Below, one piece after another: positions 1 through 64,000 of a DNA stretch of 64,000 nt. The DNA lies in assembly GCF_021534965.1 (NCBI RefSeq), contig NZ_CP091037.1, positions 3,727,501 through 3,791,500 on the forward strand, given 5' to 3'. Source of the DNA: Muricauda sp. SCSIO 65647. GTDB lineage: Bacteria > Bacteroidota > Bacteroidia > Flavobacteriales > Flavobacteriaceae. Position 1 is the first letter of the stretch; every line of letters begins with the position of its first letter. Under the pieces are notes generated by a model. It made no database searches and had not been told where the DNA came from. It worked only from the letters and a program-made list of their open reading frames with translations. Position numbers and translations under genes: made by a program.

Positions 1-1
1 C

Positions 2-118
2 CCCAGCACGGTAAACTTCCATATCCAGAACATTTACCTCAAGCTCAATGTGAACTCAAAATCAGAGGCGCTCGAAAAACTGAGATTGCTGCAAATGAAA
101 GAATTGAATTTTGGATGA
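2..118 (+). CDS. C-terminal end of a LuxR/NarL-type transcriptional regulator (partial)
   Basis: Only the last 38 codons are in the window; the gene begins before base 1. The readable tail contains STVNFHIQNIYLKLNVNSK followed by an alanine and a leucine-rich helix. This matches the recognition helix and final helix of a GerE/LuxR DNA-binding domain, whose usual pattern is S..TV..H..NI..KL.V.S..EA. No statement on the sensory half is possible. A hairpin terminator follows 25 bases after the stop. The call rests on motif recognition only. Confidence 0.7.
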   Translation, partial: PSTVNFHIQNIYLKLNVNSKSEALEKLRLLQMKELNFG

Positions 119-143
119 AGAAGAGTTGTTCAGCACGACAAAG

Positions 144-165
144 CCCGCACCAGTGCGGGTTTTTT
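144..165 (+). terminator. Rho-independent terminator after the LuxR-type gene
   Basis: The inverted repeat cccgca / tgcggg, with a four-base loop, runs into a run of six T on the plus strand. It ends only a few bases before the stop of the convergent PAP2 gene. Confidence 0.75.
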
Positions 166-169
166 GATG

Positions 170-910
170 TCAAAAACGCTTGACAAGATGCAGCCCCATT
201 GCTCCATCGCTATATGAGGGCAACAACGTAAAGTCATTTTTCTTTTTGAAAGGATTCCATCGAAAGAGATAGTCAAAATGATAGACCAGCTTGGTCACTA
301 TAATGCCCACGGCCGCCCCTGCAAAAATGTCTGAAAGCCAATGTTTGTTGTTCATGACCCGCAATGCGCCGGTGGCCGTGGCAAAGCCATATCCGCTATA
401 GGCCAGCAAGGCACTGCTATCTTTAAATTCTTCGTATAATACCGTTGCATTGGCAAAGGCATTCGAAGTATGCCCTGATGGAAATGCCTCGGCATTGAAC
501 GCATTGGGCCTTTCTTTATAAATGGCCTTTTTCATGCCAGCCGTGATCAATTGTGTAATGGCCGCCGAAAGCACAAGGTTTTTGGTCTGGTCGAACCAGT
601 GGTTCTTTGCTTTGACACCGGCCAGGTCGGCAATGTACATCTGGGCAATGGGGGCATAACGAATGTAGTCATCCAAAGAAGTGTTGAAGTCATTACCCAA
701 CTCATCTTGGAGACCCGCCTGAAAATTTCTTTCAAAATCACTATCTGACAGCAGTAATCCGACCAAGAACAATGACCCCGGAAGAATGGCTTTTTTTGCA
801 AGTGACTTTTCGGTAGGCCTTTCTAAAGAGAGGTTTTCAAATTGTCCGAAACCCAAGGTAACGGTCAACATAGAGGCCAAAAAGCTGTATATGAAAGATT
901 TGGTCGACAC
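170..910 (-). CDS. PAP2-superfamily phosphatase, secreted or membrane-bound
   Basis: A 246-residue protein with an N-terminal signal peptide or anchor (about residues 5-23, ending LGFGQ). The three PAP2 phosphatase motifs are visible in order: KAIYKERPN (K-x6-RP), PSGHTSNAF (PSGH) and a motif ending in KHWLSDIFAGAAVG with the paired His and Asp (SR-x5-H-x3-D type). Enzymes of this family remove phosphate from lipid phosphates such as undecaprenyl diphosphate or phosphatidate on the outer face of the inner membrane. The exact substrate cannot be read from sequence. The gene stands alone between two terminators, and its codon use resembles its neighbours. Confidence 0.85.
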   Translation of the reverse strand: MSTKSFIYSFLASMLTVTLGFGQFENLSLERPTEKSLAKKAILPGSLFLVGLLLSDSDFERNFQAGLQDELGNDFNTSLDDYIRYAPIAQMYIADLAGVKAKNHWFDQTKNLVLSAAITQLITAGMKKAIYKERPNAFNAEAFPSGHTSNAFANATVLYEEFKDSSALLAYSGYGFATATGALRVMNNKHWLSDIFAGAAVGIIVTKLVYHFDYLFRWNPFKKKNDFTLLPSYSDGAMGLHLVKRF

Positions 911-1025
911 TATAACTTGATCTGATCGTCATAGTAGTAACTTCAAATACGGCCAAATTATTGTTGTAGGGTACCTGCTTTCATGGCGTACCACTTTTTA
1001 TGTACTGCCCAAACAAAATAAAAAA

Positions 1026-1045
1026 CCCCAGCAGTTTTGCTGGGG
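1026..1045 (-). terminator. Rho-independent terminator of dnaK
   Basis: The perfect 8-base stem ccccagca / tgctgggg has a four-base loop. On the minus strand it is followed by a T-rich run (forward strand A-rich, 1014-1025). Confidence 0.8.
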
Positions 1046-1068
1046 TCCATACAATGAATTAAAAGACT

Positions 1069-2985
1069 TTACTTCACTTCCTCAAAGTCTACATCTTCTA
1101 CATTGTCGCCTTCTGCAGAGTCGCTTTTGGCACCATCATCAGCACCTGCTGAAGTTCCGTCACCATTGGCTTGGGCTGCTTCTGCCTGTGCCTTGTACAT
1201 TTCTTCGGAAGCTACTTTCCAGGCTTCGTTGATTTTTGTCAAAGCGGGCTCGATTACGGCCACATCTTTGGTCTCGTAGGCTTTCTTCAATTCTTCCAAG
1301 GCCTCTTCGATCGGTTTTTTCTTGTCATCTGACAGTTTATCACCGAACTCGTTCAATTGTTTATCGGTCTGGAAAATCATGGCATCGGCCTCGTTTAATT
1401 TGTCAGCCTTTTCTTTTGCTTGCTTGTCGGCCTCCGCATTGGCTTCCGCTTCGGCCTTCATTTTTTGGATCTCCTCCTCGGTCAAGCCCGATGAAGCTTC
1501 GATACGAATGTCTTGTGACTTGCCGGTGGCCTTATCGGTAGCCGATACTTTGATAATACCGTTCGCATCGATATCAAAGGTCACCTCAATCTGTGGAGTG
1601 CCCCTTGGTGCAGGTGGAATGCCGTCTAAATGAAACCTACCGATAGTCTTGTTATCGGCGGCCATGGGCCTTTCACCTTGCAGTACATGAATCTCCACCG
1701 AAGGCTGATTGTCTGCCGCAGTCGAGAATATCTGTGATTTTTTTGTGGGAATGGTGGTATTCGCCTCTATCAATTTGGTGAACACACTGCCCATGGTCTC
1801 GATACCCAATGAAAGCGGGGTCACATCAAGCAACAGTACATCTTTTACGTCACCTGTCAATACACCACCTTGAATGGCCGCACCAATGGCAACCACTTCG
1901 TCAGGGTTCACCCCTTTAGATGGTTTCTTGCCAAAGAATTTCTCAACGGCCTCTTGTACCGCTGGTATTCGGGTCGAACCGCCCACTAAAATGATTTCGT
2001 CGATGTCGCTTTTTGAAAGATTGGCTGCTTTCAATGCAGTCTCACAGGGCTCGATGGTACGCTTGACCAAATCTTCGATCATCTGCTCAAACTTGGATCG
2101 TGACAAGGTTTTTACCAAGTGCTTGGGCCCAGAGGCCGTAGCGGTGATGTACGGCAAATTGATCTCGGTCTGGGTCGAAGATGAAAGTTCGATCTTCGCC
2201 TTTTCGGCAGCTTCCTTAAGGCGCTGTAGTGCTATCGAATCTTCGCGAAGGTCCATGCTCTCTTCCTTCTTGAACTCTTCTGCCAGCCAATCGATGATCT
2301 TTTGGTCCACATCATCACCTCCCAAGTGGGTATCACCATCGGTGGCCAATACTTCAAATACGCCATCGCCCAGTTCCAAAATGGAAACATCGTGGGTACC
2401 CCCACCAAAGTCAAATACCACAATTTTTTGGTCGGTGTCTTTTTTATCAAGTCCGTATGCCAATGAAGCGGCAGTAGGCTCATTGATGATCCGCTCTACG
2501 GTCAATCCGGCAATCTCACCGGCCTCTTTGGTGGCCTGTCGCTGCGAGTCATTGAAGTAGGCAGGTACGGTGACCACTGCACGGGTAACATCTTGGCCCA
2601 GATAATCTTCGGCTGTCTTCTTCATCTTTTGAAGAATCATCGCCGAAAGCTCTTGGGGCGTGTACATGCGGCCATCGATATCGACACGGGGGGTGTCATT
2701 GTCGCCTTTTATCACTTTATAAGGTACTCTATTCGCTTCCCTTTGAGATTCAGAGTATTTGTTGCCCATAAACCGCTTGATCGAATATATGGTCTTATTC
2801 GGGTTGGTCACCGCTTGCCGTTTGGCCGGGTCACCTACCTTTATTTCGCCACCCTCGACGAAGGCAATCACCGAAGGGGTCGTTCTTTTTCCTTCCGCAT
2901 TGGGTATGACCACTGGTTCGTTTCCTTCCATTACCGAAACGCACGAGTTGGTAGTTCCCAAGTCTATACCGATAATCTTACTCAT
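1069..2985 (-). CDS. dnaK: Molecular chaperone DnaK (Hsp70)
   Basis: A 638-residue Hsp70, the normal length for the family. The N-terminal ATPase domain opens with [18 protein letters not shown] and contains the phosphate-loop signature [14 protein letters not shown] and the segment [13 protein letters not shown]. The substrate-binding domain follows ([16 protein letters not shown]), then a helical lid and an acidic tail ending [10 protein letters not shown], as in bacterial DnaK. It works with DnaJ and GrpE in protein folding, but neither partner gene is next to it here. The gene is monocistronic, is divergent from sdaA and has its own terminator. No sigma-32-type or CIRCE element was recognised upstream. 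Confidence 0.98.
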
Positions 2986-3096
2986 ATTTTATAGTTCTAG
3001 TGTTGAAATTTCATATTCTGTTCGACCAGTAAATGTCAATGATCGTGCCATCAACAGAAATATGACAAGGTGGCAGTTTTGTATTGGCCCGCTGCG

Positions 3097-3104
3097 TATC
3101 TTTG
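3097..3104 (+). promoter_or_regulatory. Bacteroidota -7 element (TATCTTTG) for sdaA
   Basis: Exact match to TAnnTTTG, 18 bases before the sdaA ATG. A TTTTG lies 15 bases upstream (3077-3081), slightly closer than the usual spacing for the -33 TTG. Confidence 0.5.
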
Positions 3105-3122
3105 AACAAACACACCGTGTAA

Positions 3123-4547
3123 ATGGAATGCATCAGCATTTTTGATATGCTCAAGATCGGCATAGGCCCTTCGAGTTCGCATACTTTGGGACCTTGGCGG
3201 GCGGCAGAGCGCTGGATTTCTGAACTTGTCGAGAAGGGTAACTTTGACAAGGTCAAAAAAATTCAGACGCAACTCTTTGGCTCCCTTTCATTGACGGGAA
3301 AGGGCCATGCCACCGATCTGGCCGTGGTGCTCGGTCTGTCAGGAGCCGATCCAGTGACCATTGCCATTGCCCATATCGACCGTATTATCGAGGGTGTGAA
3401 AACAAACGGCACGCTCATGTTCAACGGCCAGACCGCTTTGCCCTTTGCTATTGAAACGGACATTGTTTACGAAAAGGAATTCTTGCCCTTTCACGCCAAC
3501 GGCATACGGTTTACGGCCTTACTCGAATCTGGGGCGGCCATCAGTGAAACCTATTACTCTATCGGTGGCGGATTTGTAGTAAAGGAAGAACGCACCAATT
3601 CTAAAAAGAACAAAGAAACTTTCAAGACCTTTCCCTTTCCCGTTCAACGGGGCGAACAACTGCTGCAACATTGTCACAATGAGAACAAGAGCATCTCGGC
3701 AATCGTGCTCTTGAACGAGCTTTCGCTCAGAACCGAGGCCGAGATCGATGAAAGTCTTGAGCACATCTGGCAGACCATGCTCGAATGCATGTACCTGGGC
3801 TGTCATACAGAAGGTAAATTGCCCGGTGGACTCGATGTAAGGCGCAGGGCATTTGAAATGCACCGTAAGCTGAAAGGAGACCTCCCCTACACTACCCCGA
3901 ATGAGTGGCTACAGGTGATACGTCAAACAGAAGTAAAATTCCGCAGTATCTTGAAATGGGTAAGTTGCTTTGCCCTGGCCGTCAACGAGGTGAACGCCTC
4001 TTTGGGCAGGGTGGTCACGGCACCGACCAATGGCAGTGCCGGGGTCATACCCGCCGTATTGATGTACTATTTGGTCATCGAAAACCACAAGGCCGGTTTT
4101 GACCATATCAAAACGTTTTTGCTGGTGGCGGGTGAGATCGGCAGTATTTTCAAGAAGGGCGCCACCATTTCGGCCGCTATGGGTGGTTGTCAGGCTGAAA
4201 TCGGAGTGTCATCGGCCATGGCGGCAGGGGCATTGACCGAATTGTTGGGCGGCACACCAGAACAGGTGTTGACCGCTGCCGAAATTGCCATGGAACACCA
4301 TTTGGGACTCACCTGTGATCCCATTGCCGGTCTGGTTCAAGTACCCTGTATCGAACGCAATTCAATGGGGGCCATCAAGGCCATCAATGCAGCTGAACTG
4401 GCTTTGGAGACCAACCCGGCAGAAACCAAGGTGCCTTTTGACATGGTGGTCAATACCATGTGGGAAACCGCCCAAGACATGAACAGCAAGTACAAAGAAA
4501 CCTCAGAGGGCGGCCTTGCCGTTGGGGTGAACATAAGCGATTGTTGA
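3123..4547 (+). CDS. sdaA: L-serine ammonia-lyase (L-serine dehydratase), iron-sulfur, single-chain type
   Basis: A 474-residue enzyme that converts L-serine to pyruvate and ammonia in the cytoplasm with a [4Fe-4S] cluster. The N-terminal beta domain starts [20 protein letters not shown], the family hallmark. The catalytic alpha domain contains [15 protein letters not shown]. Likely cluster cysteines are the Cys of MGGCQAEIG and the two of [19 protein letters not shown]. Length agrees with fused single-chain bacterial enzymes. The next gene starts six bases downstream, so the two are probably cotranscribed. Confidence 0.97.
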
Positions 4548-4553
4548 GAAAAC

Positions 4554-5120
4554 ATGAAAAAAAGAAGATCATTGGTCATGGTTATCTTGGTATTGGTCGT
4601 ATCGGCTTCAATAGCCGGGGGCCTCTATTACAAACGAGTCACGGGTTCTGAAAGCACCGATGACATCATATATATCGAGCCTGAGACAGCATATCGCACC
4701 TTCGCTGATATCTTGGCACATGAAACCTTTAAGAACAAGGTGGTGTACGTCGATTTTTGGTTCACGGCCTGCCCGTACTGTGCCAAAGAGTTCAAGGCCA
4801 TGCCCGCCCTGAAAGAACATTTCAAAGCTGAAAAAGATCTGGTATTTCTATATCTGGGTAAAGACAGGCGCATACCCGGTGAAAAATTTCGGTGGAAAAA
4901 GATGATAGCCAATAAGAACTTGACCGGGGCACATTATTTTATGAGTATCGACCAATACCGTAGCATTTGGGAAGAAACCGTAAAAGATCCAACCGTCACC
5001 CCGGGCTTTCCCCATTTTTTGATCGTGAACCGCGAAGGAACCATTATCGATGACGATGCCCCATGGCCCAGTGATCCTGAACTTATCACCGTGTTGAAAG
5101 GGGTGTTGGCATCACCCTGA
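4554..5120 (+). CDS. Membrane-anchored thioredoxin-like (TlpA/ResA-type) protein
   Basis: A 188-residue protein with an N-terminal signal anchor (about residues 6-26, hydrophobic, after MKKRRS), then a thioredoxin-like fold. The redox motif is visible in VVYVDFWFTACPYCAKEF (CPYC), and a likely cis-proline region lies in TPGFPHFLIVNREG. It probably acts on the periplasmic side as a disulfide reductant or exchange protein. It follows sdaA by six bases. A functional link is not obvious; protection or repair of the iron-sulfur enzyme would be speculation. Confidence 0.85.
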   Translation: MKKRRSLVMVILVLVVSASIAGGLYYKRVTGSESTDDIIYIEPETAYRTFADILAHETFKNKVVYVDFWFTACPYCAKEFKAMPALKEHFKAEKDLVFLYLGKDRRIPGEKFRWKKMIANKNLTGAHYFMSIDQYRSIWEETVKDPTVTPGFPHFLIVNREGTIIDDDAPWPSDPELITVLKGVLASP

Positions 5121-5193
5121 TGGTCCTTGATCAATATTGTTCGAAAACACTTCTGCCATTTGGGAGACCACATCGGCCTTTGTATTTAAAAGC

Positions 5194-5214
5194 ATTGGTT
5201 TTTTAACCAATTTT
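5194..5214 (+). terminator. Possible weak terminator after the sdaA operon
   Basis: A 7-base perfect stem attggtt / aaccaat with a TTTT loop, followed by TTTT. It is A+T-rich, so the stem is weak. It sits about 75 bases after the thioredoxin-like gene. Confidence 0.4.
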
Positions 5215-5372
5215 CGCCATTTTTAGACAATTGCGTATATACCCTTGTTACCCAGCCTTAAAAGAAACAATGTAAATGCCAACAAAGCATCCACCGATTT
5301 CAAGTGAAGTATCAGAAAACATATGTCGAGTAATAGCTGCAATTTCACTAATTTCAAATCTATAAACCATTA

Positions 5373-5390
5373 TCCCGATAGCTATCGGGA
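5373..5390. repeat. 18-base perfect palindrome tcccgatagctatcggga
   Basis: The sequence equals its own reverse complement with no loop. Only one copy was noticed in this window. Palindromes of this kind recur in intergenic DNA of flavobacteria to my recollection; the copy number in this genome is unknown. Confidence 0.6.
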
Positions 5391-5465
5391 GGCCAGATTT
5401 TACGCGGAAAATCTCAGAAGGACTTTTCCACAGTGAAATCATGGACAAGACTGAAGTGTGCCATC

Positions 5466-6071
5466 ATGCCCAACAAGAAATACATCTTAATGATTAATGT
5501 TCTCATGTTAGTCTGTACATTTTCTTTGGGAATTTATGGGCAGTCCACAGAAGCAAAACTTATCCTATTGGACAATTCTGAATTTGAGGGATATGGAAAA
5601 ATCACTAAAGGCAATAAAATACTGTTTCGAATGGATTTGGAGGGTAAACCTGATAAATGGGACGGAACTCAAGTGAAAAGAATTGAATTTGACCACGGTT
5701 TTAAAATTGTTGCCTATGAATATGTGAAAATTGGAAAATACAAACCTACGCTTTACAGGGTCATCGAGCCAGGCTTTATGACCCTCTATGCTTACGATGA
5801 ATCTTATTGGACGCCAAATCGTCCTATAGGCAACGATTTAATGGGCGGAAGTCAAAAAGTTTCTACAACTAGTTATTATATCAAGAGAGAGGACAAAGAA
5901 TTTTTATGTACCGTAGTCCGAAATAAAAATGCGTGGAAAAAAAGACTGATCAATTGTTTTGAAGACTGCCCTGAAATAATGGAGATCATTAATAGTCAGA
6001 ATGTTAGGGATTATGAAATTGAAGACTTAGTTTGGAATTTCAATGAGTACTGCGGAGGTATTAAAAATTGA
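5466..6071 (+). CDS. Secreted hypothetical protein
   Basis: About 201 residues if started at the ATG at 5466, which puts a clear signal peptide (MPNKKYILMINVLMLVCTFS, ending near IYGQ) at the N-terminus. The upstream in-frame ATG at 5433 adds a non-signal stretch. The mature part begins STEAKLILLDNSEFEGYGKI and is rich in beta-strand-like segments. It has two cysteines close together near the C-terminus (NCFEDCPEIM), which could form a disulfide. I recognise no family. Base composition is more A+T-rich than the sdaA region, consistent with an accessory gene. Confidence 0.6.
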   Translation: MPNKKYILMINVLMLVCTFSLGIYGQSTEAKLILLDNSEFEGYGKITKGNKILFRMDLEGKPDKWDGTQVKRIEFDHGFKIVAYEYVKIGKYKPTLYRVIEPGFMTLYAYDESYWTPNRPIGNDLMGGSQKVSTTSYYIKREDKEFLCTVVRNKNAWKKRLINCFEDCPEIMEIINSQNVRDYEIEDLVWNFNEYCGGIKN

Positions 6072-6200
6072 AAAGTCTGCTGCAAACAGTGGCTATAGTC
6101 TACTAGGTTCTGGAGGGTTACTGTATTAGATTAACTTCAAACCTATGAACCATCAACGACTCAATTTGCCAAAACCATTGACACCAACTAAAAGAACAAT

Positions 6201-6572
6201 ATGAAAGTAACTGCCGAACATAATGAGCGAATGGCAAAACTGACTTTTGCCTCAGTGTATCCGCACTACCTTACGAAAGTGGAAAAAAAAGGCCGGACAA
6301 AAGAAGAGCTTCACCAAGTGATAACCTGGTTGACAGGCTTTGATGATGATAGAGTACAAGAATTGATCGATCAAAAAGCAACTTTTAAAACCTTCTTTCA
6401 ACAAGCAACCTTACACCCAAACGCCCACCTGATAAAAGGGGTGATTTGTGGGTACCGAATTGAAGAAATAGACAATACGCTGACCCGACAGGTACGATAT
6501 TTGGACAAGCTGGTGGATGAATTGGCAAAAGGCCGAAAAATGGAGAAGATCTTAAGGGTAGAAAAGCAATAA
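6201..6572 (+). CDS. DUF2200 family protein
   Basis: A 123-residue cytoplasmic protein without signal peptide. The sequence pattern HNERMAKLTFASVYPHYLTK, then KEELHQVITWLTGFD, then FFQQATLHPNAHLIKGVICG and a C-terminal helix matches the DUF2200 family as I know it. The molecular role is unknown. The gene stands alone, about 130 bases from its neighbours. Confidence 0.8.
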   Translation: MKVTAEHNERMAKLTFASVYPHYLTKVEKKGRTKEELHQVITWLTGFDDDRVQELIDQKATFKTFFQQATLHPNAHLIKGVICGYRIEEIDNTLTRQVRYLDKLVDELAKGRKMEKILRVEKQ

Positions 6573-6680
6573 GCTTAAACGAAAATGAATTTTATAGTTT
6601 TAAGATGCAAATCAAGCTGAAAAGTCAGTGGCGAAAAGTCCACTACTATTCTTATGACAGACCGTTATGCAATTTGAGCA

Positions 6681-7103
6681 ATGACCGATAAACAAAATAC
6701 TATTGAAATTGAATTTTTAGACCACGTTGCGATTCGAGTCGCCGATATGGAAGCTTCTGCAAAATGGTATGAAAATGTGTTAGGGCTTAAAAGATATCGA
6801 CTGTCTGAATGGGGAGACTTTCCAATATTTTTACTTTCTGGAAAGTCAGGAATTGCTTTGTTTCCTGCTGAACTTGACCATACCGAATTAGACCCGGCTT
6901 CAAAAAATGTGAAAATTGACCACTTCGCCTTTAATGTGACCAATGAAAATTTTGAAAAGGCCAAAAAGAGATATATCGAATTGAATTTGGAATTTAATAT
7001 CCAAGACCATCATTACTTTGAATCAATATACACTAAAGACCTTGATGGGCATACGGTTGAACTGACCACGATCAAAGTAAATGAACGAGAGTTTTATAAA
7101 TAA
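6681..7103 (+). CDS. VOC (glyoxalase/bleomycin-resistance fold) family protein
   Basis: A 140-residue protein. It opens with FLDHVAIRVADMEASAKWYENVLG, the first beta-alpha-beta-beta-beta half of a VOC domain with the first metal-binding His in DHVAI. KIDHFAFNV and YTKDLDGHTVELTT give the second half, with His and a final Glu as likely ligands. VOC proteins are metal-dependent lyases, isomerases, dioxygenases or drug-binding proteins; the substrate cannot be assigned. It lies alone in a stretch of small accessory genes. Confidence 0.85.
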   Translation: MTDKQNTIEIEFLDHVAIRVADMEASAKWYENVLGLKRYRLSEWGDFPIFLLSGKSGIALFPAELDHTELDPASKNVKIDHFAFNVTNENFEKAKKRYIELNLEFNIQDHHYFESIYTKDLDGHTVELTTIKVNEREFYK

Positions 7104-7174
7104 GAACAACAGGTATGGCCGATTAGATTATCCCTCGACTACACTCTTGGACATATAAGTAATCAAAACAAAAA

Positions 7175-7708
7175 ATGAAACAGATAAAATGGTTCGATAG
7201 AAAATTCGATTTCGCCTTTGAGCAGAACATTTTTCCCAGTATCATCGAGAGACTTGGGGGTACATCTATTCGACTCAACCACAAAATCGGCCAAATGGCA
7301 ACCGAACACTTGACCGCAAAGCTCGACGGCCGTTGGTCCATTCAAGAGAATATCGGCCACTTGATCGATCTCGAGCCCCTTTGGCAAGGCAGGCTTGAAG
7401 ATATATTGAACGGCGTGGAATATATGCGGGCCGCGGATCTGGAAAATAGGAAAACCGATCAAGCAAACCACAACGAAAAGGAGATAGATCATTTACTGAA
7501 TGAGTTTGCAACACTTAGGCAAACCACCATGAACAGTCTGACCGCGCTAAGTGAACCGCAGGTATATGAATATGCGTTGCATCCGAGATTAAAGAAGCCC
7601 ATGCGGGTAATGGACCTGTTTCTTTTCGTTGCCGAACACGATGACCATCATTTAGCGAGAATAAGTGAGTTGAACGCATGGCTTACCACTAAGGCCAAAA
7701 ACGATTGA
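7175..7708 (+). CDS. DinB-family four-helix-bundle protein
   Basis: A 177-residue protein with the DinB/YfiT-type layout. It has a His in WSIQENIGHLIDLEPLW, then a helical middle, then a C-terminal His cluster in FVAEHDDHHLARISEL, which together form the usual metal triad. Members are metal-dependent, often thiol-linked transferases, or stress proteins. With a bacillithiol-type YtxJ gene elsewhere in the window, a BstA-like thiol transferase role is possible but not shown. Confidence 0.85.
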   Translation: MKQIKWFDRKFDFAFEQNIFPSIIERLGGTSIRLNHKIGQMATEHLTAKLDGRWSIQENIGHLIDLEPLWQGRLEDILNGVEYMRAADLENRKTDQANHNEKEIDHLLNEFATLRQTTMNSLTALSEPQVYEYALHPRLKKPMRVMDLFLFVAEHDDHHLARISELNAWLTTKAKND

Positions 7709-7760
7709 AAAGGGTCTTGGTCAGACCACAGGGCGCCATAAACCAGAAAACGACCATCAA

Positions 7761-8435
7761 ATGGGCTATTATATCGATTTGAGCAAGATTGACCTTGACC
7801 AGTATCTGACAAAACTTAAATCTGCAGATCTACTGCCCAGTAGAATGGTTCTAAAAGAAGAGATCGAAAACAACTTTGAGTCCATTAAGGGGCAAGGAAT
7901 TTTTACCGTCGAAACACTGTTGCGGTCCATTGACACAAAGAAAAAGGTTCAAGGTTTTTCGAAGCAAAGTCACATAGACGAAAACTATTTGACCATACTG
8001 GCAAGAGAGTTGAAGAGCTATCGACAACCACCAAATAAGATCAGGGACTTTCCAGAACTCTCCCCAGAGGTCACCAAAAAGCTCGAAGAGGCAGGAATAA
8101 AGAACACCCAGCAGTTATATGATAAAATATTGACCTTTGAAGACAGGGCAAAACTTTCAAAAGAATTGGCAGTACATGGGAATGACGTTTTGAAACTTGC
8201 CAAACTGACCGACCTCTCAAGAATTCGGTGGGTCAACCATACATTTGCCCATGTTTTGATGGAAGCCGGTTATGATACGGCCAAAAAGGTCGCAAATGCC
8301 AACTATGAAAAATTATATGAGACCGTAAGGCAATTAAATGAAGAAAGAAAAATTTACAGGGCACATATTGGCCTGCACGATATGAAACTATGCGTGGAAG
8401 CAGCAAGGGAGTTAAGCCTTGAAATTGAATATTGA
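7761..8435 (+). CDS. DUF4332-type helix-hairpin-helix protein
   Basis: A 224-residue soluble protein that begins MGYYIDLSKIDLDQY. Its centre contains the helix-hairpin-helix-like segment LSPEVTKKLEEAGIKNTQQL, and a second pass at FAHVLMEAGYDTAKKVANAN, as in DUF4332 proteins. Such repeats can bind DNA non-specifically, but no partner gene is nearby and the role is unknown. The gene ends about 45 bases from a convergent lipoprotein gene. Confidence 0.65.
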   Translation: MGYYIDLSKIDLDQYLTKLKSADLLPSRMVLKEEIENNFESIKGQGIFTVETLLRSIDTKKKVQGFSKQSHIDENYLTILARELKSYRQPPNKIRDFPELSPEVTKKLEEAGIKNTQQLYDKILTFEDRAKLSKELAVHGNDVLKLAKLTDLSRIRWVNHTFAHVLMEAGYDTAKKVANANYEKLYETVRQLNEERKIYRAHIGLHDMKLCVEAARELSLEIEY

Positions 8436-8481
8436 ACCATGCGAATGTACGACCAGATGGCCAACAGCGTAATTCACAACC

Positions 8482-10503
8482 TTACTCAGTATAGCCTTCA
8501 ATAAAGGTCTCGAACCTACCGGGTGTCAATGTTTCCCATACCGAAGCGATGGTCCAACCCACTGACATATGTGAATTCAAATACCCTTTTCCATTGGCCC
8601 CATAATCCCAAGTGGTGTGCTGCACAATTTCGGGCATATAGCCTTCTTTGCCGACACCGACCATATGGCCTTCATACGGTAACATTTGGTCCTTAATGGA
8701 AGAGATGATGACTTCTGACATTTTGATGAATCGCTCTTCACCGGTTTCTTTTCCCAGCCATTGCAAGACATGCGGAAAATCAAAGGCCCAAACGTCTATA
8801 TGGTTATTCTCTGTGGATACATTGCCCCAACCGCGGGTCTTAAAATCGTTTTGGGCCAATAAGCTGTTGCTCTTGAAGGGAACGTCGTACAGGTAGTACC
8901 AACTCAGCCCGAAATAGGCTGCCTTTTTGGCCAATGACAGGTATTTTTCCCGTTGCGCCCCATCGGTCGCCTGTGCCAAGTGTGAGAACGAGATTGACGC
9001 TATTGCGGCCGCTTCCTTGTCCTCACAATCAGAATCTAAGGTTGATGAAAAATAATCGGCCTTATCAATGATGTTTTTCTCAGCGTATTCTCCCGCTTTG
9101 ATGGCCACTTGCAAAAACTGTGGTTCGTCGAAATAGTATGAAGCCATGATCATGGGGGTGATGATACTTTGGGTGCTTCCCTTAGAACTATCGACAATTT
9201 CATAATCGATATCAAATTTGCGCGGTATGCTTCCATCTTCATGCTGCATCTCCGCAATCTTATGCAACAATGAAAAGACCTTCTTTTCGATTTCAGGACT
9301 TGATTTTTTCTGCCGCTTGTCAAAATCGAGCAACAAAAGAAGGTTCTTTATGCCCTCGCTCTGTTTTCTGAGGGTATAGACGTCTTCGGCATTGTCACCA
9401 TAGATCAATTCGCGTATGAGGCCTGTTTCGGTAAATCCGTTTTGATAGTACGAACCCTGTACTTTTCTGGCCAAAGCGATATGGTCATGGTCTTGCAGGT
9501 CATGTCCGTACTCCAATAGGTTGTACGTATTGGCCAAGAGTTGTCCGCAAAAGCCCACTGACAGCACCCCGGTGGTCTCACAGGTCTTTGTATTGAACCA
9601 AAGTCCTGAAAACCCCTTTAGGTTCTTGGTCTCGGCATAACTTTCATAGAAATAGTTACTCAATATTTCCTTGATTTCAACGTCTTGTTTTTTGTTTGCA
9701 ACAGGCGCTGGATCGTAGCTGTCAAAGGCATCTTGCCAGCTTTTTGCGACCACTGTTGTAAAATCGTTGGCCGTACCATAACTGATCTTCCAGATCAACT
9801 GTATCGTCTCGCCTTTCTCCATTGGGTAAAAGGCCTTGCTGGGCGGATTCAACTTCAATTTTGATTGATATGATTTGGGAATCTCCTCAAAGGGAAAACC
9901 GGCGTTGAGCTGTACCTTGTCAGCTTCCCATTTCCCTATTCCGAGGCTTCCTATCTGGGTCTTGATGGTGAGATTCCCAGAAATCGAATCTGGCGTTTCA
10001 TCGAAGAGCAAAGAATCAGCCCTTGCCAATCTTACCCAGTTTTTTGAATCTTCATCGAATAGCACGGCAATGGGAAAACTCATTCTGTCCTCCCTAAAAG
10101 ACCACAGATCTGCTGTTTTGAACGAAGGGGCATTTTCGGGCGAGCGAAGATTTCGCTTATACCAGAATCCCGGAAGCAAAAACTGGGCTTTTTCAAACGA
10201 TGAGTTGATCGACCAAACTTTGTGCAGGCGTATGTTCTGTGCTTTCAGTGCATGCAGGGTGTACGTATATGAGACGTCTCCGTTTTCTTCTACCCTTGTC
10301 TTTTTGTCAATGGTAAGTCCTTCGTCCGCGCCATTGTTCAAATACGTGTCAATGGCCTTGGTCTGTTCGGAGCTATTGGAATGCAAGATCGTAATCGCCA
10401 ATGGTTGGTCGATAATGTTGTCTGGCAGCATGCGCTCTTTCTTACATGAGGCGAGTATCAAGATCAAGAGGCATAGCGTCAAAATGGTGCTTGGTTTGTT
10501 CAT
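8482..10503 (-). CDS. Large lipoprotein, probable alpha-helical toroid, unknown function
   Basis: A 673-residue protein with a lipoprotein signal peptide (hydrophobic residues 6-17, lipobox LASC with Cys20). The N-terminal third looks beta-rich. From about residue 270 it is mostly helical and contains FSGLWFNTKTCETTGVLSVG, MQHEDGSIPRKFDIDYE and NHIDVWAFDFPHVLQWLGK. This resembles the (alpha/alpha) barrel or toroid layout of glycoside hydrolases and lyases, but I could not assign a family or catalytic residues. No SusC/SusD or other polysaccharide-utilisation gene is adjacent. Confidence 0.7.
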   Translation of the reverse strand: MNKPSTILTLCLLILILASCKKERMLPDNIIDQPLAITILHSNSSEQTKAIDTYLNNGADEGLTIDKKTRVEENGDVSYTYTLHALKAQNIRLHKVWSINSSFEKAQFLLPGFWYKRNLRSPENAPSFKTADLWSFREDRMSFPIAVLFDEDSKNWVRLARADSLLFDETPDSISGNLTIKTQIGSLGIGKWEADKVQLNAGFPFEEIPKSYQSKLKLNPPSKAFYPMEKGETIQLIWKISYGTANDFTTVVAKSWQDAFDSYDPAPVANKKQDVEIKEILSNYFYESYAETKNLKGFSGLWFNTKTCETTGVLSVGFCGQLLANTYNLLEYGHDLQDHDHIALARKVQGSYYQNGFTETGLIRELIYGDNAEDVYTLRKQSEGIKNLLLLLDFDKRQKKSSPEIEKKVFSLLHKIAEMQHEDGSIPRKFDIDYEIVDSSKGSTQSIITPMIMASYYFDEPQFLQVAIKAGEYAEKNIIDKADYFSSTLDSDCEDKEAAAIASISFSHLAQATDGAQREKYLSLAKKAAYFGLSWYYLYDVPFKSNSLLAQNDFKTRGWGNVSTENNHIDVWAFDFPHVLQWLGKETGEERFIKMSEVIISSIKDQMLPYEGHMVGVGKEGYMPEIVQHTTWDYGANGKGYLNSHMSVGWTIASVWETLTPGRFETFIEGYTE

Positions 10504-10659
10504 GAACAGATAGTATACGGTAAAAACATCAAAAAGTATGGTCTATCTGAAATAATATCGACGAAGGCCAAACATGGGGCGACCAACACAAACGATCGCT
10601 TCATTTTTTAAAAGGCGCTTCACAAGACAGGTGACCAGTAGAGACTAGTGGTGGTTTTG

Positions 10660-12066
10660 CTAATCGGCATCTTTTTTGGTGCCCATATACCCATCAAATT
10701 TCAGTTTTGAAAAATTTCCCTCACTATCTGGTAAAAACTCCAAACGTGACCAGTATTGTCTGTTGATGAATTTGATGATCTGACCCTCTGCATCTACTGC
10801 TGGTATCATGGATGCACCATCTGAAAGCAACATGCCCTCTTCATAGCTTATTGCCACGGTACCATTGGGAGTGTAAAAATTTTCGTCGAATTGATAGGTG
10901 CCAACTAATTTTTGCGCCAAGTCATTTGTCACAGATGTTGGGCTGACCAGATTTAATTGTTCATAGGGTTCCCCAAAAACAATCGAGGCTATCTTGGGTA
11001 CGTTGAAGTAGGGTACAAATATTTGGATATTTGACAACATGATCACCGTCAGATCTTCGTCGGGATAAACCGCAAAATAGCTTGAAAAACCTGGTGAGCC
11101 CCCACTTCGATAATAGCGCATGTGATTTCCTTGACTTCTATTGGATATACCGTAACCTAAACTGGTTCCATAATACGGACCTGTCATTTTTTTCCAAGAA
11201 TCTGCTGACAACAACTTGTTTTGCATCAAGGCATGCGCAAACTTATCAAGATCTTCTGCGGTGGCGTAAATCGAAGCATGGCCAATTTTTGAAGACCAGT
11301 GTATCCGCTGGGCACGTTCCAATTCTGCAACACCTTGCTGCTTATACCCAATAGCTAGATCAGGAACGTCACCATATTCCATTTCATGGGCATAGTGGCC
11401 AGTATTGGTCATTCCCAAAGGAAGAAAAACTCGGTGCTTGAGATATTCGCCAAAAGATTGCCCAGATACCGTTTCCAAAACCTTGGCCAAGAGTATATAC
11501 GAAGATCCCGAATGTATGTACTTTGTTCCAGGTTCGGCTTTGGGCTTCAATTTTTTTATGTAATCTACCAATTCATCCAGTGTATGGGCCGACTTGACCA
11601 TTTCGTCGTACAAACCCTCTGCCTGTGAAACAAACCTTGGTAAACCAGATCTTTCGGTAAGTAAATGGTGAAGGGTTATGTTATCTCCATTTGGAAATTC
11701 TGGAATGAACTTAGAGAGTTTATCGTTTAGGTTTATTTTTCCCTCTTCAACAAGCAATAGAATACCTGCTGCCGTGAACATTGCGGAAACCGACCCTATA
11801 AAAAACTTGGATTCCGCTGTATTTTTCAATTGACTTTCCCTATCGGAATGGCCGTACGATTTCGCTATTATGGTAGTGCCGTTTTTTTTGACCAGAACGC
11901 TGCCACTGAAGTTATTTGAATCGGAAATCGGAAGGATCAACTCGTCTATTTTATCGGCAAGATGACCGTCGATACTATGGGAAGCAGGAGAATCTTGACC
12001 ATGGGCCATGTGACCAATACTTACGAAAATTGCCAATAGGGCTAGGAGTTTTTGTTTCATGATCAT
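10660..12066 (-). CDS. Serine-hydrolase (class C beta-lactamase fold) homologue with degenerate catalytic motifs
   Basis: A 468-residue protein with a signal peptide ending near AHGQ. The fold is recognisable from GSVSAMFTAAGILLLVEEGK, LLTERSGLP, EPGTKYIHSGSSYILL and RSGGSPGFSSYFAVYPDEDL, plus a C-terminal lipocalin-like beta region. The expected motifs are SxxK, YxN and HxG. Here they read S92-V-S-A95, H185-S-G187 and R320-S-G322, so the nucleophile Ser is kept while the general-base Lys, the Tyr, the Asn and the third-motif His are lost. Probably a pseudoenzyme or ligand-binding protein. The frame is intact, so this is not simple decay. Confidence 0.85.
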   Translation of the reverse strand: MIMKQKLLALLAIFVSIGHMAHGQDSPASHSIDGHLADKIDELILPISDSNNFSGSVLVKKNGTTIIAKSYGHSDRESQLKNTAESKFFIGSVSAMFTAAGILLLVEEGKINLNDKLSKFIPEFPNGDNITLHHLLTERSGLPRFVSQAEGLYDEMVKSAHTLDELVDYIKKLKPKAEPGTKYIHSGSSYILLAKVLETVSGQSFGEYLKHRVFLPLGMTNTGHYAHEMEYGDVPDLAIGYKQQGVAELERAQRIHWSSKIGHASIYATAEDLDKFAHALMQNKLLSADSWKKMTGPYYGTSLGYGISNRSQGNHMRYYRSGGSPGFSSYFAVYPDEDLTVIMLSNIQIFVPYFNVPKIASIVFGEPYEQLNLVSPTSVTNDLAQKLVGTYQFDENFYTPNGTVAISYEEGMLLSDGASMIPAVDAEGQIIKFINRQYWSRLEFLPDSEGNFSKLKFDGYMGTKKDAD

Positions 12067-12173
12067 TTTTGAACCATTTTAGTAAAGACTGGGGATTTCA
12101 TTTTTGGTTACAAAAATTCTATGGTCGATTGGCTTATACCATTTGCCCATAAAAATGAAAACAAGTGTCAGAC

Positions 12174-12659
12174 CTAATCAAGGCACCCGGCCCTACCCCT
12201 GGTATCGATAAGATATATGATTTTCCAGTCCCCATCAAAATTGATGAGCTGAAACGAGTTGATACCGCAATGGCTAAAATCACCGTTCAGCCAAAATTCA
12301 TACCCTACCCATGCATTGGCCATGGTTCTATCTACCTGTATCGACCACGTGGTGAGCTTTTCCTCAAACGAAACGCTGTCAGGTATGTTGACAATCGATT
12401 CATACAACTTCTCAATACCTTGGCTTCGAAACATTGTTTTGCCCTCTTTGTTGCGTCCCGTCGTCTGCAACAGCACATTGTCGCCCACAACGCTTTTCAT
12501 CAAGATGGAATCTTGTTTGTGGAAACCCTCAAAGAAAGTTTCGATAGTTTTTTTAACGGCATCTTGCTCTGTTTTCTGCGTATTGGTCTTTTGACCCATG
12601 GCCAAGACAAAAAAGCAAAATGATATTGCCGTAAAATAAAATTTAGTCATTGTTTTCAT
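12174..12659 (-). CDS. Secreted NTF2-like/SnoaL-fold protein
   Basis: About 161 residues from the ATG at 12659. That start places the signal peptide (FYFTAISFCFFVLAMGQ) at the N-terminus; an upstream ATG at 12707 adds a poor leader. The rest has the NTF2-like pattern: a first helix with DAVKKTIETFFEGFHKQDS, then VVGDNVLLQTTG, ANAWVGYEFWLNGD and a final strand DWKIIYLIDTRG. Such domains are small enzymes or binding folds; no catalytic residue set can be named. The gene is divergent from panB. Confidence 0.7.
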   Translation of the reverse strand: MKTMTKFYFTAISFCFFVLAMGQKTNTQKTEQDAVKKTIETFFEGFHKQDSILMKSVVGDNVLLQTTGRNKEGKTMFRSQGIEKLYESIVNIPDSVSFEEKLTTWSIQVDRTMANAWVGYEFWLNGDFSHCGINSFQLINFDGDWKIIYLIDTRGRAGCLD

Positions 12660-12771
12660 GAATTTCAAACCTACAAGATAATGAAAATGGATTCCCGCTT
12701 CCACCAAAATGGCGGGTAAGTTCGCATGAATGGGAAAAATCTCTTTACTTTAGCTGCAAAACCAAACCATA

Positions 12772-13590
12772 ATGTCCATAGCCAAAAAAGAATATAAAAG
12801 GGTCACGGTCAAATCTCTCTACGAGATGAAGCAGAACGGCGAGAAGATATCCATGCTCACCGCTTACGACTATTCAATGGCCAAAATAATCGATTCGGCC
12901 AATGTAGATGTGATTCTGGTGGGTGATTCGGCCAGCAATGTTATGGCAGGCCACGAGACCACACTGCCCATTACGCTCGATCAAATGATCTACCATGCCT
13001 CTTCAGTAATCAGGGCCGTGAACCGTGCCTTGGTCGTGGTCGATATTCCCTTCGGACGCTATCAAAGCGACCCCAAAGAAGCGTTGCGCTCTGCCATTCG
13101 TATCATGAAGGAAAGCGGTGCCCATGGCATAAAAATTGAGGGGGGAATGGAAATCAAAGAATCAGCCAAACGTATCTTGAATGCCGGCATACCGGTCATG
13201 GGACACTTGGGACTTACCCCTCAGTCAATCTATAAATTTGGCACCTACACCGTACGGGCCAAAGAAGAAGAGGAAGCCGAAAAATTGATGGAAGATGCCA
13301 AGTTATTGGAAAAAATAGGATGTTTTGCCATTGTGTTGGAAAAGATTCCCGCAAAATTGGCCAAAAAAGTGGCTGAAAATGTTTCGATACCCATTATCGG
13401 AATCGGCGCTGGCGGTGGTGTTGACGGACAGGTCTTGGTCGTTCATGACCTTTTGGGCATGACCCACGAGTTCAATCCACGGTTCTTGCGTCGCTATATG
13501 AACCTTTATGAAGATATGGGCAATGCGATTTCGAACTATGTGGCCGACGTGAAGAGCGAAGACTTTCCGAACGAGGGGGAGCAGTATTGA
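12772..13590 (+). CDS. panB: 3-methyl-2-oxobutanoate hydroxymethyltransferase
   Basis: A 272-residue cytoplasmic enzyme that makes ketopantoate from 2-oxoisovalerate and methylene-tetrahydrofolate, the first committed step to pantothenate and coenzyme A. The sequence shows [32 protein letters not shown], the metal-binding [15 protein letters not shown] and GHLGLTPQS, and [18 protein letters not shown]. All are family hallmarks and the length is typical. panC and panD are not adjacent. The 5' region has TACTTTAG, one base off the -7 consensus. Confidence 0.97.
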
Positions 13591-13702
13591 TTTTGATGTT
13601 TGGATAATTGGATCCTTCGAGTATTCGAAATCGCAATCAATCTGACATTCAATGATCGAATAAAATGACCTCTAAGTTTAAATCAACCTTAAAGTAATCA
13701 TT

Positions 13703-14422
13703 TTGGACTTCCAAGAATCCAATAATCGAACAGTCCAAAAATCCAACTCAAAAAACCTTCAGGTCTTGTATGAGGACAATCACCTGATCGTGGTCAACAA
13801 ACGCCCCGGTGATATTGTACAAGGCGACAAAACAGGTGATACGCCACTATCAGAAATAACAAAACAATACCTTAAAACCAAATACCAAAAACCTGGCAAT
13901 GTGTATCTGGGGGTGGTGCATAGGCTCGACAGGCCAACATCGGGCATTATCGTCTTTGCCAAAACCTCAAAGGCCTTGCCCCGGCTGAACAAGCTCTTTG
14001 CAGCAGGAGAAGCACAGAAGACCTATTGGGCCGTGGTAAAAAATGCGCCACCTACCGAAAGTGACACCTTGGTCCATTGGTTGGTGCGCAATGCCAAACA
14101 AAACAAATCGTATGCGCATGCAAAGGAAGTGCCCGACAGCAAAAAAGCAGTACTGACCTACCACCGTGCCAAAAAATTGACCCATTATTTTTTGCTGGAA
14201 ATCGACTTAAAAACAGGGCGTCACCATCAAATTCGTGCCCAGCTCGCGGCCATCGGCTGTGCCATCAAAGGAGATTTGAAATATGGCGCCGAGAGAAGCA
14301 ACAAAGATGGCAGTATTCATCTGCATGCCCGAAAACTGTCATTGGTTCATCCTGTAAAAAAAGAGAAAATAGTATTCACTGCCCCTCCTCCATATGACCC
14401 GATCTGGAATGCCTGTTTATGA
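13703..14422 (+). CDS. RluA-family pseudouridine synthase
   Basis: Up to 239 residues. The catalytic motif is in VVHRLDRPTSGIIVFAKT (HRLD with the catalytic Asp). LKTGRHHQIRAQLA is the conserved RluA-class motif, and IHLHARKLSLVHP follows. No N-terminal S4 domain is present. The reading frame contains no methionine codon downstream of the opening TTG at 13703, and an in-frame TAA lies upstream at 13679. The start is therefore a TTG (13703 or 13766) or another rare codon. Residues before about 22 may not be translated. The rRNA or tRNA target cannot be named. Confidence 0.88.
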   Translation: MDFQESNNRTVQKSNSKNLQVLYEDNHLIVVNKRPGDIVQGDKTGDTPLSEITKQYLKTKYQKPGNVYLGVVHRLDRPTSGIIVFAKTSKALPRLNKLFAAGEAQKTYWAVVKNAPPTESDTLVHWLVRNAKQNKSYAHAKEVPDSKKAVLTYHRAKKLTHYFLLEIDLKTGRHHQIRAQLAAIGCAIKGDLKYGAERSNKDGSIHLHARKLSLVHPVKKEKIVFTAPPPYDPIWNACL

Positions 14423-14453
14423 TTTTTTGCTACTTTTAGAAAAACACTGAACC

Positions 14454-14978
14454 ATGAAAAAAGTCTTTTTGAATTTGGCAGGTTTTCTGCTTTTTTCCTG
14501 TGGAAGCTATAACTCCATTGACAGTTTTTACGAGGCCCATAAAAACGATGCCCAGGTAACCGCTATTCGTGTACCACGCTTCATGTTCTCATTGGCCAGC
14601 GAGATTTCCCCTGAAATGAAATCTTTGGTGGGCAATACCAAAGATTTGCGCTACATGCAGTTTCCGAGCACCACAGAATCCCAGACCCGATTCTTGAACG
14701 ATCAGATGAATTCTTTTGCAGGCGGCTCATTCATTGAAGTGTTCAGAAAAAATGACGAGCTAAAGCGCAATGTGGTATCTATTCGTGAGAAGCGTGATGT
14801 GGTCAAAGAAATTTTGATCTACAACAATGACAATGTAAATGGCTCTTTTCTTTATTTCAATGGTAATTTTGACCCCATGAAAGTACGTGAACTTGCCAAA
14901 AACAATGAGTTTCAGAATTTTTCAAACGGACTCTTGCCGCAGTTCAACTTACAGACCCCGGGGGTGGTCAACGAGTAG
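14454..14978 (+). CDS. DUF4252-like lipoprotein
   Basis: A 174-residue protein with a lipoprotein signal (lipobox LFSC, Cys16). The mature part contains IDSFYEAHKNDAQVTAIRVP, then SLASEISPEMKSLVGNTKDL and a region with NNDNVNGSFLYFNGNFDP. This fits DUF4252 lipoproteins of Bacteroidota, whose function is unknown. Its last 11 bases overlap the convergent TPR-like gene. Confidence 0.7.
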   Translation: MKKVFLNLAGFLLFSCGSYNSIDSFYEAHKNDAQVTAIRVPRFMFSLASEISPEMKSLVGNTKDLRYMQFPSTTESQTRFLNDQMNSFAGGSFIEVFRKNDELKRNVVSIREKRDVVKEILIYNNDNVNGSFLYFNGNFDPMKVRELAKNNEFQNFSNGLLPQFNLQTPGVVNE

Positions 14979-16512
14979 CGGCCAACGCCTTTTCACGAAT
15001 GATTTCGGCCACGGGCCTGTTCTGCAGATGGCTTTCGAGCCATGAGAGAATATCCAAATACAAAAAGGCCCGTTTTTCATAGGGGTGATCTTCATATTTC
15101 TTCAATTCGTCATAGAGCTTTTGAAACTCGCTTCGAAGTTCATTGGGGTAGATATCGCCAAGACCCCTCAAAAACTTGATCATCTCTTTTTGAACAGCAT
15201 GTAGATCGTTCATTTTCAGCAGAAACTTGTAGGTACTCTTGAGCTGTACCTCAAGATGATAGTCCATGCCCGCTTCATAATGGGCCACCAAACTTAGAAC
15301 GCGGGCAAAGCACATCAGGTCTTCGCGCATTTTCAATTGCTTGTTGGTGATGATACGCTTTAAATACGCAATGCAGTTCTTGTGGTCGCCTACACCGAAA
15401 TAGAGACAGGCAACCTTATAGTACAACAGCATCACATGATGTTGGTCGATGCGGTCACGGTGTTTTTTGATTCCATATTCGATAATGTTCACCAAATACA
15501 GTCCTCTTTCGAAGGTCCCTTCCAAAAAGTGTAGGTTCAATTTGTTGGAGTTGATGTACAGAAAAGACAATGAAGCGATGTTGTCGTTCTTTGGAAAGGC
15601 CTGACTGTTGACCATGGCCTCTAATTTTTCAAGGGTATCCTTGAATTGGGAAGCATACTTTACGAAGAACAGCGACTCCAATAAATAATGGTTTCCCTTT
15701 AGATAGAACACCGGGTTCAGGTAGATCATCTCTTTGTTTTCATAAAAGAGATCCACCCATTTGCTAGCGTATTTGTAAGATGACAAAAAGTCTTGGGTCA
15801 GCAGGCTATACCAGAGATGAGCCTTATACAGCCAGAGTTTCTCACGAAAGTCCAGTTCTTCGATCTTGAATTTGGGAAGATGTTTTTGAAAATAATCCTG
15901 TACCCGTTCAAGATCTTCATCATTTCGTGCATAGCCCACCTTCAGAATCATTCCATAGAGCTGCAATGACAGGTTTGATAGCTTGCTCGTCATTACATTT
16001 TGCTCAGATAACTGCTTTGCCTGTAGGGCCAATTCATCTGCTCGATCTGGAATACTTCGGGTGATGTACTGGGTCTCGATGATCTTTTCGAGCTCTACGA
16101 TCTCATAGGCCACATTTTTCTCTTCATGTGCAATGGCCACTTGCTTGGCCTTGTCCAATAGTTTTAAACTCTGCTTGTAGAGTCCTTTTTGATAAAGAAT
16201 AGTGGCAAAATCGAGCTGTTCCCTTATCTGTACCCTAATGTTTTGGTTTACCGGGTTTAACCGCAAACTGACCAGTATCTGTTTATATAGATGTGCCTTT
16301 AGGTTTGACAACTGTGTTTTTTTGACAATACCGCTTTTCAAAATGACGGCCTCATCATACTCACGCATCTTGTCGAGTAGGTTGAACAGGGCCAAAAATT
16401 TCGCATCGGCATTGACCCCCAATCGACCCACGTACAGCTTGAACTGTCGCTTCTCAGATTTTGAAAGGGATTTCACCAATACGAAAAGTGTATCTTTTTG
16501 GGTATTTGTCAT
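14968..16512 (-). CDS. Helical-repeat (TPR-like) cytoplasmic protein of unknown function
   Basis: A 514-residue protein with no signal peptide. It opens TNTQKDTLFVLVKSLSKSEK and continues as a string of helices with TPR/solenoid character, for example ILYQKGLYKQSLKLLDKAK and KVACLYFGVGDHKNCIAYLK. It appears to be a Bacteroidota-specific protein; I know of no assigned function. The 3' end overlaps the convergent DUF4252 gene, so the two transcripts must be antisense to each other there. Confidence 0.75.
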   Translation of the reverse strand: MTNTQKDTLFVLVKSLSKSEKRQFKLYVGRLGVNADAKFLALFNLLDKMREYDEAVILKSGIVKKTQLSNLKAHLYKQILVSLRLNPVNQNIRVQIREQLDFATILYQKGLYKQSLKLLDKAKQVAIAHEEKNVAYEIVELEKIIETQYITRSIPDRADELALQAKQLSEQNVMTSKLSNLSLQLYGMILKVGYARNDEDLERVQDYFQKHLPKFKIEELDFREKLWLYKAHLWYSLLTQDFLSSYKYASKWVDLFYENKEMIYLNPVFYLKGNHYLLESLFFVKYASQFKDTLEKLEAMVNSQAFPKNDNIASLSFLYINSNKLNLHFLEGTFERGLYLVNIIEYGIKKHRDRIDQHHVMLLYYKVACLYFGVGDHKNCIAYLKRIITNKQLKMREDLMCFARVLSLVAHYEAGMDYHLEVQLKSTYKFLLKMNDLHAVQKEMIKFLRGLGDIYPNELRSEFQKLYDELKKYEDHPYEKRAFLYLDILSWLESHLQNRPVAEIIREKALAATR

Positions 16513-16658
16513 CGTAAAAAATATCGCTTAAATAGCTGTTTTACAGCGTATTGAAACAAGCAAAAAACAGTTTAACATTGTAATGGATTTTACCACTCCA
16601 TCTCTTCGGAAAAATACAAGGTTATCTTCGTATGTTCTATAGAAAACCTTCTGAAAAC

Positions 16659-17831
16659 ATGGGTAAAGATAAGGTACAAATTTTTGACACCACACTGAGA
16701 GATGGCGAACAAGTGCCGGGCTGCAAATTGGACACAGGACAGAAGTTGGTCATCGCCGAACGACTTGATGATTTGGGGGTAGATGTCATCGAGGCCGGTT
16801 TCCCGATTTCGAGTCCCGGTGATTTCAAATCAGTGAACGAAATTGCCAAGCTTGTCAAAAACGCTACTGTGTGTGGCCTGACACGCTCTGTCAAAAAAGA
16901 TATCGAAGTAGCGGCAGAGGCCATTAAAGATGCGAAGAAACCAAGAATCCATACAGGAATCGGTACTTCTGATTCGCATATCAAGTTTAAGTTCAATTCA
17001 ACTCGTGAAGATATACTTGAGCGTGCCGTCGCCGCAGTCAAATATGCCAAATCTTTTGTCGAGGATGTTGAGTTCTATGCCGAGGATGCCGGAAGAACCG
17101 ACAACGATTATCTTGCAAGGGTCTGCGAGGCCGTTATCAAGGCCGGAGCCACCGTCTTGAACATTCCCGATACCACAGGATACTGTTTGCCCGAAGAATA
17201 TGGCGCCAAAATGAAATACCTTAAAGAGAATGTCAAGGGTATCGAAAAAGCAATTCTTTCATGCCACTGCCATAATGATCTAGGTCTGGCCACGGCAAAC
17301 TCCATTTCAGGGGTCATCAATGGGGCACGGCAGATAGAATGTACCATCAATGGTATCGGTGAACGTGCCGGCAACACTTCTTTAGAGGAAGTCGTGATGA
17401 TTTTGAAACAGCACCCCTATTTGAATTTAGATACGGGCATCAATACCCGATTGTTGTACGATACCAGTCAGATGGTGTCTGAAAAAATGGGCATGCCCGT
17501 ACAACCCAATAAAGCTATTGTCGGCACCAATGCATTTGCGCACAGTTCGGGCATTCACCAAGATGGGGTCATCAAAAAAAGGGAAACCTATGAAATCATC
17601 GATCCAAAAGATGTGGGCGTAAGCGAATCATCTATTGTATTGACCGCCAGAAGCGGTAGAGCGGCATTGGCCTACCGTGCAAAAAAGGTGGGCTATGAGT
17701 TGACCAAATTGCAATTGGATGCCGTTTATGAAAGATTTCTTCAATTCGCTGATCGAAAAAAAGAAATTATCGATGAAGACATTCACCAAATTGTCGAGAC
17801 CAGCAACATCGATGTCAAAAGTTTGGCCTGA
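16659..17831 (+). CDS. leuA: 2-isopropylmalate synthase, short form without regulatory domain
   Basis: About 390 residues from the ATG at 16659 (the upstream ATG at 16632 adds only nine residues and sits against a -7-like TATCTTCG). The TIM-barrel carries [17 protein letters not shown] and [18 protein letters not shown] (metal-binding His pair), then [17 protein letters not shown] and the accessory segment with [10 protein letters not shown]. It condenses acetyl-CoA with 2-oxoisovalerate in leucine synthesis. The C-terminal leucine-binding domain of the usual 510-residue enzyme is absent. leuB, leuC and leuD are not adjacent. A homocitrate or citramalate synthase role is not excluded. Confidence 0.88.
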
Positions 17832-17842
17832 TGCCGTTGCTA

Positions 17843-19063
17843 TCATTCTGAAAGTAGGTCGCTCACTGTCTCTTCGAAATCTATTTTGAACGCTTCATAC
17901 TTTTCACCCGTGGCCGGCCCGTTGAACCCCGTATGTATCTTTCGAACCTTTCCTTTCTTATCGATATAAATGGTCGTCGGATATGATAGTACATGATTGA
18001 GCATCGGCAGTTTCTCATTTGCCTTTAACTTGCTCGAAGTGCCAAATTGTGCCAGTAAAATCGGATATGGCACCCCTACCCTATCTTTTAATCTTTTGAT
18101 GCCCTCAAAGGCTTTTTCCTTTGTCTTGGCATACTCAAAGGCCAATGCGATCATTTTCAGGTCGGGGTGTGGATTCTTTTTCAGGTAATCAACATAAAAC
18201 TTGGTCTCATCGAGGCAATTGGGACACCAAGTGCCCATGATCTGTACCAACACCACCTTTTGTTTGAATGCTTCATCACCCATGCCCACCACGTTTCCAT
18301 TGACATCTGGAAAGGAAAAATCAAAACGTTCAAAGTCTTTCCTCAAAAATGTGAGACTATTGGCATCGGGCAGCTCATAACCTTCATTGCGCCTCGCCAT
18401 GAATTTTTCAACAGAATGATTTCCCGAGTAAAAGTGTCCATCAAGGGTACTATCGGTAGCATTGGCCACAAAAAGAAAGGCATGTGCGCCATCGAAGGTC
18501 GAGAGCTTAAGACTATCGCCATCGACCACACCCTCTAAATATCGATAATCTCCCGTAGTGGTACGAAAGGTGCCCGTTACTTTTTCATCATTTTGCACAA
18601 AAATTCCCTTGGCCATATAGGGGTTACCGGTATCATAATCGAATACTGTCTCCCATATACCTGAAATGTTCGTCAAAGGGGGCTTTGAGCTGTCGAACCT
18701 TGGTCGCTCACCAAATGTTGCGGTGAAGGGTACAACGCGGTCTAAGCTTTCCTTAATAAAATCCCCTATGATTTCGGTATCTGAAAAAGTACCCGCGATA
18801 TATCCTTCAAAAACGGGCATTTTTATTATGATAGAGTCACCGTTAATGGCTATCTCATCAACAGAAACCCGTTCTTCACCATTTTTTACCTTAAAAACAT
18901 AGTGGCCGTTATTTTTTGTTACATCTAGGTTAAAGGGCAGTATTTCATTTTCTGAAACCTGCATTTTTGCCCACCAAGAGCCCTCTTTCAATTGAACACT
19001 TTTTTTCTCTTGGCATGAACATACCAGAAGCATGACAAGGATAGATAATCGAAGTCTTTTCAT
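17843..19063 (-). CDS. TlpA/ResA-type thioredoxin lipoprotein
   Basis: About 406 residues from the ATG at 19063, giving the lipoprotein signal MKRLRLSILVMLLVCSC (Cys17). The N-terminal two-thirds is beta-rich. The C-terminal domain (from about residue 235) is a thioredoxin fold with VVLVQIMGTWCPNCLDETKF, an intact CPNC redox pair, and the cis-Pro region LSYPTTIYIDKKGKV. It is likely a periplasmic or outer-membrane-facing thiol-disulfide reductase. It ends 11 bases from leuA, convergent. An exact TATATTTG element lies upstream at 19089-19096. Confidence 0.88.
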   Translation of the reverse strand: MKRLRLSILVMLLVCSCQEKKSVQLKEGSWWAKMQVSENEILPFNLDVTKNNGHYVFKVKNGEERVSVDEIAINGDSIIIKMPVFEGYIAGTFSDTEIIGDFIKESLDRVVPFTATFGERPRFDSSKPPLTNISGIWETVFDYDTGNPYMAKGIFVQNDEKVTGTFRTTTGDYRYLEGVVDGDSLKLSTFDGAHAFLFVANATDSTLDGHFYSGNHSVEKFMARRNEGYELPDANSLTFLRKDFERFDFSFPDVNGNVVGMGDEAFKQKVVLVQIMGTWCPNCLDETKFYVDYLKKNPHPDLKMIALAFEYAKTKEKAFEGIKRLKDRVGVPYPILLAQFGTSSKLKANEKLPMLNHVLSYPTTIYIDKKGKVRKIHTGFNGPATGEKYEAFKIDFEETVSDLLSE

Positions 19064-19088
19064 ATTCGCCAATTTATCAATTAAATCT

Positions 19089-19096
19089 CAAATATA
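19089..19096 (-). promoter_or_regulatory. -7 element for the TlpA-type lipoprotein gene
   Basis: Forward caaatata, i.e. TATATTTG on the minus strand, an exact match to TAnnTTTG, 25 bases before the chosen ATG. No TTG at ideal spacing was found (the nearest candidate gives 24 bases). Confidence 0.5.
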
Positions 19097-19135
19097 AAGC
19101 CGTTTTCAAGAGCATATATACAAGGCGTAGATGTA

Positions 19136-19164
19136 TTGAATGTAGCCCCAATGTTATATCTTTG
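19136..19164 (+). promoter_or_regulatory. Consensus Bacteroidota promoter of pheT
   Basis: TTG at 19136-19138, 18 bases, then TATCTTTG at 19157-19164. Both elements match the housekeeping consensus exactly, 17 bases upstream of the pheT ATG. Confidence 0.75.
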
Positions 19165-19181
19165 CCGCTTAAATCGAGTGG

Positions 19182-21599
19182 ATGAAAATTTCGTACAACT
19201 GGTTAAAGCAGTTTTTGAAATTAGACTGGGAGGCTGACCGAACAGCTGAACTACTTACCAACTTGGGACTTGAAGTTGAGGGGGTCACTTCTTTTGAGTC
19301 GGTCAAAGGCGGGTTAAAAGGTGTGGTTGTAGGCCATGTACTGGGTTGTGAAAAGCATCCGAATGCCGATCGTCTAAAACTCGCCATGGTCGATATCGGC
19401 CAAAACGTGCCTGTACAGATTGTGTGCGGTGCGCCCAATGTCGAAACAGGTCAAAAAGTAGCGGTCGCGACCATCGGAACCACTTTGTATTCACAAGAAG
19501 GTGAGCTTTGGCAGATCAAAAAGGGAAAAATACGTGGTGAAGAAAGCCATGGTATGATTTGCGCCGAAGACGAACTTGGCCTGGGTACCAATCATGATGG
19601 AATTATGGTGCTCAGTGAAGTGTTGACACCCGGAACCCCGTGCAGTAAGGTCTTTGAGGTCGAGCATGACGAGGTCTTCGAAATTGGCCTCACTCCCAAT
19701 AGGTCAGATGCCATGAGTCACTATGGCGTCGCAAGAGACCTAAAGGCTGGGTTAGAGCGACTCGAACTAAAAAAAGAACTGATCACCCCTTCGACCAGCA
19801 ATTTCTCGATTGACAACCGATCGCTCAAAATTGGTGTTGATGTTGAAAACAGCGAACTGGCACCAAGGTACTGTGGGGTGACCATCAACAATATTTTGGT
19901 GCAAGAATCACCCACATGGCTCAAAAATCGATTGAAGGCCATTGGTCTCACCCCAAAGAACAATGTGGTCGATGTCACCAATTATGTGCTACATGAGCTG
20001 GGGCAACCGCTGCATGCCTTCGATGCTGCGAAAATAAAGGGCGGTAAAATCGAAGTGAAGACCCTACCAAAAGGTTCAAAATTTGTTACGCTCGATGGTG
20101 AAGAAAGAGAACTGCACGAAGAAGATCTGATGATTTGCGATGCCGAAAAGCCTATGTGTATCGCCGGTGTTTTTGGCGGCATACATTCAGGTGTTACTGA
20201 AGACACCACCTCAATCTTTTTAGAGAGTGCTTATTTTGACCCTATTTCAATTAGAAAAACGGCCAAAAGGCATGGGTTGAATACCGATGCCTCATTTCGT
20301 TTTGAAAGGGGCGTCGATATTGATTTCACGGAGTATGCACTTAAACGGGCCGCTGTTTTGATCAAAGAGATTGCCGGGGGAGATATCAGCTCTGCAGTGG
20401 TCGATCTATACCCCAATAAGAAAAAAGACCACCAAGTTTTCTTGAGTTTCAAAAAAATCGACAACCTGATCGGAGAGGAAATTCCGCGTGATACCATCAA
20501 ATCGATTTTGGCTTCTTTGGAAATCAAGGTAAGCAATGTTACCGAAGCCGGACTCGGACTCACCATACCCTCTTATCGAACCGATGTTGAACGTGAAGTG
20601 GATGTTATTGAGGAAATTCTTCGCGTGTATGGGTACAACAATATCGATTCAAAAGAAAAGCTTACGTCATCGATCATCAAAACTTCAAAGTATGACAACC
20701 ATCGACTTCAGAATATTGTGGCCGATACATTGATCAGCTTGGGTTTCTACGAAATCATGACTAACAGTTTAATGCCCGCAGAAACCGCTGAATTTTTAAA
20801 GGCGGAAAAACCTGTTTCGATGCTGAATCCGTTAAGTTCAGATCTTTCGGTCTTGAGAACGACCATGATCCATTCTGGATTGCAGGCCATCGCCTACAAC
20901 AGCAACAGACAGAAACAAAATCTTAAATTTTTTGAATTTGGAAAGACCTACCGCAAGAAAGTGGACGGTCATGACGAAAAGCAACATTTGGCACTTTATA
21001 CCGTTGGAAACCGATTTGACAATACTTGGACCCAACCCATGGGAAAAACCGATTTCTACTACTTAAAGGGAATTGTGAAAGCGGTTCTTGACAGGTTGGG
21101 CCTTACATCACTTGAAGTAAACACAGAAATAGGCGAAAATCTTGTAGAGGGACTTTCCTACGTTCATGGCAAATTGAAAGTTGTTGAGTTCGGTATTCTC
21201 AACAAAACCGTTGTGACCCATTTTCATATCAAGCAAGAGGTATTGCACGCTGATTTCAATTGGGATGCCATATTGCAATTAATGCCGAAAGAGAAAGTAT
21301 CGTTCAAGAGCATTCCAAAATTCCCTGAAGTAAAGCGAGACTTGGCATTGCTCATCGATGAGCAAACACAGTTCAAGGATATTCATGCCACTGCGCTGAA
21401 AACCGAAAAAAGCCTGCTCAAAGAAATCTCCCTTTTTGATGTTTACACCGGAAAGAACATTCCAAAAGGCAAGAAGTCGTATGCGTTGAGTTTTACCCTT
21501 TTAGATGAAAAGAAGACACTTACCGACAAGCATATCGATAAAATAATGGGTAAGTTGCAAGAAACCTTTAAGAGGGAGTTCGGAGCAGAAATACGATAA
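19182..21599 (+). CDS. pheT: Phenylalanine--tRNA ligase beta subunit
   Basis: An 805-residue cytoplasmic subunit that pairs with PheS to charge tRNA-Phe. It starts MKISYNWLKQFLKLDW. The EMAP-like tRNA-binding domain contains KHPNADRLKLAMVDIG and VCGAPNVETGQKVAVAT, and FEIGLTPNRSDAMSHYGVARD follows. The B3/B4 editing region includes NVVDVTNYVLHELGQPLHAFD, and the C-terminal anticodon-binding-like domain includes PKFPEVKRDLALLIDE. Length is normal. pheS is not adjacent. A consensus promoter lies directly upstream, so the gene is probably transcribed alone. Confidence 0.98.
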   Translation: MKISYNWLKQFLKLDWEADRTAELLTNLGLEVEGVTSFESVKGGLKGVVVGHVLGCEKHPNADRLKLAMVDIGQNVPVQIVCGAPNVETGQKVAVATIGTTLYSQEGELWQIKKGKIRGEESHGMICAEDELGLGTNHDGIMVLSEVLTPGTPCSKVFEVEHDEVFEIGLTPNRSDAMSHYGVARDLKAGLERLELKKELITPSTSNFSIDNRSLKIGVDVENSELAPRYCGVTINNILVQESPTWLKNRLKAIGLTPKNNVVDVTNYVLHELGQPLHAFDAAKIKGGKIEVKTLPKGSKFVTLDGEERELHEEDLMICDAEKPMCIAGVFGGIHSGVTEDTTSIFLESAYFDPISIRKTAKRHGLNTDASFRFERGVDIDFTEYALKRAAVLIKEIAGGDISSAVVDLYPNKKKDHQVFLSFKKIDNLIGEEIPRDTIKSILASLEIKVSNVTEAGLGLTIPSYRTDVEREVDVIEEILRVYGYNNIDSKEKLTSSIIKTSKYDNHRLQNIVADTLISLGFYEIMTNSLMPAETAEFLKAEKPVSMLNPLSSDLSVLRTTMIHSGLQAIAYNSNRQKQNLKFFEFGKTYRKKVDGHDEKQHLALYTVGNRFDNTWTQPMGKTDFYYLKGIVKAVLDRLGLTSLEVNTEIGENLVEGLSYVHGKLKVVEFGILNKTVVTHFHIKQEVLHADFNWDAILQLMPKEKVSFKSIPKFPEVKRDLALLIDEQTQFKDIHATALKTEKSLLKEISLFDVYTGKNIPKGKKSYALSFTLLDEKKTLTDKHIDKIMGKLQETFKREFGAEIR

Positions 21600-21616
21600 T
21601 CTTGAGATCCCTATCC

Positions 21617-22180
21617 TTAAATCTTAACAGGCACGATCACATTGTCTATGACATGAATAACGCCGTTTCGCTGTTGTGAATCTGCTTTGACAATTTGGGC
21701 ACGGTTGCCAAATTCATCTGTCAATATAATGTCAGAGCCCTCAATGGTAGCGAATATCTTTTTGCCCTGAACAGTGGTAAAAGAAGCTTCTCCCTCTCCC
21801 CTACAAAGCGATAGTAAAATTTTTGAGGCGCTGATCTCTCCGGCTACGATATGATATTTCAAAAGCGATCTCAAAGCCTTTTTGTCCTCAGATTTCAATA
21901 GATGCTCCATTTTGTCTTCAGGTAGGCAGGTGAACGCCTCATCCGAAGGGGCAAATAAGGTAAATGGACCTTGACTGTGAAGAATTTCCTCTAGATCGGC
22001 AGCTTTTAGGGCAGCGGCCAAAACACGATGGTCTTCAGAACCAAGGGTGGTCTCTGAAATGGATTTTTCATTAAAGGTATATACCGGAACCGCTACGGAA
22101 GATAGGCTTTTTACCTGTGAAAACAATGATGATGGCAAAAGGATGCCAAGCAAAACAAGGGCAAGAAATGGGACTCTCAT
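21617..22180 (-). CDS. Secreted fasciclin (FAS1) domain protein
   Basis: About 187 residues from the ATG at 22180, which begins a clean signal peptide (MRVPFLALVLLGILLPSSLF). One FAS1 domain follows: HRVLAAALKAADLEEILHSQ, GPFTLFAPSDEAF (H1 motif), LLKYHIVAGEIS and, at the end, GVIHVIDNVIVPV (H2 motif). Single-FAS1 secreted proteins are common in marine bacteria and are thought to act in adhesion or matrix. An upstream ATG at 22273 adds 31 residues of unlikely leader. Confidence 0.9.
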   Translation of the reverse strand: MRVPFLALVLLGILLPSSLFSQVKSLSSVAVPVYTFNEKSISETTLGSEDHRVLAAALKAADLEEILHSQGPFTLFAPSDEAFTCLPEDKMEHLLKSEDKKALRSLLKYHIVAGEISASKILLSLCRGEGEASFTTVQGKKIFATIEGSDIILTDEFGNRAQIVKADSQQRNGVIHVIDNVIVPVKI

Positions 22181-22325
22181 AAGGGGTACGGGGCTATAAT
22201 GTTCTTCAAATTCAACTTTCGGAATGACACATTCACCGATGCCTAATCGATGAAATGCACGAAACATCGACAAGATAACATTTTGAAGGAATTACTGGCA
22301 TTAAAACTCTTGCAGTTCATAGAAA

Positions 22326-22341
22326 TTAACAAAATGTTAAC
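22326..22341 (+). promoter_or_regulatory. TTAAC-N6-TTAAC direct-repeat box
   Basis: Two TTAAC pentamers at 22326-22330 and 22337-22341, exactly 11 bases apart. This is the phasing expected for OmpR/PhoB-class dimers on one face of DNA. The box lies 44 bases before a TAATTTTG -7 element. Its core also reads as a hairpin TTAACA-AAA-TGTTAA. One of four such boxes in the window. Confidence 0.5.
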
Positions 22342-22385
22342 ATTTCTTTTCGTCAACGTATCTTTACAACCACGGGTTCATTCTT

Positions 22386-22393
22386 TAATTTTG
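22386..22393 (+). promoter_or_regulatory. -7 element (TAATTTTG) for the gene at 22413
   Basis: Exact TAnnTTTG match, 19 bases before the ATG. No clear TTG at -33, which would fit an activator-dependent promoter. Confidence 0.45.
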
Positions 22394-22412
22394 GGAAAAG
22401 CTATGAAAAAAC

Positions 22413-23132
22413 ATGTTCTTGAAAAAAACCAACATTGAAGATAAGTTGCGGCGACTTGCCCAAAAAAATGTCGTGGGCGACCAAATACTGGAAGAGGTGT
22501 ATCAAATAATTAAAGAAGATGCGCTATCAACAGTACGAATTGAAAACGAATTGGCCAATTCGCCCAAAGCAACGGTGAACCAATTTGTATTCGATTTATT
22601 GGACACCGAAAATATATTCCACATCGATCAAATCAAAAAAATCTGTATTGACTATCGCCTTCGTTTTTTAGACACCAAATACTTCAAAGGAAAGTTTCCG
22701 CCCAGTGCGGTTTCAAAAATCAAAAAACTTGAAAGAGACCACGGCACACAACTCAAGGGTTTTAAAATCATGGCACCTTCAAGACTCTTCAAATTAGAGG
22801 ACAAAGATGATCCCCTGTTATTTGCACCGCTTGGCAATGGCTATTATTACTTGGTTCATAAGTGGGGCAACGATTTACACCCTCTTCGAAAACTTTTGGT
22901 CTGGCCGTTTAAGGGCATCGGCAACCTGATCATCTTGGTATTGCTCATAAGCTATATCTCAACCTTGCTGATACCCAATGGATTGTTTTCTAAATCAAGC
23001 TCATCGTCAGAGTTTTGGATCATTTTCTTTTTTGTGTTCAAGTGCATCGCCTCAATAGTGATTTTCTATGGCTTTGCCTTGGGCAAGAATTTTAATCCCG
23101 CTATTTGGAACAGCAAATACTTCAATGCTTGA
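22413..23132 (+). CDS. Membrane protein of unknown function, two predicted transmembrane helices
   Basis: A 239-residue protein. The N-terminal 160 residues are soluble and mixed helical, with NQFVFDLLDTENIFHIDQIK and KIMAPSRLFKLEDKDDPLLF. They are followed by two hydrophobic helices (about 171-190, IGNLIILVLLISYISTLLIP, and about 205-226) and a short tail. I recognise no family. It is preceded by a TTAAC-N6-TTAAC box and a -7 element, so it may belong to the regulon proposed below. Its TGA stop and the TCA of the convergent ABC-F gene form the shared hexamer TGATCA. Confidence 0.65.
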   Translation: MFLKKTNIEDKLRRLAQKNVVGDQILEEVYQIIKEDALSTVRIENELANSPKATVNQFVFDLLDTENIFHIDQIKKICIDYRLRFLDTKYFKGKFPPSAVSKIKKLERDHGTQLKGFKIMAPSRLFKLEDKDDPLLFAPLGNGYYYLVHKWGNDLHPLRKLLVWPFKGIGNLIILVLLISYISTLLIPNGLFSKSSSSSEFWIIFFFVFKCIASIVIFYGFALGKNFNPAIWNSKYFNA

Positions 23133-24770
<1,638 letters not shown>

Positions 24771-24783
24771 TCAAAATTTTTTG

Positions 24784-24812
24784 CAAAAATAGCCAAATTT
24801 ATGGCTTGGCAA
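24784..24812 (-). promoter_or_regulatory. Consensus Bacteroidota promoter of the ABC-F gene
   Basis: On the minus strand, TTG (24812-24810), 18 bases, then TATTTTTG (24791-24784). Both elements match exactly, 20 bases upstream of the ATG. Confidence 0.75.
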
Positions 24813-24862
24813 CAATTTAAATCATACATCTGAAACCACTAGAAAACAGCGTTTTACAACAT

Positions 24863-24878
24863 TTAACCAACCGTTAAC
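24863..24878 (+). promoter_or_regulatory. TTAAC-N6-TTAAC direct-repeat box
   Basis: TTAAC at 24863-24867 and 24874-24878, 11 bases apart. It ends 22 bases before the TAGTTTTG -7 element of the plus-strand lipoprotein gene, i.e. at the -33 position where an OmpR-type activator would bind. It also lies in the divergent region shared with the ABC-F gene, about 50 bases above that promoter. Confidence 0.55.
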
Positions 24879-24900
24879 AACCATGGTTTCATACGATTGT

Positions 24901-24908
24901 TAGTTTTG
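24901..24908 (+). promoter_or_regulatory. -7 element (TAGTTTTG) for the lipoprotein at 24932
   Basis: Exact TAnnTTTG match, 23 bases before the ATG. No -33 TTG is present; a TTAAC direct repeat occupies that position instead. Confidence 0.5.
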
Positions 24909-24931
24909 TTGGTCGAAAGTATACTGATTAT

Positions 24932-26320
24932 ATGGTTAGAGTTTTACTCGGTATCTCTTTGTTGGTGGTGCTTGGCTGTTCAGAAAAAACCAATGAAAGC
25001 GCCAAAGTGTATTTTGCTGGAGAGATTGTCAACCCTACCAGTGATTACGTTGTTCTGTTCAAGGATGACAGTGTCATAGATTCCGCACAACTTGATGATA
25101 ACAATCGATTTTCATTTTCCCTTTCAGGCATGGAGGAAGGCCTTTACCATTTCGACCATTCGCCTGAGCTGCAGTACGTCTATTTCACGGAAGGAGATAG
25201 TATACTCATTCGTTTGAACACCGTTGAGTTTGACGAGTCCCTCGTATTTTCTGGCAAAGGAAGCGAAATCAATAATCTTCTGATTGAACTTTATTTGACA
25301 CATGAAGAAGAAAAGCCTCTGGTCTACTCTTATTATAAGCTCGAACCAGAAGTGTTCACAAGTAATATGGATTCGCTCAGACAGGCAAAACTTGATTTGT
25401 TGGGCAGCCTACATGAAGAGTACGAAATCGGTGATAATGCCTACAAAATGGCAAATGCGTCCATCGATTACAATAACTACATTTATCGTGAAGAATATCC
25501 GTTCTACCATAGAAAAAAGACCCAAGAAGACAAAATACATGAATTCGGTGAAGAGTTTTACGGTTACAGACAGCATTTAGACCTTAACAATAAAGACCTT
25601 GCCTACTTCACCCCCTATTACCGTTACCTGAAGAATTATTTTAGCAACTTGGCTTATATGACCTGTTCTGAAGGCTGTGGTATGGAGATGCTCAAAACAA
25701 AAAACCACCTTCACTACAACAAGCACAAACTCTATTTGATCGACAGTTTGATACATGAAGAAGAACTGCGCAACAACTTATTTCGAAACGTGGCCATGGA
25801 CTATCTTTTGAAAGAGCATAAGTGGAATGAAGACTGTGACAAGTTCATTGCCAAGTTCAGCAAGCTTTCAACCAATGAAAAGCACGTTGAGGAAATCAAT
25901 GATCTATATAAGGGCATTCAACGTTTGCAACCCTCGAGCAATGTTCCTGAATTGACACTCATCAACAATACAGGAGAAAAAGTGAGTTTAAGGGATATCA
26001 CCAAAGAAAAGAAAACTGCATTCTATTTTTGGTCGGGCACCCAAAAAGGGCACTTGCGAAATATTAGTAAGCATGTTGCCAAACTGAAAGATAAGCATCG
26101 TGAATATAATTTTGTGGGCATAAACCTGAGAACTTCACATGATCAATGGCTCAATCTCTTGAATGAATATAATTTAGATACCCAATATCAATATCGAAGT
26201 GATGACTTTGAGGCCATACAGAAAGGTCTCATTCTCGACAATCTCAATAAATGCGTCATTACAAACGATTCTTTGGTCATCGACGCATTCGCCAACGTTT
26301 ATTATTCTTTCAAAAAATAA
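24932..26320 (+). CDS. Lipoprotein with a cysteine-less TlpA/thioredoxin-like C-terminal domain
   Basis: A 462-residue protein with lipobox VLGC (Cys16). The N-terminal part (YFAGEIVNPTSDYVVLFKDD, then a GMEEGLYHFDH strand) resembles the DUF4369-type beta domain that precedes thioredoxins in Bacteroidota. A helical middle follows. The C-terminal domain (from about residue 340) has the TlpA pattern VPELTLINNTGEKVSLRDI, then TAFYFWSGTQKGHLRNISKH. At the CxxC position it reads TQKG, so both redox cysteines are missing. It is probably a structural or binding thioredoxin fold. The TTAAC box sits at its promoter. Confidence 0.75.
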   Translation: MVRVLLGISLLVVLGCSEKTNESAKVYFAGEIVNPTSDYVVLFKDDSVIDSAQLDDNNRFSFSLSGMEEGLYHFDHSPELQYVYFTEGDSILIRLNTVEFDESLVFSGKGSEINNLLIELYLTHEEEKPLVYSYYKLEPEVFTSNMDSLRQAKLDLLGSLHEEYEIGDNAYKMANASIDYNNYIYREEYPFYHRKKTQEDKIHEFGEEFYGYRQHLDLNNKDLAYFTPYYRYLKNYFSNLAYMTCSEGCGMEMLKTKNHLHYNKHKLYLIDSLIHEEELRNNLFRNVAMDYLLKEHKWNEDCDKFIAKFSKLSTNEKHVEEINDLYKGIQRLQPSSNVPELTLINNTGEKVSLRDITKEKKTAFYFWSGTQKGHLRNISKHVAKLKDKHREYNFVGINLRTSHDQWLNLLNEYNLDTQYQYRSDDFEAIQKGLILDNLNKCVITNDSLVIDAFANVYYSFKK

Positions 26321-26350
26321 ACCCCGCGAACAAACTTGAGTGCGAGGGGT
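26321..26350 (-). terminator. Probable terminator of the transaldolase gene
   Basis: On the minus strand, acccctcgca pairs with a copy lacking one base (cgcggggt) around a 12-base loop and is followed by ttattttttg. It begins directly at the stop of the convergent lipoprotein gene. Confidence 0.5.
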
Positions 26351-26375
26351 CTGGATGCTTTATAAAAAGTAGTCT

Positions 26376-27032
26376 TTACGAATTTCCTTTTTTGTAATCT
26401 GCCAAAAACTTTTCAAGTCCGATGTCTGTCAATGGGTGCTTAAGCAGCCCCAAAATGGCGGAAAGCGGGCCGGTCATTACATCAGCACCAATTTTGGCAC
26501 AGTCAATGACATGCATCGTATGGCGTATGGATGCCGCAAGAATCTCGGTCTGAAAATCGTAGTTGTCGTAAATATGCCTGATTTCAGAAATAAGGTTCAA
26601 TCCATCGGTAGAGACATCATCTAAACGGCCGATAAATGGAGAAACATAATTCGCCCCTGCCTTGGCGGCCAATATAGCTTGCCCTGGTGAAAAGACCAAG
26701 GTGCAATTGGTTCGAATGCCCTTATCGGAAAAATATTTTAAGGCCTTCACTCCGTCTTTGATCATGGGCACCTTCACCACTATCTGTTCATGTAGATCGG
26801 CCAACTCTTCCCCTTCTTTCACCATACCGTTGAAATCTGTGGCCACCACCTCTGCCGATACATCTCCCTCAACTATGTTACAGATGTCGACATAATGCTT
26901 CATGATATTGTTTTTACCCGTGATGCCCTCTTTGGCCATTAGGGAGGGATTGGTGGTCACACCATCTAACACACCCAATTGTTGGGCTTCCTCGATTTGA
27001 TCAAGATTTGCGGTATCTATAAAAAATTTCAT
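26376..27032 (-). CDS. fsa: Transaldolase / fructose-6-phosphate aldolase-type protein
   Basis: A 218-residue TIM-barrel of the short transaldolase subfamily. It starts MKFFIDTANLDQIEEAQQLG, then GVTTNPSLMAKEG, VVKVPMIKDG with the Schiff-base Lys, TNCTLVFSPGQAILAAKAGA and SPFIGRLDD. Short members are either true transaldolases of the pentose phosphate pathway or fructose-6-phosphate aldolases; sequence alone does not decide, and many genomes annotate this form as transaldolase. It is monocistronic with its own probable terminator. Confidence 0.92.
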   Translation of the reverse strand: MKFFIDTANLDQIEEAQQLGVLDGVTTNPSLMAKEGITGKNNIMKHYVDICNIVEGDVSAEVVATDFNGMVKEGEELADLHEQIVVKVPMIKDGVKALKYFSDKGIRTNCTLVFSPGQAILAAKAGANYVSPFIGRLDDVSTDGLNLISEIRHIYDNYDFQTEILAASIRHTMHVIDCAKIGADVMTGPLSAILGLLKHPLTDIGLEKFLADYKKGNS

Positions 27033-27135
27033 GCTTTTTATGAGGTTTTAAGTTCTGCTAAAATTCACTGCGAATTTACAACAATAAAAAGTCGAATTTT
27101 TATATTCTTGGGTAAAAAATATGGATTGGAAAGTT

Positions 27136-27552
27136 TCAGTCGATCACTTGAATGGTAAACTCCCTAAAGACAGAATCTGCGCATGTAGGGCTACCATCGT
27201 ATCCATCGATATCATAGGCTTCAACAAATAATTCAACTTCAAACCTATAAGTGCCCTCTTCTTCGGGAACACCAAAAAACTCGATTGATCTTCGGTTGAT
27301 ATCGTAGAAAATTCCTGGTGGCAATTCTCCATAAACATCAAAATTGTAGAAGTAGTCGTTGTCGTTGACCTCGTTGCGTATCTCAGCGGTGACAAGGCCA
27401 TAATACTCTTCACCCACAAGACCAAGCTCCAATGGCCTATCATGAATTTCTGGATCGATATTAAAAATGCACTCGTAAATTTCATCACAGCCCTGAAGAA
27501 GAAGTAGGCCAGCCAGAAAACAGAACCCCAGAAGTCTTTTACCTTTTTCCAT
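27136..27552 (-). CDS. Small lipoprotein with an Ig/cadherin-like fold
   Basis: A 138-residue protein with lipobox LQGC (Cys22). The mature region contains LGLVGEEYYGLVTAEIRNEV, then FDVYGELPPGIFYDINRRSI, FFGVPEEEGTYRFEVELFVE and a closing REFTIQVID. This pattern (a LPPG turn, then G-P-E-E-G-x-Y) is that of putative Ig domains found in bacterial surface proteins. Two cysteines besides the lipid one (CIF and TCADS) may form a disulfide. Function unknown. Confidence 0.7.
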   Translation of the reverse strand: MEKGKRLLGFCFLAGLLLLQGCDEIYECIFNIDPEIHDRPLELGLVGEEYYGLVTAEIRNEVNDNDYFYNFDVYGELPPGIFYDINRRSIEFFGVPEEEGTYRFEVELFVEAYDIDGYDGSPTCADSVFREFTIQVID

Positions 27553-27584
27553 GTTTTTTGAAAATCAAAAAACGTGCCATCACT

Positions 27585-28394
27585 TCATAATTTATAGTGA
27601 TTGAGCAAAAGTCTTTCATAAACCTTGCCGGGTAAAATTTTCTTTAGCACAATAGAGAGTTTTTGCATGAATGCGCCAACCAGATAATGAACTCTCGGAT
27701 TTTTTTTCTGAATTACGCGATAGACCATTTTGGCCACTTGTTGCGGGTCTGCTCCGGTATTTACATGTTCATTGATCAAACTCAGGGTTCTACCATATTC
27801 TTGCTCATAGGCCGAACCACTGGTTACCGGGGCATGATATCTTCCGGCGGCGATATTGGTGGCAAAATCGCCCGGTGCGATGTTGGTGATGGAAACTCCA
27901 AACTTTTTGGTCTCCATTCTCAATGCCTCAGTAATCAATCCCAAGGCACCTTTGCTGGCCGAATAATACCCTCGAAACGGCAGGCCCATATAGCCGGCTA
28001 TCGATGTTGTGTTTATGATCAGGCCCCCACCCTGTCTTCGCATTTGGGGCAGCACGGCCTTCATCATATGTATCGGGCCATGAAAATTGGTGTCGAAAAC
28101 ATTCAAGATTTCCTCATGTGGGGTTTCCTCAATAGGGCCTGTAATGCCAACACCGGCATTGTTGATCAACACGTCTAATCGCCCTTCCTTTGAAGTCACC
28201 TCTTCTACGGCCGATTTGGCGCTTTCGGGCGATTTCACCTGTAATTGAATGAGTTCAAAAGCATTGAAGTCAGAATGGTTTTTTAGATTTCTAGTGGTTC
28301 CATAAACCTTGTACCCCTTTTCTGAAAGATAGATCCCTATTGATTTTCCGATCCCAGAAGAGCCACCCGTTATCAACACGACCTTTTTTTCCAT
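27585..28394 (-). CDS. Short-chain dehydrogenase/reductase (SDR)
   Basis: A 269-residue Rossmann-fold oxidoreductase. It has the NAD(P)-binding GGSSGIGKSIG, then NNAGVGITGP, the catalytic Ser in INTTSIAGYMG and the YSASK motif (Tyr and Lys) in RGYYSASKGALGLI. Arg in TTRNL after the second strand suggests NADP preference. The C-terminal extension (FMQKLSIVLKKILPGKVYER) is typical of classical SDRs of unknown substrate. It appears to be transcribed alone. Confidence 0.92.
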   Translation of the reverse strand: MEKKVVLITGGSSGIGKSIGIYLSEKGYKVYGTTRNLKNHSDFNAFELIQLQVKSPESAKSAVEEVTSKEGRLDVLINNAGVGITGPIEETPHEEILNVFDTNFHGPIHMMKAVLPQMRRQGGGLIINTTSIAGYMGLPFRGYYSASKGALGLITEALRMETKKFGVSITNIAPGDFATNIAAGRYHAPVTSGSAYEQEYGRTLSLINEHVNTGADPQQVAKMVYRVIQKKNPRVHYLVGAFMQKLSIVLKKILPGKVYERLLLNHYKL

Positions 28395-28473
28395 AGAAAT
28401 GTCCTTTCCCTACAAAGAAAAGCATAAATATGTAATGGATGGAAGAGATTACGGCACCGTATGTTTTGGGTAC

Positions 28474-28480
28474 AAAAAAA
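28474..28480 (-). terminator. U-tract ending the SRP RNA transcript
   Basis: Seven A on the plus strand give seven U directly after the closing CUUGCC of the SRP RNA helix. The RNA end helix itself therefore acts as the terminator stem. Confidence 0.6.
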
Positions 28481-28574
28481 GGCAAGCTACCTACATCGCA
28501 CCGCTACGACCACATACCCTTGCTGCGTTCCCGCCCTGGGGGATTCTGCAGGAGCTGGTCGTGTAGGACTTGCC
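28481..28574 (-). ncRNA. ffs: Signal recognition particle RNA, small bacterial type
   Basis: On the minus strand the transcript starts GGCAAG and ends CUUGCC, which pair. Inner pairs include CCUAC with GUAGG and GACCA with UGGUC. The apical domain carries CCCAGGGCGGGAACGCAGC followed by AAGGG, i.e. the GGAA-type tetraloop region and the asymmetric loop bound by Ffh. At about 94 nucleotides the size is right for 4.5S-like RNA without an Alu domain. It has its own consensus promoter (28579-28608) and a U-tract terminator (28474-28480), making a complete independent unit. It acts with Ffh in cotranslational membrane targeting. Confidence 0.93.
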
Positions 28575-28602
28575 TATGCAAATATACGACCTTTTAAATT
28601 TG
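28570..28602 (+). promoter_or_regulatory. Probable promoter of the glutaminyl cyclase operon
   Basis: TTG at 28570-28572, 22 bases, then TAAATTTG at 28595-28602 (exact -7 match). It overlaps the minus-strand SRP RNA promoter almost entirely. Confidence 0.5.
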
Positions 28603-28608
28603 TGGCAA
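28579..28608 (-). promoter_or_regulatory. Consensus promoter of the SRP RNA
   Basis: On the minus strand, TTG (28608-28606), 19 bases, then TATATTTG (28586-28579). The predicted start of transcription falls at the first base of the folded RNA. Confidence 0.75.
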
Positions 28609-28674
28609 TCGCCGCACATTCTTAATTTCGGGGAGAATTCTGTTGAAGTTATACCTCTTTATATGCTTACCCGT

Positions 28675-29721
28675 ATGCTCAAAATACTACATTCTTCAAT
28701 CATTTTACTGTTCTTTTTGGCCTGTGGCGGAGAAAAAGACCCGGCCAAACTTTTTGATATACAACTTGAAGGAAACAAAAAGAAATTTCAGAAGAACCAA
28801 ACCGTTGCCGTGGTACTGAAAAACAAGAAAGACCTGCCCGTTGAAAAAGTTGAATATTCAATTGACGGAAAGACGCTTGCACTGCACGATGATAAGATCA
28901 CTTTTGATATAGAGAAACTCGGCAACAAACAACTTATGGCAAATGTGAGCTACGAAGATCGATCGGTGATCATCTCAAAGAAAATCAAGGTGCTGGCCGA
29001 AACAGGCCCTGAAGTGTATACCTACGAAATCATAAATACCTATGCCCATGACCCTTTGGCATACACCCAAGGTCTTGAGTTCAAAGGTGACACGCTTTTC
29101 GAGGGAACAGGTAAAAAGGGAAGCTCGACCCTACGAAAACTGGATTACAAAACCGGAAAGATCTTACAACAAGTCGATCTAGACGAATCGGTTTTCGGTG
29201 AGGGCATTACCATTTTGAACGATAAGCTGTACCAACTGACCTGGCAGAGCGGCATTGGCTACATCTACAATGTGAACACTTTGCAAAGACAGGCCACTTT
29301 CAACTATGGCAAAAGCAAGGTGGGCTGGGGGCTCTGCAATGACGGAAACCAGCTGTACAAAAGTGACGGCACAGAAAAAATCTGGTTACTGGATCCCGAT
29401 ACGCTTCAAGAAGAAAGCTATATCGAGACCGTTACCAACAAGTCTATTTTCAACAAGGCCAATGAACTGGAATATGTCGATGGAAAAATCTACGCCAATG
29501 TCTATCAGAAAGAGAGCATGATGATTATCGATGCCCGATCGGGCGCCATCGAAGGGGTGGTGAATTTCGGTGGACTCAAAAGCAAAGTGACCCGAGGCAA
29601 AGGGTGGGATGACCTAAATTCTGTATTGAACGGTGTGGCATATCATAAAGAACGCGGCACTTTTTTTGTCACGGGAAAAAACTGGGACAAACTCTTTGAG
29701 GTAAAAATCGTCAAAAAATAG
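28675..29721 (+). CDS. Glutaminyl-peptide cyclotransferase (plant/bacterial type), lipoprotein
   Basis: About 348 residues from the ATG at 28675, giving a lipoprotein signal with lipobox FLAC (Cys17); ATG 28663 would add four residues. After a beta-rich N-terminal domain of about 100 residues, the C-terminal part is a five-bladed beta-propeller of the glutamine cyclotransferase family: AHDPLAYTQGLEFKGDTLFE, FGEGITILNDKLYQLTW, then KANELEYVDGKIYANVYQ and a GVAYHKERGTFFVTGKNWDK end. It forms N-terminal pyroglutamate on exported proteins. It is first in a three-gene operon. Confidence 0.92.
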   Translation: MLKILHSSIILLFFLACGGEKDPAKLFDIQLEGNKKKFQKNQTVAVVLKNKKDLPVEKVEYSIDGKTLALHDDKITFDIEKLGNKQLMANVSYEDRSVIISKKIKVLAETGPEVYTYEIINTYAHDPLAYTQGLEFKGDTLFEGTGKKGSSTLRKLDYKTGKILQQVDLDESVFGEGITILNDKLYQLTWQSGIGYIYNVNTLQRQATFNYGKSKVGWGLCNDGNQLYKSDGTEKIWLLDPDTLQEESYIETVTNKSIFNKANELEYVDGKIYANVYQKESMMIIDARSGAIEGVVNFGGLKSKVTRGKGWDDLNSVLNGVAYHKERGTFFVTGKNWDKLFEVKIVKK

Positions 29722-29722
29722 T

Positions 29723-30112
29723 ATGCGCCGGTATGCTGAAACGCGAAAGGTCGTTCATGGTGATCTAGACGAACTCGATCATGTGAACAACATTCGCTAT
29801 ATACATTGGATACAGGAAATATCAAAGGCACATTGGCTATCGGCCACAAATGCAACCCTTCAAAAATTGGGCATTTGGGTAGTTAGAAAACACGACATCA
29901 CCTATTTCAAGTCGGCGCAATTGAACGATGAGCTATGTTTGGTCACCCATGTGCAACAAATGAAAGGCCCTATTTCAACAAGGGTGGTTGAAATATCGGA
30001 CAATAAAACAGGGGTTTTATTGGTTAGAGCTATAACCGATTGGTGCTTTTTAGATACACAATTGCTTAGACCAAAACGAATACCCGAAACAGTGAACAAG
30101 CTTTTTCAGTAA
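29723..30112 (+). CDS. Acyl-CoA thioesterase, 4HBT hotdog fold
   Basis: A 129-residue protein with the 4-hydroxybenzoyl-CoA thioesterase pattern: VVHGDLDELDHVNNIRYIHW, where the Asp before HVNN is the usual catalytic residue, then LGIWVVRKHDITYFKSA and TRVVEISDNKTGVLLVRA. It likely hydrolyses acyl-CoA or acyl-ACP in the cytoplasm; chain specificity is unknown. It starts one base after the stop of the cyclase gene and is followed after 12 bases by the beta-helix lipoprotein gene. Confidence 0.9.
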   Translation: MRRYAETRKVVHGDLDELDHVNNIRYIHWIQEISKAHWLSATNATLQKLGIWVVRKHDITYFKSAQLNDELCLVTHVQQMKGPISTRVVEISDNKTGVLLVRAITDWCFLDTQLLRPKRIPETVNKLFQ

Positions 30113-30124
30113 ACGGGCAGACCC

Positions 30125-31666
30125 ATGCGTAATTTTGTGCTTATACTTGTTGCCGCCATACTTTGCATAAGTGCCGGATCTTGTCGAAAAGATTTTGATT
30201 TCGAACCTAGTGAAGGTAATCTCGAATTTTCAAAAGACACCGTTTTTTTAGATACCATTTTCACCAACATCGGCAGTGCCACCTATACGCTCAAAGTGTA
30301 TAACCGTTCAAACAAAGACGTACAGTTGCCCTTTGTTGGCCTTGAGGGTGGTGAAGAAAGTGATTACCGTATAAATGTCGATGGCCTATCGGGCAAGACC
30401 TTTAGCGATATTCCCCTATTGGCAAAAGACAGTTTGTTCGTGTTCATCGAGACAACATTTGATATCTCAAGTGTGGGCGAAAACGAATTTTTATATACAG
30501 ATGCCCTACTTTTTGGGGCCGGTGATCAACAACAACGTGTTGAACTGGTCACCTTGGTCAGGGATGCCATATTTCTGTACCCCAGAACACTTTCTGATGG
30601 CACCAAAGAAACACTGTTGCTCGGTCTTGATGAGGAAGGAGATGAAATACGTATTGAAGGATTTTTTCTTGAAGATGATGAGCTGCGCTTCACTGACGAA
30701 AAACCATATGTCATTTATGGATATGCGGCCGTTGACGAAGGAAATACATTGACAGTCGATGCCGGCGCACGTGTCCATTTTCACCAAAATTCGGGCATTC
30801 TGGTCACTTCGGGCGCTTCAATACAAATCAACGGCGCGCTGAGTGAAGATGGTGAACTACTCGAAAACGAGGTGATTTTTGAGGGAGATCGATTAGAACC
30901 TGGCTACGCCGACCTATCTGGCCAATGGGGCACTATTTGGTTGGCCGAAGGAAGCATTTCAAATCACATCGAATATTTGACCTTAAAAAATGCCACGGTC
31001 GGTTTGTTGGTAGAGGGTAATGCCGAATCAAGTGAAGCAAAGCTCATTCTAAAAAGCACACAGATTTTCAATAGTTCAAGTATAAACCTGTGGGCACGTA
31101 ACTCATATATCAATGCCGAGAATTTAGTACTTGGCAATGCCGGACAGAGCGCACTTTATTGCAGCCTTGGCGGAAGATATGATTTTGCGCATGCGACCAT
31201 TGCCAATTATTGGAATACGGGTTTTAGAAATAGCCCTGCCGTGTTGATCGATAATTTTGAAGAAACCCCGACACAAACGTTAGGTGGTGACTTGAATTCG
31301 ACAAAATTCTCAAACTGTATCATAGATGGCAACAGGGATATTGAGCTGTTATTGAACAGAGACGATAGATATGGTTTTGAATTTGCCTTCGAAAACTGCT
31401 TGATCAAGTTCAATGATGTGAATGAAATATATACGAACAACCCCTTGTTCAATTTTGAAGACACGTCTAACTATCGAGACATCCTCTTAAATGGCAATAC
31501 CCTTTTTGTGGGCCCCAATGAAAATGATTTTCGTATCACCGTAGATTCTGGGGCCATCGATTTTGGTGACGCCAATACGGCACTGCTGGTCCCCTTTGAC
31601 ATCATGGGCAATGATCGCACACCTACCCCCGATGCAGGAGCCTACGAATATGTTCTCGGGCAATAG
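30125..31666 (+). CDS. Right-handed beta-helix lipoprotein
   Basis: A 513-residue protein with lipobox SAGSC (Cys20). After a beta-sandwich-like N-terminal domain (about 30-140, with FTNIGSATYTLKVYNRSNKD) it turns into repeated short strands with Asn ladders, such as VDAGARVHFHQNSGILVTSG, IEYLTLKNATVGLLVEGNAE and KFSNCIIDGNRDIELLLNRD. These are typical of parallel beta-helix surface proteins. The end GNDRTPTPDAGAYEYV is a hallmark of this Bacteroidota lipoprotein group. It is probably on the cell surface; binding or catalytic role unknown. Confidence 0.85.
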   Translation: MRNFVLILVAAILCISAGSCRKDFDFEPSEGNLEFSKDTVFLDTIFTNIGSATYTLKVYNRSNKDVQLPFVGLEGGEESDYRINVDGLSGKTFSDIPLLAKDSLFVFIETTFDISSVGENEFLYTDALLFGAGDQQQRVELVTLVRDAIFLYPRTLSDGTKETLLLGLDEEGDEIRIEGFFLEDDELRFTDEKPYVIYGYAAVDEGNTLTVDAGARVHFHQNSGILVTSGASIQINGALSEDGELLENEVIFEGDRLEPGYADLSGQWGTIWLAEGSISNHIEYLTLKNATVGLLVEGNAESSEAKLILKSTQIFNSSSINLWARNSYINAENLVLGNAGQSALYCSLGGRYDFAHATIANYWNTGFRNSPAVLIDNFEETPTQTLGGDLNSTKFSNCIIDGNRDIELLLNRDDRYGFEFAFENCLIKFNDVNEIYTNNPLFNFEDTSNYRDILLNGNTLFVGPNENDFRITVDSGAIDFGDANTALLVPFDIMGNDRTPTPDAGAYEYVLGQ

Positions 31667-31791
31667 GCGACGAAAATTCTTGTTAAAAAATTGAAAATCA
31701 GGTTTTTTTGCAGGAAAACCACAGTTTTTTTAAGGTAAAAATGCAATCGTTATTTTTTGGTACTTAGTAACTTGCGGCTAGCGAAGATGCT

Positions 31792-32523
31792 ATGGACTAT
31801 ACGTACGCCATAATCGATTCTGACGCTGCCACTCACCTACAACTGCAATTGCAATTGCAAGAATATGGTGATTTCAGCTGTACGGCCACGGCCCAAAATA
31901 TCAATGAAGGCTTGAACGCCATCTTGAAGTTTTTGCCCGATGTGGTAATCGTAAACCTGAGCAATGAAACTACCGATTGTCTGCAGATGGTCGCCGAACT
32001 GCACCAATTTCTGAAAAAGATTCCACTGATGATTGGTTATGCCAAAGACAAAGACCATGCCTATGATGCGCTGAAAAGTGGTTTTTTTGATTATTGGCTG
32101 TTGCCGCATAGCGAATTTGATATACGCAAGACCATTTTTAGAATTCGCAAAGAGGTACCTGCCGATAGCGTACCCACAACCATCTGCCTAAAGTCATATC
32201 GTGATTACCATTATTTGAACACCGATGACATTCTTTATCTCAAGGCAGACAACAATACCACTGATTTTATCATGAGGGATGGTAGCACGGTAAGCGCTTA
32301 TAAGACACTCAAGACCTTCGAAAAAAAGCTACCGACAAACTTTATTCGCGTTCACCAAAGCTACATTTTGAACGGTAAGTATGTGGCGCGTATCAATTAT
32401 GGCAAGTCGATCTGTACGCTGAAGAACGACAAAAGTCAGCTACCTTTTTCTAAGTCGTACCTCGATAAAATCGATGCCTTGAAGAACATGCTCTCCAAAA
32501 ACAGCATCAAGGCATCTGAATAA
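31792..32523 (+). CDS. LytTR-type response regulator with an aspartate-less receiver
   Basis: A 243-residue protein. Residues 1-115 are a receiver-like domain, YAIIDSDAATH to FFDYWLLPHSEFD. The phospho-acceptor Asp is Asn55 (DVVIVNLSN) and the conserved Lys before Pro is Leu104 (WLLPH), so phosphorylation is not expected. Residues about 130-235 form a LytTR DNA-binding domain: LNTDDILYLKADNNTTDFIM, FIRVHQSYILNGKYV and QLPFSKSYLDKI. It stands alone, upstream of a 13-base inverted repeat and a micro-lipoprotein gene. A QLQLQLQ stretch at 17-23 reflects a short CAATTG-type DNA repeat. Confidence 0.88.
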   Translation: MDYTYAIIDSDAATHLQLQLQLQEYGDFSCTATAQNINEGLNAILKFLPDVVIVNLSNETTDCLQMVAELHQFLKKIPLMIGYAKDKDHAYDALKSGFFDYWLLPHSEFDIRKTIFRIRKEVPADSVPTTICLKSYRDYHYLNTDDILYLKADNNTTDFIMRDGSTVSAYKTLKTFEKKLPTNFIRVHQSYILNGKYVARINYGKSICTLKNDKSQLPFSKSYLDKIDALKNMLSKNSIKASE

Positions 32524-32591
32524 TCAAATTCTAGCAAATCGTTAACATTTACTAACAGACCTGGTGTATTTGCTCATACATTCAAATACGG

Positions 32592-32623
32592 TTGGTGTTA
32601 AAACCAAGTAATTTCTTAGTTTG
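32592..32623 (+). promoter_or_regulatory. Possible promoter of the 54-residue lipoprotein gene
   Basis: TTG at 32592-32594, 21 bases, then TTAGTTTG at 32616-32623, one base off TAnnTTTG. The -7-like element lies inside the 13-base inverted repeat. Confidence 0.35.
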
Positions 32624-32636
32624 TAAGAAATTACTT
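32606..32636. repeat. 13-base perfect inverted repeat, candidate operator
   Basis: The left arm aagtaatttctta (32606-32618) and right arm taagaaattactt (32624-32636) are perfect complements around GTTTG. No T-run follows, so it does not look like a terminator. It overlaps the putative -7 element and ends 38 bases before the ATG of the small lipoprotein gene. Confidence 0.65.
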
Positions 32637-32674
32637 AACAATCTAATTTTTAACACTTTAAACGAGACACGAAA

Positions 32675-32839
32675 ATGAGAAAGACACTTGGTATTTTGGC
32701 CCTATTGGTATTTGGGCTGGGGACGATTGCTTGTGAAGCCGAAACCAATTTGGAGGAGACTGAAGCCCTGTTTGAGAATTTAGATGATACGGCCTGCGAT
32801 GGATGTGGAAGTTCCTCTAGTGATAGAGATGGCCAGTAA
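32675..32839 (+). CDS. 54-residue lipoprotein with a C-terminal CxxC (novel small gene)
   Basis: ATG at 32675, TAA at 32837-32839. The peptide has a good lipoprotein signal (MRKTLGILALLVFGLGTIAC, lipobox TIAC, Cys20). An acidic stretch rich in Glu follows, then the tail ACDGCGSSSSDRDGQ with Cys41 and Cys44. The mature lipopeptide would be only 35 residues. Support comes from the signal peptide, a candidate promoter with a 13-base inverted repeat upstream, and a strong terminator 24 bases after the stop. It sits between a LytTR regulator and a two-component system. I recognise no family; it could be a signal, a stress-sensing lipoprotein or a metal or thiol ligand. Confidence 0.7.
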   Translation: MRKTLGILALLVFGLGTIACEAETNLEETEALFENLDDTACDGCGSSSSDRDGQ

Positions 32840-32862
32840 CTGAACAATAATAAATTTCGAAG

Positions 32863-32902
32863 AAAAAGCCCCATGCTGGTTTCAGTATTGGGGCTTTTTT
32901 TT
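32863..32902 (+). terminator. Terminator of the 54-residue lipoprotein gene
   Basis: Stem aaaaagcccca / tggggctttttt around a 14-base loop, ending in eight T. It separates the small gene from the histidine kinase gene. Confidence 0.8.
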
Positions 32903-32929
32903 ATCTTGTAGGTAGTGTTAGCCAGACGA

Positions 32930-35047
32930 ATGAGGGAAATTACTACAAAAACCAACCTTTTCTTTAGTGCCGCCCTAATTCTTTTCATCTGGGGATGTGA
33001 ACAAAAAAAGGATTACGATCCAAAAAATCATAACGTATCAAAAGATAGCGTGGCCCTATGGATAACGGAGGCACGAAATAATGATGCGCTATTGTCAAAT
33101 CAAAAAAAGGGATTGCTCGACAAAGCATTCGAATATGCAGAGGCAAACTATTCTGACAGTGTAAAGACGAGGGCCTATTCAAAAATATCCCTGGCATTTA
33201 AAAGTCTTGGTGATACCTTGCGGTTCAAAAAAATAAATGCCGACCTGATGGTCTTGGCCCGTAAGATTGAAGACTACCAATCGTTGGGTGAGGCCCATTG
33301 GGATTTAGGAGCAATGTATAAGTTAATCAAACCCGACAGTGCCTATTACCACTATAAAGAAGCATACCAGCTTTTTTTGGAAGCGGACCTAGAGGAATCA
33401 GCAGAATACTATCCTGGCTGGATGCTATATGCCATGGCCCAAGTGAAGAATAACAACAAAGATTATATAGGAGCCGAAAAAGATATTGTAAAAGCCATCT
33501 CCTTTTTTAAAGAAAACGAAATTGAAAATAGACTATTTGATGCCTATAATCTCTTGGGGAATATTCAAATAAGACTAAACAGTTTTGATAAATCACTAGA
33601 GTATCATCTTACTGCAAAAGATTATTTAAAAGAAAATGCCACAAATTGGTTTGGCAAATTTATTTTCCACAAAAACAATGTTGCTTTCACCTACCTGCAA
33701 AAGAAAGATTATGAGAGGGCAAAAACGCTCTATGATGAGCTGATCGCTATTGATAGTTTTCAGGCCAAAGAACCAAGGTCATATGCTAGGGCCCTAAGCA
33801 GTCTTGCCTATGCCAAGTTCAAAAATGGTGATAAGAATACCGACAGTATCAAACAGTTGCTTCGCCAATCACATAAAATTTTAGATAGTTTGGGAGACAT
33901 TTATACCAAAGCCCGTAACCATGAGTTCATGGCCGAGGTACTGGCCCATGAAAGAGATACCGCCAAGGCCATACAAGAAGCATTGGCCTCTAAAACAATT
34001 GCCCAAGAGACCAACAATAATGACCGTTTGTTGAGCACTTTTGAGCTATTGACCAAAATCGATGGAAAAAACAGTGCCGCCCATGCCACAGCCTATTTCA
34101 ACCTGAACGAAGAATTGCAGGCCCAAGAGCGGAGCATTCGCGATAAGTTTGCCCGAATACAGATGGAGACCGATGAGGTCATCGAACAGAATGAGGCACT
34201 GTCAAGGCAAAAAAGAATCTGGGTCAGCGTGGCCGTGGGGCTATTGTTACTGGCCATTGCCGTTTATGTGATAATCAACCAAAGGGCAAAAAATCAAAAA
34301 CTGAAGTTTCAACAAAAGCAACAAGAAAACAACCAAGAAATCTACAACCTCATGCTGGCCCAACAAGGCAAGTTTCAAGAAGGTAAACAGTTAGAACAAA
34401 AACGAATATCAGAAGAATTACATGATGGCATATTGGGTCAAATGCTGGGTATACGGCTTATTCTTACTGGCTTGAACGAGCGTGAAGATGAGGCATCGGT
34501 CAACCAAAGGGCCGAGCTTATAGAAAAATTGCGAGAACTTGAAGAAGAGATCAGAACCATTTCGCATGAACTCAATGCCGCTTCCTACCAAAAAATTCAT
34601 AACTTTATATTGGCCATTGATGATTTGGTCAAGTCAATAGGTGAATCTGCAAAAATTAATTGCTCTTTTACCTATGATGATGAAATGGATTGGGACAAGC
34701 TTTCTGGAAATCTCAAGATCAATATGTACCGAATTGTACAAGAATCGTTGCAGAACTGTGTAAAGCACGCGAAATGCGATAATGTCTTGGTCAATTTTGA
34801 AGCACTTGACGACAACCAATTGAAAGTGACGATCAATGATGATGGCAAAGGGTTTGACATCAATAAGGGCAAGAGGGGCATCGGTTTAAAAAATGTGATT
34901 TCCCGTGTTGAAAAAATAAATGGCGTGTTGAGCATTAATAGCAAAATAGGCAAAGGCACATCGGTCACCGTAACCTTTGACAAAATATACAATACCGATA
35001 TGCCCACCGGTGAACTATTGGGATCGACCTTCGCGCAACAAACATAA
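32930..35047 (+). CDS. TPR-containing sensor histidine kinase with lipoprotein-type signal
   Basis: About 705 residues from the ATG at 32930. The N-terminus reads LFFSAALILFIWGCEQ, a lipobox-like end (Cys23), which would tether it outside the membrane. TPR-type helices fill about residues 40-400, for example YHYKEAYQLFLEADLEESAE. One transmembrane helix lies at about 428-447 and a coiled coil after it. A HisKA_3 domain follows (RISEELHDGILGQMLGIRLI, His at about 497), then HATPase_c (IVQESLQNCVKHA; GKGFDINKGKRGIGLKNV). It is the NarX/NreB type and pairs with the regulator starting 13 bases after its stop. Confidence 0.92.
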   Translation: MREITTKTNLFFSAALILFIWGCEQKKDYDPKNHNVSKDSVALWITEARNNDALLSNQKKGLLDKAFEYAEANYSDSVKTRAYSKISLAFKSLGDTLRFKKINADLMVLARKIEDYQSLGEAHWDLGAMYKLIKPDSAYYHYKEAYQLFLEADLEESAEYYPGWMLYAMAQVKNNNKDYIGAEKDIVKAISFFKENEIENRLFDAYNLLGNIQIRLNSFDKSLEYHLTAKDYLKENATNWFGKFIFHKNNVAFTYLQKKDYERAKTLYDELIAIDSFQAKEPRSYARALSSLAYAKFKNGDKNTDSIKQLLRQSHKILDSLGDIYTKARNHEFMAEVLAHERDTAKAIQEALASKTIAQETNNNDRLLSTFELLTKIDGKNSAAHATAYFNLNEELQAQERSIRDKFARIQMETDEVIEQNEALSRQKRIWVSVAVGLLLLAIAVYVIINQRAKNQKLKFQQKQQENNQEIYNLMLAQQGKFQEGKQLEQKRISEELHDGILGQMLGIRLILTGLNEREDEASVNQRAELIEKLRELEEEIRTISHELNAASYQKIHNFILAIDDLVKSIGESAKINCSFTYDDEMDWDKLSGNLKINMYRIVQESLQNCVKHAKCDNVLVNFEALDDNQLKVTINDDGKGFDINKGKRGIGLKNVISRVEKINGVLSINSKIGKGTSVTVTFDKIYNTDMPTGELLGSTFAQQT

Positions 35048-35060
35048 AATGTGATTAGTA

Positions 35061-35729
35061 TTGAAAACACTACGAATATTAGCGATAGACGACCATGAAA
35101 TGACCATGCTTGGTTATAAGTTCATCTTAGAGCGCTTGGTCTTTGATGATACCAACATCATAGTCGATACGGCAAACACCTTTGATACTGGAAAGGCCAG
35201 AATCGAAGAATCGGTGAATTCATTCAAGTATGATATTATATTTTTGGATGTTCAACTGTTTCCACCCGATGAAGACCAGCCCCATAACGGTGAAGACCTA
35301 GGTGTTTTGGCCCGTAAACTAGTGCCCGAGTCAAAGATTGTCTTTATGTCATCGTTCAGTGACAACTATAGGATCAACAGTATATTAAAGTCTGTCGACC
35401 CTGATGGCTATCTTGTAAAGACCGATATTGACCCTAAAACACTTGAAGATGCCATAAAGACCATTATTGATGGTACCCCTTACTACTCTGCAAAGGTATT
35501 GTCGGCCATTCGCAAAAAAATGTCGAACGACATCATTTTAGATGAAAAGGACAAGAAAATATTATACCACCTCTCTATTGGCACCAAAACCAAAGATCTT
35601 GAGAACCATGTCCAATTATCATCCTCTTCCATAGAGAATAGAAAGAGACACCTAAAGTCACTTTTCGGCACTGAAAACAAAAACGACCTTGCTCTTATCT
35701 TAGAAGCCAAAAAGCGAGGATTTATCTAA
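35061..35729 (+). CDS. NarL/FixJ-family response regulator
   Basis: A 222-residue regulator. The receiver has acidic residues in ILAIDDHEMT, phospho-acceptor Asp in YDIIFLDVQLF (about residue 63) and Lys in DGYLVKTDID, so it looks functional. The C-terminal HTH (about 155-222) contains DEKDKKILYHLSIGTKTKDL and SSSSIENRKRHLKSLFG, a GerE-type domain. The start is a TTG at 35061: the only nearby ATG, at 35049, runs straight into TGA. It is cotranscribed with the TPR kinase and is the likely output partner. Confidence 0.9.
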   Translation: MKTLRILAIDDHEMTMLGYKFILERLVFDDTNIIVDTANTFDTGKARIEESVNSFKYDIIFLDVQLFPPDEDQPHNGEDLGVLARKLVPESKIVFMSSFSDNYRINSILKSVDPDGYLVKTDIDPKTLEDAIKTIIDGTPYYSAKVLSAIRKKMSNDIILDEKDKKILYHLSIGTKTKDLENHVQLSSSSIENRKRHLKSLFGTENKNDLALILEAKKRGFI

Positions 35730-35773
35730 ATTCTCTTCACGAAAAAGAAGTAGCAGCTTTACTTTTATCGATT

Positions 35774-35789
35774 TTAACTTTTTTTTAAC
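35774..35789 (+). promoter_or_regulatory. TTAAC-N6-TTAAC direct-repeat box
   Basis: TTAAC at 35774-35778 and 35785-35789, 11 bases apart, with six T between. It lies 45 bases after the NarL-type regulator and about 134 bases before the next gene. No exact -7 element was found downstream at the expected place. Confidence 0.4.
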
Positions 35790-35922
35790 AATCCGTTTTT
35801 TACAAAGTCACAAAAACCCCAGAATTTTTAAGGTTTTTACCGCGTCTATAGAATTATGATTATTCTAATTTAGAATGTGCCAGTGAGGTACATTGTTTTT
35901 GAATCAGCCAAAATAGAAGCAC

Positions 35923-36576
35923 ATGGGGGGAAGATTATTGCGGAATAAATTTCATGACAAACAAATAACCGGTCTAGAGTGCTTCAGAAAAAAACTGGAA
36001 AGGCATTTCTTTTCAGATGTTTTCGTTCAGCAGATTCTTGACAAAAATGGAGTGCCGAAGATGGTGCTGAATTTTTATGCCAATTATACCCTTGCACACT
36101 GTCTTTATCATTTCAACAATGGAGATTGGGGCAATTTTGACCAAGAACAGTGCAATGTACCTGAACATAAGACAGGACTAGGGAACTTGGTAAGTGAGTT
36201 GCAAGAACAAAATCCGTTCAAGGTAGATATAGCAGAGTTGTCACTACATTTAAAAGACGTTTCGATCGTCATTTCAAAAATACATGAAGATAGCATTACC
36301 AAAGAATTTGGCAACATCATGTCGGCCATAAGTGAAAATTTCGTCTATTTCACCAAAAGCCTTTCTGAAATGCCCTATGAGATTTTTATTCCCATATTCA
36401 CCGAATTTACCTTGGTACCGCCAAACCCAACCGATAGCTTTGACCCATTCAAAAAAGATATTGGGTACTTTGACTATTGGGCACTCTACTTTGACTCAAA
36501 TGAGAACAGCGATGCGTCAATTTATGATTTGAAGAACAAAGAGATTACTTTTGGTGATTTCTTGCTACTGGGCTAA
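35923..36576 (+). CDS. Hypothetical protein downstream of the two-component system
   Basis: A 217-residue soluble protein without signal peptide or transmembrane segment. Readable segments include LARGELY aromatic stretches such as [20 protein letters not shown] and [20 protein letters not shown]. It has no recognisable domain and no repeat. A TTAAC direct repeat lies 134 bases upstream and a small palindrome attcta-att-tagaat at 35862-35876 lies closer. Its TAA overlaps the TAG of convergent glyA in the shared bases ctaa. It may be a lineage-specific gene. Confidence 0.6.
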
Positions 36577-37847
36577 GGCTTGAACAACGGCCTATCATGC
36601 ATCATCGCATTGACCTTTTCACTTACTGAGGCTATTGTCTTTTCATCATCATGATGGATAATTACCTCGTCGATATAATCAACGATAATTTCCATATCAC
36701 TTTCTACCAACCCCCTCGTGGTAATGGCGGCAGTACCCAAACGGATACCCGAAGTGATGAATGGTGAGCGATCATCAAAGGGCACCATATTCTTGTTGGC
36801 CGTGATATCGGCATTTTCGAGTGCCGCTTCGGCATCTTTTCCCGTTATTCCCTTGTTGCGCAAGTCGATGAGCATCATGTGGTTATCGGTGCCACCAGAA
36901 ATCACTTTATAATCTTTATCGACAAAGGCCTTGGCCATGGCCGCGGCATTTTTCTTCACCTGTATGATATAGTGCAAAAAATCATCGGTCAGTGCCTCTC
37001 CAAAGGCCACTGCCTTGGCGGCTATGATATGCTCAAGAGGTCCGCCTTGATTTCCTGGAAATACGGCCAGATCCAACAATCCTGACATTTTTCTGAGATT
37101 ACCGTTTTTCAGGCGAATGCCAAACGGATTTTCAAAGTTCTCGCCCATCAAGATCAATCCGCCCCTTGGGCCACGCAATGTCTTGTGCGTGGTAGTGGTC
37201 ACGATATGGCAATGCGGAATGGGATCGTTCATAATGCCTTTGGCAATAAGCCCGGCAGGGTGAGAAATATCAGCAAGCAATAGGGCATTGACCCCATCTG
37301 CTATCTCGCGAAACCGCTTGAAGTCCATATCACGTGAATAAGCAGAGGCCCCGGCAATAATGAGCTTGGGCTTTTCTTTGTCGGCCACTTCTTGGATCTT
37401 ATCATAATCGAGCATGCCCGTTTCTTCATCTACTCCATAGAAAACAGGATTGTACAGCTTTCCTGAGAAATTTACGGGAGATCCATGGGTCAAATGCCCG
37501 CCATGGGCCAAATCAAAACCCAAGATGGTGTCGCCGGGCTTCAGGCATGCATGATAGACAGAGGCATTGGCCTGCGAGCCCGAATGGGGCTGAACATTGG
37601 CATATACCGCCCCGAATAGTTCTTTTGCCCTGTCAATGGCCAATTGTTCGACTTCATCGACCACCTCGCAGCCGCCATAATATCGCTTACCGGGATAGCC
37701 CTCGGCATATTTGTTGGTCAGTACCGAACCTGCCGCCTCCATCACTTGCGGACTGGTAAAATTTTCTGACGCGATCAATTCAATTCCATTGGTCTGTCTT
37801 TCTCTTTCTTTTTCGATCAGGTCAAAAATCTGGTGGTCTCTTTGCAT
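36573..37847 (-). CDS. glyA: Serine hydroxymethyltransferase
   Basis: About 424 residues from the ATG at 37847 ([18 protein letters not shown]), the normal length; the frame stays open upstream to 37991, but that leader has no SHMT similarity. This PLP enzyme interconverts serine and glycine with tetrahydrofolate and supplies one-carbon units, also for panB. Visible motifs are [37 protein letters not shown], the PLP-lysine motif [14 protein letters not shown] and a [17 protein letters not shown] end. Monocistronic. Confidence 0.98.
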
Positions 37848-38088
37848 TTTGCCTTGAAGATTTTTAGGTGCTAAAAATACAACTAAATCCCATTTTCCTA
37901 CCCGAATAATTTCCTTTTTAAAGAAAGAGTTATCCAATAAAAATGAACAATCCACAAAACAGTCCAATCCCAATAAAATCAGGTATTTCATCCAAAATAT
38001 ACTACCACTTGACGATTTTCGTTATCACTAAGTAAGATTTTGGCACGGCGGTTGAATGCTGTCTACCAAACCATAAAATCAAAAAGCC

Positions 38089-39273
38089 ATGAAAAAACTA
38101 TTACTCTTAATCGTATTGGTCATGCTTGTTGCCTGTGGCGGTGTGAAGAAGACCCAAGAGGCCCTGAACAGTGGCAATTATGCCACAGCCATGTCAAAGG
38201 CTATTACCGAACTTTCTGAAAACAAAACCAAAAAAGGGCACCAAGACTATGTCTTGTTGCTAGAATCTGCATTTCAGAAATATTCAAAAAGAGAGCTAGA
38301 GAGAATTACCTTCTTGAAAAAAGATGGAAACCCTGCCAACTATGAGGCTATTTACAAAGGTTATGTACAATTGAAGAATTGGCAAGAAAGAATTGAACCG
38401 CTATTGCCTTTGCCCATATATGATGAAAACCGAGATGCTGTTTTTTCCTTTAGAAACTACAACAACGATATTATTGCCAGTAAGAATGCACTATCAGAAT
38501 ATCTTTATGCCAATGCCGGACAATTGCTTGAAAGTGCCAATAGTAAAGCTGATTTCAGGCAGGCCTATAATGAACTGGCCTATTTGGAAGAGATAAATCC
38601 AGGGTATGGAGACACGGCCCCAAAAATGGAGGAAGCATATCAAAAGGGACTGGATTTCGTCAAAGTGGAAATCAACAATGATACCGAACAGGTCATTCCT
38701 AGACGTCTGGAAGAAGAACTATTGGATTTCAATGCTTACGGGCTTAACAACTTTTGGACCCAATACCACGCCAGACCTCTGAAGTCGGTGGCCTATGACT
38801 ATGCGATGAACGTTGACTTCAAAGAGATCAACATCTCGCCCGAACAGGTAAATGAAAGGCAAATCACCAAAGAAAGGCAGGTCAAAGATGGTTATGAATA
38901 CCTTTATGACCAAGAGGGCAATATAGTGAAAGACAGTCTGGGCAATAAAATCAAAATTGACCGAATGGTAACGGTTCGATGTGATTTTTACCAATTCACC
39001 CAATTTAAGAGTGCACAAATAGGTGCAAAGGTCAGTTTTACAGACTTGCACAACGGGCAGGTCATTAATTCGTACCCCTTGTCAAGTGAATTTATCTTTG
39101 AGCACATTTACGCGAATTTTGATGGTGATAGACGCGCACTTGACAATGACTTGGTAAGGTTGTTAAATTTGGGCGCAGTACCCTTTCCGACCAACGAACA
39201 AATGGTCTATGATGCCGGTGAAGACCTCAAATTAAGACTTAAAGATGTAATAAGGCGGAATAGCTTTAACTAA
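38089..39273 (+). CDS. Lipoprotein of unknown function with TPR-like N-terminus
   Basis: A 394-residue protein with lipobox LVAC (Cys16). The N-terminal half is helical with TPR-like segments (TQEALNSGNYATAMSKAITE and FRQAYNELAYLEEINPGYGD). The C-terminal half is beta-rich, with a stretch YDQEGNIVKDSLGNKIKIDR and RCDFYQFTQFKSAQIGAKVS. It looks like an envelope-associated protein of Bacteroidota; I cannot name a family. It ends in a strong terminator shared in position with the convergent ytxJ. Confidence 0.7.
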   Translation: MKKLLLLIVLVMLVACGGVKKTQEALNSGNYATAMSKAITELSENKTKKGHQDYVLLLESAFQKYSKRELERITFLKKDGNPANYEAIYKGYVQLKNWQERIEPLLPLPIYDENRDAVFSFRNYNNDIIASKNALSEYLYANAGQLLESANSKADFRQAYNELAYLEEINPGYGDTAPKMEEAYQKGLDFVKVEINNDTEQVIPRRLEEELLDFNAYGLNNFWTQYHARPLKSVAYDYAMNVDFKEINISPEQVNERQITKERQVKDGYEYLYDQEGNIVKDSLGNKIKIDRMVTVRCDFYQFTQFKSAQIGAKVSFTDLHNGQVINSYPLSSEFIFEHIYANFDGDRRALDNDLVRLLNLGAVPFPTNEQMVYDAGEDLKLRLKDVIRRNSFN

Positions 39274-39280
39274 ATCATAA

Positions 39281-39306
39281 CCCTGGTCGGTCGACCGGGG
39301 TTTTTT
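39281..39306 (+). terminator. Rho-independent terminator after the lipoprotein at 38089
   Basis: Nine-base stem ccctggtcg / cgaccgggg (one T-G pair) with a two-base nominal loop, followed by six T. It ends at the stop codon of convergent ytxJ. Confidence 0.8.
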
Positions 39307-39697
39307 ATACCACACTGTTCAGATCAGTATCGGCTATGGCGCCATGCGAGGTGTGAAAAGTGACCGTGCCATTTTTGACCACCAATAGCTGAGGGGATTG
39401 ATGCAACACACCGAACATTTCCGAAACCTTATTTGAAACATCTCTGTGAGCGTGCAAATCCAAAAAATAGAGGTCGGCTTGCTCTCCATTGAGTGGATAA
39501 CCCTGCTCAAACATATTCAAGACCATTCTGCTGATGCCGCAGGTGGTGGAGTGCTTGAATATGAGCTGTGGCCTTTCTTTTGATTTGTCTTTTATTTCTT
39601 CTATCTGTTCAATGGAAGAAAGAACGATCCAAGGTAGATCATCAACTTTTTTCCCTGAGCTGTTCTTGCTTCCAAAAAGGTTTCCCAATAATCCCAT
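39305..39697 (-). CDS. ytxJ: Bacillithiol-system redox protein YtxJ (monothiol bacilliredoxin-like)
   Basis: A 130-residue thioredoxin-fold protein. LIFKHSTTCGISRMVLNMFE is the diagnostic YtxJ segment with a single active Cys in TCGIS, and HQSPQLLVVKNGTVTFHTSH gives the cis-Pro strand. Family members are tied to organisms that use bacillithiol as their low-molecular-weight thiol and probably remove it from proteins. No bacillithiol synthesis gene (bshA, bshB or bshC) is in the window. The gene is divergent from clpB; a forward caaattta (TAAATTTG on its strand) lies just five bases before the ATG. Confidence 0.88.
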   Translation of the reverse strand: MGLLGNLFGSKNSSGKKVDDLPWIVLSSIEQIEEIKDKSKERPQLIFKHSTTCGISRMVLNMFEQGYPLNGEQADLYFLDLHAHRDVSNKVSEMFGVLHQSPQLLVVKNGTVTFHTSHGAIADTDLNSVV

Positions 39698-39841
39698 ACT
39701 GCAAATTTAGAATTTCAGTCGTGCTTATTGAAAAAGCTTACAAACTGACGAAATGTCTTTGTTTTTTAGGGTTTTCGCGACAATTTGACTGGTCTTGCCC
39801 TCTGGTAAGGTTGTTGACCTCCATAGGTAAAACTGTAGAAA

Positions 39842-42442
39842 ATGAACTTTAATAATTTCACCATAAAATCTCAAGAGGCTGTACAGCAGGCCCAGCAATT
39901 GGCACAGGCATACGGCCATCAGCAAATTGAAAATGAGCACTTGTTCAAGGCCATCGGTGAGGTCGACGAGAATGTGCTTCCCTTTTTGCTAAAAAAACTG
40001 AATGTCAACAATGCACTTGTCGCACAGATCTTAGACAAAGAACTGCAACGTTTTTCGAAGGTCTCGGGAGCAGACATCATGCTTTCGCGTGAAGCCGGAA
40101 AGAGCTTGAACGAAGCCAGCATCATTGCCAATAAGATGGGCGATGAATATGTATCCATCGAGCATATGATCTTGGCCATTTTTAAATCAAAGAGCAAGAT
40201 TGCCCAAATCTTGAAAGACCAAGGGGTCAATGAAAAAGACCTGAAGACGGCAATCGAAGAACTTCGCAAAGGTGGCAAAGTCACCTCTCAAAGTGCCGAG
40301 GATACCTACAATGCCCTGAACAAGTATGCCCGCAATCTGAACCAAGAGGCCGATAGTGGCAAGTTAGATCCCGTCATTGGGCGCGATGAAGAAATAAGGC
40401 GCGTGCTTCAGATACTTTCTCGAAGAACCAAGAACAACCCTATGTTGGTCGGTGAGCCGGGGGTTGGTAAAACGGCCATTGCCGAAGGTTTGGCCCATCG
40501 AATCGTACAGGGCGATGTACCCGAAAACCTAAAAGAAAAGACCATCTATTCTTTGGATATGGGCGCACTGATCGCAGGAGCAAAATACAAGGGTGAGTTC
40601 GAAGAGCGCTTGAAGGCCGTTATCAAAGAGGTCACCACTTCTGATGGCGACATTGTACTCTTTATTGACGAGATCCACACGCTAGTGGGTGCAGGCGGTG
40701 GTCAAGGCGCCATGGATGCCGCTAACATTTTGAAACCTGCCCTAGCGAGAGGTGAGCTGCGCGCCATTGGGGCCACCACTTTGGATGAATACCAAAAATA
40801 TTTTGAAAAGGATAAAGCTTTGGAGCGTCGCTTTCAAAAAGTAATGGTCAATGAGCCCGATACTGAAAGTGCCATATCCATTTTGAGGGGTATCAAAGAA
40901 AAATATGAGACCCACCACAAAGTACGCATCAAAGATGAGGCCGTGATAGCAGCCGTTGAATTGTCACAACGCTATATCACCGATAGATTTTTGCCGGACA
41001 AAGCCATTGACTTGATGGACGAGGCCGCTTCTAAACTTCGGATGGAAATAAACTCAAAACCTGAAGAACTAGATGCCCTTGACCGTAAGATCATGCAGTT
41101 GGAAATCGAGATCGAGGCCATTAAAAGGGAAAAAGATGAAGATAAACTCAAGTCGCTGAACCTTGAATTGGCCAACCTAAAAGAAGAGAGAAATGAAATC
41201 TTTGCCCAATGGGAAAGTGAGAAATCAGTGGTTGACAGTATTCAAAAAACGAAGCAAAGCATCGAAAACTTCAAGCTAGAGGCCGAGCGTGCCGAACGAA
41301 ACGGTGATTACGGCAAAGTCGCCGAGCTTCGCTACGGTAAGATCAAGGAAGCCCAAGAGCGGTTGGAAAAACTACAACAAGAACTTCAAGAACAACAAAA
41401 TTCAGGTACCCTTATCAAAGAAGAAGTGACCAATGAAGACATCGCAGAGGTGGTTGCAAAATGGACAGGCATACCCGTGACCAAAATGTTACAGAGCGAG
41501 CGTGAAAAGCTATTGAGCCTCGAAAAGGTATTGCACAAACGTGTAGTGGGCCAAGATGAGGCCATAGAAGCGGTTTCTGATGCCATCAGACGTAGCCGAA
41601 CAGGCCTGCAAGATGCCAAGAAGCCCATAGGGTCATTTATGTTCTTGGGCACCACAGGTGTGGGCAAGACCGAACTTGCCAAAACTCTTGCTGAATATCT
41701 GTTCGATGATGAGAACGCTTTGACGCGAATCGATATGAGCGAGTACCAAGAAAGACATGCGGTAAGTCGATTGGTCGGAGCCCCTCCCGGATATGTCGGT
41801 TATGACGAAGGTGGTCAATTGACCGAAGCGGTGCGAAGAAGACCCTATTCCGTCATCTTATTGGATGAGATCGAAAAGGCACATCCTGACACATTCAATA
41901 TTTTATTGCAAGTGCTTGACGAGGGCAGGTTGACCGATAATAAAGGCTGTGTGGCAGATTTCAAGAACTGTATCATTATCATGACCAGCAATATGGGCAG
42001 CCATATCATTCAAGAGAAGTTCGAGAACAATGATGATCTGCACAGCGCCACTGAAGCGGCAAGAATTGAGGTTTTGGGATTATTGCGAAAAACCATACGC
42101 CCTGAATTCTTGAACCGAATCGATGACATCATCATGTTCACACCGTTGAACAGGGCTGACATCAAGAAGATTGTCGAACTACAATTAGATCTGCTAAAAA
42201 AGTTGCTTGAGGCACAGAACATCACCATCGATGCAACCAATGAAGCCATTGAGTACTTGTCAGAAAAGGGCTTTGACCCCCAATACGGTGCACGGCCCAT
42301 CAAAAGATTGATACAAAAAGAAGTACTCAATAAACTGTCTAAAGAAATGCTGGCAGGCAAAGTGAAGACCGATAGTATCGTGTTGATCGACTCTTTTGAT
42401 AACGAACTGGTCTTTAGAAATCAAAGTGAGCTAGTGGAATAA
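39842..42442 (+). CDS. clpB: ATP-dependent disaggregase ClpB
   Basis: An 866-residue Hsp100, normal length. The Clp_N double repeat ([20 protein letters not shown]) is followed by AAA-1 with Walker [15 protein letters not shown] and Walker [16 protein letters not shown]. The coiled-coil M domain lies at about 400-530 ([20 protein letters not shown]), which separates ClpB from ClpA and ClpC. AAA-2 has [20 protein letters not shown] and [14 protein letters not shown]. It works with DnaK to recover proteins from aggregates; dnaK is in this window but about 37 kb away. A very strong terminator follows. Confidence 0.98.
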
Positions 42443-42461
42443 TTAAGCTTTCAAGGCTTTT

Positions 42462-42500
42462 AAAATCCTTTTCCGGTTTTTTTCGGAAAAGGATTTTTTT
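42462..42500 (+). terminator. Strong terminator of clpB
   Basis: Perfect 14-base stem aaaatccttttccg / cggaaaaggatttt with an eight-base loop, continuing into a run of T. Confidence 0.9.
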
Positions 42501-42614
42501 GTTTCCGATCCCCAAAATATCAACGGTAAAAATAATTGCCACAACTACAAATAAGGTCCGAGGGCAGATTTTTCCATTTGAATCTTTATTTTAGCAGCTC
42601 TCATAACCTAGACC

Positions 42615-43928
42615 ATGCCGATCGTAATTGCCCTTTTGGGCATCCTGCTACTTTTTTTGTTGATTGCCCGGGTAAAACTCAATGCCTTTCTCGCCTTCAT
42701 CATTGTCTGCCTCTTTGTCGGAATCTTTCAGGGAATGGATTTACAACTGCTCGTCAAATCAATTCAAAATGGTATCGGCAATACCTTGGGCTTTTTGGTG
42801 TTGATTCTCGGTTTGGGGGCCATGCTGGGCAAATTGGTCGCCGATAGCGGGGCAGCCCAGCGCATTACCACCAAACTGGTCGATAAATTTGGAATCAGAA
42901 ACGTGCAATGGGCCATGGTCGTCACGGGTTTTATCGTGGGTATCCCCATGTTTTATTCTGTGGGTTTTGTCATTTTGATCCCTTTGGTCTTCACCATTGC
43001 CATGTCAACGGGGCTTCCATTGATTTATGTGGGTCTACCGATGTTGACCTCATTGTCTGTGACACATGGCTATCTTCCGCCCCACCCTGCCCCGACCGCC
43101 ATCGCTGCCATGTTCAACGCCGATATTGGCAAAACGTTGTTATATGGGATCGTTATCGCCATTCCGGCCATTTTGGTAGCGGGTCCGTTATTTGCCAGAA
43201 CCATCAAAAATATCGAAGCGAAGCCATTGAAAGAATTTTACAATCCGGTATTGATTCCAGAAGAAGAATTGCCTTCAACGACCAACAGTATTTTGAGTGC
43301 CCTTTTGCCCATCATTTTAATAGCATTGGCCATAGCGGCAGAACAACTTCTTGCCGATGGGCTCTTGAAAGAGGTGCTTATTTTTATAGGAAACCCGGTC
43401 ATCGCATTATTGCTATCAGTTTTGGTCGCGGTCTATACCCTGGGCATTGCACGGGGAAAGAAAATGAAAACGGTCATGAAATCACTTTCGGCCTCTGTGG
43501 CAAGCATCACCATGATTTTATTGATCATCGCAGGTGCAGGGGCGTTGAAAGAAGTGTTGGTCGACAGCAAGGTAAGCGAATATATTGCCTCGACCCTCGA
43601 AGGTTCAAGTATCTCCCCATTGATCTTGGCATGGCTCATTGCCACGGCAATACGTGTCAGTGTAGGTTCGGCAACCGTTGCCGGGTTGACGGCCGCGGGC
43701 ATCGTACTGCCCTTGGCTTCTGGAACCGGGGTAAGCACAGAATTAATGGTCTTGGCCATTGGGTCCGGTAGTCTGATGCTCTCGCATGTGAACGATACGG
43801 GCTTTTGGATGTTCAAAGAATATTTCAATCTTACGGTAAAGGAAACACTCTCAACATGGACCGTCATGGAAACCCTAGTGGGTATTATGGGGCTATTGGG
43901 GGTCTTGACATTGAACATGATAATTTGA
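42615..43928 (+). CDS. GntP-family permease, probable D-serine or hydroxy-acid importer
   Basis: A 437-residue inner-membrane protein with about 12 hydrophobic segments (for example IALLGILLLFLLIARVKLNA). Family signatures include GFIVGIPMFYSVGFVILIPL, HGYLPPHPAPTAIAAMFNAD and SVGSATVAGLTAAGIVLPLA, close to GntP transporters. This family includes gluconate carriers and DsdX, the D-serine carrier of E. coli. The three genes behind it (seven-base gap, then overlaps or short gaps) encode amino-acid enzymes, which favours a D-amino-acid substrate over gluconate. Gluconokinase is about 15 kb away in another operon. Confidence 0.9.
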   Translation: MPIVIALLGILLLFLLIARVKLNAFLAFIIVCLFVGIFQGMDLQLLVKSIQNGIGNTLGFLVLILGLGAMLGKLVADSGAAQRITTKLVDKFGIRNVQWAMVVTGFIVGIPMFYSVGFVILIPLVFTIAMSTGLPLIYVGLPMLTSLSVTHGYLPPHPAPTAIAAMFNADIGKTLLYGIVIAIPAILVAGPLFARTIKNIEAKPLKEFYNPVLIPEEELPSTTNSILSALLPIILIALAIAAEQLLADGLLKEVLIFIGNPVIALLLSVLVAVYTLGIARGKKMKTVMKSLSASVASITMILLIIAGAGALKEVLVDSKVSEYIASTLEGSSISPLILAWLIATAIRVSVGSATVAGLTAAGIVLPLASGTGVSTELMVLAIGSGSLMLSHVNDTGFWMFKEYFNLTVKETLSTWTVMETLVGIMGLLGVLTLNMII

Positions 43929-43935
43929 TTACACC

Positions 43936-44403
43936 ATGAAAAAATCTCCTTCAGAACGAATTAAGGAATTGGGCTTGCAATTTCCCCCGGCACCAAAGCC
44001 GTTGGGCGTTTATAAACCCATTTTGGTCGTCGACAACCATCTGTATGTATCGGGCCAAGGCACGGTCAATTTTGACGGCTCTTTGATGAAAGGCCGAGCT
44101 GGTGACGATCTCGATAAGGATCAAGCCAAAATAGCGGCCAGACAGGTGGGCCTTACCATGCTATCGACTATCATGACCCATTTTGGAAATCTCGATAAGA
44201 TCAAAAGGGTCGTCAAGGTATTGGGCATGGTAAACTGTACTCCCGACTTTGGGCAACACCCCTATGTCATCAATGGTTTCAGTGAATTGATGGTCGAGGT
44301 ATTTGGTGAAGAAAATGGTGTGGGGGTACGCAGTGCCGTGGGCATGATGCTACCCGATAACATTCCCGTTGAGATCGAGGCCATGTTTGAATTACATGGG
44401 TAG
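43936..44403 (+). CDS. RidA/YjgF-family enamine/imine deaminase
   Basis: A 155-residue protein. It contains ERIKELGLQFPPAPKPLGVY, HLYVSGQGTVNFDG, DKDQAKIAARQVGLTMLSTI and GVGVRSAVGMMLPDNIPVEI, the last resembling the R-x-A-V-G segment around the catalytic Arg. It belongs to the longer YjgF-like subgroup. RidA enzymes hydrolyse reactive 2-aminoacrylate and related imines released by PLP-dependent dehydratases. Its place directly before a dehydratase-type PLP enzyme fits that job. Confidence 0.9.
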   Translation: MKKSPSERIKELGLQFPPAPKPLGVYKPILVVDNHLYVSGQGTVNFDGSLMKGRAGDDLDKDQAKIAARQVGLTMLSTIMTHFGNLDKIKRVVKVLGMVNCTPDFGQHPYVINGFSELMVEVFGEENGVGVRSAVGMMLPDNIPVEIEAMFELHG

Positions 44404-44404
44404 C

Positions 44405-45517
44405 ATGCGACAAAAGTGGTATGAAATAACAAGTGATGAGCACTTCATTACCCCTTCTTTGGTAGTGCATCCTGACCGTATCCAAAGAAATATCGAGACC
44501 ATGATACGAATGGCCGGTGGCCATGAATCACTAAGACCACATGTCAAGACCTACAAAATGGCCGAAGTTATTGAGATGCAGCTACGCATGGGTATTGACA
44601 AGTTCAAATGCGCAACGATCGCCGAGGCAGAACTGTTGGCCTCATGTGGAGCAAAAGACGTGCTTTTGGCCATGCAGCCTGTCGGGGCTTCCATTCCACG
44701 GCTTTTCAAATTGATCGATACCTTTCAAAATACGACCTTTTCAACCCTTGTCGACAATATCGATACCCTTGGTGCTCTCGAGAGATCTGCGATGAAAGAA
44801 AATGTGGTTTTGGATGTTTGGCTCGATATAAACAACGGCATGAACCGTACCGGAATCTTACCCGATGATTCGGCCATTGCCTGTTATCGGGCCCTATACG
44901 GTTCAGGGCATCTTAAGGCAAAGGGGTTTCATGTCTATGACGGCCATATCAGGAATGTACATTTCGAGGAACGTAAAAAGCGGTGCAATGAGGCTTTCGA
45001 ACAGGTTGAAGTGCTGAAAGAAAACATTGAAAACTTAGGAATGGAGGTCGGGAATATTGTGGCCGGTGGTTCTCCCACCTTTCCAGTACATTGCCTAAGG
45101 GAAGGTGTACAAAAATCGCCGGGCACCGTATTGCTTTGGGATCAGGGCTATAGCGATATCTTACCTGAATCTGACTTTCTTTGTGCAGCGGTTTTGACGA
45201 CCCGAATCATCAGCAAACCAGCTTCTGGTCTTATTTGTCTCGATCTCGGGCATAAGTCAGTGGCACCTGAAATGCCCTTCCCAAGGGTAAAATTTCAAAA
45301 CCTTGATGATGCATGTCAGCAAATCAAGCATAGCGAAGAACATTTGGTCATCGCTTGTGAAAATCCAAAAAAATACAAGATAGGTGACTTGTTTTATGCG
45401 ATTCCCTATCACATTTGTCCGACAGTGGCCAAATACGATGAGGTGTATATGGCAAAGAACCATAAAATTGCAGCTCGTTGGAAAGTAGCCGCTAGAGGCA
45501 ACAAAATCTCTATTTGA
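44405..45517 (+). CDS. D-serine dehydratase / D-threonine aldolase-family PLP enzyme
   Basis: About 370 residues from ATG 44405 (ATG 44396 overlaps the ridA stop and adds three). Fold-type III PLP barrel, alanine racemase-like: PLP Lys in LRPHVKTYKMAEVIE, then LLAMQPVGASIPRLFKLI, NNGMNRTGI and AGGSPTFPVH. The C-terminal beta domain has AIPYHICPTVAKYDEVYM. A His-x-Cys pair there is the zinc site of eukaryotic-type D-serine dehydratase, whereas D-threonine aldolases I recall have His-x-Asp. So D-serine to pyruvate and ammonia is the favoured reaction; aldolase activity on D-3-hydroxy acids is the alternative. Confidence 0.87.
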   Translation: MRQKWYEITSDEHFITPSLVVHPDRIQRNIETMIRMAGGHESLRPHVKTYKMAEVIEMQLRMGIDKFKCATIAEAELLASCGAKDVLLAMQPVGASIPRLFKLIDTFQNTTFSTLVDNIDTLGALERSAMKENVVLDVWLDINNGMNRTGILPDDSAIACYRALYGSGHLKAKGFHVYDGHIRNVHFEERKKRCNEAFEQVEVLKENIENLGMEVGNIVAGGSPTFPVHCLREGVQKSPGTVLLWDQGYSDILPESDFLCAAVLTTRIISKPASGLICLDLGHKSVAPEMPFPRVKFQNLDDACQQIKHSEEHLVIACENPKKYKIGDLFYAIPYHICPTVAKYDEVYMAKNHKIAARWKVAARGNKISI

Positions 45518-45520
45518 TCC

Positions 45521-46585
45521 ATGTTCATATTCGATGCCCACCTAGATCTTGCCATGAATGCCATAGAGTGGAACCGCGATCTTCGGTTATCTGTTGAAGA
45601 AATCAGGGAGGTTGAAAAAGGCCTGACCGACAAACCCGATAGAGCCAAGAACACGGTTTCGTTGCAGGCTATGCGTAATGGCAATATCGGCTTGTGCGTG
45701 GCCACACAGATCGCACGGTACTCACCAGAAGGAAATCCGTTGCCCGGTTGGAATTCTCAGCAGCAGGCATGGGCGCAGACCCAAGGCCAACTCGCATGGT
45801 ACAAGGCCATGGAAGATGCAGGTGAAATGGTGCAAATTACCAATGTTCAAGAACTGCACACCCATCTCGAAATCTGGAAAAATGATGCTCCCAACAAACC
45901 CATCGGCTACATCTTGAGCCTTGAGGGAGCAGATTCCATCATAAGCATGGAATATTTGGAAAAGTCATACGAATCAGGACTTAGGGCCATAGGTCCTGCC
46001 CACTATGGTCCGGGAGTTTATGCGCACGGTACCGATTCTGACGGTGGTATTGGTGCAAAAGGCCGTGAGCTGCTCAAAAAAATTGGAGAATTAAACCTCA
46101 TTCTTGATGTGACCCATTTGTGCGATACCAGTTTTTGGGAAACCATAGACCTATACAACGGTCCGCTTTGGGCCAGTCACAGCAATTGTAGAAAGCTGGT
46201 AGATCACAATCGACAATTTTCAGATGAACAGTTGAAAGAACTGGTTCAACGTGAAGCGGTAGTCGGTATTCCCTTAGATGCGTGGATGATGGTACCCGGT
46301 TGGATTAGGGGCAAATCCACTCCCGAACAAACAGGAGTAACCCTTGAAACGATGGTTGGCCATATGGATCATATCTGTCAGCTTGCCGGTAATTCGTTGC
46401 ATGTTGGCATTGGCACTGATTTGGATGGTGCCTTTGGCAAAGAACAATGCCCTGCAGACCTTGATACTATAGCCGATTTACAGAAAGTACCCAATTTATT
46501 GGGAAAAAGGGGGTATTCACAAACCGACATCGAGAATATCATGCACCGAAATTTCATTCGCTTCATACAGAATGTTTGGAGTTAA
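45521..46585 (+). CDS. Membrane dipeptidase (renal dipeptidase), peptidase family M19
   Basis: A 354-residue TIM-barrel metalloenzyme without a clear signal peptide, so probably cytoplasmic. Zinc ligands are visible: His-x-Asp in FDAHLDLAM, Glu in ILSLEGADSI, His in LDVTHLCDTS and His in WASHSNCRKL, with VGIGTDLDGAFG at the end. M19 enzymes cleave dipeptides with tolerance for D-residues at the C-terminal position. It starts three bases after the PLP enzyme stop and closes the operon, consistent with release of D-amino acids from imported dipeptides. Confidence 0.92.
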   Translation: MFIFDAHLDLAMNAIEWNRDLRLSVEEIREVEKGLTDKPDRAKNTVSLQAMRNGNIGLCVATQIARYSPEGNPLPGWNSQQQAWAQTQGQLAWYKAMEDAGEMVQITNVQELHTHLEIWKNDAPNKPIGYILSLEGADSIISMEYLEKSYESGLRAIGPAHYGPGVYAHGTDSDGGIGAKGRELLKKIGELNLILDVTHLCDTSFWETIDLYNGPLWASHSNCRKLVDHNRQFSDEQLKELVQREAVVGIPLDAWMMVPGWIRGKSTPEQTGVTLETMVGHMDHICQLAGNSLHVGIGTDLDGAFGKEQCPADLDTIADLQKVPNLLGKRGYSQTDIENIMHRNFIRFIQNVWS

Positions 46586-46621
46586 CAGAAAGAAGCATTC
46601 CATAAATGCATACCAAACAGT

Positions 46622-46639
46622 ATATATATTTTTATATAT
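46622..46639. promoter_or_regulatory. Possible TetR operator (A+T inverted repeat)
   Basis: Seven-base arms atatata / tatatat around TTTT, 35 bases before the tetR-type ATG. Such A+T-rich repeats also arise by chance, so this is weak. Confidence 0.3.
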
Positions 46640-46674
46640 TAGTCTAAAATTACCAAGCGCCAACTACACACTAC

Positions 46675-47271
46675 ATGTCAACCAAAGCCGAACGTACCAC
46701 CGCCTATATCATTGAGACTGTCGCCCCCATTTTCAACAAATTTGGATATGTGGGTACCAGTATGAGCGATTTGACCGAAGCCACTGGCTTGACCAAGGGC
46801 GCCATTTATGGAAACTTTGAAAACAAAGAGGCTTTGGCCCTCTCTGCTTTTGAATATAACCGAAATCAACTACTGGAGACCATTGATGAGAAATTGTCAG
46901 TTGAGGGTTCATCCATGAAAAAAGTATTTTCCCTGATCAGCTTTTATCGGCAATATGATGTTTTCGCACTGCCCATGGGAGGGTGTCCGATCTTAAATGT
47001 TGGGGTCGATGCACAACACAACAACAAGCTTCTGATTGCCGCGGTGGTAGAAACCATAAAAGAAATAGAGGGTAAGATTGCATTGGTGCTTGAGAATGGT
47101 GTCAACAGCAGAGAACTGCATCTTCCCGTGACACCCTTACAATTTGCCAAACAGCTCTATACCATGCTTCAAGGTGCTGTTGCCATGTCTACCATGACCC
47201 GAGACCGAAAATATCTGATGAATACCTGTGCCTATCTTGAGCAGTTGGTGATGCAAGAAATCAAAAAGTAG
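46675..47271 (+). CDS. TetR-family transcriptional regulator
   Basis: A 198-residue regulator. The N-terminal HTH is clear: IIETVAPIFNKFGYVGTSMS, then DLTEATGLTKGAIYGNFENK. The C-terminal ligand domain is all-helical and contains ALPMGGCPILNVGVDAQHNN. It lies 89 bases after the dipeptidase gene on the same strand, with an A+T-rich inverted repeat in between. It may regulate itself or the D-amino-acid operon; neither is shown. It ends four bases from the convergent PorP gene. Confidence 0.92.
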   Translation: MSTKAERTTAYIIETVAPIFNKFGYVGTSMSDLTEATGLTKGAIYGNFENKEALALSAFEYNRNQLLETIDEKLSVEGSSMKKVFSLISFYRQYDVFALPMGGCPILNVGVDAQHNNKLLIAAVVETIKEIEGKIALVLENGVNSRELHLPVTPLQFAKQLYTMLQGAVAMSTMTRDRKYLMNTCAYLEQLVMQEIKK

Positions 47272-47275
47272 TTTT

Positions 47276-49036
47276 TTAGCGTTTCACCCTGAAAATCCAA
47301 GTTTTATCCGGGTATTTGCCATAATACTTGCTATCTCTGGCTTTTCTGGCTTCTTCGATGGTATTGAAACGTTTCAGATAGACGTAATTATAGCCGTTTA
47401 GCTCCCTGTAGAATGATTTGGGCTCAAGTCCCTTTTCATTCAAGGTCTTCATGAAGTTTTCAAAGTACTTTTTGGTTCCGAACACATTGGCAATAAGATA
47501 GAACCCCGGTTGAAGTCCGTCTGCAGTCAGTACTTCCTCATATTTTTCACCTGGTTTTATTTCAACCTTTTCTTCACTGATTTTAGCAATACTGTCTTTT
47601 TTGCGTTGGTCAGCCAATAATTGCCGTTCTAGCCTTTGGGCGGTAGCGATTGAATCTTGCGCTCTTTTCAATTGTGCTGCTGCTAAATCGGCTTTTGCAA
47701 TGGAGTCTTGTTCCATCCTCAACCTCTTGGCAGCCTCTTCTACCCGTACGATGGAATCACTGATCTTTTTGGCCCGTTCGACCATGGCAATCGAATCTTG
47801 CTCCCTTTTCAATTGTGCGGCCACCAAATTGGCCTTCGCAATGGAGTCTTGTGCTATCCTCAACCTCTTGGCGGCCTCTTCTGCCCGTACGATGGAGTCA
47901 TTGATCTTTTTGGCCCGTTCGACAATGGCAATCGAATCTTGAACCTTTCTATTGTACTCTGCCCTAGCAATCGAATCTTGAATTTGTTGCGCTCTGGCCA
48001 ACTCGGCTTCCCGTTGTCTCAGTTTTTCATCCTCAGCACCAGTGTCAAGAACCTCTTGCTGTTCATCTTTCTGTGGTTTTGTCTCGTCTGCCACCAAGTC
48101 TTCCTCTTCAACTTCTACCACTTCTCTTCTAGAATTGGCATTACCAAAATGATAAGATGCCACTAATTCAAAAGTGGAATTCTCGTCGCTCAATGCAGAA
48201 TCAGTGGCGAACTCGAACAAACCGCCGATAGAAAACTTTTTGAAAAGGGTCACCCCTGCCCCACCAGACAGACCATAAAAGCTGTTATAACCGCCCTGTG
48301 CCCAAAAAATGGAAGTCGCCAACAGGGCATTGATGCCGATCTGGGTATCGGCATCGGGCACCGACCGAAGATAGAGCATAGGTCTTACATACGATTCGCC
48401 CGCAGCAGCGAAAAGCTGAACTGGCAAATCATAGCTCAACAATCCTGAAAAAATAGTACCTGTACTCTCCCTATCATTGTTGCTCAAATTAACTTCCAAG
48501 GCATTTTCTAAAGCCATGGCAATGGCAAAATCTCCTGATTGCAGACGCACGCCCGGTGTCATTTGCAAAACAAAACTATCAGAGGTTTCCAATTGGGGCA
48601 GGTCGAGCTCATCATCTGACAAAAAACGATCATCGGCCAATTCTTGTTGAAAAGCCAATACATTGGCCCCTACGGTAAGTCTGGTACCATTGCCCACATC
48701 AAACGAATGGGCATAATTGCCAATACCACCGGTATTCAAAAAAATACCTGTATTATGCTGTAAAAATCCAATGCCAAAAGTAGATTCGGGTGTAATCGCC
48801 CCTGAATAATCAAAAAAAAGTGTCGTGGGGTTGCCATCTATGGTCTGCCATTGCCAGCGTGTCCAAGTAGAAAGAGCATTCGGATTGTTCCAATCCAATG
48901 AAAAAGTCGGATTGAACAAACTGGCGTTGAACCTGGTCAAATTGTGCTGTCGCAAATCTTCGGGCAATGAGACCTCTTGGGCCACGATTGTTGCTGATAT
49001 ACAGAGTAACACGCAAAATCCGAAGACATTTCGCAT
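47276..49036 (-). CDS. PorP/SprF-type outer-membrane protein fused to a coiled coil and SPOR-like domain
   Basis: A 586-residue protein with a signal peptide (ending near IVAQ). Residues about 30-300 are a PorP/SprF-type beta-barrel: NLTRFNASLFNPTFSLDWNN, YGLSGGAGVTLFKKFSIGGL and LVASYHFGNAN. Residues 335-490 form a charged helical stalk built on repeated QDSIA/NDSIV units, with two 47-residue copies at 366-412 and 413-459. Residues about 508-586 resemble a SPOR peptidoglycan-binding fold (GFYLIANVFGTKKYFENFMK to KTWIFRVKR). The PorP family serves type IX secretion and gliding; the fusion would link a barrel to the cell wall. Confidence 0.85.
   Translation of the reverse strand: MRNVFGFCVLLCISATIVAQEVSLPEDLRQHNLTRFNASLFNPTFSLDWNNPNALSTWTRWQWQTIDGNPTTLFFDYSGAITPESTFGIGFLQHNTGIFLNTGGIGNYAHSFDVGNGTRLTVGANVLAFQQELADDRFLSDDELDLPQLETSDSFVLQMTPGVRLQSGDFAIAMALENALEVNLSNNDRESTGTIFSGLLSYDLPVQLFAAAGESYVRPMLYLRSVPDADTQIGINALLATSIFWAQGGYNSFYGLSGGAGVTLFKKFSIGGLFEFATDSALSDENSTFELVASYHFGNANSRREVVEVEEEDLVADETKPQKDEQQEVLDTGAEDEKLRQREAELARAQQIQDSIARAEYNRKVQDSIAIVERAKKINDSIVRAEEAAKRLRIAQDSIAKANLVAAQLKREQDSIAMVERAKKISDSIVRVEEAAKRLRMEQDSIAKADLAAAQLKRAQDSIATAQRLERQLLADQRKKDSIAKISEEKVEIKPGEKYEEVLTADGLQPGFYLIANVFGTKKYFENFMKTLNEKGLEPKSFYRELNGYNYVYLKRFNTIEEARKARDSKYYGKYPDKTWIFRVKR
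47660..47941 (-). repeat. Two tandem 141-base intragenic repeats
   Basis: Units 47801-47941 and 47660-47800 encode two near-identical 47-residue blocks starting QDSIAIVERAKKINDSIVRA and QDSIAMVERAKKISDSIVRV. A partial third start (QDSIATAQ) follows. The DNA of the two units is clearly alike, so this is a fairly recent duplication. Confidence 0.85.
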
Positions 49037-49091
49037 AAGAATGTGAAAATTAATACTATTTTTAACTAAATCTTAAAGTAGGAAAACGGAC

Positions 49092-49643
49092 ATGACAAGT
49101 ACCATAAAACTAAAAAATTTATTTAAGGTTTTTATTTTTTCTTTCTCATTTCTTCTATTTTTTTCGTGCAAGGATTCCGCTGACAAGAGAAACCTCAATA
49201 CAGAACCCGTCATCACCACTTTCTATTTGATAAGGCATGCTGAAAAAGATAGGGAAGACCCAAATAACCCAGATCCTGAACTCAACCAAGATGGATTGAC
49301 CAGGGCCCTAAAATGGGCCGAAGTCTTTAACCCTATAATGCTTGATGCCATTTATTCGACCAACTATGAGAGAACCTCAATGACCGCTGCACCTACTTCG
49401 GTAAAGAAAGATATCAATATTCAATACCATGACCCCAGTACCTTGGATATCGAGGAGTTCAAATTACAAAACCAAGGGTTGAATGTATTGATCGTGGGCC
49501 ACAGCAATACCACGCCGATGTTGGTCAACCGGTTATTGGGCATCGAAAAGTACAATCAGATGGATGACGCCGATAACAGTAGTATGTATATCGTGAGAAT
49601 CATCGATGGCGAGGCCACTGATATCTTATTGAATATGCACTAA
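49092..49643 (+). CDS. Histidine-phosphatase-family lipoprotein
   Basis: A 183-residue protein with lipobox FFSC (Cys26). The histidine phosphatase core shows the catalytic FYLIRHAEKDRED (Arg-His), a second Arg in STNYERTSMTAAP and the late His in VLIVGHSNTTPMLVNRLLG. It belongs to the small phosphoglycerate mutase-like/SixA group, here exported and lipid-anchored. Substrate unknown. Its stop overlaps that of the convergent DUF6503-like gene by four bases. A partial TTAAC-N6-TTAAA lies at 49072-49087, just before the ATG. Confidence 0.85.
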   Translation: MTSTIKLKNLFKVFIFSFSFLLFFSCKDSADKRNLNTEPVITTFYLIRHAEKDREDPNNPDPELNQDGLTRALKWAEVFNPIMLDAIYSTNYERTSMTAAPTSVKKDINIQYHDPSTLDIEEFKLQNQGLNVLIVGHSNTTPMLVNRLLGIEKYNQMDDADNSSMYIVRIIDGEATDILLNMH

Positions 49644-50383
49644 TCAATTTTAGTGGCCTTGACATCTTTAAGTTCAATTTTCGAAAGCAGTTCAAGCGCC
49701 CCTGACAAAAACAGGCTGTCGATTTTATAGATATCTGCAGTTTTCTCTTTGGGCTTGTAATTATTGTAATCGACAAATCGAATACCGTTTACATAACGTT
49801 CGTTGAAGGCTTCCCGAAATCTGATGCCCCCGCCATTGACATGAAACTCGTAGGCTAAATAGTCGGGCTTAAAGGTTTCTTTGTCAAACCAGTAGATATA
49901 GATATCTTCAAAATCATCGCCCCCATTTTCCCTATCAAAGGTAATCTGTACTTTGTAATAGTCTTTTTCTTTTAAGGTGGACTCGCCCAACAGTTTCTTA
50001 TTGACCGCCTTATCATTCAAACCATACGGAAGCCTCACGAAATAATGCACTGAGTTTACAGAATTGGCATAGCGGTTCGCCACGCTATCGGGCAGTTGAA
50101 TCAAACTATCGTTGAAAAATCGCTGTAACTTTCCTTTAGCCAACACATCGGTGATCGTTACAGAGTCCGTTTCAAAAATTCGCTTAAGCACTTTTTTGCC
50201 CTCGTTTTGGCCAGATACGTAAGCCTTGTCCCTAAAAACAAAAAAAACGTCATGGGAATCGAACAATTTTCCTCCTGATGCTTCTATTGATTTATCGATG
50301 ATTTGCTGTGCGTTCAGCCTTTCTTTTGTGGCATCATGGCAAGAAACAAAAAACAAAAGTGTTGCAATGGCAAGATATTTCAT
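49640..50383 (-). CDS. DUF6503-like lipoprotein
   Basis: A 247-residue protein with lipobox FVSC (Cys15). The mature part opens [20 protein letters not shown] and continues as long beta strands: [40 protein letters not shown] and [20 protein letters not shown]. This LolA/LppX-like beta layout is what I know as DUF6503; older databases gave such proteins the misleading name deoxyribose-phosphate aldolase. Role unknown, plausibly a lipid-binding envelope protein. Confidence 0.7.
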
Positions 50384-50438
50384 TTGATTGTTTTATACAG
50401 GGAGTTCGTAAAAAACCCCAAAACATTACAAATCTGTT

Positions 50439-50446
50439 TATTTTTG
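50439..50446 (+). promoter_or_regulatory. -7 element (TATTTTTG) just before smpB
   Basis: Exact TAnnTTTG match only six bases before the smpB ATG, which would give a leaderless or nearly leaderless transcript. No TTG at -33. Confidence 0.35.
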
Positions 50447-50452
50447 TGCCCC

Positions 50453-50914
50453 ATGCAGAAAAACATCAATATAAAGAACAAAAGGGCGCGTTTCGACTAC
50501 GAAATCCTTGACAAATATACAGCGGGTATCGTATTATCGGGCACAGAGATCAAATCGATTCGTCTGGGCAAGGCCTCTTTGTCTCAAAGTTTCTGTGAAT
50601 TCAATGATAAGGGCGAATTGTTCGTCATCAATATGCAGATCGATGAGTATAGCCATGGCACCCATTACAACCACCGGCCCAAAGCCGAGAGAAAACTCTT
50701 GCTCAACAAAGGGGAGCTCAAGAAATTACAAAAAGAAGTAACGACTTCTGGCCTTACCATCATACCCTTGAATCTTTTCATAAATGATAGAGGGTTGGCC
50801 AAAGTGAATATTGGGCTTGCACGCGGTAAAAAGCTTTATGACAAGCGTGAGACCATCAAGGAAAGGGAAAACAAACGAAACCTGTCGCGTATCAAGAAGA
50901 ACTACAACGGTTGA
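50453..50914 (+). CDS. smpB: SsrA-binding protein SmpB
   Basis: About 153 residues from the ATG at 50453; the open frame extends upstream but that leader is unrelated to SmpB. The protein reads [60 protein letters not shown] and [20 protein letters not shown], all SmpB hallmarks. It binds tmRNA and is needed for rescue of stalled ribosomes. The gene for tmRNA was not seen in this window. It ends two bases from the convergent pcm. Confidence 0.97.
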
Positions 50915-50916
50915 TT

Positions 50917-51558
50917 TTAGTTTTTATCTTCAAGAAGTGGAACAAAACGAAAGGCGCCCAATTCTTTTTTCTCGAACTTTTTTTCAGATTTGCGTTCAAA
51001 GAGCACCATGGTCTGTTCTTCCACACCAACGGGTATGACCAACCTACCCCCTACTTTCAACTGTGATAGCAATGTCTTTGGCACCTTGGGTGCACCTGCC
51101 GTTACTATTATTCCATCAAAAGGAGCATCTTCGGGCAAACCTTTATACCCATCGCCAAAAACCAGTTTTTTAGGCCTGTAGCCCATTTTCTCGAAAAAGA
51201 GCTTCGTCTTTTTAAATAGTTCTTGTTGGCGTTCAATGGTGTACACTTTCGCGTTTAGTTTCAATAAAACGGCTGTCTGGTAACCGCTACCCGTGCCAAT
51301 TTCAAGAATTTTGTTCCCTGGCCTTACCTGCAGAAGCTCTGTTTGATAGGCTACGGTATAGGGTTGCGAAATAGTTTGGTCAGCACCGATCGGGAATGCC
51401 TTATCTTGATAGGCATGGTCTTCAAAACCACTATCTAAAAAAAGGTGTCGGGGCACGGTTTTGATGGCCTCCAAGACTTTTTGATCTTTAATGCCCTTGC
51501 TGGCCACCACTTCGGCCAACTGGTTGCGCATGCCCTTATGCTTATGTGTGTCTCTCAC
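50917..51558 (-). CDS. pcm: Protein-L-isoaspartate O-methyltransferase
   Basis: A 213-residue SAM-dependent enzyme that repairs isoaspartyl residues. The motifs are VPRHLFLDSGFEDHAYQDKA, IGADQTISQPYTVAYQTELL (substrate-side motif), KILEIGTGSGYQTAVLL (SAM motif I) and FDGIIVTAGAPKVPKTLL. Length is normal. The C-terminus is Lys-rich (SEKKFEKKELGAFRFVPLL). It is divergent from the long operon beginning at 51663. Confidence 0.96.
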   Translation of the reverse strand: MRDTHKHKGMRNQLAEVVASKGIKDQKVLEAIKTVPRHLFLDSGFEDHAYQDKAFPIGADQTISQPYTVAYQTELLQVRPGNKILEIGTGSGYQTAVLLKLNAKVYTIERQQELFKKTKLFFEKMGYRPKKLVFGDGYKGLPEDAPFDGIIVTAGAPKVPKTLLSQLKVGGRLVIPVGVEEQTMVLFERKSEKKFEKKELGAFRFVPLLEDKN

Positions 51559-51639
51559 TTTGTTGGTTTGGTCAAGCGAATTTAAAAAGTTCTGTTAGAA
51601 CTTTGACACCCATGGTTTCGATTTAAGTGTATAGATATG

Positions 51640-51647
51640 TATTTTTG
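51640..51647 (+). promoter_or_regulatory. -7 element (TATTTTTG) of the Gfo/Idh to gntK operon
   Basis: Exact TAnnTTTG match, 15 bases before the ATG at 51663. It makes the more upstream starts (51627, 51654) unlikely. The -33 region has no clear TTG. Confidence 0.45.
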
Positions 51648-51662
51648 ACGAAAATGGATATT

Positions 51663-52631
51663 ATGCTGAAAGCAGGTGTGCTCGGCGCGGGCCATTTAGG
51701 AAAAATACATCTTCGTTTGCTCAACGAGTCGCAGCACTATGAATTGGTAGGTTTTTACGACCCTGACGAGATCAATGCCAAAAAAGTGGCCGATGAATTT
51801 GGGTACAAACATTTTGACAACATCAATGCTCTCATCGATGCCGTTGATATGGTAGATATCGTCACCCCGACCCTTTCGCATTATGACTGTGCGAAAAAAG
51901 CCATTGAAAAAGGCAAGCACATCTTCATTGAAAAACCGGTGACCAATACGCTTGAAGAAGCCGAAGAGCTCATCAAACTCAAAAATAAAAAGGGCATTAA
52001 GGCCCAGGTCGGGCATGTCGAAAGGTTCAATCCGGCCTTTTTGGCCGTAAAAGATGAGATTGCAGATCCTATGTTCATCGAGACGCACCGTTTGGCAGAG
52101 TTCAACCCCAGGGGCACCGATGTGCCCGTGGTACTCGATTTGATGATACATGACATCGATGCCATTTTGAGCGTGGTCAATGCCGATGTAAAAGAAATCA
52201 ATGCCAGTGGGGTATCGGTGATCAGTGACTCGCCCGATATAGCCAACGCCCGTATTGCCTTTGAAAATGGCTGCGTGGCCAATCTTACCGCTAGCCGCAT
52301 TTCGTTGAAGAACATGCGCAAGTCTAGGTTCTTTCAACGAGATGCCTACATTTCCGTAGACTTTTTGGAGAAGAAAGTAGAGGTCGTCAAAATGAAGGAT
52401 GCCCCTGAAAACCCAGGTGATTTTGACATGATCCTGCAAAATGCCGAAGGCGAGAAAAAACAGATATATTTTGAGAATCCTGATATACGGCCCAATAATG
52501 CCATTATGCAAGAGCTCGAAACCTTCGCGGTGGCCATACAAGACAATACGGAACCCATCGTGACTTTAGAGCAAGGCGCCAATGCACTTCGTGTGGCGTT
52601 ACAGGTAATCAACTCATTCAACAGAGAATAA
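51663..52631 (+). CDS. Gfo/Idh/MocA-family oxidoreductase
   Basis: About 322 residues from the ATG at 51663, chosen because a -7 element covers the earlier ATGs. The Rossmann domain opens LKAGVLGAGHLGKIHLRLLN and includes GKHIFIEKPVTNTLEEAEEL with the catalytic Lys of EKP. The C-terminal alpha/beta domain has GHVERFNPAFLAVKDE and DLMIHDIDAILSVVNADVKE. Members oxidise sugars or related compounds with NAD(P); the substrate is unknown. It overlaps the next gene by one base and begins an eight-gene operon. Confidence 0.92.
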   Translation: MLKAGVLGAGHLGKIHLRLLNESQHYELVGFYDPDEINAKKVADEFGYKHFDNINALIDAVDMVDIVTPTLSHYDCAKKAIEKGKHIFIEKPVTNTLEEAEELIKLKNKKGIKAQVGHVERFNPAFLAVKDEIADPMFIETHRLAEFNPRGTDVPVVLDLMIHDIDAILSVVNADVKEINASGVSVISDSPDIANARIAFENGCVANLTASRISLKNMRKSRFFQRDAYISVDFLEKKVEVVKMKDAPENPGDFDMILQNAEGEKKQIYFENPDIRPNNAIMQELETFAVAIQDNTEPIVTLEQGANALRVALQVINSFNRE

Positions 52632-53518
52632 TGAAAAACATTGCAGTCATCGGGGCAGGCACCATGGGCAACGGCATTGCCCATGTATTCGCCCAAAACG
52701 GCCATCAGGTAAACCTTATCGATATTTCTGAAGATTCCCTAGAAAAAGGTCTGGCCACCATCAATAAAAACTTAGACCGGATGTTGGCCAAGGAAGCCAT
52801 TTCTGAGGAAACCAAAAAGCTGACAATCCAGAACATATCAACCCATACGGTGCTGAATGATGGGGTCAAGAATGTAGATTTGGTCATCGAAGCCGCGACA
52901 GAGAACATTGAGATAAAACTTGGCATTTTCAGGGAACTGGATGCAATCTGTGCTGCGTCCACTATTTTGGCCACCAATACCTCTTCCATCTCTATCACAC
53001 AGATCGCCGCAGCTACGAAAAGGCCCGAAAAAGTCATTGGAATGCATTTTATGAATCCGGTGCCCATCATGAAATTGGTCGAGATCATCAGGGGCTACAG
53101 CACCTCAGATGAAGTGACCAAAACGATTATGGAACTTTCAAAAGAACTGGGGAAAACGCCCACTGAGGTGAATGACTACCCTGGTTTTGTGGCCAATCGA
53201 ATCTTGATGCCCATGATCAACGAAGCGATCGAGACATTGTACAACGGCGTAGCAGGTGTCAAAGAGATCGATACAGTGATGAAGTTGGGCATGGCCCACC
53301 CTATGGGACCTTTGCAATTGGCAGATTTCATCGGACTCGATGTTTGTCTCTCGATTTTGAATGTGATGTTCGAGGGGTTCAAAAATTCGAAATATGCCCC
53401 TTGCCCCCTTTTGGTCAATATGGTCATGGCCGACAAATTGGGCATAAAATCAGGAGAAGGCTTTTACGATTATTCTGAATCGCGAAAGGCAGAAAAAGTA
53501 GCACCCCAATTCAGCTAG
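52631..53518 (+). CDS. 3-hydroxyacyl-CoA (3-hydroxybutyryl-CoA) dehydrogenase
   Basis: A 295-residue enzyme. It has the NAD-binding site KNIAVIGAGTMGNGIAHVFA, catalytic region NTSSISITQIAA and KVIGMHFMNPVPIMKLVEII (active His), then DYPGFVANRILMPMINEAIE and GMAHPMGPLQLADFIGLDVC. Length and motifs fit stand-alone 3-hydroxybutyryl-CoA dehydrogenase of fatty-acid or butanoate metabolism. The start ATG overlaps the TAA of the previous gene (TAATG). Confidence 0.95.
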   Translation: MKNIAVIGAGTMGNGIAHVFAQNGHQVNLIDISEDSLEKGLATINKNLDRMLAKEAISEETKKLTIQNISTHTVLNDGVKNVDLVIEAATENIEIKLGIFRELDAICAASTILATNTSSISITQIAAATKRPEKVIGMHFMNPVPIMKLVEIIRGYSTSDEVTKTIMELSKELGKTPTEVNDYPGFVANRILMPMINEAIETLYNGVAGVKEIDTVMKLGMAHPMGPLQLADFIGLDVCLSILNVMFEGFKNSKYAPCPLLVNMVMADKLGIKSGEGFYDYSESRKAEKVAPQFS

Positions 53519-54754
53519 ATGGCCATCGTTAGACCTTTCAAGGCCATACGACCTGTGCGGGACAAAGCTCCCTTTGTGGCCTCTCGCTCATACGAAGAAT
53601 ATAGCGCCGATGAACTACGATCGGTAATGAGGTATAATCCCTTTTCGTTTTTGCATATCATCAATCCGGGATACAAATTCAATAAATCGATAAGGGGATC
53701 TGAACGGTTCAAATTGGTGCGCAACCGATATCTTGAGTTTTTGGAGAACAATATTTTCATAAAAGATGAATCGACCTGTTTCTACCTCTACCAGATCGGT
53801 AAGGAAAATTTCAAAAGTCTGGGCCTTTTCTGTGCCACCAGCGTGGTCGATTATCAAAAAGGTATTATCAAAAAGCATGAAGATACCATCCTTAAACGGG
53901 AAAAGCTCTTTGCAGATTACCTCGAAACCGTTGGTTTCAATGCTGAACCAGTGCTGATGACCTATCCTGACAATGAGACCATCTCTTCCATCTTAAAAAA
54001 AGAGATGCAGCAATTACCAGAATACGACTTCACCACTACAGATAAGATCAGCCATCGCCTTTGGAAAATCGATGACCGGAACACCATCGAGACCTTACAG
54101 GGAATTTTTTCTGAAATGGATAGTCTGTACATCGCTGACGGCCATCACAGAATTGCCTCATCTGCTCTTTTCGCCAAGAGAAAAAAGGCTAAAAATGAGG
54201 CACATACCGGCAAAGAAGCCTATAATTTTTTTATGAGCTACCTGATTCCCGAGTCGGAGATCAAGATTTATGAGTTCAACCGTATGGTGAAAGATTTGAA
54301 CGGACTTTCGAAAAAGGAGTTTTTGATACAGCTTGATGAACATTTTAGAATCGAAGAACATAAAGACAATCTTTACCGGCCTTCCAAGAAACATCATTTC
54401 AGTATGTACCTAGAGGGGGTGTTTTACTCTTTGTACTTAAGAAAGAGGCTATATCAGTTCACCGATGCCCTCAATAGGTTAGATACCCAAATTCTGTACA
54501 AGACCATACTAGAGCCCATTTTAGGCATTCAAGACTTGCGAAATGACAAACGTATCGCCTACGGATATGGCAAGTACAACCTCATCAAAATGAAAGATAG
54601 CATCGACAGGGGTGATTTTGCGGTAGGGTTCAGCCTTTTGCCCATAACCTTTCAAGAGATAAAGGATATTGCCGATGCAGGTTTGGTGATGCCCCCCAAA
54701 AGCACGTATATTGAACCCAAATTACGAAGTGGGTTGACGATTTATGAGCTTTGA
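53519..54754 (+). CDS. DUF1015 family protein
   Basis: A 411-residue cytoplasmic protein. It opens IVRPFKAIRPVRDKAPFVAS, then HIINPGYKFN, and carries the family motif SLYIADGHHRIASSALFAKR near the middle. DUF1015 proteins recur near amino-acid and serine-pathway genes and contain a possible kinase-like active site (the ADGHHR motif), but I know of no firm assignment for this form. The ATG follows the preceding TAG without a gap, and the PLP-homeostasis gene starts three bases after its stop. Confidence 0.9.
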   Translation: MAIVRPFKAIRPVRDKAPFVASRSYEEYSADELRSVMRYNPFSFLHIINPGYKFNKSIRGSERFKLVRNRYLEFLENNIFIKDESTCFYLYQIGKENFKSLGLFCATSVVDYQKGIIKKHEDTILKREKLFADYLETVGFNAEPVLMTYPDNETISSILKKEMQQLPEYDFTTTDKISHRLWKIDDRNTIETLQGIFSEMDSLYIADGHHRIASSALFAKRKKAKNEAHTGKEAYNFFMSYLIPESEIKIYEFNRMVKDLNGLSKKEFLIQLDEHFRIEEHKDNLYRPSKKHHFSMYLEGVFYSLYLRKRLYQFTDALNRLDTQILYKTILEPILGIQDLRNDKRIAYGYGKYNLIKMKDSIDRGDFAVGFSLLPITFQEIKDIADAGLVMPPKSTYIEPKLRSGLTIYEL

Positions 54755-54757
54755 ACA

Positions 54758-55414
54758 ATGTCGATAAAAGCAAATATTCTACACATCAAAAATAGTTTGT
54801 CAGATCATGCGGCCCTGGTCGCGGTCACAAAGACAAAATCAACCGTAGAAATTCTCGAGGCCTACGATACCGGGCATCGTGTTTTTGGTGAAAACCGAAT
54901 TCAGGAAATGACCGAAAAATGGAAAGCCTTGCCAAAAGACATCGAATGGCATATGATCGGCCACGTACAACGCAACAAGGTAAAATACATGGCTGAATAC
55001 GTGTCATTGGTACATGGGGTCGACAGTTTCAGGTTGTTGAAGGAGATTGACAAACAGGCCAAGAAATATGACCGTGTGATTGCTTGCTTGTTTCAGATGC
55101 ACATTGCTGAAGAAGATACCAAGTTCGGACTTGATGAGGAAGAGCTCCATGAAATTTTATCTTCGGCAGAATTCAAATCCCTTGAAAATGTCAACATCAA
55201 GGGACTAATGGGGATGGCCACCTTTACCAACGATGAGAACCAAGTCAGAAAAGAATTCCGATATTTAAAAACTATTTTCGACAACGTAAAAGAGCGACTT
55301 ACCGATTGTACCATTCTATCGATGGGCATGAGCGGTGATTACAAAATCGCCATTGAAGAGGGCAGCAATATGGTGCGCATCGGAAGTAGTATTTTTGGGA
55401 CCAGAAACTATTAG
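54758..55414 (+). CDS. YggS-family pyridoxal-phosphate homeostasis protein
   Basis: A 218-residue PLP-binding barrel without catalytic domain 2. PLP Lys lies in AALVAVTKTKSTVEILEAYD; FGENRIQEMTEKW, EWHMIGHVQRNKVKYMAEYV and LSMGMSGDYKIAIEEGSNMV, then RIGSSIFGTRNY, are the family signatures. It buffers PLP in the cytoplasm and affects amino-acid balance. It is cotranscribed with its neighbours. Confidence 0.96.
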   Translation: MSIKANILHIKNSLSDHAALVAVTKTKSTVEILEAYDTGHRVFGENRIQEMTEKWKALPKDIEWHMIGHVQRNKVKYMAEYVSLVHGVDSFRLLKEIDKQAKKYDRVIACLFQMHIAEEDTKFGLDEEELHEILSSAEFKSLENVNIKGLMGMATFTNDENQVRKEFRYLKTIFDNVKERLTDCTILSMGMSGDYKIAIEEGSNMVRIGSSIFGTRNY

Positions 55415-55419
55415 ACCGT

Positions 55420-56709
55420 ATGTACGCCATACTGGACATCGAAAGTACCGGAGGAAAATACAACGAAGAGGGCATCATAGAGATAGCCATATACCGTTTC
55501 GATGGTCATGAGGTCGTTGATAGGTTCATCAGTTTGGTGAACCCTGAGCGTGAGATACAGCCCTATGTTGCCAACCTTACGGGAATCAAAAACAAAATGC
55601 TGCGCACAGCGCCCAAATTTCATCAGGTGGCCAAACGCATCGTTGAGATTACGGAAAATACTGTTTTGGTGGCCCATAACGCCCAGTTCGATTACCGGAT
55701 ACTCAGAACCGAATTCAGAAGGCTGGGCTATGATTTTCAAAGAAAAACCCTCTGCACAGTTGACCTATCGAAAAAACTGCTTCCCGAGGCCGAATCACAT
55801 AGTCTCGGCAAGTTGGTACGTTCATTGGGCATTGCGGTCAGCGACCGTCACCGGGCAAACGGTGATGCCACCGCCACCTTGAAGCTTTTTAAATTACTGT
55901 TGGCCAAAGACACCGACAAATCGATTTTAAAAGATTTGGTGCGGGCAGAATCTTTAGGGGAACTGTCGCCCAGACAATTGGATATGGTCGAAGAGATGCC
56001 ATCTGAGACCGGTGTCTACTATCTGCACAACAAAGAAGGGGAAATCATTTTCATCGGAAAGTCAAAAAACATCAAAAAGCGGGTAAACCAACATTTTACC
56101 AATGTCGGAAAGCTGGCCAGAGCCCTGCAAAAAGAGACCAAAAAAGTTTCTTACGAAAAAACCGGAAGCGAATTGGCCGCTTTGTTGAAAGAGTACCATG
56201 AGGTGAAAAAGAACATTCCCCAGTACAACAAAAAATACGTCTATAACGGTTATTCCCATGGAGTATATATCAACACAGACGCTAAGGGCTTTTTGAACTT
56301 CACCGCAGCAAGGGCCAATGGTCAGGTGGCCAGATTGAGCAGTTTTGGCTCAATGAAGGCTTCCAAAAACTTTCTGGTGCAACTCAATGAAAAATATCAG
56401 CTAACCGAAAGAAATTCACAAGAAGAACACAATAAAAAGGTTCAAGGCATCTTAAAAAAGTACAGCACCGAAAACAGAGATCTCATATTGATCGATAGAG
56501 GGAGGCAAACGGGCGAACGAAGTGTGTTTCTTATCAAAAAGGGCATGTTCAAAGGCTTTACCTTTGTTGATTTGAACCATCAAATCAATAATATTCATAT
56601 CTTAGAATCGTTGATTACCCCGATGCAAGGCGATGCCCATACCACACATGTCATTGAATCGTACCTGAGAAAAGAAAAGGCCTTAAAGATTGTTGAACTG
56701 AATCAGTAA
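55420..56709 (+). CDS. DnaQ-type 3'-5' exonuclease fused to a GIY-YIG (UvrC-like) nuclease domain
   Basis: A 429-residue protein. Residues 1-165 are a DEDDh exonuclease: YAILDIESTGGKYNEEGIIE (Asp-x-Glu), LVAHNAQFDYRILRTEFRRL (Asp) and SDRHRANGDATATLKLFKLL (His and Asp). From about residue 195 a GIY-YIG domain follows, ETGVYYLHNKEGEIIFIGKS, KNIKKRVNQHFT and LAALLKEYHEVKKNIPQYNK, close to the N-terminal part of UvrC and Cho. The remaining tail is without a clear domain. It is likely a DNA-repair nuclease of the E. coli Cho-related or polymerase III epsilon-fusion type. Confidence 0.92.
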   Translation: MYAILDIESTGGKYNEEGIIEIAIYRFDGHEVVDRFISLVNPEREIQPYVANLTGIKNKMLRTAPKFHQVAKRIVEITENTVLVAHNAQFDYRILRTEFRRLGYDFQRKTLCTVDLSKKLLPEAESHSLGKLVRSLGIAVSDRHRANGDATATLKLFKLLLAKDTDKSILKDLVRAESLGELSPRQLDMVEEMPSETGVYYLHNKEGEIIFIGKSKNIKKRVNQHFTNVGKLARALQKETKKVSYEKTGSELAALLKEYHEVKKNIPQYNKKYVYNGYSHGVYINTDAKGFLNFTAARANGQVARLSSFGSMKASKNFLVQLNEKYQLTERNSQEEHNKKVQGILKKYSTENRDLILIDRGRQTGERSVFLIKKGMFKGFTFVDLNHQINNIHILESLITPMQGDAHTTHVIESYLRKEKALKIVELNQ

Positions 56710-56718
56710 TCACTAAAA

Positions 56719-57546
56719 GTGGAAAAATCAAACAAAAGCTGGAGAGCAAAACTTCATGAGGTGATTTATGGCACCCATACCCCAGCGGGCAAAATGTTTG
56801 ATATCATCTTATTGATAGTGATCCTCTACAGTATCATTGTGGTAATGCTAGAGAGCGTGCCACGTTTTGACATCAAATACCATAGGTTTCTTGATATCTC
56901 AGAATGGATCGTAACCATACTTTTTACCGTAGAGTATATTTTGAGAATCATCTGCATCAAAAAGCCCAGCAAGTACATTTTCAGCTTTTTCGGGGTCGTT
57001 GATTTTCTTTCGACCATTCCCAAATACCTATCTTTTTTCTTGGTAGGTTCACAGTACATTACCGCTTTTCGTGCTTTACGATTATTACGGGTCTTTAGAA
57101 TTCTGAAGCTCGTGCGCTTCGTCGGAGAATCGAACAACCTGCTTAGGGCCCTTAGGGCGAGTAGGGCAAAGATTTTCATTTTTGTATTCTTTGTTTTGAT
57201 TGTTTCGGTGCTTTTGGGTACGGTCATGTATTTGGTCGAAGGTCCCGAACACGGCTTTAACAGCATTCCGCATAGTATTTATTGGACGATTGTCACACTC
57301 ACCACGGTCGGCTATGGCGATATTTCACCTGAAACGGGTTTCGGGCAATTTCTTGCTACACTTATCATGATCATTGGCTATGGAATCATCGCAGTGCCCA
57401 CGGGAATTGTATCAGCAGAATATACCCGATCTACTAAAAAGCGGGATGTTGAAAGCAATGGCAGAAGCTGCTCAGACTGCGGGTGTGAAATTCAACGTGA
57501 TGATGCCAAATTTTGCAGAAAATGTGGCCATAAATTAGATGATTGA
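56719..57546 (+). CDS. Voltage-gated potassium-type channel with a C-terminal zinc ribbon
   Basis: A 275-residue six-helix channel starting at a GTG (56719). The voltage-sensor helix S4 reads FRALRLLRVFRILKLVRFVG with regularly spaced Arg and Lys. The pore has TIVTLTTVGYGDISPETGFG with the K+ filter TVGYGD. The S6 helix is followed by a short linker and then CSDCGCEIQRDDAKFCRKCG, two CxxC pairs forming a zinc-ribbon-like knuckle at the extreme C-terminus. There is no RCK domain, the usual cytoplasmic regulator. Operon position between nuclease and miaA genes gives no functional hint. Confidence 0.93.
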   Translation: MEKSNKSWRAKLHEVIYGTHTPAGKMFDIILLIVILYSIIVVMLESVPRFDIKYHRFLDISEWIVTILFTVEYILRIICIKKPSKYIFSFFGVVDFLSTIPKYLSFFLVGSQYITAFRALRLLRVFRILKLVRFVGESNNLLRALRASRAKIFIFVFFVLIVSVLLGTVMYLVEGPEHGFNSIPHSIYWTIVTLTTVGYGDISPETGFGQFLATLIMIIGYGIIAVPTGIVSAEYTRSTKKRDVESNGRSCSDCGCEIQRDDAKFCRKCGHKLDD

Positions 57547-57549
57547 TGT

Positions 57550-58473
57550 ATGGAAGGAAAAGTCCTTGTGTGCGTCGTCGGCCCCACGGCCATAGGCAAG
57601 ACCAGGTTGGCCATTGCCTTGGCGCTACATTTTGAGACCGAAATTATCTCGGCCGATTCGCGTCAGTTCTATAGGGAAATGACCATAGGCACCGCAGTGC
57701 CGTCAGAAGAGGAGCTGCATGCGGTGCCCCATCATTTCATACAGCACAAAAGTATTTTTGAACCCTATTCCGTCGGTGATTTCGAACAAGATGCCCTCGC
57801 CCTATTAAAAAAATTGTTCCAGACAAAAGATGTTGTCATTATGGTCGGGGGCAGTGGTCTTTATGTGGATGCAGTGGTCAAAGGCCTTGACGACTTTCCT
57901 GAAATTGACCCAAGTGTACGTCGATCATTGGTCTCTGCATTGAAGGAAAAAGGCATAGGGTATCTACAAGAAGAGCTGAAACAACATGACCCCGAACATT
58001 ACAAAAACGTAGATCTTCAAAACCCGCATCGCCTAATTCGTGCCCTTGAGGTTTGCTTGGTCTCTAAAAAACCGTATTCCTCTTTTCTCAAAAAAAGGAA
58101 AGCAAAACGATTCTTTAAAACCATATATACGGGATTACATGCAGATAGACCGGTCATTTATGACCGCATCGACCGAAGGGTAGACCTGATGCTCGCCAAT
58201 GGATTGGTAGAAGAAGCCAAATCACTATTTGAACACAAAGCGCTGAATGCATTGCAAACCGTTGGCTATAAAGAGTTGTTTGCACATTTCGGGGGGCATG
58301 GGTCTTATGAAGAAGCTGTTTCAGAAATCAAGAAGAACACCAGAAGGTTTGCCAAACGGCAATTGACATGGTATCGAAAGAACGAGAACATTCTCTGGGT
58401 CAATTACGACCAGACCACTGAAAAAATTGTAAAAAAGCTTGAAAGTCGAATCAAAGCGCTGTGCGATGACTGA
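57550..58473 (+). CDS. miaA: tRNA dimethylallyltransferase
   Basis: A 307-residue enzyme that adds the isopentenyl group to A37 of tRNAs reading UNN codons. It has the P-loop CVVGPTAIGKTRLAIALA, then ETEIISADSRQFYREMTIGT, a MVGGSGLYVDAVVKGLDDF segment and QTVGYKELFAHFGG, followed by FAKRQLTWYRKNENILWVNY. Length is normal. The next gene, gluconokinase, begins inside its last eight bases. Confidence 0.97.
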   Translation: MEGKVLVCVVGPTAIGKTRLAIALALHFETEIISADSRQFYREMTIGTAVPSEEELHAVPHHFIQHKSIFEPYSVGDFEQDALALLKKLFQTKDVVIMVGGSGLYVDAVVKGLDDFPEIDPSVRRSLVSALKEKGIGYLQEELKQHDPEHYKNVDLQNPHRLIRALEVCLVSKKPYSSFLKKRKAKRFFKTIYTGLHADRPVIYDRIDRRVDLMLANGLVEEAKSLFEHKALNALQTVGYKELFAHFGGHGSYEEAVSEIKKNTRRFAKRQLTWYRKNENILWVNYDQTTEKIVKKLESRIKALCDD

Positions 58474-58963
58474 CTCAAAACGAATCTTCTTTGTCATGGG
58501 CGTCTCTGGAACGGGAAAAACTACCGTGGGAAAGCTGTTGGCACAAACACTATCCATCTCCTTTTTTGATGGAGATGATTACCATCCGAAAGAAAACATT
58601 GAAAAGATGGCCTCTGGTGTGCCCCTCAACGATGATGATCGGGCCGGATGGCTGAAAAGTCTAAACGATTTGGCCAAAGAACAAGTGTCCAACGGGTGTG
58701 TAATCGCTTGTTCTGCACTGAAAAAAAAGTATCGAGACATTCTTTCAGAGGGCATTGGTCAGTTTGTACGTTTCGTTTATCTGAAAGGGTCGATATCTGA
58801 GATACGGGAAAGGTTAGAAAACAGAAAAGGGCATTTCATGCCCAAAACCCTTCTACAATCGCAATTTGATGCCCTAGAACCCCCAGAAGGTGGTATTACC
58901 GCCTTGATCAGCGCTTCGCCAGAAGAAATTGTCAGACAGGTGCTTGAGAAAATAAAAAGCTGA
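58466..58963 (+). CDS. gntK: Gluconokinase, GntK type
   Basis: About 165 residues from the ATG at 58466, which overlaps the miaA end by eight bases; the frame opens at 58439, but that leader is not needed. P-loop FFVMGVSGTGKTTVGKLLAQ, then the substrate segment FFDGDDYHPKENIEKMASG, GVPLNDDDRAGWL and ACSALKKKYRDIL are the family marks. It phosphorylates gluconate to 6-phosphogluconate. No gluconate permease is adjacent; the GntP-family gene about 15 kb away sits with amino-acid genes. The operon ends at the hairpin at 59000-59027. Confidence 0.95.
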   Translation: MTDSKRIFFVMGVSGTGKTTVGKLLAQTLSISFFDGDDYHPKENIEKMASGVPLNDDDRAGWLKSLNDLAKEQVSNGCVIACSALKKKYRDILSEGIGQFVRFVYLKGSISEIRERLENRKGHFMPKTLLQSQFDALEPPEGGITALISASPEEIVRQVLEKIKS

Positions 58964-58999
58964 CGACGAAGAATGCTTTGAGCTTTTTCAAAAAAGAAA

Positions 59000-59027
59000 A
59001 ACCGTCCTCTAAGAAGACGGTTCTTTT
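59000..59027. terminator. Bidirectional terminator between gntK and the response regulator gene
   Basis: Stem aaccgtcctct / agaagacggtt with one mismatch, flanked by TTCTTTT on the plus side and an A-rich run (T-rich on the minus strand) on the other. It can serve both convergent operons. Confidence 0.75.
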
Positions 59028-59047
59028 GGTCAAAGACCTATTGTTCT

Positions 59048-59764
59048 TTATTTCTCCTTTTCAGATTTTACGACCAATCTGAAACCTTCTCCGTGAATGT
59101 TCAAGATTTCGACCACATCATCACGCTTTAGATATTTTCTGAGTTTGGCAATATACACATCCATGCTTCTTGATGTGAAGTAATTGTCATCTCTCCAAAT
59201 CTTGGTAAGTGCCAATTCTCTGGGCATCAAATCATTTTCATGCAAGGCCAAAAGCCTCAAAAGCTCATTTTCTTTTGGTGACAGTTTAATGGGGTCCTCA
59301 TCTTTATACTTTAAGAACCTCAATTTCGAATTCAAATGAAAATTGCCTATCTGAAACTCAAATTGCTTGCTGTCTGCCAAAGTGTTCGATGCCTTTCTTT
59401 GAAGTATAGCTTTAAGTTTCATCAACAGTACCTCTGAATCAAAAGGCTTGTTGAGATAATCATCGGCACCAGCTTTGTAACCCTTCAGCACATCTTCTTT
59501 CATGGTTTTGGCGGTCAGAAAGATTATGGGCACGTTTTCATTCTTTTCACGAATTTCCTTTGCTAGTGTAAAGCCGTCTTTATAGGGCATCATGACATCT
59601 AATATGCAGACATCAAAATTGTCTTTTTTGAATTTCTCAAATCCCTCCATGCCGTTTTTGGCTAAAACAACGTCAAATTTGTTCATAGAAAGATAATCTT
59701 TCAACACAATGCCAAAATTGGGATCATCTTCAACTAAAAGTATTTTTTTGTTCTCTGTTTCCAT
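59048..59764 (-). CDS. OmpR/PhoB-family response regulator
   Basis: A 238-residue regulator. The receiver is intact: KILLVEDDPNFGIVLKDYLS, phospho-acceptor Asp in VCILDVMMPYKDGFTL, Thr in PIIFLTAKTMKEDVL and Lys in GADDYLNKPFDSEVLL. The C-terminal winged helix contains KLSPKENELLRLLALHENDL and YFTSRSMDVYIAKLRKYLKR. It resembles RprY of Bacteroides. It lies five bases after the kinase gene. OmpR-class dimers bind direct repeats with 10-11-base phasing, and such a repeat lies upstream of this operon at 61392-61407. Confidence 0.95.
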   Translation of the reverse strand: METENKKILLVEDDPNFGIVLKDYLSMNKFDVVLAKNGMEGFEKFKKDNFDVCILDVMMPYKDGFTLAKEIREKNENVPIIFLTAKTMKEDVLKGYKAGADDYLNKPFDSEVLLMKLKAILQRKASNTLADSKQFEFQIGNFHLNSKLRFLKYKDEDPIKLSPKENELLRLLALHENDLMPRELALTKIWRDDNYFTSRSMDVYIAKLRKYLKRDDVVEILNIHGEGFRLVVKSEKEK

Positions 59765-59769
59765 AGTTT

Positions 59770-61350
59770 TTATATTAGTGGAAGTTTGATGTAGAAAGTA
59801 CTGCCTTTTCCTTTCTCGCTTTCTGCATAAACCTCTCCCTGATGGTCTTCTATAATTTTCTTTACGTAGGCCAGGCCGAGGCCATGTCCCTTAACGTTAT
59901 GTATGTCACCGGTATGTTCTCGGTAGAATTTCTCAAAAACCTTTTTTAGCACTACCTTGCTCATACCTGCCCCCTGATCTTGAACTTTTATGATCAGATG
60001 GTTCTTTACAACTTCAGTGTACACATCAATTTTAGGGGCATCTGGTGAGTACTTCACCGCGTTGTCCAAAATATTGACCATAACATTGGTCATATGCATT
60101 TCGTTGGCCAAAATTTCTGCCCTAGGGGCTTCTAGATTTGTTTTGACATAGCCTCCCCTATCTTTTACGATCAATTCGACATGCGCCACCGCATCACCAA
60201 TAATGTCGTGGGCATCTACCCTATCCTTACTGATATCCAATTGGTTTTTCTCCAATTTTGATATTCTGAGAACATTCTCGACCTGGGCATGCATACGCTT
60301 GTTTTCATCTTTTATCATACCCAGATAGCGGAGTACCTTGTCTTTATCCTCAATTGACTGCGGATTTCGAATGGCCTCCACTGCCAAATTGATGGTAGCT
60401 ATCGGCGTCTTGAACTCATGGGTCATGTTGTTTATAAAATCAGACTTTATTTCTGATATCTGCTTTTGCTTGATTAACTGATAAATAGCACTTGAATAGG
60501 CAATTACAATGACCAGTGTAAAAATCAAAGACAATGCCGCCATACCCATTATCGATTCCAACAAAAACTTTTTCTTCTTTGGAAAAGTAAGCAGCAATGA
60601 AAAGTTGGTCTTGCCCTCACTATCTTTAAGAATGGGTGCCTTATATAGTGTTGATTCTGAAAATTTGAATTTTCTAGATTTAATCTTTGTCGGATAACCG
60701 CTACTGTACACCCCATATTCATAGTCGATGTCAATGCCCCTATTGTTTAGCTCACGGCCGAGCAACAACTCAAGTTCATGCTTTGAAACCCGCTTATGAA
60801 TAGGCACTTTTTTGGCTTCTTCCATAAAGACATCTTCGAATTGGGCTTTTTCCATATTGCTCAGCCCGCCCAATTTTTCCAATTTTTGAATGGGGGTCAA
60901 CTTATAACGCTTTCCATCCAGGCCGTAATCTTCTTTTAGGACGATCTTGGTACGCTTACTGGTATAATTTTTAATCGTAGTGGTGTCTTCGCTACTGAAA
61001 TTGTCAAAGAACGTTGATGTTATGCCATAGTCTTCTTCGAGGATGCCGTGGGAATAAAAGAGAATCTCATTGGAGTTCAAATCCCTATCAACAAAGAAGA
61101 AATTCTTAAGCTGGGTAGCCTTTGGATTTCCAATACTGTCAATCAAGGTTGCCAACCTATCAAAATACTCCTTCCTCTCTCTGCTCTCAACTTTGTTGGC
61201 CACCTTGTCCAACACATCGGCCACAGCATTTGAGAATTGCTCCTCCTTATCCTCTACCGAGGTTTTGATCCAATAACCTTGGACAAAAATTATCCCAATA
61301 AGGGACAAACTCATAAGAATGACGAGAAGAACAAACAGCTTCTTGTTCAT
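59770..61350 (-). CDS. Membrane sensor histidine kinase, partner of the OmpR-type regulator
   Basis: A 526-residue kinase. TM1 is at about 5-28 (LFVLLVILMSLSLIGIIFVQ). A periplasmic sensor of about 235 residues follows, then TM2 at about 268-292 (GMAALSLIFTLVIVIAYSSA). HisKA contains DFINNMTHEFKTPIATINLA with the phospho-acceptor His. HATPase_c shows NVMVNILDNAVKYSPDAPKI (N box), QDQGAGMSKVVLKKVFEKFY and GHGLGLAYVKKIIEDHQGEV. It has no HAMP or PAS domain. The sensor domain matches no family I can name; the arrangement resembles RprX. Confidence 0.94.
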   Translation of the reverse strand: MNKKLFVLLVILMSLSLIGIIFVQGYWIKTSVEDKEEQFSNAVADVLDKVANKVESRERKEYFDRLATLIDSIGNPKATQLKNFFFVDRDLNSNEILFYSHGILEEDYGITSTFFDNFSSEDTTTIKNYTSKRTKIVLKEDYGLDGKRYKLTPIQKLEKLGGLSNMEKAQFEDVFMEEAKKVPIHKRVSKHELELLLGRELNNRGIDIDYEYGVYSSGYPTKIKSRKFKFSESTLYKAPILKDSEGKTNFSLLLTFPKKKKFLLESIMGMAALSLIFTLVIVIAYSSAIYQLIKQKQISEIKSDFINNMTHEFKTPIATINLAVEAIRNPQSIEDKDKVLRYLGMIKDENKRMHAQVENVLRISKLEKNQLDISKDRVDAHDIIGDAVAHVELIVKDRGGYVKTNLEAPRAEILANEMHMTNVMVNILDNAVKYSPDAPKIDVYTEVVKNHLIIKVQDQGAGMSKVVLKKVFEKFYREHTGDIHNVKGHGLGLAYVKKIIEDHQGEVYAESEKGKGSTFYIKLPLI

Positions 61351-61363
61351 TGCCGTAAAATTA

Positions 61364-61371
61364 GAAATTTA
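61364..61371 (-). promoter_or_regulatory. Near-consensus -7 element (TAAATTTC) of the kinase/regulator operon
   Basis: One base off TAnnTTTG, 13 bases before the kinase ATG. It lies 20 bases from the TTAAC direct repeat, nearly the same geometry as at 24863-24908. Confidence 0.35.
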
Positions 61372-61391
61372 ACATTCAGGCCCTTTTCCGT

Positions 61392-61407
61392 TTAACCTAA
61401 CCTTAAC
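61392..61407. promoter_or_regulatory. TTAAC-N6-TTAAC direct-repeat box upstream of the two-component operon
   Basis: TTAAC at 61392-61396 and 61403-61407, exactly 11 bases apart, in the 64-base gap between coaE and the kinase gene. The repeat reads on the plus strand while the operon is on the minus strand, the opposite orientation to the other three sites relative to their genes. A hairpin ttaaca-aaaa-tgttaa (61403-61418) overlaps it and the coaE stop. Confidence 0.55.
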
Positions 61408-61414
61408 AAAAATG

Positions 61415-62011
61415 TTAAATTTTTCGTTCTTGAAAGATTTTCAAAAGTTCTGAATGAATACGTCCGACCTTTTTCTTGGTGGTTTCAAGGTCATTGTTTT
61501 CAATCACAAAATCTGAACACTCGATTTTCGATTTATCGTCCAATTGATTTTTAATCCTTGCCATGACCTCTTCTTCAGAAACCCCATCCCGGTCAGTGAC
61601 CCGCTTGATTCGTGCCGTCTTGGGGGCAGTGACCAAAATAATCTTGTCGTAGCGGTCTTGCATCTCATTTTCAAAAATGAGTGCGGTCTCTTGAATGACA
61701 TAGGGGGCGTCTTGCACTGACATCCAATCAAAAAAATGATCTTTGACCGCAGGGTGCACAATTTGGTTGAGCTGAGCGAGCAATTGTTTGTCACCAAACA
61801 CTCTTTCAGCTATTAATTTGCGGTTCAGTCGACCTTTTGTATAGGCTAGCTCTCCAAAAAGTTCAATAATCGCGTTACGCACGGTCTTTGAAGAGTGCAT
61901 CAATTTTTTGGCCTCTTCATCCGATTCATATACAGGCACACCCAATTGCCTGAACATTTCTGCGACCGTAGTCTTACCACTACCTATGCCCCCTGTTAGA
62001 CCAACCAACAT
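61415..62011 (-). CDS. coaE: Dephospho-CoA kinase
   Basis: A 198-residue kinase that performs the last step of coenzyme A synthesis. It begins MLVGLTGGIGSGKTTVAEMF (P-loop), then GVPVYESDEEAKKLM, RKLIAERVFGDKQLLAQLNQ and APYVIQETALIFENEMQDRY. Length is normal. Its ATG overlaps the TAA of the YbbR gene by one base. With panB, it is one of two CoA-pathway genes in the window. Confidence 0.96.
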   Translation of the reverse strand: MLVGLTGGIGSGKTTVAEMFRQLGVPVYESDEEAKKLMHSSKTVRNAIIELFGELAYTKGRLNRKLIAERVFGDKQLLAQLNQIVHPAVKDHFFDWMSVQDAPYVIQETALIFENEMQDRYDKIILVTAPKTARIKRVTDRDGVSEEEVMARIKNQLDDKSKIECSDFVIENNDLETTKKKVGRIHSELLKIFQERKI

Positions 62012-62964
62012 TATTTTGTCTTTTCAAGAATAAATTGAACTTGATTCTCTCGTAGCTTTACATCATAAACATTTTCTGGCTTTTTATCAAGTTTCAACAA
62101 CATGTGGCTAGACGCCCTTGCATTTTCATAATCGGCGATGACCTCAAAATCTTTGTCGGTCAAATCGCGTAAACGGTCCACTGCCGCCTTACATACCACT
62201 GCTACCGTGTTAGGAAAAATCTTGATGTCAAACTGCTCAGGTAGATTGACCACTTTGATGGGTATATCAAATACTTTCTCGGAAAATCGTACGATTTTAC
62301 CGGCAATTCTAACCTTGGTATGTGATAATTCGCTATTCTGTATTTGTTCTGGCATTGACAACCTGAGTTCTTGTGAAAAATCGGAAGAAAGCTCTTTCAG
62401 TTCCAAATCTACCGTTGAAATCTCTGTTACCCCATCGATTTCTACTCCCGGACCCTTTAAGATAACGGTATCGGGCTCAATTTGTAACGGTCCCTCCAAG
62501 AAATAGTTTTGACTTAACTGCAACGAGACTCTTGGTTTTACAGGTACTTTTTTGGCAGCCACCTTATAGAGGTCGATATAGAGTAAATTGTGCTCTACCT
62601 CTATCAAAGAAGTACTTTTGGCCAATTGCGTCTCCAAGCTTTTTTTTAGTTGCAGTGCGTCCACAAAATATTTTGAGTCGTTCTCTTGTACTGTCGATAA
62701 ATCAAGGGTAATGCCCTTTAGGTTTAAGTTATAGTACAAAAACTGAAAACCATTTGCCTTTAGCTTTGCGGTAATCGTATTGTTTGCATCTTTTGTGAGT
62801 AAAAGCGTATCGGGCAGATTGGAATAGTTCACATTGAAAGTAACCCTCGACTCATAGGGCTCAGACAACTTGCTGATAAGCCATATGACAAACGAACAGG
62901 CCAAGAAGATAAGAAATACCTTGACCTTACGTCTGTTCAGATTGCTGAATATTTCTTTTAGCAC
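62011..62964 (-). CDS. YbbR-like domain protein
   Basis: A 317-residue protein with one N-terminal transmembrane helix (about 14-32, VKVFLIFLACSFVIWLISKL) and a large non-cytoplasmic part. The repeated beta pattern (FNVNYSNLPDTLLLTKDANN, then VSLQLSQNYFLEGPLQIEPD with VILKGPGVEIDGVTEIST) matches YbbR domains. In other bacteria YbbR/CdaR controls c-di-AMP cyclase; here the neighbours are coaE and a glycosyltransferase, so that link is not supported. It overlaps the glycosyltransferase by seven bases. Confidence 0.82.
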   Translation of the reverse strand: MLKEIFSNLNRRKVKVFLIFLACSFVIWLISKLSEPYESRVTFNVNYSNLPDTLLLTKDANNTITAKLKANGFQFLYYNLNLKGITLDLSTVQENDSKYFVDALQLKKSLETQLAKSTSLIEVEHNLLYIDLYKVAAKKVPVKPRVSLQLSQNYFLEGPLQIEPDTVILKGPGVEIDGVTEISTVDLELKELSSDFSQELRLSMPEQIQNSELSHTKVRIAGKIVRFSEKVFDIPIKVVNLPEQFDIKIFPNTVAVVCKAAVDRLRDLTDKDFEVIADYENARASSHMLLKLDKKPENVYDVKLRENQVQFILEKTK

Positions 62965-63974
62965 GGGCTCGAATTCTTAAAAAACAACTTTGGAAACAAC
63001 TCTTCGGGCTGTTTACCACTAAAGTTAACCAAGATCGTGGACTTGACGAAACCCCATCCATAACCTATAAACTGGATCAAGGTGGCATAAATGGACAAAA
63101 AACCTACAATGAGGCTTCCATTTTTTATACTGGAATGAATAAAAACCAACGAAAAATATAGCAGGTATAATGCCAATGGTTCATAGAAACCTTTAATCGT
63201 TATCGCAACAGAAAACAGTAACCCTATAACAAAAACAGTGGGAAACCAATAGGTCAATTTCACTGTGGTCGGGTGCCATTTGTTCAGAATGGGGCGAACC
63301 ATTCCGAACTTGTTGACCTGCTTGTAAAACTTGGCCCAATCAATGCGCCGCTTGTGAAAAACGTAGGCATTTTCGAGTAGCCGTGACCCATAGCCCAATC
63401 GCCAGACCCGAAAGGTGAGGTCTGGATCCTCGCCCGGATGAATGTTACCAAAACCATTGGTTTTTTGGAAGACTTCCTTTGAAAGTCCCATGTTGAAACT
63501 TCTGGGTTGAAATTTGTCAATGGCCGTTTTGTTTCCGCGAATTCCTCCCGTGGTCAACGTAGAGGTCATGGCATAGTTGATGGCTTTTTGGGTTACGGTG
63601 AATGATTTATGGGCAGTATCTGGCCCGCCAAAGCAATGCACAAAATCTTTATGAAGTTCCCTATTCACTTCACCCAGATAGTGCGGTGGCAATAGGCAAT
63701 CAGAATCCAAAATGATAAAATAGTCACCCTTGGCATGTTTCATACCATAGTTTCTCGAGTCTCCTGGACCTGTATTCTCTTTTTGAAAATAGGCAATGGT
63801 AAGTCGCCCACGGTATTTTTCTATGACATCTGTCGCAGTCTCAGTGGAACCATCTTCGACAATGACCACTTCAAAATCTTCATCAAAATCTTGATCGACA
63901 AGGCTTTGCAACAGCTCATCTACCTCTATGGGTCGATTGAACACAGGAATGATTATCGAAAAATATAGCTCCAT
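62958..63974 (-). CDS. Family 2 glycosyltransferase, membrane-associated
   Basis: About 338 residues from the ATG at 63974 (MELYFSIIIPVFNRPIEVDE), which overlaps an upstream TGA as TGATG; ATG 63992 would add six residues. The GT-A fold shows VVIVEDGSTETATDVIEKYR, TGPGDSRNYGMKHAKGDYFI and the metal motif ILDSDCLLPPHYLGEV, then HPGEDPDLTFRVWRLG. At the C-terminus hydrophobic segments (YWFPTVFVIGLLFSVAITIK and following) anchor it in the membrane. The acceptor is unknown. Confidence 0.92.
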   Translation of the reverse strand: MELYFSIIIPVFNRPIEVDELLQSLVDQDFDEDFEVVIVEDGSTETATDVIEKYRGRLTIAYFQKENTGPGDSRNYGMKHAKGDYFIILDSDCLLPPHYLGEVNRELHKDFVHCFGGPDTAHKSFTVTQKAINYAMTSTLTTGGIRGNKTAIDKFQPRSFNMGLSKEVFQKTNGFGNIHPGEDPDLTFRVWRLGYGSRLLENAYVFHKRRIDWAKFYKQVNKFGMVRPILNKWHPTTVKLTYWFPTVFVIGLLFSVAITIKGFYEPLALYLLYFSLVFIHSSIKNGSLIVGFLSIYATLIQFIGYGWGFVKSTILVNFSGKQPEELFPKLFFKNSSPC

Positions 63975-64000
63975 CAAAAACAGAAAAGCCATCCGCCTTG
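63974..64000 (-). CDS. Possible 3' end of the gene preceding the glycosyltransferase (partial)
   Basis: Reading into the window on the minus strand gives eight codons, QGGWLFCF, then a TGA that overlaps the glycosyltransferase ATG as TGATG. This is typical of translational coupling in this packed operon, but eight codons carry no family signal. Confidence 0.3.
   Translation of the reverse strand, partial: QGGWLFCF

Follow-up and report, generated by a model that had tools for sequence, protein, structure and literature searches.

The question raised by this locus, which lies in a 64,000-nucleotide stretch of the Muricauda sp. SCSIO 65647 genome (the window), is whether four genes lying in a row on one strand constitute a signalling module. 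An earlier note had listed a LytTR gene, an inverted repeat, a small gene with its terminator, a TPR kinase gene and a NarL-type regulator gene, all of which are present (Table 1), and had proposed that the small gene and the kinase form a ligand–sensor or stress-reporter pair, conceding that their linkage was only positional.

Table 1. Features of the LytTR–lipoprotein–TPR kinase locus (positions in the window).
Feature	Position	Strand	Remarks
LytTR regulator, degenerate receiver (Asn for phospho-Asp)	31792..32523	+	243 aa; Pfam and orthologue alignment
LytTR-type direct repeat 1, CAAATTCTAGCAA (candidate site)	32525..32537	+	45/45 orthologous regions
LytTR-type direct repeat 2, CATTTACTAACAG (candidate site)	32546..32558	+	orthologous-region comparison
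LytTR-type direct repeat 3, TATTTGCTCATAC (candidate site)	32567..32579	+	orthologous-region comparison
Perfect inverted repeat, 13-bp arms	32606..32636	+	overlaps the -7 box; lineage-specific
-7 promoter box, TTAGTTTG	32616..32623	+	one mismatch to TAnnTTTG
Small secreted lipoprotein, proposed peptide-signal precursor	32675..32839	+	54 aa; signal peptide, lipobox
C-terminal unit coding region (about residues 39-54)	32789..32836	+	positional homology to the unit repeated elsewhere
Intrinsic terminator-like hairpin and T run	32863..32903 (about)	+	between peptide gene and kinase gene
Sensor histidine kinase, proposed peptide receptor	32930..35047	+	best start ATG 32930; lipobox-like N-terminus, TPR, TM, HisKA_3/HATPase
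NarL/FixJ-type response regulator, C-terminal HTH	35061..35729	+	TTG start; acceptor Asp63

The small gene and the kinase gene are linked across Flavobacteriaceae

The order LytTR, small lipoprotein, TPR kinase, NarL-type regulator was conserved across the Flavobacteriaceae, where the genes co-occurred and were not found scattered. A precursor-like ORF was present within 1 kb upstream of the kinase gene at 102 of 103 loci, compared with 8 of 103 in the reverse-strand control, and 23 of the loci with such a precursor had no close LytTR neighbour. The small gene accompanied 79 of the 80 LytTR orthologues from named genomes, the 80th being cut by a contig end; at two LytTR-regulator loci devoid of the kinase, the small gene was also missing. 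In close relatives the entire block from the SDR gene to glyA is syntenic, as would suit a linkage that is merely positional and reflects a conserved synteny block. However, more distant genomes have kept the cassette though the flanking genes are gone, and in five other genomes precursor homologues located elsewhere adjoin another TPR kinase and regulator, forming paralogous cassettes. Together with the 102/103 pairing, these observations refute a purely positional linkage.

The cassette was found in dozens of genera, and a 395-genome draw from the phylum gave no match to the kinase clade outside Flavobacteriaceae at E<=1e-100. No immunity, exporter or modification gene was conserved among the cassette loci, nor was a dedicated processing protease or exporter gene found nearby. 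Two kinase paralogues of the same genome (C1:955836 and C1:2033395) were considered as further cassettes and rejected: their regulators are of the conventional LuxR type, and no precursor gene could be convincingly identified upstream. orf217 had no Pfam or NCBIfam match and no significant PDB fold match.

A small, predicted exported precursor with a rapidly evolving C-terminal unit

As the earlier note had described it, the small gene encodes a 54-residue lipoprotein and has its own terminator: we found a signal peptide, a lipobox (IAC, Cys20) with acidic residues after the cysteine, the C-terminal unit ACDGCGSSSSDRDGQ and, downstream, a hairpin followed by a T run. A terminator-like structure separates the precursor and kinase genes at 67 of 102 loci. 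Among 117 distinct close precursors, 104 (about 89%, predicted lipid-anchored) have the lipobox cysteine and 13 lack it; all 104 carry an acidic residue within five positions after it, as surface-exposed lipoproteins of Bacteroidota do, and they may be exposed at the surface. At many loci without LytTR the precursors are non-lipidated, and at such loci the C-terminus is basic (KKKP..NG type) with the kinase pairing kept. A CxxC motif occurs in 17 of the 117 precursors. The acidic C-terminal units are somewhat reminiscent of calcium-binding motifs rich in DxD.

Of the 117 precursors, 17 contain tandem copies of the C-terminal unit, 10 at most; Zobellia precursors contain 1, 5, 7 or 10 copies of units that are species-specific. 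Within arrays the peptide is near-identical while synonymous sites have diverged (pN 0.014, pS 0.402), and between Zobellia species the unit reaches a pN of 0.120. The repeat arrays are under purifying selection, and the unit evolves rapidly between species. In two of three clusters of close species the N-part was conserved (pN/pS 0.04 and 0.09) and the C-part evolved faster (0.34 and 0.44), the C-part pN values being possibly somewhat inflated because the comparison was gapless; in the third cluster (three sequences) the C-part pN/pS was not higher than that of the N-part. A partial Mantel test detected no peptide–sensor co-evolution beyond shared phylogeny.

A pseudo-receiver LytTR protein and conserved direct repeats upstream of the precursor gene

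The LytTR domain was recognized with 69.4 bits (PF04397, cut-off 22.6, E 3e-19), and this half of the protein has structural matches to AgrA (3bs1 and 4xqj); the receiver match was sub-threshold in the Pfam search. The position of the phospho-Asp is occupied by N or H in eight of eight orthologues, confirming that the regulator is aspartate-less, and the usual Lys is missing, hence we regard the protein as a pseudo-receiver. Its gene is directly followed by the small precursor gene and not by a membrane protein gene; the LytTR protein may be a dedicated regulator of the peptide gene.

Three direct repeats lie between the LytTR stop codon and the small gene in all 45 orthologues tested, with a spacing of exactly 21+21 bp. 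They scored 25.1 bits compared with 7.0-7.4 in shuffles, and are unique in the genome at the pattern used. LytTR sites consist of 9 bp, 12 bp and 9 bp, i.e. a 21-bp spacing (PMC6193735), and the conserved repeats are candidate LytTR-type sites for this protein. They did not figure in the first description of the locus. The -7 box (consensus TAnnTTTG; PMC9723704) is at offset +92 from the LytTR stop, an offset that is identical in 86 of 96 box-bearing orthologues.

The inverted repeat, on which the LytTR protein had been suggested to act, has arms at 32606-32618 and 32624-32636 around a 5-base loop (32619-32623) and is unique in the 3.81 Mb genome. It is present in few close relatives (of 114 homologous upstream regions, 5 have an arm of at least 9 bp) and was rejected as a conserved LytTR operator; that suggestion is unsupported, the conserved sites being the three direct repeats.

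The kinase carries a predicted extracytoplasmic TPR domain

The lipobox-like N-terminus of the kinase is kept in orthologues, with a nearly invariant Cys23, and is followed by a TPR superhelix (about residues 40-400), a TM helix (about 430-450) and HisKA_3/HATPase domains with an intact HD motif. From this layout the TPR domain is predicted to be extracytoplasmic, in line with the earlier proposal. TPR folds are generic. In the AlphaFold model of the sensor (TPR superhelix, pLDDT 92.9) the closest structural matches were LGN–peptide complexes (Z 27), which are eukaryotic, and the best bacterial matches were pheromone receptors, Rap and NprR (Z 22-24) and AimR (Rap–CSF 4gyo, Z 23.8; NprR 5dbk, Z 23.4; AimR 6jg8, Z 19.8). 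The regulator encoded downstream has an invariant acceptor D63 and full-length matches to NarL, MctR and VraR; Pfam GerE gave no score for it.

A proposed peptide signal and receptor

We propose that the cassette probably encodes a peptide signal together with the TPR kinase that receives it outside the cytoplasm, and that transcription of the precursor gene is probably set by a LytTR protein dedicated to it. The product of the small gene would be exported by Sec, usually with a lipid anchor, and its C-terminal unit (about ACDGCGSSSSDRDGQ in the window) would serve as ligand. This peptide would be bound by the TPR superhelix of the kinase on the extracytoplasmic side, and the kinase would pass the signal on to the NarL-type regulator. 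With a receiver that could not be phosphorylated in the usual way, the LytTR protein would occupy the three direct repeats just upstream of the precursor promoter and thereby set, presumably activate, transcription of the precursor gene, while the terminator 3' of that gene would allow a higher level of precursor than of receptor. A ligand–sensor pair is strongly supported by the 102/103 co-occurrence, the tandem conserved units and the Rap/NprR-like sensor fold. Points against our reading are the negative Mantel test, the third cluster of close species, the eukaryotic LGN proteins as best structural matches of a generic fold, and the predicted extracytoplasmic position of a receptor that is cytoplasmic in RRNPP systems. 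The peptide may be released or displayed at the surface and act between cells; release of the unit is left unexplained, as the neighbouring genes include neither a dedicated processing protease nor an exporter, and with a lipid anchor predicted for about 89% of the distinct close precursors, signalling might be confined to the producing cell or depend on contact. It is possible, if not quite probable, that these genes represent a Flavobacteriaceae family of peptide pheromones, made as lipid-anchored, often multicopy precursors, with TPR histidine kinases as their sensors outside the cytoplasm, for species-specific cell-to-cell communication among marine flavobacteria; an RRNPP-like peptide-binding fold would then have moved outside a Gram-negative cell.

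Other readings of the small gene

The small lipoprotein could instead act cell-autonomously as an accessory subunit of the kinase, for example by inhibiting it or by sensing lipoprotein trafficking (in the manner of CpxP or of a surface-to-periplasm reporter), no peptide being released or exchanged between cells. The lipobox with its acidic residues in 104 of 117 precursors, the strict kinase pairing and the lack of a processing enzyme nearby agree with such a role, but constrained tandem units that diverge between species are more readily explained by a ligand than by an inhibitor subunit, 13 precursors have no lipobox cysteine, and the precursors at many loci without LytTR are non-lipidated; we consider an accessory subunit unlikely. 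A quite improbable reading takes the protein for an acidic or metal-binding lipoprotein exposed at the surface, with its level or occupancy as an output of envelope stress and the kinase as a mere neighbour in the same stress regulon. The acidic units, the CxxC of 17 precursors and the calcium-motif resemblance speak for it, but the basic C-terminus of kinase-paired loci without LytTR means that the precursors do not have charge or metal binding in common, and the loci devoid of the kinase lack the small gene too. We judge the stress reporter of the earlier note to be a less likely role than that of a signal peptide.

Bacteriocin loci, too, have small exported precursors with hypervariable C-termini beside two-component genes, and in Streptococcus mutans bacteriocins are under the control of LytTR proteins (PMC6193735), so that a bacteriocin or modified peptide produced under the adjacent regulators could be envisaged. 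This is very improbable given the lack of a conserved immunity, exporter or modification gene, the lipobox of most precursors and the strict kinase pairing.

Comparison with known systems

Like the RRNPP systems (Rap-Phr, NprR-NprX, PlcR-PapR, AimR arbitrium), the proposed peptide–receptor cassette has a small exported precursor gene beside a TPR receptor gene, and superposition of the sensor model on Rap, NprR and AimR gives Z 20-24, although LGN scores higher (Z 27). In RRNPP systems a short peptide is cut from the precursor and binds in the TPR groove of the receptor, and by analogy both may occur here as well. However, the receptors of RRNPP systems, which belong to Gram-positives, work in the cytoplasm as phosphatases or DNA-binding proteins and need peptide import, whereas in this Bacteroidota cassette the TPR domain, which follows a lipobox-like signal and precedes the TM helix and the kinase, is predicted to be the sensor part of a histidine kinase and to lie outside the cytoplasm, and most precursors are lipoproteins.

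In the LytTR Regulatory Systems HdrRM and BrsRM, a LytTR protein acts on direct repeats of 21-bp period (9-12-9 bp) just upstream of a promoter (PMC6193735). Repeats of the same period precede the promoter here, with putative LytTR binding, but they are three and not two, they lie before the peptide gene and not before the LytTR gene, and there is no membrane inhibitor protein gene.

AgrD-AgrC-AgrA, ComX-ComP-ComA, ComC-ComD-ComE and SilCR-SilB-SilA also group a small precursor gene with a kinase and a response regulator, and these peptide-sensing quorum systems share with the cassette a fast-evolving peptide and the involvement of a LytTR regulator. Unlike AgrC, ComP or ComD, the sensor is a predicted soluble TPR superhelix and not a polytopic membrane domain; there is no AgrB-, ComQ- or exporter-type maturation gene, and the cognate regulator is NarL-type, the LytTR protein being a pseudo-receiver without a kinase of its own.

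Flavobacteriaceae are major degraders of algal polysaccharides and include fish pathogens. To our knowledge, no peptide quorum-sensing system has been defined in Bacteroidota; none was found in open-access full text, and no published description of the cassette was found in open-access full text on TPR kinases, peptide pheromones, LytTR and Bacteroidota. As far as such text can be searched, the system is undescribed, as the earlier note had supposed, and in many marine flavobacteria the tiny secreted protein and the kinase look like an undescribed cell-to-cell peptide signal and its receptor. The candidate ligand is small and sequence-defined, and as it occurs with its candidate receptor in dozens of genera, the question is directly testable with synthetic peptides.

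Yeast alpha-factor is made from a secreted multicopy pheromone precursor with tandem near-identical peptide units. The precursors described here resemble it in their tandem near-identical units, the copy number of which varies between species, but they are bacterial, have no known spacer-processing protease and keep the unit within a lipoprotein. For signal–receptor specificity, the arrays of several copies and the units that differ by species amount to a clean natural experiment.

Organization of the locus

The window lies on a complete 3.81 Mb Flavobacteriaceae chromosome, from a genome whose nearest named relatives are Allomuricauda/Flagellimonas. The LytTR regulator gene, inverted repeat, lipoprotein gene with its hairpin, TPR histidine kinase gene and NarL-type regulator gene listed in an earlier note were all found in the window. 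The LytTR protein had also been called aspartate-less, and the phospho-acceptor position of its receiver is indeed N or H in 8/8 orthologues; the LytTR half of the protein is a structural match to AgrA. The kinase retains its HD motif, and Cys23, in its lipobox-like N-terminus, is nearly invariant. The regulator encoded after it retains D63 (Asp) and was matched over its length by NarL, MctR and VraR.

Features of the cassette and its flanks (window positions)
Feature	Position	Strand	Remark
Predicted lipoprotein	30125-31666		5' of LytTR gene; weak choice-of-anchor Q match
LytTR regulator gene	31792-32523	+
Direct repeats	32525-32537, 32546-32558, 32567-32579	+
13-bp perfect inverted repeat	32606-32636	+
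-7 box TTAGTTTG	32616-32623	+	within inverted repeat
Lipoprotein (precursor) gene, 54 aa	32675-32839	+	followed by terminator-like hairpin
TPR histidine kinase gene	32930-35047	+	ATG start
NarL-type regulator gene	35061-35729	+
Conserved protein	35923-36576		immediately 3' of regulator

The precursor gene tracks the kinase gene

Three protein profiles were searched over 299 Flavobacteriaceae genomes and the resulting loci were then read. A precursor-like small ORF lay at most 1 kb 5' of the kinase gene, on the same strand, in 102 of 103 kinase loci, versus 8/103 for the reverse strand with the identical filter; the linkage of these two genes, which the earlier note had proposed to check across the family, is thus upheld. 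A separate set of 80 named genomes contained the precursor in 79, the 80th being broken off at a contig end. Seven relatives share one gene order: LytTR, small gene, kinase, regulator. A close LytTR neighbour is missing at 23 of the kinase loci, one of which, L164, has a distant LytTR neighbour (38% identity). The precursor is nevertheless present at these 23 loci, and two loci with LytTR and regulator genes without the kinase (genomes G232 and G098) lack the precursor too; therefore, the small gene tracks the kinase. Matches to the kinase clade at E<=1e-100 were confined to Flavobacteriaceae in a 395-genome draw of the phylum.

The C-terminal unit of the precursor

Precursors are 45-60 residues long. 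They begin with a signal peptide, usually followed by a lipobox Cys and acidic residues, and a short linker joins this part to the C-terminal unit (ACDGCGSSSSDRDGQ in the window, ATDGDDVRPDERDNG as another example). The lipobox Cys was found in 104 of 117 distinct close precursors, all 104 with an acidic residue just after it. The unit is tandemly repeated in 17/117 precursors, for example CDDCSHDKDEREA x8, STDGDDVPTDTRDS x6 and STDGDDVQIDRRGS x10; four Zobellia species have 1, 5, 7 and 10 copies, and the unit variant differs from species to species. Copies in one array encode almost the same peptide but differ at synonymous sites (pooled pN 0.014, pS 0.402), and pN is 0.120 when Zobellia species are compared with one another. 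Two of the three clusters of close species had a pN/pS of 0.04-0.09 in the N-terminal part and 0.34-0.44 in the C-terminal part, the latter from a gapless comparison in which pN is possibly somewhat inflated; the contrast was not seen in the third cluster (three sequences). Constancy within arrays together with divergence between species is the pattern to be expected if each precursor supplied multiple copies of a ligand specific to its species.

Precursors at loci L092, L097, L258, L259 and L285 have no lipobox Cys, and their repeated unit bears CDDC. A CxxC occurs in the C-terminal part of 11 of the 13 precursors without lipobox Cys, which suggests a ligand form with a disulfide or metal. 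Where the kinase gene has no LytTR neighbour (L156-L175), the precursor is in most cases non-lipidated and its C-terminus basic (KKKP..NG type), so that these precursors form a chemical class of their own within the precursor-kinase pairing.

The kinase sensor domain

AlphaFold was run on the 453 N-terminal residues of the kinase with a 50-sequence alignment. The model (pLDDT 92.9) is an all-helical TPR superhelix, the final long helix of which runs through the membrane segment. Its top PDB matches were LGN/Pins TPR domains (Z about 27), many complexed with extended peptide segments, followed by the bacterial pheromone receptors Rap, NprR and AimR (Z 20-24); further TPR proteins, O-GlcNAc transferase among them, ranked alongside these receptors. 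Divergence was higher in the sensor than in the kinase domain (mean 0.65 versus 0.54; closest pair 0.22 versus 0.06). A partial Mantel test detected no peptide-sensor association beyond phylogeny.

The promoter region of the precursor gene

Three direct repeats (consensus near CAAATACTCACAA) stand immediately 3' of the LytTR stop codon, spaced exactly 21+21 bp, in 45/45 orthologous regions. The triple scored 25.1 bits, compared with 7.0-7.4 for shuffles and 7.7-15.9 for alternative spacings, and is unique in the genome at 0 mismatches; when the pattern was read backwards as a control, 12 matches were obtained at <=1 mismatch. The binding sites of LytTR proteins are 9-bp direct repeats 12 bp apart (21-bp period) 5' of promoters (PMC6193735). 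A -7 box of the TAnnTTTG type (PMC9723704) was at offset +92 in 86 of 96 box-bearing regions, and at 67/102 loci a terminator-like hairpin stands between the precursor gene and the kinase gene. The inverted repeat, on which the LytTR protein had been suggested to act, is present and perfect in the window but not conserved, an arm of at least 9 bp being found in 5/114 regions. It is lineage-specific and centred near the -7 box; loci L211 and L115 have a comparable long inverted repeat 5' of the precursor gene.

Proposed mechanism and known systems

We consider it fairly probable that the cassette is a peptide-signalling pathway. The precursor would be exported and then anchored, and its C-terminal unit, perhaps released and acting between cells, would be the candidate ligand that the kinase encoded beside it binds through its extracytoplasmic TPR domain. 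The kinase would signal to the NarL-type regulator and so to the output, and the LytTR protein would control precursor transcription from the triple site, probably as an activator. What the analysis establishes is the gene linkage, the signals for export, the selection acting on the unit, the fold as predicted, the direct repeats and the geometry of the promoter. The main rival, in which the small protein is a cell-autonomous accessory lipoprotein, appears rather unlikely to us.

The proposed pathway would work similarly to the peptide receptors of the RRNPP group and to quorum systems that pair a peptide with a kinase; however, the cassette belongs to neither, because its TPR receptor is not cytoplasmic and the sensor of its kinase is soluble instead of a polytopic membrane domain. 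The spacing of its repeats is that of LytTR Regulatory Systems, but a gene for a membrane inhibitor is lacking. Full-text searches of open-access papers returned no account of the cassette, and there is a substantial chance that it represents a distinct signalling family in Bacteroidota.

Variant arrangements and flanking genes

Precursor homologues elsewhere in five genomes each adjoin another TPR kinase and regulator; two further homologues are orphans without an adjoining kinase (L197:2945-3121 and L204:2964-3119). A second subfamily (loci L196, L198, L199, L200 and L201, five genomes) combines a precursor homologue and a TPR kinase with a different regulator type (MF[KQ]K[IV]L[IV]AED...), and several of its loci are oriented divergently to a gene of unassigned function that encodes 230-270 aa. 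At L101 (genome G178) one precursor gene is followed by two tandem TPR kinases of the kinase clade, and at L116 (genome G035) one multicopy precursor is preceded by two tandem LytTR genes.

The conserved, cytoplasmic-looking protein 3' of the regulator, present in nearly all close loci, had no Pfam/NCBIfam match and no significant match in a PDB fold search; it could be a target or partner. The predicted lipoprotein 5' of the LytTR gene is kept in close relatives but not at distant cassettes.
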